The notes under the pieces are model-generated. The model saw nothing but the letters and a program-made list of their open reading frames with translations. It was not told the origin of the DNA and made no database searches. DNA of 64,000 nt. Origin: Sipunculus nudus (Eukaryota > Annelida > Sipuncula > Golfingiida > Sipunculidae). The DNA lies in the NCBI GenBank assembly GCA_026874595.1, contig CM049306.1:62874019-62938018 (forward strand). The letters are read 5' to 3'. Below, one piece after another: positions 1 to 64,000 of the stretch. Position numbers and translations under genes: made by a program. Each line of letters starts with the position of its first letter. Position 1 is the first letter of the stretch.

Positions 1-1730
1 CTTATAGATAAAAAGAAAATCGAAATTGGAAATCTGGAAATCGCTCTTTTTTACCTCTGGGACCTTGAACAATGGGGCCAAAGTCACTGAAACTGGCGCA
101 TAGAAAAGTAAATCTAGGGTAAGAATCAATGAACTCGTAGAAAAAAGTTGCAGAATAATACAAATAATAACGGGAAATGGAAATATCTCCACCTATGGAT
201 AGAAGGAAATAGATGGATAAGCTTTTCAAGAAAAGTACATGTCATGCCAGTGTAACAAATAATGCCAGTTACATTACTCGGCCAGCAGGCAGCTGTCCCG
301 TTTAAACAGAGTTGACAGTAGCCGCTTGCAGGTCAGCTGAGGAAGCACTCGTTCCTACCGTCCACCTCTAAACTAATTCAACTTGGGCTTTTAGCCGGAA
401 CGTATCACTTTACCCAGTGATTAAACGCCGTGGAGCGAAGTTAACTGACCCCTCTAGGGCTTCAGGATGGGCATTTAATTTGGAAACCCACAGTTGCGCA
501 CTCATCAGGCCCGTCCTCGATGTCTGGCAGCTGGTCTCCCAAGTCATGGTGGAACAAATACACTGATCAGCTTGTCCACTGTGAGGGGCCGACTGCACAG
601 TGATATGTCTGTGTTATCTCTCATTACAAGCACCGAGCAGAATTTCTGTCTGGTATAAATCCGTGAAACTATCAGTCTGTGGCCAGCAGAGGGCACCTCA
701 CAGAGGGCAGATAGCATTCCAGCAGTAAGAATATGTAGATTCCGTTTGTTCCTTTTTTTCACCCATCCTGCGAGTGTGTCTGACATTATCAGGCACACAT
801 AGAGCCTACACCCACTTTTACCACTCCTACACAGTCACACCTCTCTTATTTTCTATATTTTGTTCTATCCTTTACTTAAAACTCTCGTAACCCGAGCAGA
901 CCATAGAGTCCAGCATACCTCCAGCAGTCCTCGACTGTCTGGGAAGCTGTTTTGCAAGAACTTCCAAGACAATGATCTGAAGGAACGGCTTACTGCTGCC
1001 ATTACATACATGGCATTTAATCATCATGAAAAATTAATATTAAAAAAAGGCAATTTTTATGAACTATGTTTATTATATATATAACAAAGATAACAATTTA
1101 AAGGTCTTCTAAAAGAAAATTTCTAGAAGTCACAGTAAAAAAAATAAATTTATTATCTATTTTTAATACTTTTGCAGATATTCCAGTATTTTTGTTTCAC
1201 CTTTAGAATTACCCCTACTTCAAATACTTTCTGTCAAATTAGAGTGATGACAATGCCAGGAAATTTCTTCCTTACCATCAACAGAAATTAACACCACGTC
1301 TGTGAGAATAAGGATAGGGTCTGATGTTACGACGACGTTATGTTTTAACATCCTTGGATGCTGATTATGTTTGCCTGTGTAGGGCACATGTAAACGTCTT
1401 AGCAATCTTGAACCATTGACCGAATATCAAATGTTTAGTTTTATTATCACTTTCCACAAATGTATTTCCTCATTCATATCAACCTTACTTGTTTGACATT
1501 TATCGAACAATACGTTGTTGTTTGTGATGTTTTTATTTCTATACATGCATGTACATCACGTGTATTAAGAAACCTGCGAGTGATTGTGATACCTCACAAC
1601 AGGCCAAGGGATGTTATGCTACATTGGATCAAGAAGTATTGGTCAGGTTGGATTCATGTGCCATGTGCACATTGTAGAGGCAACATGGATCAATTTAATT
1701 TACATGGTAATGCATGTTTATGTAGTGTTG
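1..1730. other. Non-coding stretch, nothing recognised
   Basis: AT-rich sequence with only short open frames, none of which resembles a known protein. A GC-richer patch at about 280-720 includes a CTCF-like 14-mer (annotated separately). I see no repeat structure and no splice-bounded exon that I can defend. Confidence 0.5.
683..696 (+). promoter_or_regulatory. Possible CTCF-type binding site
   Basis: The sequence CCAGCAGAGGGCAC fits the vertebrate CTCF core consensus CCASYAGRKGGCRS at every position. CTCF is present in many bilaterians, but its motif in this organism is unknown and a 14-base match can occur by chance in 64 kb. No gene start is nearby to support a function. Confidence 0.25.
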
Positions 1731-1734
1731 GATG

Positions 1735-1968
1735 ATAACATTATCACTGACCAAGTTTTCAAGGTACACATACCGGTGTATGAATTTCTTGCCACGAACA
1801 CTGTGCCACAAAATAACTGTAAAATATTTGTACATGTCTTATTGAGACAGTATCCCACTGAAAATATATATATTTTCATCAACTTAAAAAAAAATCGCAA
1901 CATTCCTCATCTCATAATAAATATTCCCCTAGTCCTGATGAATATCCCGGTTACCGGGTTTATCAGTT
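1735..1968 (+). repeat. Dispersed repeat, copy 1 of 2
   Basis: This stretch matches the reverse complement of about 48,465-48,690. Shared blocks include the region around TTGCCACGA, the GAGACAGTAT segment and an ACCGGG-containing end. The two copies differ by scattered substitutions and small indels, as expected of an old dispersed element. No coding potential or terminal structure is evident, so the class is unknown. Confidence 0.65.
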
Positions 1969-1984
1969 AGTATGTAAAGTGTAA

Positions 1985-3665
1985 TAGCAGACTTTTTTCC
2001 AGTATTCTTGTCTTTTTGGTCAGGTGTTTCGATGAGTGACGTTATTCTTTATAGCTGAAGTCAGGAGGCTGCTTACTTATTGAATTCTAGGTATTCTTAT
2101 AGTTTTAGGCAGGTGGCTAGCGCCTGACGATATTGTGAAAGTTATAGGTTAGTTGGTTATCATCTGACGGTTAGAGGTGCGGACAGCATCACCCCCTGGT
2201 TGGGACCGGTCTAGTCAAAGGATGAGCGGTACGGTATTTTGTGTTAGCTGTCCTGTCCAGCCCAGACTAAAACTTTGGACCGGACTGGTCCATGCGGTCC
2301 GGTCCGCACATCTAATGCTGGTAGTTAAGGCAGGTGGCTAGCGTCTGACGTTATTCAGGAGGTTTTAGGCAGGTGGCTAGCGTATGCCGGTATTCAGGTA
2401 GATTTCTATGAAGTGGCCCGCGTATGACGGTAATCAGGAAGGTTTAGGCATGTGGTAAGGGTCTAATGACATTTAAGTAGTTTTAGGCAGGTGGCTAGCA
2501 TCTTGCGCGGTATACAGGTTGTTTTGGGCAGGTGGCTGGCATGTGAAGGTATTCAGATTGTTTTAGGCAAGTGACTAGCGTCTGACGGTATCCAGGTAGT
2601 TTAGGCAAGCGACTAGGATCTTATGGTATTCAGGTAGTTTTAGGCAGGTGGCTAGCGTGACCGTCTGACGGCATTCAGGTTGATTTATGCAGGTGGCTAG
2701 CGTCTGACGATATTCAGGTAGTTTTAGGTCGGTGGCTAGCGTCTGGCGGTATTCAGGATGTTTTGGGCAGGTTGTTAGCGTGTATGGGTATCCAGGTTGT
2801 TTTAGGCAGGTGGCTAGCATCTGACGGTATTCAGCTTGTTTCAGGCAGGTGGGTAGCGTATGACGGTATTCAGGTGGTTTTAGTCATCAGTCTAGCATCG
2901 GATGGTATTCAGGATGTGTTAGGCAAGTGGCAAGCGTATGGCGAGTTTTAGGTTGTTTTAATGCATGTGGCTAGCGTCTGACGGTTTTTTTTCAGGTTGT
3001 TTTAGGCATGTGGTTAGTTTCGGACGTTATATTAGTTGTTTTAGGCAGGTGGCTAGGGTAAGACGGTATTAAGTTTGATTCAGGCAGTCGGCTAGCGTAT
3101 GATGGTTTTCAGGTTGTTTTAGGCAGGTGGCTAGCGTATGACGGTATTCAGGCTGTTTTAGGCAGGCGGCTAGTTTCTGAAGGTATTCAGGTTGTTTCAG
3201 GCAGGTCGCTTGGGTGTGACGGTATTCTGGTTGTCTTGGACAGGTTGCTAGCGTATGACGGTGTTCAGGTTGTGTTAGGCAGGTGGCTATGGTCTGACAA
3301 TATTCAGGTAGTTTTAGGCAGATGGCTAGGATCTGACGGTATTAAGGTTGTCTTAGGCAGGTTGCTAGGGCTGACAGTATTCAGGTTGTCTTAGGCGGGT
3401 TGCTAGGGTCTGACGGTATTCAGGTAGTTTTAGGTAGGGACGTTTTTGTTGAAGTACATGTATTTGTCACCTGGCTCCGCGACTGTAGTTATTCTTGCAG
3501 TTTCAAATCGCTTGGCGATTGATATCATAGGAAGATATTCTTGCAGTTTCAGTCAAGTTCTTGGCGACTGTATTTATTCTTATAGTTTCAGTCGGGTGTC
3601 TCGGCCAGTGACATTATTATTGAACTATTAGTCAGGCGAAAGACATTATTCTTCTTGGAGCCCGC
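1985..3665. repeat. 39-bp minisatellite with related flanking repeats
   Basis: From about 2,080 to 3,445 the DNA is a tandem array with a period near 39 bp. The recurrent core is TTTTAGGCAGGTGGCTAGCG followed by TCTGACGGTATTCAGGT. Copies are diverged, with roughly 35 units by eye. On each side (1,985-2,060 and 3,450-3,665) lies a longer, related repeat containing GTCAGGTGT..CAGTGAC..TTATTC, so the array expanded inside an older repeat. Short open frames here are repeat artefacts. Confidence 0.9.
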
Positions 3666-3669
3666 GATA

Positions 3670-4454
3670 ATGAAGTGGACGGCAACAACCATCAGTGTAT
3701 ACTGGAAGGATATTTCAACGGAAGGGTATTTGGCAGTTTGGGTAACCACGTTCACGTTTAGACTGTATATGTACACTCTTGTCCAGTCCACCTAATCATA
3801 CTTTAAAAGCAGCCTGTGCTTTTCTGATACACGTACCATATTCCTCCATGGACCCGACATCCACAGACAATTTAGATAAAACCTGGTGGTAACGTGGGAT
3901 GAGGGGCTCACTCATAACAGCAAACCGTTAATGCTAAGACGTAACTGGTATACTGAAAACCTACTATAATCCTAAACGTTGCAGTTTGCTTGGCCCTATA
4001 GGAAAATGGTCAGTCGTTCCGTTTCCGCCAAATGTGCCAGTACAAATGGTTACATGACAATAAAAGCTTATAGGCTATCTCACATTTCTCCTGCAACAGA
4101 TCAAATGTCTCCAGAAAATGTATACGATAATTTGATTAATAAGCTCAGCAATGTGTTTTGTTAACGATGTCTGGAATATAAAAAAGGTTTTTCATTGGCA
4201 AATTAATACAAATGAAGATGATTAATCTAAAAATTCAAATGACTGACTTCCATCAATAACTGTCAACAAATTTCGTATTTTTACTTAAATAATGTGGATT
4301 GTAACAGGTATATATATGGACTACTAATTTAAAATATTAGGTATTATCTTTTATCATAAACAAGCGTAAAATGACTGAAGAAAACTTAAGACCTAAACTT
4401 GATGTAAATAAGATCACTCTTGATAAAAAAATTAGGTTACTTAAGATTTCAGTA
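3670..4454. other. Non-coding stretch, nothing recognised
   Basis: AT-rich DNA without a supported exon, tandem array or terminal-repeat structure. It ends at the TA target site of the adjacent TIR element. Confidence 0.5.
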
Positions 4455-4456
4455 TA

Positions 4457-5380
4457 CAGTCGAACCTCTATAATGTGGGCACCCTTGAGACTTGGCCAAG
4501 CTGCCACGTTTATAGTAGTGCCCACTGTATGGAGGTAGTAGCTGCCACATTGAGTGCTGCCTCCTACTGTAATATTACTAGAGCTTACATATATATGTGT
4601 GTGTGTGTATTATAACATTTATTGATGTACATAACCTAAAAGCACTGATCCTGTTTGTTTAATCTTTCTAATATTTTGATAAGTTTACCAACGTTTCTTA
4701 AGATATACCATATAAGATATATTGTTCTTCAAACTTTTGCTTGAGACAAGCCACTCTCAGAATCTTTCAATAGGTACACTTCTGGGGCTATGCAAAACCT
4801 TTATGTTTCAGTTTAGGGTTAACATTTTATAAGTGGAAAGTACAGTGGATATGCAGAGAAAGCCTGCGAATGACCAGTGTTTGTTGTTGATCATTAAGTG
4901 CAACTGCTAAGTAAACATTGCACTAGGCCACGGGGACCTAACCCTATTACCTTATGTCAGAGTACAAAGTAATTGGATGTATAAGCAGGGCTTCCACTCA
5001 TGGTATAACTATAGCAGTATCTTTGCTTAACTGACATAAGAAAGTCTAGTGGCTGTCAGATCAGAAGTATGCTTATCAGTACAAAATAAATGGCTACTGA
5101 GTGGTACATTTACTACCGGCCATAAACCATCAGAGGAATAGCCACTTACGGCTGAGGTCTGACTGGAGGAATATGTAGGCACATTCAAGTAGTCTAATTA
5201 ATACACCCACCTCTGACTTTGTTCATCTGTTTAACAATTAATAGCTGATATATAAATATTTAATAATTAATGGTCATTCTGATTTGCTAATTTTTAAAAA
5301 TACACAATGAATGAAGCTCTAAAAGTTAAATCAATGAAGTGCCCACATTATGGAGGTGCCCACTAAGAGAGGTTCGACTG
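4457..5380. mobile_element. Pogo/Tigger-like TIR element (non-autonomous)
   Basis: The left end reads CAGTCGAACCTCTATAATG and the right end is its imperfect inverse, ending GAGAGGTTCGACTG. The next bases on both sides are TA (4,455-4,456 and 5,381-5,382), the target duplication of the Tc1/mariner/pogo superfamily. Internal GTGGGCAC and GTGCCCAC motifs extend the inverted ends, and a GTGCCCACATTATGGAGGTG block sits just inside the right TIR. At 924 bp with no transposase frame it is a non-autonomous derivative. Pogo/Tigger families commonly begin CAGTCGA; that assignment is inference. Confidence 0.8.
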
Positions 5381-5384
5381 TATT

Positions 5385-8300
5385 CCACCGTCCTATCATA
5401 TAGTTCTTAACCGGAATGAAATTCTGAAGATGTAACAACTTGGTTGACCAAGCATGAAAAAAAATGGAGACAGTTACCTCTTCGTCAGCCCCAAAAATGT
5501 TTAAAGAAAATATATGATCTGACATCCATGCATTTAATCGAATAAACTCCTCGCTGAGGTAAAATGACTGAGATAAAAATGGCATATGCAGAAAATGGCT
5601 ATGATAAAAACTCTTGAAGTAGAAATGGCTAAATAGAAAAATAATTGTTTATAGTATTGTATTTTGAATTTGATTCACCATCACACTGCAAGTAATAAAT
5701 GTGTTTTCATGCTCATGTTATAGACTGTGTGCACTCTTATTTTTTTTATATATTGGGACACATACCATCAGACTGTTTAGTAAACAGGAATGTGTATTTT
5801 ATATATTTGGCACAGATGAATGCACCCGGACTGTGTTCACATTGGTATATAAATTTGCATTACATGTAGTGATTACAGTTATGTCTAAATTTGGCTTCTG
5901 TCGAATTTTCATATAGTTTTTTGCAAACATTTTTCATAACGTTGGATCATAATGTATATAAAAATCGATGTATGATTTTATCTTCCGCCATTTTGAATAT
6001 ATGGCGGCCATATTAAATCCAGGGTTATCTATACCTGAGAAACCGTCATTATAGACAAGGGTAAGGCAAGAACAATTTTATAATCTTTAATAGAAAACTG
6101 TTTATCGTTGATTCAAGGGAAATTTTCCTGTAAAATCACTTTCTGCTATAAAAATATTTTACTGTAAATATTTTTTATATAATTTGCATAAATTTGCATA
6201 TTTAAATGATTTTGTGGTATAAATTATAAAAAAAATAAATCTATTAATTAATTAGGATTTTATAGAGAGCAAAGAATTTTGAAAACAAAATTTACATTTT
6301 AGTTATTTTTTTTCCTACCCTGACTTTTTTTTACTCTTTTCAAATCCTTATCATAATGCCTGATATTAAATTTGCTACAGAGTAGGAATTTTGTACATAC
6401 TTAGTTTATCTTTTAAAACTTAACTGTTCTGGATAAATGGTCAAGTACATGTCACTTCTGTCTAAGTTTTCAGCGTCCATCATGAAGTATACTTCTCTAT
6501 CCATAAGTGATATTTACGCAATAAGCTTCATCATATGAATATTTTATTTGAAACAGACTGATAAATGATGTGATCACATTTTTAATCTCTTATACATTAC
6601 AAGTATAAAAATGTACGTTAAATCTCATTATAATAAATTTGTTATTATATTGATCAGATTAAATGATATGTAATGTATTATTTCAACGCAAGGGGCTAGA
6701 CACATAATATTGAACTCTGCAAAATTGATGGACAGTGAACAGTAAATGCAAGCGGCCTTGGGTTATAGAGCGTTAGAGGGCAATTATATAACTGCCTCTT
6801 TTAGACTTTATCATGTTCTGATATACATGTAACGATAGACTTTTATATGACGAAACATATTCACTCGCGTATACAGTATGTTGAAATCCAAGTAGGGTAT
6901 ACATTAAATGCATTTGTTACAATGTGTACAGCAAACTGTAAACTGAATGTGTACAGCAAATTGTTAACTGTAACATGTGACGTCATAATATGTTTAATTT
7001 CAGGCCATATCTTCTGGCCTGTCAAAATTAACAGACTCTTATAGAAGCATTTATTAGTCTTTTATCCCAAAACATTGGCACCCTTATATTTCTATATATC
7101 TTCAAGTGATGGTAATTTATAAAACGTCAGTTTCATGAACCACTTATAACCCTTGTCAATGACGTTTACTCAAACACTGTTCATTTCTTTTTTTTAATTT
7201 GTACGCTAAAAGAGTGACCCATATCCAGCACCCTTTACTGCATGGAGTCCTATTACTGTTCTTGCTCAGGTGGTTTCATTCTTTGACCACAGTGGCTGAT
7301 TACCTGGATACGGAACAAGCATTTTCGTTTAATTTGCTTATTTGATTGCAAATTGAGCCCTGTAAATAAGCCTATTGGCAATCATGCAAACTTCAATACA
7401 ACTGGAAAGAATATCATATTCATTCACTTTCATCCAAACATCACACGAACATGAGTTGGCATTCTCTGTTCCTTGTTTATATTAATTAATACTGTTCTGC
7501 ATGAATTAAAATATTCCCTTAAAAGGTGGATCAAGTTTATTTATTAAGTACATGTAAAATCTTGGCCTCTAACACCTGTAATCAATAACGAACAGATGTC
7601 ATATTTTGCACCAAACACCTCACAACTGATCTTGATTCGACCAGCTGCTCATCGCGTGTGCAAATTAGTAAATTATTTATTAACTAGAAAACTAAATTGG
7701 AAGAAGAGAAACCATTTAATCATAATGAATATATAAATCACGTATTTTCTTTTTAATTTTCAGTCAGTATCGCTTTTCAATTTTTTAAATATATATATAT
7801 ATATAATACAAATTAGTTAATAAATAATGGAAATGTGTAAATGTGTAAATTAGCTATAAAAAGGAGAAACAATACATATTACGGGAAATAAGTAAATTAA
7901 TAAGCAACTACTGAAATATCCGTAAAGCAGCTGTTTAAGTTATTATGTTCTATGAAAAGACCACTACTTTTAATCTCATTTGCTAATTACATATGCAAAT
8001 TATCTAATTGTTTTTCACTGGACAACTAGAGGGAAAGACCAGTTACCTAAGTAAGCAGATATTTAATCCATTTAATTAATATAAGTATCTAACTTACATT
8101 CAATTAAAAAATCCACTCAGTAACGCTTCAGTGTTCACATAAAGAGTAAATGTGTAGCTTTATTGTATCGTTATCCACCCCGGCTTCCTCTCTGGCCAGT
8201 AGTTTACGACTCCAAGGTTAGGTTCACGGCTACCCTCATGACGATTATATAGCTCTTTCTTCATTTACTGCTTCTGTACTTGAACAATAGACTTGCCCTC

Positions 8301-8840
8301 GTCCCTTCTTCTACTCAAGGTTACAAATTTGTTACGAAGATGTTTTCTCTAGAGCGTCTGAAAATACAAAATAAAATGTAAATTTCATGAAAAGCACATT
8401 TTATATGACAGAGTTGTTTGCAGGATTTGTGTATATTGAATCACAGCATATATGGCTGAACAGGTCATCCTGATAATTTTTATTTTAGATGCTACATTGA
8501 TTATATACTTTATTACTTTTTATAATATTCATAATGGAGAGTTAGTTCCTGAGATTAAGGAGTCCTCCTCCCATTCATCTCGGAAAATGTGTGCCTTCAA
8601 TATGTCAAAATTAAATCTTGAGCAAGAAACAGTGCCGTGCGAAACTTTATCAGAAAACATTCATTATACATGTATTTATAAATGGGATTCATAGTAACAG
8701 AGTCACTTAAAATATGTTCATTTGCAACTAATCCATCCACATGGCTCAACTGGGGTTGAGGTACATCTGTGAACTATTTGTCAGATGTAGAGAAGCTGCA
8801 GGAGAAAAATGATGTATTGACAACTTGTATAATCATGTTC
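5385..8840. other. AT-rich non-coding DNA with old dispersed repeats
   Basis: No gene is supported. 5,955-6,140 shares a block, including GGCGGCCATATTAA, with 54,960-55,115, and part of it (6,060-6,160) matches the reverse complement of 11,700-11,800. 7,890-8,010 matches 11,395-11,515 in the same orientation, including AAGACCACTACTTTTAAT. These look like fragments of one AT-rich repeat family. A (TA) tract lies near 7,790-7,805. Confidence 0.55.
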
Positions 8841-8841
8841 A

Positions 8842-8842
8842 T

Positions 8843-8932
<90 letters not shown>
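8842..8932. repeat. Compound (CA)n(TA)n microsatellite
   Basis: A CA/AC run with an AAAC interruption passes directly into an uninterrupted TA run. The open frames across it on both strands are artefacts. Confidence 0.97.
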
Positions 8933-8937
<5 letters not shown>

Positions 8938-9121
8938 CAAACTGGTTATACTGTTTAGGTCTAGTAGAAAACCAAAGTAATTTATCAATCAGTGGCTTGA
9001 AGTAAATCCATGTGTTGGGCACAAAATTGCAATTTTCTTTTTTTTTTGTAGGACTCCTGGCAACTTAAAGTAATAAGCCAGGGTGACAATAATATTAGTA
9101 ATATACCAAACATTTACAACA

Positions 9122-10667
9122 TCTATATATTAATAGCGTAAGGAGATTTTTGTAATTTTCCGTATCTCCTCTTATACCACCGTACGGATTGCCGTGATTT
9201 TCGACATACATATGCTCCGGGTTTGTCCGAAGAGATTTCACCCACTTTTATCTGCAATATTTGCGTTTTACGTGCATAATTAATAATTTTAATATTTGCT
9301 CCCCCGCGGGCGCCTCTTTTCTTTGTGTCTTTGGGCCCGGTAACACAATGGCCATAGAGTGTGTGATGGCGGGACAGAGTTTTACTCCGGGGGCCCTATC
9401 TGGGGTTTTCTTACATTTCACAGTGACCGGCCCGAAATAATCCCCATCGGCCATCCCTTCTCAAAAGGGGGATCTTTGTTAGAATTGTTTTGCAGGACCC
9501 CTCTTCGTGGCCTGATATGCTTGAGTGCACATCTACCGGGTCGCAGGAAATCGTAATGAATAGTTCGAAAAAAGGTATGGTTCTCAGACACTTTATATCA
9601 GAGACCTGTGAGGCCGGGCGATATTTTACCTTTATTTTGTTCATTTCGATAAAAATTTCAATTGATCAGGCAAAGCATGAAAATAACAGAATTGTTTTGT
9701 TATACACGCAAAAGCACATAACAAAGGAAATCTGATCAAAATTGTTTCATTTTATCTTCTTGAAAGATGAAAATCATAATGAATTTTTTATGCGGGAGGG
9801 GGAGTACAATTGACGCGGGCGGTGCCTGAGAACCATACCTTTTATTCTTTTTTTTTGTCATATACAGTCGCACTTGGTCGCACGAAGTCCAGGTGCCTTG
9901 CATGTGATTTATGTCCTTGACAAATATTCACCAACACATGCAGGCCTAATATGTAACAGATGTAAAATAAATGTTAACCAAATTCACATCGTGGTTGGTA
10001 CAGTGTGACGTGTACACGATGGAGTGGCACCAACAAAGTTGTAAACACATAATACAGACTTTAAATGTTTTGCAAATCGAGATTTTTTTCTCATCACTGC
10101 AGTTACAAATATGTAACTCCTGTAAAAATGTATAGTTAATACGTTTGTACTGGTATTTGTTTCTTTAACATGCATGTGCCATCTTATTTTCAATCATATT
10201 TTTTGTTTCATTTTTGGTTTTTAAAGACTTTTAATTCTTTAATTCAGTATGTATGCTTATTGCGTATAAGTCATGGCCATCATTGTTACTATTTTCACAA
10301 CTAAAACTGGTATTTTTGCATTTTTCCTCTTAGGTCTATTCCGTGAACGGTTTCTTTCGTATTTATATGTAATCCTGTTGATCAGTTTCTCATGTCACAG
10401 GGTACATGTGTAGGTGACTATTTGTCAAAGACCCCGAACACATGTTAAGCACTGGGTTCGGGGGACCGTACGCTGTTCCGAAACATGTTCCCAACGCTGT
10501 TCTGAAAGATATTTATCCACAACACAATACTTATAATGGATCTATATATTAATATCGTAACGCGATTTTTGTGATTTTCCGTATATCCAAATTTTCTGTG
10601 GATTTCCGATACCACCGTACATCGTGTCGTGTCGTCCCAAACCGTGCGTAGCACGTGTATTTGCTAG
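9122..10667 (+). mobile_element. Helitron-like non-autonomous element, copy 1
   Basis: The element begins TCTATATATTAATAGCG after an A and ends GCTAG before a T, fitting Helitron insertion between A and T without target duplication. Eight bases before the terminal CTAG is a short hairpin, CGTGC-GTA-GCACG (10,643-10,655). A homologous copy lies at 36,388-38,124, with the same order of blocks and the same ends. The first ~80 bp and the last 126 bp (from 10,542) are related in direct orientation, including TCTATATATTAATA and GATTTTCCGTAT. No Rep/helicase frame is present, so it would depend on an autonomous partner. The stem is shorter than usual for Helitrons. Confidence 0.7.
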
Positions 10668-11290
10668 TATAAAATATTAGGTTAATTTACATTAAGTTGA
10701 TTTGTTTATATACTTGTCATATCCTTAAATGTTCTATATACTTTGACTTCTCTCTATATATACATATATATAGGTCATATTTATTTATATGTTTATATAT
10801 ATATATATATATATATATAAATTTATCACACAACATGTTTAGCTAAATTAATTAATAGTTACCTGGCAGTTGGGGCGAATCCCCAATGTCAGCTGTATTT
10901 TCCTTCTCAAGGCTCATTGGTCCAGGAATAGACTCTACAAAATATTTGAAAAATATATTTACAAAACAGATGGCCATGACCATTGGGTATGTAAATATTA
11001 TATATAAAAATTAAACCTTGCACATGATATATATAAATATATATATATATAAATATATATGTGTGTGTGCACTGAACCAGCTGTATCATGTTACAATCAC
11101 ACTGTCAAAAATCAGGAGGACACATTACACAAAGTTTTTTTTAGTTTTCGATGTACATATATTTAGCTTAACTAATAGGAGTATTTTGGGGTACTTGGTT
11201 ACATTATTAGAAGTTAATAATATCTGTTGTAGCCACTTTCAAAATTAGTCATCTGTAGTTAATATACAGTCTTACAGATATATATCAAAA
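10668..11290. other. Non-coding, TA-rich
   Basis: Contains TA tracts (about 10,795-10,820 and 11,030-11,060) and a small hairpin, GTTGGGG..CCCCAA, near 10,870-10,892. No gene is supported. Confidence 0.5.
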
Positions 11291-11880
11291 TACATAGGCC
11301 CCCGTATTGTAAAATTAGTTAATAAATGACACAAATATGTGAAAAAGCTTTAAAATTAAAACAATTATTATATTATTACAATTAATATGTGGACATATTA
11401 CTGCTAAGAAGTGATTTCTTAAGCAACTATTTACGTTATTATGTTCTTATAAAAAGACCACTACTTTTAATTTCAATAATTTTTCTAATTTGCATAATTT
11501 ATCTGCATTTTATTATTTGAAAAATATAAGATTTTAAAGACATTTACGTCACATCTTATCAAATTTGAATATTTTGTAACCGAAATATTTTATTCGTTCT
11601 ATAAAACGCCAATTAATTAATTGATTTATTGATTATATAATTAATTCCACTAATTCATTCAAATTTGCAAATTATCTAATTAAATATGTACAGTACAACA
11701 TTTTTAGAAATTAATTCTACAGGAAAAATTACCTTAAAATTAACCAAGAAAAGTTTTCTATTAAGGATTATCGAATTGCTTGCATTAACTCTCTCAAACT
11801 GATCAAACTTTGGTGAAACAAATATATTAACAGGTCAGGTTATGTTAAATGAGAACCTCATAGGAAAATAATAAATAGTC
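11290..11880. repeat. AT-rich dispersed repeat fragments
   Basis: 11,395-11,515 matches 7,890-8,010 in direct orientation. 11,700-11,800 matches the reverse complement of about 6,060-6,160, including AGTTTTCTATTAA. The pieces are in mixed orientation and diverged, consistent with an old repeat family. No coding content. Confidence 0.5.
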
Positions 11881-11997
11881 AGGGAAACGTAGTTAATAAA
11901 ACTAATAATGCTGTGTTTTAGTTTTGTCATTAGTTGTGCTGATCAGTAGTTCGTTTCGTGTATTAATACAGTTTTTGAACTAACAAGGCTACGGTTT

Positions 11998-12510
11998 GTT
12001 ATGATTAGGTGACAGAAGATTCTGGAAGTCTGGATGCTTCTTGGAGGCTAAGCTGGTCATTTCCATGTAGATAGCTCCAGAACACACGTTGCTAGAATCT
12101 TCGTTGTTGTGCCGATATATAAGTAGGGGCACCGCCGCCTGAGAGGATTTAGTCAGAGTAGAATCGTTCTTCGGCGGACGTGTCGTGAGACATAAATTTG
12201 TGCTGGGCGTATTGTTGGTCGAGTTCTGCGTTATACGTTTTTTGGTCCTGTAGATAGTGTTTATTAGCCGAGGAGGGCGTTAGAATTTTGAGGACTTTGT
12301 GTTTGTGAAGTCGAGCCATTCAGCGAAAGCAAAAGAACTGTTGAAGAACTGTATTGTGAGACTGGAGCCAGTCTACGCCGGTGACGGCCGATTCTGGGAC
12401 GTGATAAGAATAAACCTCTTTTGTTATACCCCAGACGTCGAGTGACCTTTTTATTGACTTTTGCGTAAAAGTTCCCGGAAATATATATTCGCTTCGTGTG
12501 TGGTGTGACA
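11998..12510 (+). mobile_element. Probable solo LTR (or orphan promoter) of another family
   Basis: This block is GC-richer than its surroundings and has the layout of an LTR. It has a TGTTATGA start, a TATATAAG box at 12,116-12,123, a GC-rich leader of about 290 bp, an AATAAA signal at 12,409-12,414 followed by a T-rich stretch, and a TGACA end. I found no matching target duplication and no second copy in the window, so the boundaries are approximate. Alternatively it is the promoter and first exon of a cellular non-coding transcript. It is unlike the TGTTAC family at 19-27 kb. Confidence 0.45.
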
Positions 12511-12545
12511 TTTTGTGTGATTTTGTTTTCACTGAATTGCTACTT

Positions 12546-12565
12546 AGGCATGCCCGGGCATGCAA
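12546..12565. promoter_or_regulatory. p53-family response element-like site
   Basis: AGGCATGCCCGGGCATGCAA fits two abutting RRRCWWGYYY half-sites with no spacer at 18 of 20 positions; only the last two bases deviate. The central 16 bases, GCATGCCCGGGCATGC, are a perfect palindrome. It lies 36 bp beyond the proposed LTR end. Binding in this organism is inference. Confidence 0.35.
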
Positions 12566-12624
12566 GTTAATTGTTCTTAAATATTAGTATTGTTATAAAG
12601 CTAATACCACCGTTTTCTGAAATA

Positions 12625-12639
12625 AGGTCACTGTGACCC
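12625..12639. promoter_or_regulatory. Estrogen-response-element-like palindrome
   Basis: AGGTCACTGTGACCC differs from the consensus AGGTCANNNTGACCT only at the last base. AGGTCA-like half sites recur nearby (TGACCTTG near 12,770, TGACCTGGACC near 12,910). It may be part of a dispersed repeat rather than a functional enhancer. Confidence 0.3.
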
Positions 12640-13948
12640 AATTTCGTCATAAAAATTAGGTAAAAAAGCATAGGTTTAGCAGTGTGATATTGCTTCCCTA
12701 TAACAACCAGAATCCATTGAACTGCCTAGTCCTTACCAATGTGTAAAACGTTTTCCTTTTTTGTCATGACCTTGAACTTAGCTCTCAAGGTTAAGTCCAA
12801 TGTCCTTTTTTTTGTCATCATTTGCTTAATAGTAAACAGATATTTAATTGGATTTAATCCGACGGAAAGCTTCGATGCATGCGTCTCTCGAACTGATTAA
12901 GTTGTGGGTGACCTGGACCTTAATTTGCGGAACTTATTGTTTACATCGTTGGGCACGTGTGTTCACTTCTCATGTTCAGCTCTATATGATACCTTAAAAA
13001 GGGATTATTAGTATACCCAAGTCTTATTTTAATTTATAAGCTGGTTGATAGAAAAATAATGTCCAAATTGTTTATTATTTTGCTATGAATTCCCCATTCT
13101 TACTGCTTCCTCCAGAGAATTCTTAATTTGCTGAGTTAATTTTACCTCTATCAAGCAAGGTTTATCATGTAATTATAGACGTTGGTTGATTTGTCTGTTA
13201 GCATCTGTATTCAAAAGTTATAGACTAATTTATGAGTATAGAGCCAGAAAAAACAATCCAAACCAATTTAGGGTTTACCTTGAAAACAAGACCAGTTTTA
13301 CTTAAAAGATGCTTTACTGTTGTGAAAAAAAAGGCGAAAAAGACCGTCTTTTTTTGTCTTTGGTTTTAGGGGAGCCTTAAATTGAATGTCAATTTCCGAA
13401 AAGGGCGAGTAGACCGGCTATGCAAAATCGAGTTGGTGAACTTGTCACACATTCCTCATGAATAAATATAATCATCGTGCTACAAACTGTAAATTAAAAA
13501 AATAAACATAATATGAATTTTCTGACTTCAAAGTCTGCATTTACGTTTTGTCTCAACTATGTCTCGGTAAAATATTATAAGTTGCACAGTCTTACCAATT
13601 TACAACTATTTCACAGTTTACAAAAATATCAGATCGTATATAAAGTGGAGAATAAATAAGATATATTTTGATTTCTAGCCGTCGAGTCATGTTTTGTTAG
13701 TTTTCCATGTCTGCAAATTATTGAATTTTAGATTGAAACTACGATTACATGTTTAAATGAGATGAAATGTGATACTGGCCATATCTAATACCTCTTTCTC
13801 TCATCCATCAATTACTGTTGATTTTTTTAAAATCATTATTCTGAAGTTTAAGATTAGAAGTAGGGCAGTTTTTCGTTTAAAACTCGGCAATTTTTTATAG
13901 GAATACAGTGACTTAAATCCAGGTAACGTATCAGAATATATACACTAC

Positions 13949-13949
<1 letters not shown>

Positions 13950-13993
<44 letters not shown>

Positions 13994-14026
13994 TATATGA
14001 GAAATGCCTATGGCAAGTACCTGCAC

Positions 14027-14089
<63 letters not shown>
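13950..14089. repeat. Two (TA)n microsatellites separated by 28 bp of unique DNA
   Basis: TA runs at about 13,950-13,999 and 14,029-14,089 flank a short GC-richer spacer. Confidence 0.95.
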
Positions 14090-14090
<1 letters not shown>

Positions 14091-14136
14091 CATTATGCAA
14101 AGTATCCATAAACAAGCCCACCCCCACATGCAAAAT

Positions 14137-14152
14137 CCTGGATCCGCCCCTG
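14137..14152 (-). mobile_element. Terminal fragment resembling a CAGGGGCGGATCC transposon end
   Basis: CCTGGATCCGCCCCTG is the inverse of CAGGGGCGGATCCAGG, a terminal motif I associate with hAT-like elements that begin CAGGGG. No matching opposite end was found on the other side of the TA tracts, so this is at best one end of a truncated element. Confidence 0.3.
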
Positions 14153-14154
14153 GT

Positions 14155-17100
14155 CTAGTGTACCTTTCCAATTGATCTTATTTATATTGAACAGAATTAT
14201 ACAAAAACATGCTGTTGCGTATAACTGTTACTTTTAATGTTACTTTCGCCTTTGGGTTTAATGTCATGTTAGCTGTTGCTTCCTATTAATTGCAATAACA
14301 TTTGCAGAATCTTTAGATTTGCTTATATATTCATGTAGTCATGTCTACTTTTCATTACTAGTTGGACTATTCTTCTCAACACTAGACATTATTTCAACTA
14401 ACAAATTTTTATGTTATCAAAATTTGCGCTGAAGTAGTAGCCGAACTATTATATAAATAGCGTGCCATTTCTACTGTTAAACTTGAATAATACAGCTGAG
14501 CGGTTTTGTGATAAGACCGGTATTATTTTGACATTGTTGTCAGCGTTTACGTAATTAGGGCTATTACCTGCCGCTTAGTGAAGGAAGTTGAACACGAGCC
14601 CATAGATGAAGTGCTGTTGCTTATTGGCCTGTTTGTGTTTTTAGGGCTTGATATGGTGGACGAAAAGGTCAGTAGACGCCGTGACGTAGAAATTATGGGT
14701 TATACCCGCCAGTTTATGGAACAGCCCTGCCCACGGGGCGCCCGTTGCCCTATAGTTTCCCCTCTGCTTATCACTTATCGGCACATTATGTGTCTGCAAG
14801 ACGAGCTTTGGGCTGGAAGAGCGTGATACTTTAATGGACACCTCTTGCTGTACATTGATCATGATTTGGTTTCCTTGTCCGTCTACGATATCACAGACCT
14901 GTACACCCGCCGTCTCCCAAATTAAACCCCTTTCTTGTGTCATAAATCGTTTGGTTTGTCAAATCTTTACATTTTTTGTCAGGTACGACTCCTTATATAG
15001 ACTGACAATGTAGGTTTATTTTTTAAAACCTCAGTTAGGTTTGTATCAAATGAAATCCATAATCCAGTTACTCTTCTGAAACAACATAGGCCATCCTTAT
15101 CAATACAATTTAGCTGTAAATACATACTAACAAATGAACCTAAATGGTACCAAAACAACTGCATTTTGACCGCAATATCACTTACGTGAATTGAAAATAT
15201 TGCCATCTCGCGGTTATAAGTCGCAATATATTGGACTAAGTGGCAAATAATTTACAGTTAGGAAATTAAAATGAGGACTCGCTAAATTGATTGAAAACAC
15301 GGCAGTCTGCATTGTATGACGGGCCTAGGGCGTGCTATCGGAAATCGAGCCGCTATTTGAAGTCATAGGTCCTATTGCTTTCACTTGATTAAGTGGAATA
15401 AAATTCAGCATTTATGGAGCAATTTCGTAAATTAACAAGATTTAATGACACTTTCTGGCGTGGTTACGATGGACGGTCTCATTCCGCGGTTAGTAACAAT
15501 TAATTATGATCACATCCTGGAGTAATTACTGGTTGATTTAGCGAGAGACACTGATAATGAATCTAACAGATAATAGTTTTACTTCCAGGAAGCGAGAATA
15601 TGAATTCTAATTAAGACAATTTAAGAAAGACAATTACGTTTATTAAGTATAGAGCAGCAACGGCAGCTATGGATGTTGTCGAAGCGCTAATTGAAGTAAA
15701 AGTAACATTTCTACGTCATGTGGGTTAAAACAGGTGTAGCCCAACGGCAAAATTAAGCTGTTGTTCCAAAATAATATGTTCTAAATGGACCCGGCTAATA
15801 ATTTAAAAGGTTTAGTTGTGACAGAGAAAATTTAATATACTGCCAGTTACTAATGGTGTTTTTAAGGAAAGGTTCTACATGAACACATCGTAAATACAAT
15901 TGAGCAGCTCGATAAGGCTATTTCAAAATGTACAGGCACCCAGAGTAGTAGATTAGGAACCCGGGGGCCTGTGTAATTTATATTACTCTCATATATTCCG
16001 TTAACAATTAAAATACTCACGGGAAAAGGAACTCGCTAATTAAGCTCTGTATATTATCACAAGACCATGGTCCAAACTATTGACATGCGTGTTTACATTT
16101 TTATAGTTAAGTACATGTTTAAGGAATCCTTGTCATATTCTTCTTTCAGTTGTAAATATTTCTGGTATTTTTTCCAGATTGTCTCTAATACTCTTTAAAG
16201 CTCTGCACAAATGTATTTAACAATCTGCAGAGAGGTGTGGTTTGTCACTTTAAACATATGTACTTTCTTTTGTTGTTGGCTGTGTAGTGCCTGTTGGTAC
16301 ATCATTTGAGTCTAATTAAGTGTTGTTTTTAATAAATTTGCCGTTAACGCTATAGAGACACGAATTTGCCAGTACACATCTGGGATTCCTGGACATCGTG
16401 CAGGGAGTTGCGTGAGCACTACTTATTTTAGTAATAATGCTTAATTGCCTTCTTTGCCCCGCTGACAAAATGTAACTTATCGACCTGACGGAGTAGTATG
16501 AATTTTTAGTATCTAAAGCACTGTACATCTTGATAAAGATGCATATATATGTCATCTTTTGACAAAGCTTCATGGCCTACATGTATTCGTTATCAATAAA
16601 AATAAACCAAACCGATCATTAGATTTGTTTGTTTACTTTCTAACAACGCCTTTACCGTGTGATACGCCACTGCATGTTTGTTGGAATTCTGGTCGTATAC
16701 AAACATGAATTGAGCGGGTTGGTGGACGGTACCCAACTTGTAAGTGACACAGGAAATATACAAGATACTTTAGAGATGTGACTAACACATTTGTACGTTC
16801 TTGTTCTTTTGTGTTATTTTATCTGATGTTAAGATTACCGGCTATTTGCCACGATAACCGATGCAGTATGGAAGGTGGTGCAGTTAACTGTACGACTTTT
16901 GTTTCGACTCCCGTAAATCTTAACTTCCAGTGTAAATGCCTACTGCGTCATTTCATAAAAAATAAATTTTGGGACATCCGCAAAGCAAAGCACTGTAACA
17001 TTTAGTATTATTTTCCGTAATATTTTGGTATACAAACTATCCATTTAAAGACCCGGAGCGAGTCTTGTGGCAAGCGGCACCGTAAAGCTTTTGCATTAGA

Positions 17101-17610
17101 TCTTCATCAATCACAACAGTCTGCAATATCTGCCACCCGGATATGATGATAACCATGCGAAAACTGGGCGTAAGTTGTCTAAGAAGTAGAGCAGTACCAA
17201 ACAGTCATTTCTGTCCATCGTAGCAAAACGATCAGAGCAACTGTAATATTAAACCCACTTGCAGTTTTCATTCACAAGTTCACAGATTCAATTTGTGTGG
17301 ATGTATATAATTGGTTGTTGCGTTTGATTTTTGTTCCCTCTTAATCACAAAAGTGTTGTTCGTAGTATTTATGTGGGTCTTGCACATCTGAAAGCCTACA
17401 ACAGCATACATTCATTAAAGGAATCTAATTAAAAGTCTCCTTGCTTCTGATCAAATTGAAATTAAATAAATGCTGGGTACAGATATCCACAGGTGTGTTA
17501 TTTTCCATGGAGTATCTAAAACAAACAAGAATTGAAATAACATTGGAAACATTGAAATTCTATAATGTAACATCTATATAATTAATACGGAGTTGGGTTT
17601 TTTTCTAGAC
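14155..17610. other. Non-coding stretch, possible conserved regulatory DNA
   Basis: No exon is supported. The open frames at 14,578-14,943 on both strands have no recognisable domain or splice context. About 15,230-16,060 is low in repeats and rich in homeodomain-type TAATTA/ATTAAT words, with GC-balanced islands, a texture common in conserved non-coding elements. That reading cannot be verified here. Confidence 0.35.
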
Positions 17611-17614
17611 CACG

Positions 17615-19260
17615 GTTTCTTCTACGTCTGTGACGCTTTTTCAGGAGGCGCCTCGGGGATTTTCACTGGCCTGTTAAGACCGTGACCAGAGCGCATGTCC
17701 TGCACAAAAGGCATTTCTGTGCAATACGCGGTCAGTCGGGTCCACTATAATCCCTATTGACCCCTCATATCCTGTGTTACGCCTGTAAAGGAATTTTCTC
17801 TCTCAAAAGGAAGTAAAGGTTTTTAATCCAAAGTCCACATGACTCCGCCTTCAATGCGAGGGCTTTTCAGTTTGGTCAGCACTTTGCATTGAGTCCAGTG
17901 ATGTGACCATTGTTTGACAAATTTTTTTAGGGGTTACAGGTATGTAGATTTTTATACATTCAAAGATATCTTTCCATGATAGGCATGATTTCAAAATTTT
18001 CAAAAGTTCGGCCAAGTCATGTGTTTTATAATTTTTTTTTAAAAGAAGCCCGAAAACTTAATTAACATTCGGGTGGGTGGGGGTTAGACAGAGTGTCCGT
18101 CTCTATAATACACTGGGAGGCTTACTATGTAGGCTAGGTGGGGGTAGGGTCTGGGAAGGGGGGGGGGGGGGTCACATATTTTTTTAAGATCCGTTGTCTG
18201 TAGGGACGGTGAAACATGAGAAAATATCACCAGTACATCTTTAAATTGTCAACAAACTAGAATCTGTAGTCAGGGCGTACAGACCTCCATCAGAATTTTC
18301 TTTAATATCAGTCATGTGTTCACGTGTATGCGTTTCATGTGTTAAAACTGTCATGCTTCAGTAACACGAGTTCACCTTGCGAGTGGCAGAACAAATAAAT
18401 ACGAATGAGTGGCTTCCACACGGGGACAACGGAATGGTCCTTTGTCATAATGGTTTAAAAGAAAATATATATTGTTGTGATTCTTATTACTCCAAAATGA
18501 AATTGACGATTGATATGTCTTAACCTTAACCCTCTACAAATGTTCAGCAAAACATTTTTCGCCTGTCACGCTTTTTTCAGGAGGCGACCTGTTATCCCAA
18601 CTGAACCCCATTTCCATGATATCGCCTGTTAAGGAATTTTACTCGGTCAAAAGGAAATAAAGATTTAAAATTCAAGGGCGGAACGCATGTCCGCATTAAT
18701 CTTTTAATAGGGAGCATTTTTCCGTTGAGTGGACACAAAGAGCTGAGACCCTTTACACGATCACCGTTTTATAGGTTTACAGGCATGTTGATTTTTATAC
18801 ATTCAGAAGTATCTTTCCATGAAAACCATAGTTTTAATAGTTCGGCCGATTTATGGGTTGTTTGTAAAAGTTTTTTTTCAAAAGGAAGCCCGGGGGGGGG
18901 GGGGCATTGCACACACTTCTAAGAGTCCTCAATCTTTTTGGGACTTTGAATCCCCTGCCAGAATATACTAACCATTCGTTCGTTCATACGTGCATGTTTC
19001 ATGTAAAACATTGTCATGGTTCAGAAACACGGGCTCACAAAGCGAGTGGCAGAACAACTGCATACGAATAGGCAGCTTTTACTCAGGGACAAAGGAATAG
19101 CCATTTATATTTATTCCTATGAGGAATTGTGATTATAAGCACTTAAGAAAAAATATATATTATGGTGATTCCGATTACCTCCAAAAAATGTAATGGATTA
19201 CGGATGCAGTTTTACTCTACCCCTCTACAAATTTTCAGCAAAATCTTTATATTTCCTTCT
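17615..19260. repeat. Tandem duplication of a ~0.7-0.9-kb non-coding unit
   Basis: Unit 1 (about 17,615-18,550) and unit 2 (about 18,551-19,260) share blocks in the same order. These are GACGCTTTTTCAGGAGGCG / CACGCTTTTTTCAGGAGGCG, a CGCCTGTAAAGGAATTTT / CGCCTGTTAAGGAATTTT block, TTTTTATACATTC, AAGAAGCCCG / AAGGAAGCCCG, a poly-G tract, GCGAGTGGCAGAACAA and CCCTCTACAAAT. Divergence is substantial, so the duplication is old. Nothing coding is evident. Confidence 0.8.
18160..18171. repeat. Poly-G tract
   Basis: Homopolymer G run in unit 1 of the duplication. Its counterpart in unit 2 is at about 18,890-18,904. Both are potential quadruplex formers. Confidence 0.8.
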
Positions 19261-19426
19261 GCGTTAAGTTGATGAAAGACAATGCAACGAACCAAGGCTG
19301 AAGTGGTTTCTTTGCTAAATGCTTTCATCGAAATATACCTGCTTTCTTTTTATCTGGGAGAGTTGTCAATTTTGCATCAGACCTGCTTATTCCATGAAAA
19401 TTTACAGTACTTAAATAAAAAATTTA

Positions 19427-19430
19427 ATAC
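19427..19430 (+). repeat. Left target-site duplication ATAC
   Basis: The four bases ATAC immediately precede the TGTTAC start of the retrotransposon and recur directly after its terminal GTAACA at 27,047-27,050. Confidence 0.8.
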
Positions 19431-19722
19431 TGTTACAGGTGCCTTTTTCTTGTGTGACACGGGCGTAACTCGTGTTTTGGCGCCCGTGTCTGTCCACGTA
19501 TTGCATTCTCTGTTTAATCCGTACTAGTTGAACTCTCGTTGTCATGCTGGGTTGGGGCTTTCTCGCCTGGTCGGGCCGGGACGAGGTCACCAGTGGACCC
19601 TGGTATGTAGAGGCACAGCGATGTTCTTCTAGATGATTCCTGTAACGTGTGTTTACTGTGTATTATGTTAGATCCTTTAGACTGTTCGAGAAGTGACAAA
19701 TTCTCGGGTTGGGGCAAGAAGT

Positions 19723-19730
19723 TATAAATA
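19723..19730 (+). promoter_or_regulatory. LTR TATA box, first copy
   Basis: TATAAATA followed by a G-run and CTGTGTTTTAGAGCC, identical in context to the TATA box of the right LTR. Confidence 0.65.
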
Positions 19731-20095
19731 GGGGGGCTGTGTTTTAGAGCCGAGACAGAGGAGAGAATATTCCAGCGGACACAGACGTGTTTATTTCAGT
19801 TTGTGGGACCTGTCTGATTATCCAGTAATTTCAGGGATTCTTCTATTACTAACTCTACCCAATTTAATGCTGCCTGCCTCAAGTTTACTTTTTGGATTCT
19901 TACAAGAGCTTTAAATTGGGCTGTTATTCTCCGAGAGTATACATTTAAAGAACTTGTCGCTGTGGCGGTGATGTTATCCAGGTACTATGCACTTTGTTTA
20001 TTAGGCTGTGTGATTATATTGATTTGATGTTATACTGTTATTGTACTGTGTAATTATATTGATTTAGGGTACTGTAATGTTAGGGTTGTTTTAAG

Positions 20096-20101
20096 AATAA
20101 A
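20096..20101 (+). terminator. LTR polyadenylation signal, first copy
   Basis: AATAAA in the conserved context GAATAAATTATAGTTATTTGTTAACA, shared with the second copy and with the right LTR. Confidence 0.55.
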
Positions 20102-20207
20102 TTATAGTTATTTGTTAACATTAATTCCTGAAATGCGTGTTTACTGTTGAGTAGGGTCCTTATAGACTGTTCGAGAAGTGGTAAATTCCCTGCTTTGGGT
20201 GTGAAGG

Positions 20208-20215
20208 TATATAAA
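20208..20215 (+). promoter_or_regulatory. LTR TATA box, second copy
   Basis: TATATAAA preceded by GTTCGAGAAGTGG and followed by GGGGCTG, the same arrangement as the first promoter. Only the left LTR contains this second promoter. Confidence 0.6.
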
Positions 20216-20573
20216 GGGGCTGTTTTTTAGAACCAGAGGGCAGAGAGCAGAGAGCAGAGCAGATACCAGCGGACGTCAGAAGGGTGTGTCAGGACCTTAT
20301 CCGACGAATGCGGCAATTACAGAGTTTCAAGAACTTTTTCCTGGATTTTATACATTTGGACTTCAGTTTACTTTCTGTGTTGTTGCAAGAACTTTCTACT
20401 GGACTGTCATTCTCCGAGAGTTAACATTATCAAGGACTATCGTTGTGATGGTGTTGGTATCAAGGTACTGTACCATTATCTTTATGTGTGATTATATTGA
20501 CTTGTTACTATAACGCTGTTTTACTGTATAATTGTATTGATTTAGTGTATTGTATTGTTAGGGTTGTTTTAGG

Positions 20574-20579
20574 AATAAA
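20574..20579 (+). terminator. LTR polyadenylation signal, second copy
   Basis: AATAAA in the duplicated R/U5 segment of the left LTR. Confidence 0.5.
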
Positions 20580-20732
20580 TTATAGTTAGTTGTCTACAAA
20601 AAACCACTGACTTCTTTATTCATTTCCCTAGACATTTTGCGCTGCCTACAGAATCTGTTTTTTTTATCTCCATCACAAAATTTGTGTTCATCACGCATAC
20701 GTGATCTGTTTATATTAGGTTCCGTAACTTAA

Positions 20733-20752
20733 AATTGTGGGCTCGTCTAGGA
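20733..20752 (+). other. Candidate primer-binding site (tRNA-Pro type)
   Basis: Just inside the left LTR, TTGTGGGCTCGTCTAGGAG resembles the 18-base primer-binding site complementary to the 3' end of tRNA-Pro, with 14 of 18 positions agreeing by eye. Position is right for a PBS. The mismatches may reflect decay or use of another tRNA. Confidence 0.45.
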
Positions 20753-21107
20753 GGCGTAATAGTTTTGAAAATTTATTAGGCCTTGACCTGGACACGTTTT
20801 ATCATACATTGTTTACAAGATTACATACTGTTTACAAGTGCCGTCTAAATCCATAGAAGAATCCGTAGCTTGCGGGGTAAAAACCTCAGTTGATTCCTGC
20901 GAGTAATAATAAGGCTAGATCCTTTCAAGACTCCTGCGAGGACTATCCTTTAAATAAGGCTAAGTCCTTTTATGACTCTTGTGAGTGTATTTCAAATGAG
21001 GCCAGGTCCTCTTATGACAAACAGAGGAAAATTCCTCTGTTGACTCACATGAGGAGTTTGATTGTAAAAAGTATGTAGATTCCTTTAACGACTCTGAAAA
21101 AGAGTTT
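20753..21107 (+). pseudogene. Residual leader/gag region, mostly deleted
   Basis: Only about 350 bp separates the PBS from the protease, whereas an intact gag would need over 1 kb. The segment carries three imperfect ~63-bp repeats with a core like AAGGCTAGATCCTTTCAAGAC (20,910-21,030), translating to a repeated S-[FY]-[QY]-D-S-C-E pattern. No capsid motif or CCHC zinc knuckle is visible. This may be the surviving tail of gag. Confidence 0.45.
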
Positions 21108-21566
21108 ATGACTGACACAGTCAATGTCAGTTCTTTGTTTGATGAAGCTGAGGTAGTAGATTACTCTCCTGACTCTGAAATGGAGTTATTTGAGCCATTC
21201 ATACATGATGGTTTTGTATCACTTTCAAGTGAATTTTCATATCCTACCCCTATTAGAATTTTGAGGGACACTGGTTCAGGCCAGACTCTCGTGTTAGCAA
21301 ACACTTTGCCATTTTCTGATAGGTCTTTTACTGGTTCACATGCACTTGTTAATGGTGTGTTTTCAGACAGGCACACTTCAGTTCCGGTTCACAGTATCCA
21401 TCTTAAGTCAGATTTGATTTCTGGGAATATTACTGTGGGCATAAGAACTACTTTACCCTTTAAGGGAGTTCAGTTGCTACTAGGCAATGATGTTGCAGGT
21501 GACAAAGTACAGCCTGTACCAATAGTGACAGAAAAGCCGTCACTTAATCAGGACACTGATCCGTAA
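21108..21566 (+). pseudogene. Retropepsin-like protease remnant
   Basis: A 152-codon open stretch with an aspartic protease signature: the active-site triplet D-T-G-S at residues 54-57 (D54 codon at 21,267) after hydrophobic ILR, and the late flap/dimer motif LLLGNDVAGD near residues 124-133. The frame is intact but has lost its upstream gag and stops at TAA before integrase. Retropepsins cleave the Gag-Pol polyprotein and act as dimers. The start shown is the first ATG, not necessarily a real initiation site. Confidence 0.75.
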
Positions 21567-21589
21567 AGTCAGGAAATCCCTGGTCTGTA

Positions 21590-22967
21590 TCCTTCATGTG
21601 CTGTTTCTAGATCTATGGCCAAGAAAAACACACATGAGGATATTGGTCCAGGTTATAATACTCATAGCATTTTCAAGGACAGAACTTATCACGGAACAGC
21701 ATAAGGACCTTGATATTTCATGTTTGTTTCCCAGGCCATTTTCTAAAGATGAACTGTCACAGAACCCAGTTTGTTTCTATGTTAAAAATGGAGTGCTTAT
21801 GCGTAAATGGCGACCACCTGATGTATGCGCTGATGATGAGTGGGCCATCAAACATCAAATAGTAATGCCAAAAAGCTTTTCGCAATGAAACTCTTAGCAT
21901 GGCACATGAAGCTCCTTTTTCTGGCCATTCAGGTATAAACATGCGAGATGGTAGGCAAGCCCAATCAGAATCCTCCTAAGGCCCCACTTACGCCTATTCC
22001 TGCTTTCGAGGAACCATTCAGTAGGATTATTGTTGACTGTGTTGGACCACTGCCCAAAACAAAATCTGGACATGAATACTTGCTGACAATTGTTTGCGCA
22101 TCTACCAGGTTCTCTAAGGCAATACCTTTGCGCAAAATTATTGCCTAAAGTGTTGTCAACGCTCTGACTATGTTTTTTTACAACTTTTGGATTACCAAAA
22201 TCCGTCCAGTCTGACCAAGGGTCTAATTTTATGTCTGGATTATTCCAGCAAGTTATGCTTGAGCTAGGTATGAAACAGTACAGCTCTTCGCCATACCATC
22301 CTGAAAGTCAGGGCGCCCTCGAGCGTTTTCCCAAGACATTAAAAAACCCGATCAGGACCTATTGCTATGACCCTCAGAAAGACTGGGATGAAGGAATCCA
22401 CCTATTGCTGTTGTTGTCAGAGAATCCTTTCAAGAGTCCTTGGGTTTCAGTCCCTTTGACCTAGTTTTCTTACATGGACCGCGAACTGAACTTCCATTGA
22501 AACTGCTTAAAGAAAAAAGAAAAGATTTTCGCAATAAACTAAACAATGCTTGTGAGATTGCAAAATCAAATCCTAAATCTGCACAAAGTAAAATGAAAAC
22601 AAATTATGGCAGGCACAGTGTAAGTAGGACGTTTGAGCCTGGTGTAAAGGTCCTTGCCTTACTTCCAATCCCTAGCAGACCTCTGTAAGCTAGGTATTTT
22701 GATCCTTACATTGTTGACAAGAAAGTCAGTGATTTAAATTACACACTGTTGACACCAGATAGACGTAAGAAGAAACAGCTGTGCCATATTAACATGTTGA
22801 AACCATATTACGACAGAAATAGCACATCAGATGTTGTACATAATGTTACTGCTGTGAATTGTATAAACACTGACCCTGACCCAGTTAAAATAGATACTGA
22901 TTGTAAGTGTGATGTAGACATTGAGTGTGTTACAGTACCATTAAAACAAGTGAACCATGGGTCATGA
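21590..22967 (+). pseudogene. Integrase remnant (HHCC, DDE core, GPY/F)
   Basis: Several frames together cover an integrase. The N-terminal part has NGVLMRKW and IVMPKSF followed by an HEAPFSGHSG-like segment, but the Cys half of the HHCC zinc finger is deleted near 21,945. The DDE triad codons survive: D in RIIVDCVG (22,035), D in QSDQG (22,213), E in QGALERF (22,321), with D-x35-E spacing. A frameshift lies at about 22,150-22,190, another near 22,437, and an in-frame TAA at 22,686. The C-terminal DPYIVDK..LCHINMLKPYY resembles the GPY/F module of Gypsy integrases. Not functional. Confidence 0.85.
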
Positions 22968-23049
22968 CGCTCAGCTGACTGGGAAGAGATTCGTAAAAGG
23001 AAATTTTATCATCTGAATGGTAGTATATACCCGTTCAACTGAAGCATCA

Positions 23050-24815
23050 AACAGATTAACCAACAGGCCAAGATTGTGTCTGTATTTATATATGTCAAAA
23101 ATATAGAAAAGATGCGTAAACTATAAAAAATTACAGGTGGCTCCACCAGTCTGCAGAAACTAATAAAAACACATGGCCAATATCCATGCAAAGAATCATG
23201 GTGATCTCTGCATAAGTTGTTTAGATACTTCAGCTTTTGTATCAATTTTCCATTATTCTGAGGGATACTTCTGAGTCCTATAGCTTGAAGGATATACGTA
23301 ACAGAGACCTAATTTCAGGTTTCCACAGACACTTTTCATGGGCCTCCTTGTATTACAAGAATGAAGAATCTAGGTCCAGTTGTTACGATTTGTACCCTGT
23401 TGACAGATATCAACATTTTTAAAGGTCTCAAAAAATAGAGAAAAAAATTCATAAAAATTTGAAAAAAATAGCGGTGGCACACCCAGTCTGCAGAAACTGA
23501 TGGAACACCTCGTGATCAATATGTATGCCAAAAATCATGAACATCAGTGTTGTAGTTATCGAGATACTGCAGTTTTTGTATCAAATTTTTCATTATTCTT
23601 GGGGGTATTTTGGAGCCATACAGCTTAAAGGATATGGGTAACAGAGACCTAATTTCAGGTTTCCATGGAGACTTTTCATGAGTCTCCCTGTGTGTCAAGA
23701 ATGAAGATTCTTGGTCCAGTTGTTATGATTTGTACCCTGATAACAGACTCATATCTTTAAAGGTCTCAAAAATAGAGACAAAACTTCGTAAAAACACCCG
23801 AACAAATACAGATGGTGCCACCAGTCTGCAGAAACTGATGAAACATTCAATGATCAATATCCATGCAAACAATTATGGTGATCTCTGGATTAGTTGTTCA
23901 GATACTTCAGCTTTTGTATCAAATTTTCCATTATTCTGAGCTGTACTTTGGAGTGCCATAGCTCAAAGGATATGGGTAACAGAAACCTAATTTCAGGTTT
24001 CCAAGGAGACTTTTCATGGCTCTCCCTGTGTGTCAAGAATGAAGATTCTAGGTCCAGTCGTTACGATTTGTACCCTGTTGACAGATAGCTACATCCTTAA
24101 AGGTCTCAAAAATAGACAACAAAAAATTGTAAAAATTTGAGAGAAAAAAACAGGTGGCGCCACCAGTCTGCAGGAACTGATGGAACACCTCTTGATCAAT
24201 ATGTATGCTAAAAATCATGACCATCAGTGTTGTAGTTATTGAGATGTTGCAGGTTTTTTTATCCAATTTTCCATTATTCTGGGGGGGGGGGGTAATTGGG
24301 AGCCCCACAGCTCAAAGGATATGGGTAACAGAGACCTTATTTCTGGTTTCCATGGAGACTTTTCATAGGTCTCTCACTGTGTCAAGAATGAAGATTCTCG
24401 GTCCAGTCTTTACGATTTGTGCCCTGTTAACAGATGTTCACATTTTTAAAGGTCTCAAAAATAGAGAAAAAAATCTAAACAAATCGAAAAATACAGGTGG
24501 CGCCACCAGTCTGCAGGAACTGATGGAACATCTCATGATCAATATGTATGCCAAAAATCATGACCATCAGTGGTGCAGTTAATGAGATATTGAAGTTTTT
24601 GTATGAAATATTTGACTATTCTGGGGGGTACTTTTGGGCCCCATAGCTCGAAGGATATGGGTAACAGAGACCTCATTTCTGGTTTCCAAGGAGTTTTTTT
24701 ATGGACCTCTCAGAATGTCAAGTTACAAGTTTCTAGGTCCAGCGGTTACGATTTGTGCCAGGTTAACGGACGGACGGACGACGGGCAAAGGGTGATCGCT
24801 ATAGCTCAGATGACT
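23050..24815 (+). repeat. ~340-bp satellite array inserted in the retrotransposon
   Basis: Five tandem units, with the marker CCACCAGTCTGCAG (or close variants) at about 23,144, 23,484, 23,820, 24,162 and 24,502, giving periods of 336-342 bp. Each unit also carries CATGACCATCAG / CATGGTGATCTC, GGATATGGGTAACAGAGACC and GGTCCAG..TTACGATTTGT. The right edge ends with a short GGAC-rich run and CAAAGGGTGATCGCT (24,786-24,800). A diverged relative lies in reverse orientation at 53,986-54,840. It separates the integrase end from RT and is not part of pol. Confidence 0.9.
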
Positions 24816-24880
24816 AAGTCAGCTGAGCTAAAAACTCAGACGTGCTTTAAAACCTGGATGACAAACGGTCACACCTTACC

Positions 24881-25640
24881 GCACAACAACAACAGGACCT
24901 CAAGAACTTGCTGCGGAATTATGAGCATTTGTTTAGTGACATTCCAACTCGAACTAGCATGTTGTGCCATGACGTCGGTGTTGGCAGAGCAGGCGCGGTC
25001 GAGCAGCGTCCTTGTAGACTGAAAGGCCCAGAAAGGCAAAGGTATCTACAGGATGAGATTCGGTATTTTATTGAACCTAGTAACAGTAACTGGAGTTCAC
25101 CGTGTATTCTTGTGCCAAAACCTGATGGAAGTTACCGTATGTGCACCGATTCCGAGGATCGATGATTGTATTGATAGAGTCCGTATCTCCAGATATGTTT
25201 CCAAGTTTGACTTGCTAAAAGGATTCTGGCAGCTTCGAGCGAAAGAAGTGTCCGCAGTTGTGACGCCGGAAAGACTGTACCAGTATAAAGTTATGCCGTT
25301 TGGCATAAAGAAGTCGCCACTCACGGTCCAGCGCCTCATCCATATGGTTGTCAAGGACATTCAGGGCTGCGACGCATATATCGCATATATCTCATCGTGT
25401 ACAGCGACACCTCGGAGAAACATCTGCGGATTCTTCGCGACCTCTTCGAAAGACTCGGTGAAGCACGTCTGACCGTCAACTTGGTAAAATCTTGGTTTTG
25501 GCATGCACTAGTAACATTTTTGGGTCATATTGTGGGGCAGGGTCCGGTAAAACCGGTTGATGCTGAGATGGGTGCTATATCTGCATTTCCTGGACCAGAA
25601 ATCAAAAAGCGAATGATGCGTTTTCTTGGTATGGTTTGGT
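24881..25640 (+). pseudogene. Gypsy-type reverse transcriptase remnant
   Basis: The upstream segment contains [15 protein letters not shown] and [18 protein letters not shown]. Next come [34 protein letters not shown] and FLGHIVGQG, the usual succession of Gypsy RT blocks. Defects: the expected linker between the CTD block and PRIDDCID is missing with a frame change near 25,155. The [YF]-x-D-D catalytic block at about 25,370-25,405 is scrambled (AYIAYIS in one frame, LIVYSD in the next), leaving no catalytic Asp pair. It copied element RNA into DNA in the ancestor and is inactive here. Confidence 0.88.
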
Positions 25641-26156
25641 ACGACAGGAAGTTTTGTCCAAGTGTTTCTGCTGTGGTTGAACCTTTGACCAATTTGTTAA
25701 ATAGGAAACAAAGGTTTGTATGGAATGTTCGGTGTGAAAATGCGTTTCAGAATTTGGGAGCAATTTTGCAAAGTTCACCAGTTTTAGCAGCTCCAGACTT
25801 GTCTGTACCTTTTAGGTTATATGTAGATGCTGGTGATACTGCTGCTGGTGCTGTGTCGTTGCAAGGGGGCAGTGATGGCATAGATCATCAAATATGTTAT
25901 ATCTCGAGAAAGTTTAATGCAAACCAGAAAAACTACTCACTATTGAAAAAGAATGTTTGGCTTTGATTTTGGCATTGCAACATTTTGAAGTTTATGTTAC
26001 TCCATCAATCAAGCCTATAATTTTTTTTCAATGAGCATAATCCCCTCACGTTCATGAACAAGCTGAAGTGCGTTCTTACATGATTACAACCGTGAAATCA
26101 AACACATTAAAGGGAAGGACAATGAACTTGCTGATTGCTTATCGAGATGTTTGTGA
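25640..26156 (+). pseudogene. RNase H remnant
   Basis: Begins with the connection RFVW..CENAFQNLGAIL and continues with LYVDAGDTAAGAVSLQ, where the Asp is the first RNase H catalytic residue. A frameshift at about 25,941 splits YS from TIEKECLALILAL. Much of the middle is deleted after about 26,020. The closing HIKGKDNELADCLSR motif before TGA (26,154-26,156) retains the usual end of Gypsy RNase H and marks the end of pol in this domain order. Confidence 0.85.
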
Positions 26157-26277
26157 AATGTTGTGGACAGGATGTTTATGTAATGTTGTAAATAAGATGA
26201 TTTTTGAGATGTTGTAAAAATTTAGTGATTGTGATCGCAAAAAGAAAGTTTTCCAAGAAAACTTTCTTTTTTCTTGC

Positions 26278-26288
26278 AGGAGAGGGAG
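26278..26288 (+). other. Polypurine tract
   Basis: AGGAGAGGGAG abuts the TG of the right LTR, the expected place for plus-strand priming. Confidence 0.75.
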
Positions 26289-27046
26289 TGTTACAGGTGC
26301 CCTTTTTATTGTGTGATAAAGGCGTAACTCGTGTTGTGGCGCCCGTGTCTGGCCGCGTATTGCATTCTCTGTTTAATCCGTACTGGTTGAGCTCTCGTTG
26401 TCATGCTGGCTTGGGGCTTTCTCGCCTGGCCGTGTGTTTACTGTGTATTATGTTAGACCCTTTCGACTGTTCGAGAAGTGGAAAATTCTTAGCTTGGGGC
26501 AAGAAGTTATAAATAGGGGGCTGTGTTTTAGAGCCGAAAGAGAGAGGAAAGAATATTCCAGCGGACACACAAACGTGTTTATGTCAGTTTGTGGGACCTG
26601 CCTGATTATCCAGTAATTTCAGGGATTCTACTATTACTAACTCTACCCAATTTAATGCTGCCTGTCTCAAATTTACTTTCTGGATTGTTACAAGAGCTTT
26701 ACATTGGACTGTTATTCTCCGAGAGTATACATTTAAAGAACTTGTCGCTGAGGCGGTGATGGTATCCAGGTACTGTGCACTTTGTTTATTAGGCTGTGTG
26801 ATTATATTGATTTGATGTTATACTGTTATTGTATTGTGTAATTGTATTGATTTAGTGTACTGTAATGCAAGGGTTGTTTTTAGAATAAATTATAGTTATT
26901 TGTTAACAAAAAACCACTGACTTCTTTATTTATTCCCCTAGACATTTCACGCTGCCTAGTGTTACAGAATCTGATTTTTTTTATCTCCATTACAAAATTT
27001 GTGTTCATCACGCATATGTGATCTGTTTATATTAGGTTCCGTAACA
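26289..27046 (+). repeat. Right LTR
   Basis: 758 bp, starting TGTTACAG and ending GTTCCGTAACA. TATAAATA is at 26,508-26,515 and AATAAA at 26,884-26,889. Compared with the left LTR and the solo LTR at 63 kb it lacks a ~70-bp GC-rich segment (at about 26,428), and it does not have the internal duplication of the left LTR. Confidence 0.9.
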
Positions 27047-27050
27047 ATAC
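27047..27050 (+). repeat. Right target-site duplication ATAC
   Basis: Matches the ATAC directly left of the element. Confidence 0.8.
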
Positions 27051-29652
27051 TGTTGGAATATATTTTTCACATTGGCAGCTATACGTTTCGCGTACAAGAG
27101 ACTTCAACGACATATGCATGTGTATACAAATAACGCATGTGTCTGTTAACATGCTTAGACTATACCCTCAACTGACTACACTAAATAAACATCGTGTTTC
27201 ACGATGTCGCCTGAGCTTCAATTAAAACAAAGCATCCTTCATTTAATTTCACGGTAGAATGCTTCTTTATACAATCGTTATATCTACGTTATTTCCCAAG
27301 CAATCAAGCTGTCGGACCTATGTTGTTTATCGAAAAAAAAAACTTCTCACTAAAAAATTCGTACACCCTGTATATGCTTCACGTCTCTTTCCGAAACTTA
27401 ATTTTTGTGTGATTTATGGAATAGAATAATATTTCTTTTTATGTTGAAATTTTGGGGGTAGGTGTTCGAGCTGAAGTGAACTTTATATCATATAAGTGAA
27501 ACACATGACAAACGTTCCTGCAAAAACCTTAGTATTAAATATGCGTCGTTTTGTTTCTATCAGCTCCTCATAAAAATATGCATCAGATAGAGCCGTATAT
27601 TTTCCACGGGAGCAGCTAGTGTTTATTAATACCTTCATGTAGTTTATAGAAATGAACATCCGGTACCGCCTACGTCAAAGGAAATGTTTCTTTATTAATG
27701 TGGCAGTGTGAAACGGGATACACCTGAAAGGGTGCATCTGTTTGAAAAGTTTTTTTTTCATTGGTTTGATTAAACAACAAAATCCATTTCGTGACTCGTA
27801 CGAAAAGGTTGATTAGCCCGAGGACATTAACAGCGCCCTTGTTTGATTTGTATGACGAGGATAATATTATGATTTTATCAGCTAGCTTTAGCTGTTATAT
27901 GTAATATAGATGGCTTTCGTGTTTTTCGAATCATTTTGCACCTGATTCTTTTGATGACATCAGCCACTATATCAAAATTGACCAACTTATAAAGTATGTC
28001 TTCCAAGGGAAAATTTATATATTTTTTCTTTTCCTCATAGTATTTCTTTTCAGCTAATTGATTTCTCTGCAGCTGGTTGGTTATATTTTTCCTGCCTTAG
28101 AGAGAGGGCATTGTTTGTCTTTTCAACTATATATTTGTATTTATAATGTTCATCGTTTATTAAACAAGATTGTTACAGCATGGCAGTCAATTTATCCTGT
28201 AATTGCTCCAGCCCATTTAACTTGTTCGGCGAGCCTTTTCTAAACTTATGAAATGAAGTATAAATACTTTGCCAACATGCTTATTACATATATATATTTG
28301 TATTTATATATTTATCATTCTATATATATATATGTATATATATATATATAAAGTAATTGAAGTATAATGTCTGAAATATAAAAAATATAACATAGAAGAA
28401 GGGAAATCTTAATTGTTTAGAGATTTTACAACACAGTGGGAATTGATTTTCTTTGCAAGAATTGAGAACTACGATTTCCAGCCGGAAGTAGTAAATAAGG
28501 ATCAAACAAACAAAGGAGGAAGGACTGGGCGTGGGAGCCCGTCATCCTTGTTATCCGTTTCTCCTGTTTGCTTTGACTCTCCAGGCTTTCCCTAAAAGTG
28601 GCTTTGACACGGCGCTACCCGAGGCAGATTGGTAACGACGTCTCCTTCACAATAAGCCAAACAGCATGTAAAGACCACAAAACCAAATCTTCCGGGAAGG
28701 TATTTACTATGGTAGGCCGATGGTTATGGGGCTTCACTTTGATGGTAAATTTTCTTGCAATACAACAGGACTGTCCATTCAGGCTGTGCAGAAAAACAGC
28801 CGACTTTATTGTAATTGTATCTTCTAACAATCCTTCCTATTTATTACGTGGTGTAGTCGGTAGTACCAATCAAGCGGAGCAGTAAAATGATCTCTTTCTT
28901 ATCGCCACTGATATGATATTGCTATGTCGCCGTTCTCACAGACGGCTATCAATGTAACGAGTTTTAATCTTGTCCAGGTTCTACACGAAAACTTCCAAAC
29001 AAAGCAGGCCTGCCAAATCACTCTTTTTTTATTAAAAGGTCACTTTTTTCAGGATTTCCTGAAAATGACGCTTTTACTCTTTTTTCACTCTTTTTTTTCA
29101 GCAGTAATTTTTCCCCTCTTTTTTTCCATTGAAAGAATTCCTATATAAAATATTTCTCTCCTGCTTTTTCAGTGTAGTTAGAATGAACTAGATAAAATCT
29201 ATCCCCAGTACTTTAATAATCAGCAAAAACTTTACATCTACAATTATTATGAATTTCTCTTGTAGGTCTAACTTTAGTGGAACACTCTGCATGCAGCGAC
29301 ACGCTCTGAGCACCACTGTTTAACGAAACCATTTTACAGCCTTTTTATTTTGACAGATTAATTCTACCCTTTATGATTATGACTCCTCATGGCAAGATAG
29401 CCGAATAATCTTTTATGATATTGCTCGTCTTCTTTTTGAATATATAAGCATCGTATATGACATTTGCCAAGAATGTACTGTTCTTTACGTAAGGTTTTAT
29501 TAAGTACGGGGTATATTTATATCAATGTGTGTCATTGCATACATATAGGAACTATTGCTTTCATCGTGATTAAGAGATAATCATATTAATACCTATTTGT
29601 CCAAACCTAGGATGTAACATATCCTTCCTTACGAATGAGTCTGTTTTGTCAG

Positions 29653-29653
<1 letters not shown>
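27051..29653. other. Non-coding stretch, nothing recognised
   Basis: Mostly unique DNA with (TA) runs near 28,320-28,350. The GC-richer patch at 28,500-28,890 is open in one frame but shows no domain or splice context. Confidence 0.45.

Positions 29654-29708
<55 letters not shown>
29654..29708. repeat. (TA)n microsatellite
   Basis: Uninterrupted TA dinucleotide run. Confidence 0.97.
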
Positions 29709-29710
<2 letters not shown>

Positions 29711-32700
29711 CAGATGTTTTGTATTTACACACCTGAAAAAGTATATCACATTCATGGACATCAAAAGGGGGCATGGCGTGTGCTCGTCAGCTCCGCGTAA
29801 CACGGCGGCACTCGGGGACAATGTCATTTTAAGATCGATTACATGGAAGTTCATTTCTCAGGAGTCTCCAAACAAGACTAACCAGTTAGCATTGGTGTTC
29901 TGATCGAAACCAATTCGGTTTCTTATCTCTTTATGAGCGCCTTGATGAGCAGTCAAGCGGGCAAACAGGAAAGTAGATAAAGGCGGGGAGCCATTAGTTT
30001 ATGTAATTCACTTCATACAGCAGCCAGTCCTCAGGGATGGAGATGTAGATTTTAAACAGATTCAATCGGCTCTTATTGAAAATCGAGCACTGTCTGAATA
30101 TTTCCCAGCGGACTGTAAGATTTTCTTCCTCTTTTCCTGCCCGCATTAGGTATAAAACCTCCGCGATCTATCCGCTAATGGCTTTCTTTATCATACGGTA
30201 CACCTGTAGCACAAAGTGGCTGACTTTTACAGCTCTTTTTATATTTTCTTTTGATATCCCAAGACACCTATTTTATTGAATACTTAAAGCTGTCTTAGGC
30301 TCTTCATTTATCTAATAAGCTGAAACATGTAAAAGTATGCTTCGTCTATTAGTACCCTGTTAATAGAACAGCATCAGTTAAAGTGGAGATGACACGCAAG
30401 CTTTCAAGTTTCTGCTTTGTTTTATATTTCATTCATCATCTTGTGACAACAGATGTATGCGATGGATGTTAGTTTGTGTATTCCGTGGAATTTCCATCCG
30501 TCTCACTCAGTAATATAAATTGAAACTTGGAGAATCACATTTCCTGCCCCTCCCCCGTGAGTAGTGAACAATCACAGGGTCATATCAGTGTTTGAGGTTG
30601 AAATGATAGAACGGACAAATATTCCTATGTGTTTTGATATGTGAAAATATTAAATGAAATATTTACGAATGACATTAATGTATCTCTGTCAATGACACAT
30701 CCGAACCCTGCGCATGTTTGGCGAAATATTGGAGCCTAAAATACGAATGTTGGACTTTTTTAGACATTCGTATGTGCCCCGTGAAAACCCCACTTAAGTA
30801 CCATGCATTGTGCCTTTCAAGCGCCGTTTTTGGAGCAATATTTCCGTTCACAAGGTTGGCAACTTGGCCAAAACCTTTCATCCGATAATGAGGGAAGTTA
30901 CGTTCTCGCCCCTTTAAACTCGCTTTATCTTCCTTTTATGCGTAATTTATATGATCGTTCAATACTACGGGAGTTACAGAATCAAATCAATCCAATTTCC
31001 ATTGTTTCAACCATCAATACAAGCTTCCTGGATAACCTTTTGTGGTAATGTCTGAACTTCGACGTCGTCCATTCTAAAGAGTGGCGAAAGCGGCCTTCAT
31101 TGACAATAAAGTGATGCGTAGTAACCTGACCGATCTGGAATGGCCGCTGTCGAAAGGTTTTGGCTGAGTTGCCTACCTTCTCATAGTACAAGTGATAACA
31201 CGGTATAACCTGTATATTATTGGGTCATTTGACCTGATTTCGTCGTAGTTTCTCTAAGAACATTGGAGATATGAAGAATTTATAACAAATAGGGATTCAA
31301 GGGCCTGTGTTCCATCTGAGAGGAATTTGTCAAAGGCTGAAGCGAGACGCTGAACATTAAATGGCCTGGAAAGGTGATTTTAGATCATAAGCGTGTTGAA
31401 TTTGTCGACTAAGCAGTTGTATCATATTGTCTCCTTGGATTTTGTTGCTAGTAATTCCAGAATACACGACGCTTTGTTTTATCATGCGCCATTGAACGCC
31501 CCCTCATACAGAATACTCCGTAAACATTTTTATGCAATATTCTTTATTCTTCTTGCCCTGTTTCAGGCGAAGTTAAAGTTTTTTTTTCTTGTGAAGTTGA
31601 CATATAAATCCTACATCAATATGCCTCTAAAGAAAGGACAATGTCGGTAAGAATGCACTACTGTAGAGTAAATTTCATCAGTTATTTTTTAGAATTTTCA
31701 ACATTCTTAAAACATGGATTACACCCTACAAACAGACCATGTGATGATCTGCTGGTGTAAGATAGTAGAGTCATTCATTTTATAATATCATTATCTTATT
31801 TTAAAAAACCTTGATTAAGCGAACCATACGGTGGCTGGTATTTTTTAATGAGATATAGTATCTCATGGGAACGAGATAATTATCCATTGAGACAGATACT
31901 GTCGCGTGGGAACGAGATAGGAATAAATTTCTGTGTGTCCTATAGGAGCTACCGTAGAACCACCTTAATCCATTTTCTGTTTTTTTTTTTATGGGAATCG
32001 TTTAAACCAGTAAATATGGGACAAAAAAAATTACAAATTCTCGATTGTTCAACGGCGTCACTCGAAAACCATCCATAACAAACTAACACGTGTGATGTAC
32101 GACCCCTTGCTACATAATGCCATGCAAATGAGGCAAGGAGAAAGACCCAGTGTTAGGATCAGTGTAGGCCAAAAACGTCTCAGGTGGCAGTTTTACAACC
32201 GCAGAGGATAAAAAGACCACATTCAGGGTTTCCGAGATACTAATGCAGCAATTTGGCCTGCTATTTATACCAACTGTAAATGTCACAGATATAACCGTAG
32301 GGAAACAGTTGGACTTTTTAATCTTTCACGGAAAACGCCAACTCGTTCTGTTTACTCAGTCACACGTTCAATGTGTAGACTGAGACGTTTCAATTATTCA
32401 CGGTGTATGCGTGCTTGATGTATATGAAAATCACCTGGATCTCCATATGAACTAACAGCTGTGAATGCTGGCATGGTAAAATCGACGTGTCTATAGTTTC
32501 GTGGAAGACCGGAGAAACGTGCAAATGTCACCAAATAAGTGGCGTCTGATTTTCCATTTATTCCTTCGTTGATCATTTATGCCTTCTTGGTTCCAGACTT
32601 TTAGGGATATTCAAAACGTGATCTTCGCCGTTACCGAATGTTCGTAAAATCAATGACATCCGTTAATGATTGTGTGCATTTAGTTATCTTAACCATAAGT

Positions 32701-34592
32701 ATTTTGTCCTTGGCTTAGAGGGGCATTATTAAATATTATATATTTAATTACGGATCAATAGATAATTCATAAAATCAAAGAGGTGGTACTATCACCCTCA
32801 TGTGTGTCTTCTCTCTCTTCTCTAGTTTACTGGTTATCTCAGTGCGACCACAGACAATGCACTTGAGGCCTATAATTACTGACAGAATTCTGTTTGTTGA
32901 GACAAGAAATTCCGGCTGCAGATCCCAGGTCATTTGTAGCGGTAGGCAGTTTTGCTATGATTACTGTAACTGTTGTGTTTAGATTTTGACAAACATGCCT
33001 ATACAATAGACCTGGACATAGACCAATAACTTTTTTTTTTTTTTGCAAGGGGACAGGTTAAACAGAGGATATGATGAATATTCTTTTTTTATTTTTATTT
33101 TTTTTCGTGATATTTAAAATGTCTCTATAGCAGGGTTGAACAAAATTTGATGATTGCAACTTTCAAAGTGGTGCCTAGATGAATTCGCCCTAAGTATATG
33201 TATATCCTGACCAGTTAACCAATGTTTACTAAAATAAATAATGTGGTAACAACTTTATAAAGATGGGGACTAAATTTGTGATGCAAAGTCAACAATATTT
33301 AAGCAGTTAGGATTTACGGATGAAATGGTGTGTCGCCCATTTATCCCGTTCCTTACCATCTTTAGAATGATGTAAAAAGGATAGTTGGACCATGAAACTT
33401 GCACATGTTCCACATCCATCTAGACCATAATTTTTATAGCCAGACAACTGACGGTTAGGTGAATATTGGACACTGACGCAGGAGTATATTGATAGAGTGT
33501 TTATTAGGGTTTATTGTGTCAATGACCGGTCTCTGTCAACGATACCTCGTAACCACCCATCATGTTTAAAATAAGAGTTCAGATATTCTTTCCAGCTATT
33601 CAAAGCATTAATCTATGATTTTGGGCCAAGAAATTATGTTTTGTATTTATTTTTGTCATTTTAACAGGAATGCATAATGGAATCTAGCTGACCTGAAACG
33701 GAGACTTGTTTTACAGGATTGACACATGGTTAGTTGGTGGAAGCTCTAATGATAAATATGAAGGTCATACCCCAAACGGCAAAAATAAATATCTTCTATG
33801 CCTTCTATCTCAGGTTTAGGGTTAAGGATATATTCAGAAGTCATTATCTATCGCTAAGACATTCTGCTGGTTACCTGTCGTTGATCGTCCCCCGGGCTAC
33901 GTCATGCCACGGTACTATAAACGTTTATCAGACTTTACTCCCGTTATTACGATGAGATGCTAATTATGTAAGAAGGTGGTCGGATTGACCTCAAATGCTC
34001 TCTGCATTAGAATTTTATGGACCTCAGAGTAACAGGCAACTATAGAGAACAAATCGTGTGTTTTTTATCTGAGAAAAACACCTTAGACTCAATAAGGTTT
34101 CAAATTTTACATTCAACCCGCAGTGTGGGGACGTGATGGCTTATTTGATAAATGAGAGGGCATGTTTGGTATCAGCAACCATTTCAGGCAAACCATCATC
34201 AAACTTGTGAGCATTTGGCCCAGACCCAGTGCGGCATCCGTAAGTAGCCGAAGTAATTAGCCGGCGTGACTACTCTGTTTCGTTGGCAGCCACCCCACCT
34301 GCCCAAAGCCATGTATAGCATGATAGTTCTGTCAAGAATAACGTCAACATCGAGAGGAATCTCCTAACTTATTCAATCTTTTTAAGCATTGCTGCTTCAT
34401 ATATTATCGTACCAAGGTCCAACCATTGTTAGTAAATTAACTTACTCTAAGAAGAGTTAACAGACATGACTAAGATTGATAATATCGACGGCAGATCATG
34501 AACATTCACAAAACTGCACCCTATGAGAGAATTCTAAACACAGTTAGGTTGGACAATTAAGCTTAAAACAAGATGAATTAACCAATACCTAT

Positions 34593-34597
<5 letters not shown>
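29709..34597. other. Largely unique non-coding DNA
   Basis: No supported exon. Low repeat content and GC-balanced islands (about 29,760-30,250, 30,690-31,200 and 32,090-32,560) set it apart from the repeat-rich flanks. A spaced inverted repeat inside it is annotated separately. Candidate region for conserved non-coding elements, which is inference only. Confidence 0.4.
30852..31179. repeat. Spaced 28-bp inverted repeat
   Basis: The left arm at 30,852-30,879 contains GGCAACTTGGCCAAAACC. The right arm at 31,152-31,179 contains GGTTTTGGCTGAGTTGCC. They pair over 28 bases with about 3 mismatches across a 272-bp spacer. No target duplication or other transposon sign was seen. Confidence 0.7.

Positions 34598-34650
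<53 letters not shown>
34598..34650. repeat. (TA)n microsatellite
   Basis: Uninterrupted TA dinucleotide run. Confidence 0.97.
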
Positions 34651-36386
34651 CAACCGAATTAATGTAGGCAAAGCTCAGTCAGAAAATATGTCCAAAACCT
34701 AAATCTGTATGCCTTCAAATGCCTAAATCTTAAATTGCTCCTACACTCTTACATCTATCATTTACTCACTTTAGTAATTTTTTTATAAGATGTGATAAGG
34801 TTTCACATCATTTCTGTCAGTCTGCTCTCGCCACGTTAATAAAAACGGATTCTGTGATTCTAGGACATCGTGTTATATAATTTCTTTTCTTATTTCCTTC
34901 ATCATTGTTTTTTACTTCTCCAAGTAACCAAAATGTCAGTTTTGGTTTGGAGTATGGATGTTTTACTTATAACCATTGTTGTATTTTTCCTATAATAAGG
35001 ACTATATCTAAACCTTAAGTGAGGTCTTTGAACTGTATACAATCTGTCATTGGTGAAGATATTCAATCAAGGGCCTTACAGAAGTTACGTTCACTTTTTC
35101 TAGATAACTAATAAATTACATTCGGTCACGCAGTATCGATAATTTTTTGTGACAAGGTTATTTTTGGGCGTGATGTACAAAATAGAACTTACGAGCAATG
35201 GCTTAGCTAGAATGGAAAGAGGGATGTAATTGATTAATCATAATATGGGTTACGACTTTATTTGTTGCGGCCCGATTCTAGAGGAGTTAATCATGTAATT
35301 AATTTGAAATACTCGGAATGTAAATTTGCATATCCACTGTAAAAAACAAAAATAAAATGTGAAGGCATTGAATAAACTTATGCCGGTTAGGCCAGTAGAG
35401 ATAGTAAACCATAATGATTCAAAGAATCGGTTAATAAAATTATTTTTAAATTATACCTTTGATCCCACCTGTCCCTTTAAAAATAAAACAAGACACGGGC
35501 ACGGATGGTGATACAAAAAACTCTCGGATAATAATCACTTTTTAGTAACACACTAAAAAGCCACTTATAGACAAAATATAACAAAATGTCCGCTTTGTCT
35601 TCAGGGCCAATCAAAATCCCTAATTTTTCCCTGTTCTAGAAAAAGGAGAACTCATTTTCCAAGTTTTCCCTGGTAACTTTTAGGGTTGCTTGGAAACCAA
35701 CGCTAATTTCTTCGGGTCAACGCCTTAATCTCCTTCATTAAACTAATCCTTCTGTTTCCTAGAGTTAATCACATTAATACATGTCCCAAAGGACAAAAGT
35801 AAAAAAACAAAGACAATAACAAGTAACAGTAAAACATACTACATCAATATTTATGCTGGATAATTAATATGGTATTTGGAAAAAATAGAGTTTAATCAAA
35901 GACACATAACGGAAAGACTTATTTTTTAACCATTCTACTATATATGTGTTATTTGCTAAGAGAAAGAGGACGCTATACATGATTGTTTGCGTTCTAACTG
36001 CCAAATCGGAGATGTTCCAGCATGATACCTTATAGAATACAAAGTAAGGTTCCCTAAAGCATTTCATAAAATTTAAGAGTTCCTAATTTTGTTTCGATAA
36101 ATTTGATGCAACTCTGACCAGTTGCATGGATATACGACAATATTAACATTAAGACACCGTCACTTTTTTAATAATTGGGGGATATTCCACCTACATTAAC
36201 ACCACACAATTTAAGCTCGGATTACTACATTGTAGGTTTATTTATGATACACATTAATTAGTCAGCCAATGAAACTTTTACTTATCTTTAGCCCAGCTCA
36301 CGGGCTGTAATTAGACAGCTGTGCCTAAATACACGCCATGTATATAAACACGGCGGAATTTTATTTCGTGTCGGTTAATGAGGTCC
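34651..36386. other. Non-coding stretch, nothing recognised
   Basis: AT-rich DNA with no exon, array or terminal repeat that I can support. It ends at the insertion site of the second Helitron-like copy. Confidence 0.5.
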
Positions 36387-36404
36387 ATCTATAAATCAAT
36401 AGCG

Positions 36405-36810
36405 TAAGGCGATTTTCGTAATTTTCCGTATCTCCTCTGATACCATCGTACGGATTACCGTGATTTTCCGTATCTCTTCTGATACCATCGTACGGCTTGC
36501 CGTAATTTTTTGTATCTCCTCTGATACCATCGTACGGATTGCCGTGATTTTCCGTATCTCCTCTGATACCATCGTACGGATTGCCGTGATTTTCCGTATC
36601 TCCTCTGATACCATCGGACGGATTGCCGTTATTTTCCATATCTCCTCTGATACCATCGTACGGATTGCCGTGATTTTCCGTATCTCCTCTGATACCATCG
36701 TACGGCTTGTCGTAATTTTCCGTATCTCCTCTGATACCATCGTACGGATTGCCGTGATTTTCCGTATCTCCTCTGATACCATCGGACGGATTGCCGTGAT
36801 TTTCGCTATA
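36405..36810. repeat. 42-bp minisatellite inside Helitron-like copy 2
   Basis: About nine units with core GATTTTCCGTATCTCCTCTG followed by ATACCATCGTACGGATTGCC. Because 42 is a multiple of three and the unit has few stops, long apparent proteins with a 14-residue repeat appear on both strands. They are artefacts. Copy 1 of the element has only one to two units. Confidence 0.93.
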
Positions 36811-37293
36811 CATATGCTCCTGGTTTGACCGAAGAGATTCCATACCATTTTTTTAACGGGGAAACAACACAGGGAGAACCGGGCGTGAAAATCAGACTGC
36901 AAAGGTCAAGAGTGTGTGACGACCAGTTTATTCATACAGTGGAGAAAAACTCTGTTGAAATACATGAAATGGGTTGTGTTAAGTTCACCGTTACTGTTCA
37001 ACAGACCGGTTCATTTACAGTGTTAAGCACCGTTATTGTTATTAATTTATTGTTCAACAGACCAGTTCATATTATAGTTTCTTAAAAAATTATATGAACA
37101 TTATATACCGTTGACATAAGAAATTCAACTGAGATTACATAGCGTGTGTGATGGCGGGGGTTTACTCCGGGGGCCCTATCTGGGTTTTGCGTACATTTCG
37201 CGGTCACCGGCCCGAAATAATCCCCATCAGCGATCCCTTCTCAAAAGGGGGATCTTTAAAAGAATGTATTTGCAGGCCCTTCCTGCGACCCCG

Positions 37294-37316
37294 CCCCCCC
37301 CCCCCCCCCCCCCCCC
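37294..37316. repeat. Poly-C tract
   Basis: Uninterrupted C run inside Helitron-like copy 2, absent from copy 1. Confidence 0.95.
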
Positions 37317-38125
37317 ATCATATGACTTGATATGCTTGAGTGCACATCAACCGGGTCGCAGGAATCCGTGATGGCTATACAGTCGCACACGGTCTCACGA
37401 AGTCCAGGCCCTTCCATGGGCTGTAGGCCCACTAAGTAACAGATGTAAAGAAAATATTAACCAAATTCCCGTTGTGGTTCGTACGTACAGTGTGATGTGA
37501 ACACGTTTGCAGTGACACCACCAAAGTTGTAAACAACTTATACTGAATTTAAAAAAATGTTTTGAAAATCGAGATTTTTTCTCATTACTGCAGTTGCGAA
37601 TGAAAAATTACTGTAAAAATGTATATTTAATACGTTTATACTGGTATAAATTTGTTTCTTTTACATGCATGTGCCATCTTATTTTCAATCATGTTTATGT
37701 AATACTATTTTTAAAGACTTTTTATTTTTTAAGTCAGTATATATGCTTATAGGGTTTTAATCCATGCCATCATTGTTACTATTTTCACAAATAAAACTGA
37801 TATTTTGCATATTCTTCTAAGGTCTATTCCATGGACCGTTTATATTGTACGTATGTGGTACATGTGTAGGTGACTCTATGTTAAAGACCCCGACCACCTG
37901 TTAGCCACTGGTTTTTAAGGCGACGGTGTGCAACTGTACGCTGTTCTGAAACGTGTTCCGAAGGATTATTTTTCACAACAACATACATATAATGGATCTA
38001 TATATTAATAACGTAACGCGATTTGTGTGATTTTCCGTATCTCCGGATTTCGGGTTGATTTCTTATACCACCGTATGGATTGTAGTGTTCGCCCCTAATA
38101 GTGCATAGCACGGGTAATTGCTAGT

Positions 38126-39184
38126 TCTGTCTGAATACTACGCTCCCGAGGCAGCGGAAATCTTGCGCTTCTAAGAAGCTGCTGATGTTCACGCTGCCTG
38201 ATTCGACCGTTTATGATGCACTTAAACATCAGGGGGTGCATATGGGCCTGTCTGCTTAAAAAAACTACTGATGTGACTATCAGCCAACCAAATGCAAGTC
38301 AACAAACACTCGACAGGAATTAGGCTCCGCCAAGAAACCACGTGTAGGACAGTTCTCTCTGAGCCAGTAGCCTGTTAAAACGGTCGCCGGAGCGATGAGC
38401 TGTTACTCAAAACGAAATGAACAACACTGGCCTCGTGTATTCCTCGCTTGGCTGGTAAACCGTTTTGCTTCCAGCACAGGGTCTCATCTGATTGGACCAA
38501 AATACAGTGCTCCCCTCTGGTGTAGAGATTCAGGATACAAGGTCATAACAAACAGCGCTTACGATAAAGGTAGTTGGCCTATGGGTAAGGCGCTGTGTAA
38601 AGAGCGTATCTAAATACAGGGACCGTGTCGCCGGCAGATCGTAAATTATTAGTACCCCACGGTAGGCGCTGCGGGCAGGGTGACCGGGCAACAAGGCCCA
38701 TTCTTAGTAACAATGTGGACCTAATATGGAGACTAGAGCAAAGACAAGATCGTATTAAATACTACGGGGAAATATTTCGCTGTGAAGAAAATGCCTCAAA
38801 CCTGAACGTGACTGACAGTGTACATTAAGATAGAAAAAAAAAAAAAAACTGTATCGGCGACAACGACGCAATATGAAATTATCCATTCTAAGTACACCGC
38901 CAAAAACAAACTTGTTTTGGAAACTTTGAGACAATCATAATTATAACATTTCTTCTGATCATGATAGAAGCTGAATGCTTTCTGGTCAGATATAGGAAGA
39001 CATCCCTGTAATTAAGTCCACAAAATAAAGGAACAGGAAACATGCATCATTTTGGTTTGATCCATGAAGCAACAAATTATGAGAATATGATTATAAAAAT
39101 ATGATTACAAAGAAATATAAATCTCACATTTAACTGAATCATATAAACTGTTGTTGTCAGTTGAATCACTGGGAGTCTCATGTA
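38126..39184. other. Non-coding stretch, nothing recognised
   Basis: A GC-richer segment (38,130-38,830) is open for 72 codons at 38,395-38,613 but has no recognisable domain. A poly-A run follows at about 38,835. Confidence 0.45.
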
Positions 39185-39510
39185 GTGTCGTGTGTTTGCA
39201 TTTTTAGCTTGCTGTCCTGTAGCGTCGTGGTTCAGCAGTTTAAGTTTGCTGTTCTGTAGCGCCGTGTTTTAGCAGTTTTAGCTTGCTGTCCTGTAGCGTC
39301 GTGTTTTAGCAGTTTTAGCTTGCTGTCCTGTAGCGTCGTGTTTTAGCAGTTTAAATTTGCTGTTCTGTAGCGCCGTGTTTTAGCAGTTTTAGCTTGCTGT
39401 CCTGTAGCGTCGTGTTTTAGCAGTTTAAGTTTGCTGTTCTGTAGCGCCGTGTTTTTGCAGTTTTAGCTTGCTGTCCTGTAGCGTCGTGTTTTAGCAGTTT
39501 AAGCCTCCTG
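39185..39510. repeat. ~40-bp minisatellite
   Basis: Eight or so units of GCTGTCCTGTAGCGTCGTG followed by TTTTAGCAGTTTTAGCTT. Two unit types alternate (GTCCTGTAGCGTCG and GTTCTGTAGCGCCG), an early sign of higher-order organisation. Confidence 0.93.
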
Positions 39511-40265
39511 TCGTGACCCATTTAGAGGATGGAAAACCAGAATTTGAATATTAAGTCCTGTGAAATCACCGCTTACAATAATCTAATCAGTCACTTCTCA
39601 ATGTAAGACACATGCTATATTTGACATCAGCTGGGCATGTATGGCCTAAAAAAGCATTTCAGCCGAAGAAACCCGAACCGAGAACGAAACTGTCTCCTCG
39701 AAAAAGTCTTACTGGTGATAATTCGTTATCGACGGGAACTCACTGTTACAAATCATGTATGTCTTGTAGTTGATTGAAATGAAATCAAAGAAGCTGGCGG
39801 TTTTTCATCAATTTGTTCAACAACGTGCAATAGGTTTTCTTTTGATGCCTCGGAGGCATCTACCCTTCTTACATTAATCATTCTCTGCGTCACTAATATA
39901 CTTTACCTGAAACTGATCCACTGGATCTCAACATTCCAAAACTGTGTAAGCAATCTCGGCCTGCGAAGTTGGATGGCGCCGAAAACATTGTCTTGTTATA
40001 CATGTATACTGACAAAACGTATAACGAGTGAAAAAATTATGGGAATTTAAAAAAAAATTTAGAAAATAATCAGCAATCGTGAATAATCGCAGATAGTTAT
40101 AAAGTTGCATCGGTAACATATGTAAAAACGTGATTCTCTGGAAGGTTGCAGATACGTTGTGTTTTCAAGCAATTTTGTGTTTCTAGCATTATTCTTCAGT
40201 TCATAATTAAACGAATTGCGTCATTAAAAAGGAAAGATAGACTTTCATTTGTCCAGTGTGACGTC
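39511..40265. other. Non-coding stretch, nothing recognised
   Basis: No exon or repeat supported. Confidence 0.45.
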
Positions 40266-40324
40266 TATGATATTCTCATGGTGACTGAATCCATGAAATC
40301 CGAAGATAGGTGAAACATTTAGTT

Positions 40325-40450
40325 TCAAGATGCTTGAACGAACCCGAATACAAAACTGATCACGAATTAATTGCATTATTCATTAAGTGCGTGGGAGGTT
40401 CGGAAGAACTGCGATTCTGGCAGCTGAACTGTTTGTTATTATGTTTCAAA
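40325..40450 (+). pseudogene. Coding-like repeated segment, copy 1
   Basis: Translates to CLNEPEYKTDHELIALF and CVGGSEELRFW in one frame, closely matching the reverse-strand segment at 42,235-42,375. Most differences between the two DNA copies are single bases that preserve the reading frame, which suggests descent from a protein-coding sequence. I do not recognise the protein. It may come from a transposon or a processed gene fragment. Confidence 0.4.
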
Positions 40451-40975
40451 ATTTATGTGATTTAAATCAACGGAAAAGGATCTTGAAATATACAAAACAA
40501 GTTACACCTGCTGTTAAAAGAAAAAATAAAGGGTTAAAAAGAAACGTTACAGAACGCACGGAGTTGGTGTATTTTAACATAGCTGATGGCATTCTGTGAG
40601 CTATTTTCTACCAGAAACTGTACAGTTCAAATTAAAAAAAAACTCGAATCTCGTTGTCGAACCATTAACGAAATTCAACGTGACAAATGTCTACACACTT
40701 GACATGAAAATGAAACGCCCGAAACATACCTCCAGTGATATGTTTAGATGTTACTTTTAACAACAGAATTGCATCAATAAATTTAGCGTATCATAGAGTT
40801 TCTCAGTGGAACAAAGCCTGGTTTAGTGTTCCTTATTTGATACGATACGCCATGATACATTTTTTCTAACTTCTTATTTTTCAGCTTCTATTTGAATTTG
40901 TTTACAAAAATTGTAAAATATATTTCCCCTTGGATCATATGTCTCTTTACAAAATTTGAGCTAAATTGAAGGATC
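40451..40975. other. Non-coding stretch
   Basis: AT-rich, nothing recognised after similarity to 42.2 kb ends. Confidence 0.45.
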
Positions 40976-40984
40976 CAGATTTAC

Positions 40985-42000
40985 TGAAACAGTGCAGAGG
41001 GATATTGGGGAGGCGTTCGGTGCCTTTGACAGATGGAAATTTGGGAGGCGTTTGGTGCCTTTGTCGGATGGATATTGTTACGGAACCTAATATCAACAGA
41101 TCATGTAGTCGTGACGAGCACAAACCTTGTTACGGAGATAAAAAAATCAGATTCTGTAACACAAGGCAGTGTGAAATTTTTAGGGGACTGAATAAAGAGG
41201 TCAGTGTTTTTTGTTAACAAATAATTATAATTTATTCTTAAAACAAACCAAACATTACAAAACAATAAATCAATACAATTACATAGTATAACAACAGTAC
41301 AGCAGCAACTCAGTACAATTACACAGTATTAAATAAAGTATACAGCTAAATAATTAAGTCCTTTAAAGCATATAATCCAGATGAACAGTTCACATAAATC
41401 TTTTCAGAGAATAATAGTCCAATTCCATCACAAAATCAATTTGTTGTAATCCGAAAGTGAAGTTCTGGTAGTGATCCCAAAGGCAAACTGAAGTCTAAAA
41501 TTCGTTACAAATTTGAAGAAGATCTATAACTGCTGCAATTACGGGATAGGTCCACAAACTGACTCACACTCTTCCGTTTATTTCTCTCTCCTTTCTTTTT
41601 GGCTCTAAAACACAGCCCCCTATTTATAACTTTTCACCTCAAGCCGAGAACTTTCCATTTCACGAACAATCCAAAAGAACCCAACAATACATAATACACA
41701 CGCCCAAAGAACATACTAGAACAAAGATCGTGTTTCTACACGTCAGACCCAATACGTGTGCCGGTCCCAGCTCGCGCGTCTCCCATGGCAACGGACAATG
41801 CTAGCGCTTCACGGGCACATGTAAGACTGCTGCACACAATAAGAGAGATACCTGTAACAATATTGGGGAGGCGTTCGGTGCCTATGTCAGATGGATATTG
41901 GGGAGGCGTTTGGTGCCTTTGTCAGATGGATATTAGGAAGGCGTTTTGTGCCTTTGTCAGATAGACATTAGGAAAGTGTTTTGTGCCTTTGTCAATAGGT
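40985..42000. repeat. 35-bp minisatellite split by a solo LTR
   Basis: Units of GATATTGGGGAGGCGTTTGG followed by TGCCTTTGTCAGATG occur at 40,999-41,075 and again at 41,860-42,000. The 784-bp between them is a solo LTR that landed in the array. Confidence 0.9.
41076..41859 (-). mobile_element. Solo LTR of the 19-27 kb family, copy A
   Basis: Reads TGTTACGGAACC to CCTGTAACA on the + strand, the reverse complement of the retrotransposon LTR. It includes the inverted AATAAA region (near 41,233) and inverted TATAAATAG (near 41,620). It is flanked by ATAT on both sides (41,072-41,075 and 41,860-41,863). No internal sequence is present, so it arose by LTR-LTR recombination. Confidence 0.9.
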
Positions 42001-42200
42001 CTGCGCGACATTATCGATATATCGGTTTATCGCGATATGGTTACTCGCATATTGCGTATCGCGATACAGTTTTGAAATGTCCATATTTTTCGATATTTTG
42101 TTAAACATGTAAATTAATTATTTTAAAATGTAAAATTATATTTCTGTTTCATAGCATTACTTCCAAATGGCCTGTGATTTATGACAGGCTTGAAGTAAAA
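42001..42200. other. AT-rich tract with ATATCG/CGATAT words
   Basis: Contains clustered palindromic words such as TCGATATATCG and ATCGCGATA. Such clusters occur at ends of some transposons, but no matching partner end was found. Confidence 0.35.
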
Positions 42201-42394
42201 GCCGCTGCCGTGTCTTTAGAAATATTCAAGTAAGCCTGGTCTATCTGGTATAATAACAAACAGTTCGGCTGCCAGAAGCGCAGTTCTTCCGAACCTCCCA
42301 CGCATTTAATGAACAATGCAGTTAATTGTTGATCAGTTTTGTATTCGGGTTCGATCAAGCATCTTGAAGCTATACACTTGTGTGCCACCGGCAT
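42179..42394 (-). pseudogene. Coding-like repeated segment, copy 2
   Basis: On the minus strand a 71-codon open frame includes CLIEPEYKTDQQLTALF, CVGGSEELRFW and AYLNISKDTAAAF. The first part matches 40,325-40,450 on the opposite strand. No domain is recognised. The pair forms an inverted repeat around the minisatellite and solo LTR. Confidence 0.4.
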
Positions 42395-42399
42395 GGGTT

Positions 42400-43120
42400 A
42401 ATTCAAATCGACCCTACTCTAATTCACCCTAATATAAATAACCTTATATTTAAGGTGTGTCCACGAGACGCATCAATGGCATAGGTATTATTCATATTAG
42501 TACATAACAAATTAACATGACGTAACAGTAGAAAGCTAAAGAGAACATATGAGTATATATCAGCAGTATGAACACACCGACTTTACTGCAGTGGCAGACC
42601 AATCTCAACTGGTAATGATCGTTGAGAAATGATTGCTGAATTATGCAATCATTATAAATATTACTAGAAGAATAAATTACCTTTATTTAAAAGAAAGAAA
42701 AAATATACAGGTTCGTATATAGACATGCTCTAAGCCATGTTACAGCTAAAACATGAAAGTTTTCATGAGGAAACTCTCTCAGAACACACCACAGACACCT
42801 GTTTAAATTTTAATACTGCAGCCCGTCCAATATCATGTCTGACCTGGCGGGCTCATGGTTGTGAAATGAACCCACGGAAAATGGGTAAGTCGTTGAATCA
42901 AGATATGGATACACAGAATGATGCGGGTTTTAATTTAACTGACTTGATGTCGCTTCAGCATTAACCGCAAGAGTGCGCCGACTCCATTAGGTGCAAGTTT
43001 AAGTACATCCACTTCTCGAGGAAGCGTGCGCGGCCTACCAAGCATATACCAATCATCCACAGGTTAAAGAAGATATATAGGGATTTAAAGCTGTTATCCA
43101 CACTCATACTTACACACGTG
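42400..43120. other. Non-coding stretch
   Basis: No exon supported. The open frame at 42,737-42,964 has no recognisable domain. Confidence 0.45.
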
Positions 43121-43123
43121 TAT

Positions 43124-43124
<1 letters not shown>

Positions 43125-43168
<44 letters not shown>
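43125..43168. repeat. (CT)n microsatellite
   Basis: Pure CT run; the Glu-Arg frame on the minus strand is an artefact. Confidence 0.97.
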
Positions 43169-43169
<1 letters not shown>

Positions 43170-43172
<3 letters not shown>

Positions 43173-43255
43173 CGGGTTCCAAATTACTCGGACTCGAAGT
43201 GGACTTGGACCTCAAGGACTCGAGTGGCCTGGACTAAGACTTGCACTCGGACCCG
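43170..43255. repeat. Degenerate GACTCGAGTCC-type repeat, part 1
   Basis: Short words such as GACTCGGGTTCC, GGACTCGAAGTGG and GGACTCGAGTGG recur. The same words reappear at 47,275-47,390 and 47,705-47,840, beyond the arrays. Confidence 0.6.
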
Positions 43256-44039
43256 GATGGTGTGGACCCGACTACATTACTGATGTGCATATCTTATATG
43301 AATTAATGTTAAACGCCTGTAATTTATCTGCAGCAGCCGCGAGTCAGCCCGGCCTGTGGGGAGGGGGGGGGGGGGGGCCTCGGATGGTGTGGACCCGACT
43401 ACATTACTGATGTGCATATCTTATATGAATTAATGCTAAACGCCTGTAATTTATCTGCAGCAGCCGCGAGTCAGCCCGGCCTGTGGGGCGGGGGGTTGGG
43501 GGGGGGGGGGGAGGGGACTCGGATGGTGTGGACCCGACTACATTACTGATGTGCATATCTTATATGAATTAATGCTAAACGCCTGTAATTTATCTGCAGC
43601 AGCCGCGAGTCAGCCCGGCCTGTGGGGGGGGGGGGGGGGGGGGGGGCCTCGGATGGTGTGGACCCGACTACATTACTGATGTGCATATCTTATATGAATT
43701 AATGCTAAACGCCTGTAATTTATCTGCAGCAGCCGCGAGTCAGCCCGGCCTGTGGGGCGGGGGGGGGGGGGGGGGGCCTCGGATGGTGTGGACCCGACTA
43801 CATTACTGATGTGCATATCTTATATGAATTAATGTTAAACGCCTGTAATTTATCTGCAGCAGCCGCGAGTCAGCCCGGCCTGTGGGGCGGGGGGTTGGGG
43901 GGGGGGGGGGGGGCTCGGATGGTGTGGACCCGACTACATTACTGATGTGCATATCTTATATGAATTAATGTTAAACGCCTGTAATTTACCTGCAGCAGCC
44001 GCGAGTCAGCCCGGCCTGTGGGGCGGGGGGGGGGGGGGA
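43253..44039. repeat. ~130-bp satellite with poly-G tracts
   Basis: Six units, each beginning near CGGATGGTGTGGACCCGAC and ending CCCGGCCTGTGGGG, then a G tract of about 10 to 26 bases, some interrupted by C or TT. The non-G part is almost invariant, so the expansion is recent. The G tracts vary most in length. Confidence 0.96.
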
Positions 44040-44040
44040 T

Positions 44041-45985
44041 TATAATCACCATTTTTAATGGTCTAGGTGGCAAATAAACGACAACCTAATAGGCCAAAAA
44101 ATCTAGAAATCAAGGGGATAACGACAGCTCGCTTTAATGCCCGATAACAGTAAAAGAAAAAACGTAACCTGAAGGAAGAATCAATTTAATCACAGCAAAC
44201 AATACGCCTCAAGCAACACGTTATAGCTACGCTGGCCAAACGCATTATGTTTTAACGTTTCCCTTTTTTTCACTACTTTTTACTGGATCTGCAGACTCAT
44301 GCCACAGGGAACTGAGTCCGGATAGGATGTACTGGATGGATCCACTATCGATCCTCAACCAGCGGTTGTGCCGGTGTAACATCTTGTCACGTACTAAGTC
44401 ACAAGCACAGGGCCGACCAATCGTTATTACGCATATACGAGCTCCGGCTGTTTATAACTCGCTATCTCGCCAGGACTGTTCCAGTTCCCATTACGAGCTT
44501 CAAGCAGGCTGCACTGCTGGCACTCTCTACCGGGCAAAGTTGGTGCTGGCATGCAATTTATCTCAAGTATTAGTTCTTTTGTTCCAGAAAGGTAAGTGAA
44601 GTAACCTACACACATTATCATTATCTGGCCATATTGAACTGACTGGAAACGGAACAAAAAGTTTTTCATTTTCAGGCGGTATCAGTTTGCTTTCACCCTA
44701 ACTCAGGAATAGGTAACTAAATGATACTAATTCACGGGTTAACTTTGTCTCTTGTATTTTAGGTGTCGTACAAATTACCAATGGAAATAAAACGGACGTC
44801 GTATATAACATTTTGTCCAGGCCCTGAGGGGAGTCTTAATAAATCTTTTAAAATTTCCTTCGATTGCTCTGGGATTTAATGAGAGTGGCATTTTTATTTT
44901 CTATTTGATGTTTATAAATTAATAAAATCTGCACCCTAATAGTTCTATATTAAATAAAAATACATGAGGAGCCGCATTTAAGAGTACAGAAATACCCAAA
45001 ATATAGGTCACTTACAAGTCGGGTGAAGGTAAATACAAATGTACCTTTCTTTTTATCTTCTTGTATCGTGTCTCAGGCACAGAAATAGAAACTATTGAAA
45101 GCTCTTGCAAACATATAATATAAACAATGTCTATACAGCACGGACAAATTCCGTGACCGTTCATTGGCAGCCAGTAATGCTTTCACGGGACAGGGTTGTA
45201 TTTACTGTTGATGAGTGACACTTATCTGGATGTCCGGGAACAAAGCATGCTAATCCATAGACAGTAAGTCGGAGTCTTGGTTCAATAAACATTGACAAGA
45301 GGTCAGCTTGCCTCGTCTACGATCAATTTGTCCGTACTTTATTTTGTAAAGCACACACTCGATCCGTTATGGAAAACCCTCGGTGGAAGACGAAGTCAAT
45401 AGAACAAGCTTTATTTTCTTACAGCCTTGGGTGCAAATTAAACGGATCGTATGATGATATCCATTGTAAACAATAAACTAGTCTAGAAACCTTAGGTACC
45501 CTTTAACGGGGCCTTTTGTGACACGCCACTGAGAGTCGTCCACTTAACAGGACATCCTTTTCTTGAAAGACCATTAATTAAATTACCATAACCGACAGAA
45601 TAGGTATATTAGACAGGATCACTCTTGTCGAATGCAGATGTATTGAACATGTCGAGTCATGTTTAAAAAAAAACGACTACTATGTGCATAGATATATTAC
45701 ATTAATTCTTAATTAACTGACTTTCACAAAAGCAGCCAACAAAATGGTGAAGCTTCGATCACCCCTAAGATCCCCCGTTTTTTGTTATTTTATGCGCATT
45801 CTGAATTTTCAAGCTCCGGTTATCTTATATGGAATAACGGAAGTTGGAAACGTTATCTGATAAAGTAAACATAATCACATCAGTGTTTATTCTGTATTCA
45901 GTGAATATACAGAATATGTTCCAATATACAGGATTCCATTTAAGTGCTTGTTGTTTTATGACTTTTATCCGGAACTTCACCCGCG
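44041..45985. other. Non-coding stretch with a possible transcribed exon
   Basis: No protein domain is recognised. The GC-balanced segment at 44,270-44,591 ends in CCAGAAAG followed by GTAAGTGAAG (44,592-44,601), a strong 5' splice-site match, and a 90-codon frame overlaps it. It could be a first or non-coding exon of an unknown gene. The rest shows nothing. Confidence 0.35.
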
Positions 45986-45987
45986 TA

Positions 45988-47272
45988 AGGGATATAAGGG
46001 ACATATTTGACGGGGATACAAGGAACATATATGACGGGGATATAAGGAACATATATGACGGGGATATAAGGAACATATATGACGGGGATATAAGGAACAT
46101 ATATGACGGGGATATAAGTTACATATATGGCGGGGATACAAAGAACATATATGACGGGGATATAAGGTACATATATAACGGGGAAATAAGGTACATTTAT
46201 GGCGGGGATATAAGGTACATATATGAGGGGATATAAGGAACATATAAGACAGGGATATAAGGTACATATATGATGGGGATATAAGGAACATATAAGACAG
46301 GGATATAAGGTGCATATATGACGGGGATATAAGGTACATATATGACGGGGATATAAGGTACATATATGATGGGGATATAAGGAACATATAAGACAGGGAT
46401 ATAAGGTACATTATATGGCGGGGATTTAAGGTGTATATATGACGGAGATATAAGATACAAATATAACGGGGATATAAGGTGCATATATGACAGGGATATA
46501 AGGAACATATAAGACAGGGATATAAGGTGCATATATGACGGCGATATAAGGTACATATATGACGGGGATATAAGGTACATATATGACGGGGATATAAGGA
46601 ACATATAAGACAGGGATATAAGGTACATATATAACGGGGAAATAAGGTACATTTATGACAGGGATATAAGGTACATGTATGACGGGAATATAAGGTGCCT
46701 ATATGACGGCGATATAAGGTACAAATATGACGGGGATATAAGGAACATATAAGACAGGGATATAAGGTACATATATGACGGGGATATAAGGAACATATAA
46801 GACAGGGATATAAGGTGCATATATGACGGGGATATTAGGGTACATATATGACAGGGATATAAGGTACATATATGATGGGGATTTAAGGTGCATATATGAC
46901 GGAGATATAAGATACAAATATAACGGGGATATAAGGTGCATATATGACAGGGATATAAGGAACATATAAGACAGGGATATAAGGTGCATATATGACGGGG
47001 ATATAAGGTACATATATGACGGGGATATAAGGTACATATATGACGGGGATATAAGGAACATATAAGACAGGGATATAAGGTACATATATGACGGGGATTT
47101 AAGGTGTATATATGACGGGGATATAAGGGACATATAAGACGGAGATATAAGATACAAATATAACGGGGATATAAGGTGCATATATGACAGGGATATAAGG
47201 AACATATAAGACAGGGATATAAAGTGCATATATGACGGGGATATAAGGTACATATGTGACGGGGATATAAGG
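45988..47272. repeat. 24-bp minisatellite with higher-order structure
   Basis: About 53 tandem units of the form GGGGATATAAGGTACATATA plus TGAC. Two main variants occur (ACATATATGACGGGG and ACATATAAGACAGGG). A longer block starting GGGGATTTAAGGTG and passing through GATACAAATATAACGGG recurs at about 46,422, 46,877 and 47,093, showing segmental duplication of several units. Since 24 is eight codons and most units lack stops, long repetitive frames exist on both strands; they are not genes. Confidence 0.97.
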
Positions 47273-47274
47273 TG

Positions 47275-47390
47275 CGACTCCAATCTAAGTCCGAATCCTT
47301 AAGGTTCAAGTCAAAGTTCACCTCCTTCGACTCCGAGTCATTTAGAACCCGAGTCCAGTTTAAATCTACTCAGTAAAAGACATTTAAAAG
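47275..47390. repeat. Degenerate GACTCGAGTCC-type repeat, part 2
   Basis: Contains GCGACTCCAATC, TTCGACTCCGAGTC and AACCCGAGTCC words matching those at 43,170-43,255 and 47,705-47,840. Confidence 0.55.
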
Positions 47391-47454
47391 GAAATGAGAT
47401 TGTCATGTATATGTTTATGTTAGTTTACACAGGCTCTTTGATGGGTGATCATCT

Positions 47455-47705
47455 TTTAGTACTTGTATACAAGTCCTCATAGTATGTGACAAGTTTTCAA
47501 TGTATGTGACGAGTCCTCGTAGTGTGTGACAAGTTTTCAATGTATGTGACACTTCGTAGTTTGTGACAAGTTTTTAATGTATGTGACAAGTCTTAATAGT
47601 TTGTGACAAGTTTTCAATGTATGTGACACTTCGTAGTATGTGACAAGTTTTCATTGTTTGGACAAGTCTTCGTAGTATGTGACAAGTTTTCAATGTATGT
47701 GTTTT
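47455..47705. repeat. ~39-bp minisatellite
   Basis: Repeats of GTATGTGACAAGTTTTCAATG and a CTTCGTAGT variant; five to six diverged units. Confidence 0.85.
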
Positions 47706-48440
47706 TCTACTCGAGTTGAGATCGACTGGATCTGATGTCTCGAGTCCTTATCTCAAGAGTTCAAGTACAAGTCCTCTAAAGCTCAAGAACTCTCGAGTCA
47801 AAGTCAAAGTTCCAATAAGTTGGACTCGGGTCCTATATGACTCTTTAGGACATTTTTAAATCTTTGTCAGAGAGACAGTATGACTGCGTTTTGAAGTTTG
47901 TGTTTCAGCGCCATCATTATAAGATTGGTTTTAAGTAGGCCAGAAAACGTCTTATGTTAGGAGAACAGATTATAGATCTATGTAGATAAGAGGACTGAAA
48001 CGGAGTAATAGATAACAACGCTTTGTAATATCGACCTTTATAATATCCCGCTCTCTCATGAATCTGGATCCCCCTCTGGATCCGCCTTTACGGAGTCTTG
48101 TAAACACGGAGTCATTATGTCACTCTACAGAACCTTAATTTTACAACTGATAACATACAAGGCAATATGATTCACAAACAGATAAATTATATGGCCTTTT
48201 TAAACCTCTAAAAATATTTGTCTGATCATGAGAAGTTTTACTTCTGGGTTCCGGTTTACCTGCAGACACTTGGATTAGACTTGATGATCTTTATTATTTT
48301 ACGGGTGTATGCAGACCCACCAGGTTGTAGTCATATTGGCGTACTTCAAACGGTCTGTTTGTAATACTGAACCCGACATGTCTCCTGGTTACAGACGAAG
48401 TACCATGGCCTCTAAAATCATGATTATTAATAAACAAGCT
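47705..48440. other. Repeat tail then non-coding DNA
   Basis: To 47,840 it carries ACTCGAGTT/GTCTCGAGTCC words of the degenerate repeat. After that nothing is recognised. Confidence 0.5.
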
Positions 48441-48464
48441 GATAAACTCGGTATACCGGGCTTT

Positions 48465-48690
48465 TTACCGGGGTTGGGGAGATAAATTAACTTAGTTATG
48501 GAAGTTGGCTCATTTTATTTTATTCTAAAAGTTAAAAGAAAATATAGGTTTTCAGTGAAATACTGTCTCAATAAGATATGTACAAATATTGTTTACATTT
48601 ATTTTGTGGCGCTGTGCTCGTGGCAAGAAATTCATACCCCGGTATGTTTACTTTGAAGACCTGGTCAGTGATGATGTTTACATTGCGAAC
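48465..48690 (-). repeat. Dispersed repeat, copy 2 of 2
   Basis: Reverse complement relative of 1,735-1,968; shared blocks include ATACTGTCTCAATAAGA and CGTGGCAAGAAATTCATAC. Confidence 0.65.
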
Positions 48691-48699
48691 AGGACCGAG

Positions 48700-51600
48700 A
48701 CGCGGGGGCATTCAGGATTTTGATGATATTTGACTGGTTTCTATCGGTGGACGTTTACAGAAAAGGTTGATGTGAGAAACAAATGAAAGATTAATTAAAT
48801 GTACGTTGCAAGTAAACTGTTCCTGAAGAAAGAAACAGATATATGGATACCTCTTAAGTAGCAGAAGCGGACCCAATAGGGCTCCATGCAGAGGGTCCGT
48901 ATCCCATTTTCAGCCGCCGCAACCTTTTGTTTTCATCGTATCAAACCAATTTTGAGGCCTGAAACCCTAGCCACCTGGGATAAACCCTCTATTTCATAAA
49001 GCGAGAAACGTGTTTTTCCTTTTAATGACCACGCACGTGTGTGAGAGCCTGGTAAAATGTAAGGCCAGACATGCTCACTGAAAGCAAGCGTTATTCATAT
49101 GAACAATAGTCCTTGATCGTGTGTTTGAGGCTGAGTTACCACGTTGCACGCATTCCGGTCTTTGCCGAAGGCAGTTCGGCTGTGCTCTGTCTAACCTCCG
49201 CGCAAGTCAGTAAAAACAGAAAAATCACTCAAAATTATATGTACATTATAAATCATTTATTCTCATATCGCCTATGTCACTGCGGGGACAATAACCCTTA
49301 AAATGAGGTGTGATACAGTGTCATACGGAATGCGGTTTCAGAGAACACTGAGGACAAAGGTGGAGCGAATACCTATTATAGGTATAAGATGTCACAGAAC
49401 GTGTTTTATCAAAGCTAGAAGGACTCCTGCACGGGAGTATGAATGAGGCGTCTTGTCTATGGCGTTAACGTAGTTACCTGGTCCATGCAGACCCATATCA
49501 AAGTTCAGGGTATGCTTCTTTTGGAGCCGCTGCTGTATTTCTACTGTGATTGTTCACATATTATGCTGACAACTGGAGCAGCAATCCAGCAGATGTTACT
49601 TTCTGCCTAGTCATTCTGCTCGATCTCTGCTGCGAGAATCAGCAGTTTTGCAGCACATGCTCTATTATACTACTATATCTTAATATATTTACAGCAGATT
49701 GACTGAAAATGTGCTGTCCTGAAGTAGCCGTCTTGGAAGATAAATCAACTCAAGCTGCCTCAAGATGTACCAATGTACATTTCAGAGAGAAGATTTTCAG
49801 CAGATGCTTACACACTGCTGCTTTAAGATAGTGCCCACAGCGATCAGTAATATTTCTTAATTTTTGATAGCGGATTGGGGGTGGGGGTGAGGGGTGAACA
49901 GAACATAGATTAATTCAGTAAGGGCCAAAGGCAATATAGTTCCAAACTTTATTCTACACCAAGGTCTTATTTAACAATGGAACAAAACTGTCTGATCTGA
50001 ATTAGGCCTAGACACACAGACAGTTAAATAACAAAGCCATCGTTCTATTTGCTGGGCTAAAAAACTGAAGGGGTAGAAATTATAAAAGTTGCATTCAGGT
50101 TTTTATGCTTTACCCCACAAGTTTAAGGGCATAAAGCTGTTTCGAGCAAAATGTATTTCTTGCTATAAAGATCATGTAATGTTTATGTTTTTCGTGATTT
50201 GTGTCCACCCTTCAATCCAGAGGGAAGATGTAATGCTTTTTGTGCAACACCAACCCCTTCCATTTTCAAATTTAGATCCTTATCAATTGTAATTTATTTA
50301 TACAGTGCTTATACCATAAAATATACATTCTACCAACATAATCAGTATTTACAATATACATTCTACCAACATAATCAGTATTTAAAGCATCTTTAAAACG
50401 TGTCCTTGGCATTTATCTATTCACTATCTCATCATAAATTTACATGGTCGCACACTAATACTAGTATATGTATATGGTCATTTGTTTTGAGAATGATGTA
50501 ACTGCTATTTGACTCATATTTGTTTTCTTTTCCAAAGTCTGCCTGCAGTTTAATCTCTGGGTGAGGGACAAATGCCATGATGTGTACCCTAATCTGCCCA
50601 GGGCCAAAGAAAAGAATAAACTTATCATAAATCATTAATAAAGATCTATTGTACACATTGAAAGGTATTTTTTGTCCATCCTACTGACATTGGAGTGAAA
50701 AAGAATGCTGATGCGTGGGTCCTTGTTAAGTCAGCTTGATCTGGCCTTGCACACTAACTTGCACTCAATACTCCTACCCAATGTCTACCCACACAAGGGT
50801 CATCATGACCTCATTTGCATAAATTACAGGCTTATATACAGAGTCCTCAGGACAACAGTGTCAACAACATAAATGCATGTAGTATCAAAGCCATAGTCGT
50901 CAACACGTCAATCAGCTGAACATTATGACCCATGAATCACATTTTTATAATTAAATTATTTTATCAACTTCAAATATATGTAAGAACACCGAAAATACGA
51001 GAAAATAGAAGGTTGATATCTGTGATGTTTTTGTAATGTTTTATTTTATGCCATTATACATGATATATTTTAATAATTACCTAAGTACTCTATGAAAGGC
51101 CTGTACCCGACTACCTCTCAAGTACCGGGCATCAACAATGGACACAGGCTAGTCGTCTGAAATGTGACGAAGGGTATACTTTTCTTTTAGTGCTTTCTCT
51201 TCCTTTACGGCGGCGCTCGGGTTACTACCGTTAAATCACTACAAGTGGTCGTTTATTCTAAAGAGGATTTCTTCATTCTTTTCCATATTCTGTCAAGTCA
51301 TAAGGATCTACCGTCGATAACTTTGTTATTGTTAAAGTAAAAAACTATTTAATTTTGGGAATCGTTATCTGGGAGTTAAATTATAAAAAAAATTATATTC
51401 AAGCACATAAAATAAATCTGTGTCAAGGCATTGGACGAAGAGCAGCTAACTTCTGAATCAAGCACAGAAAATATAAAGCAATTACACTTCCGAAATAAAT
51501 CATTTTTCCATTTAATCTGCACTGCAAAAATTGCAAACTTATTATTACGTATCGTGTATTAAAGCTGAATAAATATAACCCTTCTTTAACCTCATCTGAT

Positions 51601-52320
51601 TGCATTTCCCACAATATTATGATAAATAAATGTTAACTTGTGCCTGGATTTCAGGGATTGTTAGTTACGCCAGTCTCCCTTAATTTCACCCTATACATGT
51701 ATCATTCCATTGCATGAAAGTAACCATCCTCATGTATTCTTCAGGGGAAAGAGGTATTTTATACCATTCGATATATAACATTATATGGCTGTTGCCGTTC
51801 ATCGTAACATATATCATCAATGCCAAATCTCTGTTACATTAAACTGGTAAAAATGCAGGTTCGTAAAAGGTAAGCTCAGAATATCAGAAAAAGATTACAG
51901 CGGGTTTAATCCAGCATACACCTTTATCATGGCATGCCCTGTACTGAGGCCCCTCTTACGGCTGTATGGCCCGTTTGTGGCTTTCATGCAAGGTAATATT
52001 CTTGAAGTAACTGGATACCAATGCCACGTCTGCAATAAGTTTTGTTAATGGTATTTCAACAACGTCTTTGCGTCATAACATACAAATATTTCAACGTTCT
52101 TTAAACAATGATACCTATCTCCTTTACATAGCAAGATCTCTTCATACATATTCAGAGAATATTTTACATAATTAAAACAATTGAATATATTGATATAACC
52201 TCTCTGTTTCAACTTCCTCTAATCATTGCCCCCTGTTTGTACAGGAATAACGGTATTATTTTGACTTTTTACACTTCCTAATAGATTACATATAGTAAAA
52301 CAGGTTTACAATATACAAAT
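48700..52320. other. Non-coding stretch, nothing recognised
   Basis: No exon or large array is supported. A two-unit tandem repeat with core ATACATTCTACCAACATAAT lies at about 50,320-50,382. Otherwise unremarkable AT-rich DNA. Confidence 0.45.
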
Positions 52321-53372
52321 TACCCGAATGTCGCATGCGAATACCGAATATCGAATGTCACGAATTTATGTGATTTTTGTGATATTCGCTGATGAAAATC
52401 GATTATCGCTGTTTCGTGTGATATTGGCGTTCAAAGGTCTAAGGTCATGGCGCATCATTGCCGTAATATGTATGAACTATGCCGCCGGGTTGATCAGGTT
52501 GTCAAACAATCCGTGCGCCGATAGTTTTCCCGAATTTTGCATATTTGTGTGATAATCGATATTCTCATGCGAATATCGAATGTATAGCTTATTAGTGTGG
52601 CATTGATATGCAAAATTAAAATGTCGCTTATAATTTTTGTTACCCGCATAGCAAATTATTGCTCTTAACAGAATTTGAATTTTCAAGAGAATATCAGAAA
52701 TGAGTCCCCGCTGTCCAGCCGATATATCTGCCGACCAGCTTAGTTGCAGGTCAATGCATAGGGTTAAATACAGGAACAAAAGCTGGTTTGCCGGGGTAAT
52801 GTTTGTGTTGTGCGAGGTGCCTGTAGAGGCCAGGCATGAGACAAGAGAAAATGTCCACAGTCAATGTGTGGCCCCCTTGTCAAAACGTTTCGAGTTTTGC
52901 GCCCGAATTGCGTGCGATTATCGAATATCGAATATTTGCACGCGAATATCGAATATTGAATTTCACTGATTGTAGTGTTATTCGCTTGATATGAGTGATA
53001 TTTAATTTCGCATGTGAATATCGAAAATCCCTGAAATAGAGTGATATTCAATATTCACATGCGAATATCGGAAATCTCTAATTTGAGTGATGTCCGATAA
53101 TTGCATGATATGATATCAGTGATATTTGATTTTGCATTCGAATATCGAATATCCCTGACTCGAGTGATGTTCGATATTAATATGCAAATATCGAATATCC
53201 CTAATTTGAGTGAAATTCGATATTCACATGCGAATATCAAATATTTAAAAAACCCTCATTCGAGTGATATTTAATATTTACATGCGAATATCGAATATCC
53301 CTGATTTGAGTGATATTTGATATTCACATGATATGAGTGATATTCGATTTTGCATTCGAATATCGAATATCG
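52320..53372. repeat. Array of ATCGAATATCG-type repeats with a unique insert
   Basis: Units of about 50-60 bp with GCGAATATCGAATATC, CTGATTTGAGTGATATT and CGATATTCACATG recur from 52,900 to 53,372, with related words at 52,320-52,600. Many words are self-complementary (GATATTCG / CGAATATC), so the array could fold into cruciforms. The interval 52,620-52,905 is unrelated to the array. Confidence 0.85.
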
Positions 53373-53899
53373 GTCCAACTTCAGTCCCGTGGGGGGAGGG
53401 GTCGTAGGATGAAATTCATTCCCTACTTTGAAATATTCCTTTAATCGCACAGTCTATGACTTTAGACTGCGTCCAGAAAATTATCTTATATTAATGTTTA
53501 TATAAATTTTATGCATAATGTGCATTTTATGCATTATGTTTATTTATTTTATGCATAACTAAAATAAAACTGACCAATACAATGATAAACTGATAACAAA
53601 AGAATAGATAAATGATATTATAATTATTATAATTATTATTATAAGAAGTAGTATTGTTACCAGAGGTAGAAGTAGTAGTAGTAGTAGTAGCAGTAGTAGT
53701 AGAAGTATAAAATATGCGCTTTGATTTAGATTATGGGGAGCATCACTGACCTTAACATGTTTTTTTTATTCAGCATTCTATGTTTCACGTATTTATTTCA
53801 ATAAAATCATCATCTGTCAATAGTGTATGCGGTTATGTCTAAATTCTTGATTCTGTCAAATTCAATTCTCAAATAGATTTTCCTAACATACTTTAGTCT

Positions 53900-53903
<4 letters not shown>
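53373..53903. other. Non-coding, low complexity
   Basis: Contains a GTA/AGT trinucleotide run at about 53,665-53,705. No gene. Confidence 0.5.

Positions 53904-53986
<83 letters not shown>
53904..53986. repeat. (TA)n microsatellite
   Basis: Long pure TA run, directly abutting the satellite relative that starts AGCGATCACCCTTTG. Confidence 0.97.
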
Positions 53987-53987
<1 letters not shown>

Positions 53988-54840
53988 CGATCACCCTTTG
54001 TCCGTCCTAGATCCGTCCGGCTGTTAAATGGGAACAAACTGTTACCGTCAGACCTAGAAACTTTTATACCTGAGTATCCAAGGAGGTCATAGGCAATTCT
54101 CCATGGAAACCTAAAAATAGGTCATTGTGCTATATATTTTGCAGGCTTAGGGCCAAAAACATGATTTTGATCACCCAGACGGTTTGACGAGGCACAATAT
54201 TTTAACCATTAGGCCTAGAATCTTGGGAGGTCCTATATAAACCTGAAACTAGGCCTTGATGACCTGTATTCTGCGAGCTATTGTTGAGAACATCAATATG
54301 AGAACCGAGACAGTCAGAAAGGGCACAAAACTCACTGTTATACCTAGAACCTTTCTTATGTTACATCCTTGGAGGTCCTTTGCAAATCTCCATTGAATCA
54401 TGAAATTCGTTCACTGTGACCTATGAGCTGTAGGATAAAGTAGATTTTAGCACTGTGAAAGTCAGATGGAAAAAAAATCAAAATGGTTGGACCTAGAAGC
54501 TTCTTACTTAAAATTACAGAAGGTCCCTTGCATATCTCCTTCAGCTCTAGAAACGTCTTCCTTAATGTGAAGCGGGATCATTGTAATATCTCCTTGAACA
54601 TCTAAAATAAGGTCATTTTAACCTGTATCCTGAAGGATATCGTAAAAGAACATGGTTTGAGCACCCTATAAGTCAGATTTTTACATTTTGGCTTAATTGA
54701 ACCAAGAACTTCTAATTTGATTAAGATCCAGGGAGGTCCCTGTTAACATCACTTTGAAACCTGGAATGACGTCATAATGACTAAAATAACATGATTTTGA
54801 GCACCCTGAAAGGCATTCTACGCATGGTTCGAAGTTCCAA
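53986..54840 (-). repeat. Diverged relative of the 340-bp satellite
   Basis: Begins AGCGATCACCCTTTG, the inverse of the satellite end at 24,786-24,800. It repeats the same order of landmarks on the opposite strand: GTCCG runs, GTTACCGTCAGACCTAGAAA, GGAGGTC, CCATGGAAACCT. About four diverged sub-units follow, each with a GACCTAGAA and GGAGGTC motif. Confidence 0.75.
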
Positions 54841-55609
54841 ACCAAATATATTTTTCACCAGATCATGACATCAATAATTAATACTTGCATCGCCTATATG
54901 TCAAATTAAGCAGCGCGTCATGGCATATGTTCCGCTTGTTAAAGCTTTTGATCACAATGATACTAAAATCCAGGTCTGCATTTTTCTTTCCTCATCTTGA
55001 ATAGTTGGCGGCCATATTAAAATCTGCGATATATTTCACTCGAAAACAGCCATTATAGAAATTGGCTAACCTTATAACAATTTGATAATCCTCAATAGAA
55101 AAGGTATCTTCAAATCAGGTTGAGGCTACCCTGGGGATAATTTGAGATCGATTTAAGATTACCCGGGGAGACCTGAATCGGTCAGCTAGGTGTTTCCCTG
55201 TTGGTGTTCCGGTGGCAGTCAAGAAACATTATTATCAATGGAAGATCTTCTCAGACATTTATTGTACGTCTTCATTCCACAGCCAACTTGATTATACGTA
55301 ATACTTAACCAAAACGAATAGGCTGTATCCCTGTACAAATATGGTTTATGTACAGTGTTGTTTGAGTTTAGTTGTTTTGTGTATATACTACTTGACCCAA
55401 GAGGCGCGAGAATATATTTGAAGGGTTCAATGATGCCAGGAATACTCCTCCACTGTGAAATATAGAGCCAAATAACCTGTAAAGATATAACGTTTTAAAG
55501 TCGATGATTCGCTGTGCAAAGAGACCACTAAACCATTCAGATCACCCGATTCGATATTATGCATTCGGAGAGGTCGGTTGCATATATACTCTTATGTATT
55601 TAAAGGAAG

Positions 55610-55614
<5 letters not shown>
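54841..55614. other. Non-coding with dispersed repeat fragment
   Basis: 54,960-55,115 shares GGCGGCCATATTAA and flanks with 5,955-6,140. Nothing else recognised. Confidence 0.5.
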
Positions 55615-55649
<35 letters not shown>

Positions 55650-55655
55650 ATATAA
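55615..55655. repeat. (TA)n microsatellite
   Basis: TA run with ATGTATGT interruptions. Confidence 0.93.
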
Positions 55656-56539
55656 TTATATTCTTTTCGAGCCATTTCCTACCGTTAGATTAGGATTTCT
55701 GATATTCAAGAAAATTGGGATCTCTTCTTGGCACTTGTTGGTAACAACATAATATTTTGGCTTTTTGAACAGGCCCTTTCATGAAGCCAGGAATAATCCA
55801 CACTTGTTAAATGTAGTTAGTACAACATGCAACCACTCTTCTGTATAAACTTACAGCATTCTTAAGAGGCTCCAGCTTGGAATTAACATGGGATCTTTAG
55901 TTCCAAAACCGTGTCCACATACACGTTTACACACATGCGCGTGTAGGTGCATGTGTGGATATTTAAGGGATGGATTGGATTTGAGGTTAATTATTATAGT
56001 AAACTGCTATATCCAAGTAATTCTATCCTGAGGCTGATTCGGCGTTCCCTGTTCATTGACATTATCCTTGTTTTTAATATAATATTTCGGATGAATTCAT
56101 ATGGGCTTTTAACAAGGCACGTAGATTTGTTTACAGACAACGCAATAAGCAAAACTGAAATGAGATGAGGATTGTGTTGAAGCTCAGTCGAATTTAATTT
56201 GTAAGTTAATCTTCGAACTTCATCGTCTAATTTTCCTGTCTTTTCAGATGTTGGAGTAATCGACCGACCGGACCAGCATCCATATCTAATTGTTCACCGT
56301 GGTAACATAATTCTTAAACAGCGCAGTTACAAAAGGACCTTGCAGAGAATTGGTGTCCCTTCTGACATTTATACCAATACCTCTTCTTTAACACATGTCG
56401 GGTTGATTTGCAAGTTACGGATTGCCTTATATTTTTTTACTTTTCGACCTCACGGACAACGTTAAGCATTCCAGTTTAGGTTAACTAACTGCAGATCTAT
56501 CCGTATGATTAGATTACATACATTAAAAGCCACACAACA
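55656..56539. other. Upstream region of the GPCR gene
   Basis: A candidate short intron in the 5' leader is visible: GTAAGT at 56,201-56,206 and a pyrimidine-rich TTTTCAG ending at 56,247. At about 47 bp it would be unusually small, so either site may pair with a distant partner. No clear TATA box is assigned. Confidence 0.35.
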
Positions 56540-57652
56540 ATGACACTAAATGTTACCTTAGATGAACTTGGAGGATATTTGCGGTTTTCCAGTCACTGGG
56601 ATTTGGTTCGAGCTGATACAGCACTTCAACCCCATGTGGAACAACTACTACTCAGGAACAAGACTCTAACACCCGAACTCCGCATACTCCGGGATGTCTC
56701 GTGGTGGCTCAACTCAGCGTGGACTCCGGTATTTGTTGGAATTGGCATTCTGGGAAATTTAGCTTGCCTTGTAGGCCTCGTGAGGTCTACTCTTCGGCAC
56801 GTGTCACCGGGGCACTACCTTGCAGCCCGCGCAGGCGCAGACAGCGCCTTCCTGTTAACCCTTCTCTTTGTATGGATAGCGGATTTTGAGATCGCACACA
56901 AACATTTTTACCTGACTGTTGGTTGGTGTCAGTTTGTTTCCTACGGGAGCCACCTTAGTACTTTTCTAGCAACCTGGGTGACGGTGGCTTTATTGATAGA
57001 TCGCGTGATATTCGTGCGTTATCCTGAAAAAAGAAAAGTAATGTGTACAGTTTTTCGATCCCGCGCGGTAATCGTTGGTCTACTAATCTTGGATATGGTG
57101 GTTTGTCTGAACATCAGCCTGACGGAGGGGGTGGTAGAGTACGACGATTGGTACATGTGTTCACCAATGCCAGAATTTATGAAGGTCATGAGAGTGTTAG
57201 AGAAGCTGGACACTATTGTCAATTTCATACTGCCCTACACTGCCGTACTTGTTATATGTATCTTACTTCGTAGCAACTTGTGCAGTGCTCAGTCACGTGG
57301 GGGCTCACGTGACGAGGACTGTCCAATCATCTTAGACATGGAAATGACGCGCACGTCCATTTTGGTAGGCATGTTTTATGTATTTTTCACTCTCCCGTCA
57401 TACGTACTTAAGCTCCATCACTTGGTGAGAGGAGCCACGGATGAAAACGAAATGGTACCGCCTTCTGTGCTGACTTTACAGCAGATCTTGAAGTTCCCTA
57501 TGTATTTAGGATACGCGTCCACCGGCATTCTTATTGTCCTCAGCAACAGCAAACTGCGTGGGACAATGTGTCACTTAATATGCTGTTGTTCTTTTCATGG
57601 AAAATCCATAGAAAACAGAGATTCGGAAGAAATACCAATGGCTACGACATAA
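56540..57652 (+). CDS. Class A (rhodopsin-like) GPCR, single exon, orphan
   Basis: A 370-residue protein with seven membrane segments at about 60-83, 91-115, 127-156, 174-196, 224-246, 271-293 and 311-334. Landmarks are G72-N73 (1.50), D101 (2.50), C130 and C207 (the TM3-ECL2 disulphide), D154-R155-V156 in place of DRY, P232 (5.50) and P286 (6.50). The 59-residue extracellular N terminus has N-glycosylation sites at N4 and N40 and no signal peptide. Helix 8 (339-350) ends in C348-C350, likely palmitoylated. FTLP replaces CWxP and TGILI replaces NPxxY. The start has A at -3 and is the first ATG. Probably a peptide-type receptor of a lineage-expanded invertebrate family; the ligand is unknown. 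Confidence 0.9.
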   Translation: MTLNVTLDELGGYLRFSSHWDLVRADTALQPHVEQLLLRNKTLTPELRILRDVSWWLNSAWTPVFVGIGILGNLACLVGLVRSTLRHVSPGHYLAARAGADSAFLLTLLFVWIADFEIAHKHFYLTVGWCQFVSYGSHLSTFLATWVTVALLIDRVIFVRYPEKRKVMCTVFRSRAVIVGLLILDMVVCLNISLTEGVVEYDDWYMCSPMPEFMKVMRVLEKLDTIVNFILPYTAVLVICILLRSNLCSAQSRGGSRDEDCPIILDMEMTRTSILVGMFYVFFTLPSYVLKLHHLVRGATDENEMVPPSVLTLQQILKFPMYLGYASTGILIVLSNSKLRGTMCHLICCCSFHGKSIENRDSEEIPMATT

Positions 57653-58320
57653 TGATCAAAACGACTCCCCTGACAGATATGTATATATAATACAGACTTA
57701 TTGCGCGAGAATCTAATGAAATGCAGTATATTAAGGAAAGCCTATAGCATTCTTTGCAACCTGTATATCATATAAATCATGATACAAAGAAGGGACAGGC
57801 TTACTCATACATATATAGTGCATGGCACAATCGCACATGTACAGATAATACGGTATTCCTGACAAACACGTAACCCATGGGCCATGACGGTCAGCTGAGT
57901 AGCATGACATCAAGGCCCAGCATTTACAACTGTCAGGACTTGAATTTTTAAATGAACTTTATGGCCATAACTTTGCATGACTTGAATACTTGTCTATTTT
58001 TATCTAAGGTAAAATATATGCCTGCTTAGACAATACTGTGACATGACTTTTATTTGTCATTTTGATGACACCGCTATAGTGCCATACAATAGATCCATCT
58101 AAGATCAATATACATAGCATTTTTCATGACAATCCATGCGAGAAATATAAGGAAAATTGTACTTTTATATGCATTTAACTCAAGGTAGACAAGGTGTAGT
58201 GAAATGTAACGAGTGTTGTCTTGATACGAAAAATCAGATTGAGTACATTGTTATAACTGGACTGCTCTGCTTATATTGTTGACATGACTAACGTTTGGCA
58301 GCCTCGAAGTAAATATTATT

Positions 58321-58321
<1 letters not shown>
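57653..58321. other. Downstream region of the GPCR gene
   Basis: AT-rich. The nearest clear AATAAA I see on the + strand is at 58,506-58,511, about 850 bp after the stop, so the 3' end is not fixed. Nothing else recognised. Confidence 0.4.
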
Positions 58322-58360
<39 letters not shown>

Positions 58361-58381
58361 TATACATATATATATATATAT
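58322..58381. repeat. (TA)n microsatellite
   Basis: TA run with two ATACATATATA interruptions. Confidence 0.95.
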
Positions 58382-58688
58382 TACTGAAAGGGTTTGGTTG
58401 CCATTCCAGGATCAAAGTGCTCGATACATAAAAGTAGAGCTGCAATAAGTTCATAAAATCATAAATTACAAAAGAATCATGACTTACAAAAGAACGCCAC
58501 TCCTTAATAAAGGAAGTGAATACCTTAACTCTTGCAGGCACCGTACAGTGAAAACCAGCCAACCGTAAATAATCTCACACACGCACCCAATTATGAGCAA
58601 ACCTAAAGGAACACAACTGATGAGTACCATGAAGTAAGCACGAAACCTGCGGGTAGTGACAGTCATGCATTGATGTATTTTATGTACT

Positions 58689-58736
<48 letters not shown>

Positions 58737-58739
58737 CAT

Positions 58740-58767
<28 letters not shown>
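58689..58767. repeat. Paired (TA)n microsatellites
   Basis: Two TA runs separated by TTAACATT. Confidence 0.95.
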
Positions 58768-58770
<3 letters not shown>

Positions 58771-59090
58771 ATATTTCAGGTCTCGCCATCATTATAATTA
58801 ATTCTCAAGAGACATCCTAAAGCAATGTGCATGTAGCATATTATATTTGTTATGCATTAATTATCTAGGAAGTGCGAGGCTTTAACTAAAAATGGACCAA
58901 TTATATTGAAATTTCATTTTGTTAGTCACATTAATATAAACTAGTTTCACTGACTACGTTTAAATTTTAAATTATTTTCATCGACATAGGTTTGACATTT
59001 AATTCAGAGTTATGATCCAAAGCCAAATATATATTATATGAGCTAAAAGTGTCACGTGACTCTCAGCTGTCCGTCTTAAAATCAGACCTG

Positions 59091-59348
59091 AACTAGCGTA
59101 AAATATGAAATAAAGTGGTGCCGCCACCGGTCTAACACAAAAGATAAAGATATACGTGCTGAATGAGCAAGGGAACGAACAAGATATCCCATATATTAGT
59201 GATTGAGATATCGGAGCGTACTGACAATGAACCGATTATAGTGATATTTCACACCTGTGAGACACACATTTCAGAACTGCTAGCCCGATCCTCGTAAAAA
59301 GTTTCATTGATGACCGAAAATGGGTCTTTTTCATATTTTACGCTAGTT
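59091..59348. mobile_element. Small inverted-repeat element (MITE-like)
   Basis: The left end AACTAGCGTAAAATATGAAA is repeated exactly in inverse at the right end (TTTCATATTTTACGCTAGTT, 59,329-59,348). The 258-bp element has no coding capacity. I see no clear target duplication. The interior starts GTGGTGCCGCCACCGGTCT, reminiscent of the GGTGGCGCCACCAGTCT of the 340-bp satellite. Confidence 0.7.
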
Positions 59349-62300
59349 ATAAGTTTAAAAATCTACTGATTATTATTCAGTGTAAAGTCAAACTTGTAAG
59401 TCTCATATCTGATGAACTGGTTAAGCCAATTTAATTTTGTTTTCCATTCTGATATATGTGTAAATATATAATACATATATGTAAATTAGGTTCATAAATT
59501 CAGTGTTGAGGTCCAAACAAAAAGCTTTTTTTTCAACAGCCTTGAACACACCTTGTCTGACTGTGTGTCTGTTTTAACTTTGACACAGTACCAGGTCTAC
59601 AGAAGACTTCACCAAGAGGTAAAACTCGGACGGAAAACGGGCAAACGCCAATCTTTATGGATTGGCAAGACTTTAAGTTGTAAATTTTTAATCGTTATAA
59701 ATGCTTTGATCGATTTACGATGTGCCCAGCCGCTACTTGTTTAACGAAAACATTGGAAGATAATAAATGTATCTTGTATCCGGCATGTTTGCTGGGATGT
59801 TTGTGGTCCATTTGCATGTGGCATGGTTATATAAGCCTGCCGGTGGATGGGTGTATATTATGTAAGTAATAAGCATGTAGTAGTAGAAGTCATTGGTTAA
59901 CATTTACCACTGCTTGAAACTTTCAAACTCGAATTAAGTTAAGGGAGCAACCAATGATTATGTATGAATGAGCTTAACGGAGCTACTCAAATGGTTGTGT
60001 ATACTCTAAGTGTTTAGTTCTTTAAAAATAAACAAAAAAGTGATGTATTGCATGGCATAGTACAACACGGTTTACGAAAAGGCTTTCAGCACATGTTTGT
60101 GACAACAGCTGTTCTTGAATGAACCAAGCTTGCAACGCAAAAGGTTAGAGATAACCGGATAATTCTTATCCCGTCATTAAAACATTGAGCCATATAATAA
60201 TGAACCAAAAAACAGATAAACATATACCAATTAAATCCTTATCATATTACAGTAGTTCCATGTGTATAAGTCGATCCGTCAGCAGATATTTAAGAAATCA
60301 GCAGCTATATTAATCAAGGACCGGAGACAAACTCAATATTAATTTACTTAAACTGTCAGGAAAGTGTGCAAAACATTTATTCGTTTAACCTCCTTAAAAG
60401 GCGGTGTTCAAATGAAGTATACAAAATGCTCTCTTTTCTTTTCATACTAATGACTGATTACAGATCTTAATAGATCTCAACTAGAAAGAATTATCTTCCT
60501 TTTATGTTTAATTAATCCAGCATTACGTTTCCTTGAATTCATTTGAAAGGAGCAATCAGATCACATTGACTTTTATGGACTTTTATTTTCAAATTTATAA
60601 AGAGATTTGAGTGATTAATTAGTTAAATTCGGCTTTAAGTAAAGACAGATTACAAAGACGAACCTCATTAATCAAACCTCCTCCAGGACGTTCATAATGC
60701 GGCGCAGTCACTCAACCTCTTATCAATGGTTAAACCCCTGCTTCTATTTTACGGTCTCTAAATCTTTGCCATAAATCACTTGTTAATTATTGATGTTAAT
60801 TAGGGCCAATTCTTATTATTTCATTTATCTCTGTCAATATCATGTTTTTAACAACTATAATTTGAAGAAACCATAATCCCCATAACGCTATCTATACCAG
60901 ACTTTAACCAGCTTAACGGACTGCGTTGTTAGATTTTAAACATTAAGCGATCCTTCCCGGGAGGTCCGGCTTAAATTGAGACAAATGGACAACCCCGGTT
61001 ATCCCTAGCGCAATCAATCTGCTCTGAGGCACTTATAATATTAAAGAACATATGTTACAGATAACACCACCCTGATTGCTCCCTAGGGTAATACCGCCGG
61101 AGATGCTATTATTGACAAGATAAGCTACACTTTACATGACAAGCATACAACAGTAAAATAATATGTTAACCTCCGGGCAGTCGGATAGCTAACTCCGGCT
61201 ATAGATGGTGTTTTTGGTAGATGCTTGCTCTAATTAAAGAAATACTCTATTCAAAATAATAATTTAATTGTTTAATTTGAAAGGCTACAGATCGTGTTTT
61301 TGGTCAATGGCAGCTCTATAACAAGGAATATTCTATTCTAATTAATAAATTTAATTATTTCATTGGAAAGGTTACAGATCGTGTTTTGGTTACTGTTTGG
61401 TAACTGTCAAGAAAAAGGAATATTCTCTTCAAAATAATAAATTTATCGTGTTACCTGATTTCTCTCCAAACACTTAAGGCCGCATGCTAGAACGCCCACA
61501 ATAGTGAGCCAGCCCATGGCCACTTTACGTGTAATCCGTATAGTTTGATATTGTGGTCAAAAGCCATTCAAGCGGGAGCGCATGTGTGGACCGTATGTAT
61601 CAACGGAATCGCGGTGCCATAAGGTTAATTAAGTAGTTTTCTTGGTGGAGACCATGGGTTGTTGTGGCTTTTGCTGTCAATTTATTGAGAATAAATAGGT
61701 GAGAATGTACTGACAGGTACCGGGCGATGATATGCATTATATTTCACTCAGAGAATGTATGTGTCTTTTATGTTTTGAAAAATTACTGATTTATTCTGTA
61801 TTTACACGCCATGTGCCTTAGAGACAGTCGCCCACTGGAAAATGATCCCGCACAGGTCAAACACACAGCGACTGCCGTAGTTGAATTAGAGTGCAGCCTC
61901 CTGGAAGACAGGGTGTGCAACGATGCACACTTCGCAAAAATAATAATGATTGTATGGACCCATGACACCTGCACTGCCACCCAAACTTTAAATGAATTGG
62001 TTGGAATATTCTACGAAATCTTGACCGCTTTAGGATGACTTCCCTTGCGTTTTGGGCGATCCCATTGATGACCCTAGACACATTAATATTAATAAACCAT
62101 AGCCCCCAGGATTTGACATGTTAAATTTAGGCAGAAATCAATTCATTTTTTTTTAAATAATCGAATCCATAAGTGAAACGAAAGGAAATAAACGTTAATC
62201 CAGTCTAAGACCACTGAGGACTATTATGCATCCAACATATCGGATAAATATATCGGATATGTTATAACAGTAATTTTTTTATATAATCTCAGCAAAGATG

Positions 62301-62928
62301 AGAAAATCAGGTATACGTCACAGCTACTTGCTTTTTTTTGGGGGGGGGGGGGGCGGTTTACTAAGGAGAATATGTCAGAGCTACATTATGTATTTTAAAA
62401 TCTAGGGAAATATGATGTATATTACAAAGTGGAATGGTTTATCTGGATATGATGTTACTCTTAGTAAAACTCGTATGTGATTGTATCAATAACAAAATGA
62501 CTCCGGTCTCTTTGTACATCTGGTTCTTGTATGTATTCAGCAAACACAACACTACCTGAATTTTAGCTTATAAGAATGGACTCCTCCATTGCTGGTTTTA
62601 TATATTTTCGCAACGTGGAGTCCACAGCGCTCATACGGAAGTTTTGTAGTCTTATAGAGAAAACAATAATAACCGGGCATAAACATTATTATTATTCATG
62701 GTCACCTTTTAAGAACATTACTATAGAAACTGCTGCACCTTTAGTCAACCGAATACATATGCTTTTCTTTTTACTAACCGGACTTTAAAAAAAAAGCCGA
62801 GCCATAGTTTAATGCAGCAGATAGGGAATGTTTGAGTGAATATTTGGGCTATACATGTGGAGGCTAGATATATTTGTGGTCGGATGTCCAGAAAAGTGCG
62901 CGTAAAAAACAATCAAACGGGCATCCAC

Positions 62929-62930
<2 letters not shown>
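59349..62930. other. Largely unique non-coding DNA
   Basis: No exon is supported; the open frames at 61,783-62,081 on both strands have no recognisable domain. About 60,480-61,450 has low repeat content and dense TTAATTA/ATTAAT words, and contains a pair of ~110-bp related blocks (61,220-61,330 and 61,330-61,445) with GATCGTGTTTT and AATATTCT motifs. A poly-G tract lies at 62,340-62,354. Confidence 0.4.

Positions 62931-62931
<1 letters not shown>

Positions 62932-63010
<79 letters not shown>
62932..63010. repeat. (TA)n microsatellite, host of solo LTR B
   Basis: Pure TA run ending exactly where the solo LTR begins. Confidence 0.97.
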
Positions 63011-63014
<4 letters not shown>

Positions 63015-63906
63015 ACGGAACCTAATATCAACAGATCATGTTGTCATGACGAGCATAATTTTGTTATTGAGATAAAAAAAAAAACAGATTCTGTAACACT
63101 CGGCAGCGAGAAATGTCTAGGGGAATGAATAAAGAAGTCAGTGTTTTTTGTTAACAAATAATTATAATTTATTCTTAGAACAACCCTAACCCTAACAACC
63201 CTATAATACACTAAATCAATACAGTTATACAGTATAAAAACAGTACAACAGCAAATCAATACAATTTCACAGTATAATAAATAAAGTGTACAGTACCTAG
63301 ATACCACCACTGTCACAGCGACAACAATTCCTTTAAAGCATATAATCAAGATGAACAGTTCACAAAAATCTTCTCAGAGAATAACAGTCCAGTTCAATCA
63401 CAAAATCAATTTTTTGTAATCCAAAAGTGAAGCTCTGATAGTGATCCCAAAGGCAAAATGAAGACTGATTAAAATCCGTTACAAATTCGAAGAAGGTCTA
63501 AAACTGCCGCACTTATTTGAAAAGGTCCACAAACTGACTTACACTCTTCTGTGTCCGCTGGAATATATCTCTCCTCTCTCCTCCCTCTTTAAAACACAGC
63601 CCCTTATTTAAAACTTTTCACCTCAAGCCGAGAGCTTTCCAATTCCCGAACAATCCAAAGAACCCAACAATACACACGTTACAGGAAACACCTAGTACAA
63701 GGAACGCTGTGTTTTTTCATATCAGGGTTCCCACGTGGGCCGGCCCGGCTCGGCCAGGCGAGAAAGCCCCAGACTAGCATGACCGCTGTGTTTACACGTC
63801 AGACCCAACCCGTGTGCCGGGCTATGCCACCATAGCAACGGACAATGCTAGCGCTGCACATACACATGTAAGACTGCTGCATACAATAAAAGAGACATTT
63901 GTAACA
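63011..63906 (-). mobile_element. Solo LTR of the 19-27 kb family, copy B
   Basis: Begins TGTTACGGAACC and ends TTTGTAACA on the + strand, the same as copy A. ATAT precedes (end of the TA tract) and follows (63,907-63,910). At 896 bp it is longer than copy A and keeps the GC-rich segment (CGGCCCGGCTCGGCCAGG, near 63,740) that the right LTR of the full element has lost. The TATA region reads TTTAAATAAGG in sense, a change from TATAAATAGG. Confidence 0.9.
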
Positions 63907-64000
63907 ATATGTGGTGTCATATATTGCTTTGTTATGCACTGTCAATCGTGTCTGAAAATTAGAACTCAGCTGTTACTTGTAGCGGGATGACATCTGGCGG

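Follow-up and report, generated by a model that had tools for sequence, protein, structure and literature searches.

Ty3/Gypsy-type elements carrying the integrase (IN) upstream of the reverse transcriptase (RT) have been described as Gmr1-like elements (PMC6238403, PMC8220671, PMC2582038), also from frogs and pufferfish relatives. Their occurrence in protostomes is already published: crustacean elements were reported as the first ones (PMC3587641), and for the annelid Lamellibrachia luymesi Gmr1-like elements were reported with agreeing trees of RT, RNase H (RH), and IN (PMC8220671). A later annelid study, in its accessible parts, did not find the Gmr1 clade in its own analysis, yet counts it among the multi-phylum clades (PMC8556966). 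For molluscs, the accessible text of a survey of 47 further species besides 9 mollusc genomes mentions six Gypsy clades already known, Gmr1 not being one of them (PMC6238403), and a search for Gmr1 together with mollusc, bivalve, and Gypsy yielded, in the accessible parts of the literature, no report of Gmr1 in a mollusc; the name Gmr1 is absent from PMC10294476 and PMC8905726. The SCAN domain is said to descend from the Gag of a Gmr1-like element (PMC3424704).

The DNA analyzed here is a stretch of 64,000 nucleotides, called the window in the following, which lies on C1 of a genome of 1.43 Gb. The mollusc haemocyanin domain PF14830 was matched neither in this genome nor in the control genomes. 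The window contains an LTR retrotransposon which is, very probably, a decayed member of an abundant family of Gmr1-like Ty3/Gypsy elements with a native integrase-before-RT order, the copy itself having suffered loss of gag and damage to the zinc finger and the RT active site.

Structure of the element

The retrotransposon occupies positions 19431–27046 (+) between a 5′ LTR of 1299 bp (19431–20729, +) and a 3′ LTR of 758 bp (26289–27046, +; TGTTAC...GTAACA). TGTTAC opens both LTRs and GTAACA closes the 3′ LTR. The target site duplication ATAC was read directly at 19427–19430 and, as right copy, at 27047–27050; this 4-bp duplication is ATAC provided that the LTR end is CA, the 5′ LTR having CT at this place. 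Thereby, the two LTRs with matching duplications proposed in a first-pass annotation were borne out. The distance between the LTRs is K2P 0.065 (745 aligned sites). The 5′ LTR owes its length to a 478-bp insert (20118–20595), itself a divergent LTR fragment with about 75% similarity to the 3′ LTR, and to 74 bp (19571–19644) absent from the 3′ LTR. In other LTR copies (40 scored of 6312 candidates), the match mostly consists of two parts separated by roughly 60–80 bases at the 19571–19644 site. Judged from these match coordinates, the 3′ LTR without the 74 bp is therefore probably the odd one among the LTR copies.

At 20736–20753 (+), 14 of 18 bases, the best plus-strand match in the window, form what we take to be a primer binding site resembling that of tRNA-Pro. 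The polypurine tract GCAGGAGAGGGAG (26276–26288, +), read directly, adjoins the 3′ LTR. Two solo LTRs related to those of the element are located on the minus strand of the window, one at 41076–41859 inside a 35-bp minisatellite (flanks ATAT/ATAT) and one at 63011–63906 (flanks ATAT/ATAT, one of them being a TA repeat).

Order of the pol domains

In the window copy, the pol domains follow each other on one strand in the order protease (PR), IN, RT, RH. The protease piece (21129–21560, +) carries DTGS at 21267 and LLGND at 21477; it gave no Pfam match and aligned with the protease stretch of the relative L001 described below (43% identity, E 5e-35). The integrase (21664–22832, +) is spread over several frames and comprises a shortened H2C2 region, the DDE residues at 22035, 22213, and 22321 with a D2–E spacing of 35 residues, and the GPY/F site at 22698–22709. 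In the Pfam scan, for which the window pieces were taken each in its own frame and unjoined, rve matched at 22174–22302 (+) with E 5e-6 but below the cut-off (27.1 bits vs 32.6), and the integrase p58 C-terminus (p58_C) matched at 22704–22805 (+) above the cut-off (E 4e-9). The RT piece with broken frames (24851–25388, +; RVT_1, E 7e-9) is followed by the RT end, connection, and RNase H (25346–26156, +), with an RNase H match of E 4e-18 and the tail ADCLSRCL in front of the stop at 26156; RVT_1 and RT_RNaseH_2 both matched above the cut-off. The 132 bases left between this stop and the 3′ LTR are too few for an integrase, so the standard Ty3/Gypsy order with IN after RH was not found in the window copy.

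The first-pass annotation had placed DTGS and the DDE residues correctly, and its order of PR and IN followed by RT and RH agrees with the Pfam order rve, p58_C, RVT_1, RNase H on the plus strand. Its GPY/F motif after DDE was recovered as a site, together with the p58_C match, although the letters read DPY. Among solved structures, a set too sparse for placing clades, the nearest ones are from foamy virus for the integrase piece and from Ty3 for the RT piece (E 2e-20).

Sister copies within the genome

The integrase piece was found at no fewer than 149 further places of its own genome (77–90% identity), and the RT-RH piece likewise at 149 or more (63–80%). Among the 11 best-matching sister loci, which exclude the window and are no random sample, IN lies upstream of RT on the same strand in 10 and PR upstream of IN in 9. 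An RT was missing within 1.5 kb in L033 and a protease in both L034 and L040, and the RNase H piece of L035 is inverted. The order was also followed by coordinates, combining each of 150 listed integrase places with the nearest of 150 listed RT-RH places within 5 kb. Among these listed matches, RT was located downstream on the same strand in 26 of 28 pairs (window included), and 122 of the 150 integrase places were without a listed RT partner. Both exceptional pairs are located on C15 within groups of copies spaced about 5–6 kb apart, and their spacing suggests that the RT listed as nearest is probably that of an adjacent copy.

Concordant order in independent copies had been proposed as a check in the first-pass annotation, and besides the sister loci and pairs, IN comes first in both contigs known from outside the genome. 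Related copies with the order PR-RT-RH-IN, which were named there as opposing evidence, or any family copy in which RT precedes its own integrase, were not seen among the loci compared. As a control, 20 other Gypsy-type loci (L011–L030) were picked by hand from 150 listed integrase-family matches of the same genome; 18 of them have the order RT-RH-IN and the remaining 2 an integrase alone. A SCAN match was obtained in the sister copy L045 (3.5e-8) and, below the cut-off, in L043 (0.0037); in L044 SCAN was not found and only a weak zinc knuckle was present.

Relatives outside the genome and domain trees

A first scan of genome contigs revealed no relative, nor did the scan of viral contigs, for which pieces of integrase and RT, degenerate motifs, and an alignment were used. 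When contigs of prokaryote genomes were scanned with a motif, two contigs of one Heimdallarchaeota MAG (L001 and L002) were obtained. Their unbroken frames of 1718 and 1244 codons both continue beyond the left contig edge. The frame of L001 contains SCAN (1e-11) and that of L002 a weak zinc knuckle, followed in each case by H2C2, rve, p58_C, RVT_1, and RNase H. Nine window pieces were placed in the same order on both contigs; identities to the window were 69–79% for the integrase core, 43–58% for the C-terminal parts of the integrase, 43–58% for RT/RNase H, 41–43% for the protease, and 36% for the stretch before the integrase, the RNase H tail being placed in L002 only. The presence of a SCAN-bearing LTR retrotransposon among archaeal contigs is most easily explained by animal DNA, and L001 and L002 therefore probably represent animal contamination of the MAG.

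Separate trees were calculated for RT-RH (20 rows), IN (23 rows), and RT (19 rows), including 17, 20, and 16, respectively, of the 20 Gypsy-type control loci, wherever the piece was extractable. The window copy, L001, and L002 grouped together with ultrafast bootstrap values of 100 (RT-RH), 98 (IN), and 100 (RT). After addition of the sister copies no other Gypsy locus entered the group, and in the tree strings its split had values of 96 for IN, where the group comprises 14 of 34 rows, and of 100 for RT (11 of 27 rows), the node labels printed for the group after re-rooting being 66 and 56. IN and RT thus show the same grouping, as expected for one shared history. Trees of both domains against named Gmr1-like and other Gypsy clades were a further check suggested beforehand; the agreement between the domains was obtained, but with unnamed relatives and with other Gypsy elements from the same genome. 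The scaled distance to L001/L002 was 2.1 [1.72–2.54] for RT/RNase H vs 1.55 [1.25–2.0] for the integrase, with slightly overlapping intervals.

Insertion between integrase and reverse transcriptase

Integrase and RT are separated in the window copy by a stretch of about 1.88 kb (22947–24829, minus strand; ends uncertain by a few bases), which is interpreted as a Helentron-type non-autonomous element (HINE). It is absent from all 9 sister copies aligned at the integrase-RT junction, i.e., 9 of the 11 best sister loci with L033 and L035 left out. With most of these, homology of the window breaks off at 22946 and picks up at 24830, in an A run. As judged from these alignments, the stretch is a later insertion.

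Inside the HINE, a tandem array with a repeat unit of 338 bp extends from 23127 to 24767 (4.8 copies). The 11-bp inverted subterminal repeats GCTCAGCTGAC and GTCAGCTGAGC are located at 22969–22979 and 24818–24828, each occurring once in the window. The hairpin is strong (z −4.4; 0 of 200 shuffles as good), and a GTCC-type microsatellite is present. Subterminal inverted repeats, palindrome, central tandem repeats, and an oligo-T insertion without duplication, as characteristic of Helentron-type HINEs, were thus all found. By analogy, the insertion fits the scheme of non-autonomous Helentrons described in oyster (PMC7492417), here on the minus strand. Likened by description, it has in common with Cg_HINE of Crassostrea gigas, as presented in the accessible parts of that paper, the subterminal inverted repeats, the palindrome, the GTCC-type microsatellite, the central tandem repeats, and the oligo-T/A insertion, and differs from it in the 338-bp repeat unit. 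A weak match (about 70%) to the HINE end is located at 53996–54123 of the window, and a literature search for the DNA motif of the insertion gave no match.

Decay of the window copy

A deletion junction on the plus strand at 20835/20836 marks the loss of gag; the sister copy L045 contains about 2.6 kb at this place, and L044 likewise is without much of the gag stretch. H2C2 was not matched by Pfam in the window pieces scanned, the 53 bases 21886–21938 not being taken as a piece of their own, and the pieces flanking the H2C2 region are 80–100 bases closer together in the window than in L002 and L001. The YxDD site of RT reads AYIAY (25374–25388) vs YIDD in the relatives. Judged from the loss of gag and the damage to the zinc finger and the RT active site, the window copy is dead and cannot be autonomous. 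While the element and its domain order had been recognized in the first-pass annotation, the Helentron-like insertion, the gag deletion, and the damage to zinc finger and RT site had been overlooked.

Discussion

With Gmr1 of Gadus morhua, LGF3 of Lamellibrachia luymesi, and GyRex4 and its relatives from crustaceans, the family has Gypsy-type enzymes in the order PR-IN-RT-RH in common. In the window copy, the Gypsy type is apparent from RVT_1, RT_RNaseH_2, and p58_C, with rve below the cut-off. IN is located upstream of RT both in the window and in the best sister loci, and a SCAN-type gag, known from the Gmr1 clade, is present here in relatives and sister copies (L001 and L045), the window copy having lost its gag. 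Compared by description, the window copy differs from the named elements in this loss and in the Helentron-type insertion. We assign the family to the Gmr1 clade on its domain order, its SCAN gag, and the way it groups with unnamed elements. The Gmr1-like identity put forward earlier is thereby supported by sister-copy order, agreeing trees, and SCAN gag, as measured against unnamed relatives.

Three other explanations of the domain order were considered. A standard Gypsy element could have been shuffled by local rearrangement or nested insertion, with the repeat array marking the junction. A foreign 338-bp array does separate integrase and RT in a heavily damaged copy, but the 9 aligned sisters run from integrase to RT without the array, the insertion sits within an A run, and the same order recurs in nearly all sister loci compared and in both outside contigs; we consider this explanation highly improbable. 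The same view had been taken in the first-pass annotation, and the sister-copy order and the empty sites at the insertion confirm it. The Ty1/Copia group has the order PR-IN-RT-RH by nature and so shares its pol order with the window copy. Its RT belongs to the family RVT_2, which was not among the Pfam matches of the window, whereas RVT_1 and RT_RNaseH_2 matched, the closest solved RT is that of Ty3, and the integrase ends in p58_C. A Ty1/Copia element was rejected on this basis, its probability being practically nil.

A chimaera with integrase and RT from two Gypsy lineages would be in line with the relatively larger distance of RT/RNase H to L001/L002 and with the different nearest solved structures. 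Against this, close kin of the integrase piece are found in the same sister loci as those of the RT and RNase H pieces, and the two domains give agreeing trees, which leaves a chimaera very unlikely; if there was one, it arose in the ancestor of the whole group. The Gypsy-type control loci belong to the same broad RT, RNase H, and integrase families as the Gmr1-like family, but mostly have the order RT-RH-IN and only 23–42% identity to the pieces of the window or L002.

The ancestor of the Gmr1-like family would have encoded one Gag-Pol chain consisting of SCAN-type capsid, zinc knuckle, protease, integrase, RT, and RNase H. Reverse transcription would have been primed by a tRNA, probably that of proline, and integration performed by the element's own integrase, giving a duplication of 4 bp. 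Cleavage of the Gag-Pol chain by the protease would yield separate enzymes, and therefore the integrase-first order need not alter the replication cycle. In the window copy, gag is gone, as are part of the integrase zinc finger, the intact frames, and the RT catalytic motif, and the Helentron-type insertion has been gained; the sequence of these damaging events is a reconstruction from the anatomy, sister-copy order, insertion, and decay observed.

The exceptional pol order is common to the sister copies and hence no product of rearrangement. The element represents a new, abundant family within the known Gmr1-like kind and is ordinary within that kind. Should its host be a mollusc, the mollusc survey (PMC6238403) may have overlooked the family or listed it under another name. 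Somewhat more tentatively, and with slightly less than an even chance in our estimation, a SCAN-bearing family of this abundance in a probable lophotrochozoan, together with its relatives in the archaeal MAG, would point further back: the package of SCAN-type capsid and integrase-first pol could be old in Bilateria. If so, the capsid later recruited as vertebrate SCAN domain would have ridden on Gmr1-like elements before the split of protostomes and deuterostomes; the alternative is a later spread by horizontal transfer between animals. The finding adds an abundant Gmr1-like family with a SCAN-type gag in a possible lophotrochozoan.

Related sequences and other features within the window

Two solo LTRs related to those of the Gmr1-like element lie on the minus strand at 41076-41859 and 63011-63906, both flanked on each side by ATAT; the former is enclosed by a 35-bp minisatellite. 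The 5′ LTR of the element itself contains a 478-bp insert (20118-20595) that is a fragment of another, diverged LTR of this type; the insert perhaps arose by recombination between subfamilies. The retrotransposon also harbors a non-autonomous Helentron-like element (22947-24829, minus strand) carrying an array of 338-bp repeats, the end of which element is weakly matched by 53996-54123. Other features of the window comprise an unbroken open frame of 379 codons matching the rhodopsin-type 7-transmembrane receptor family (56513-57649; E 5e-11) and minisatellites of 39 bp (2328-3438), 42 bp (36417-36804), and 24 bp (45989-47273; ~53 copies).

Related and other loci elsewhere

Animal-type Gmr1-like retrotransposons were detected on two contigs (L001 and L002) of the Candidatus Heimdallarchaeota B3_Heim bin, and this MAG is therefore probably contaminated. 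In the S. nudus assembly, the strongest rve matches among those listed are located on the small contigs C106, C110, C128, C135, and C118 (L003-L007), in frames of 226-322 codons. The Gypsy-type pieces used as queries gave no match to these five loci, which may represent bacterial insertion sequences on foreign contigs. On contig C15, copies of the Gmr1-like family were found among the matches listed at about 45.892-45.911 Mb and 46.034-46.044 Mb; their spacing of ~5-6 kb suggests that the element occurs in tandem clusters.
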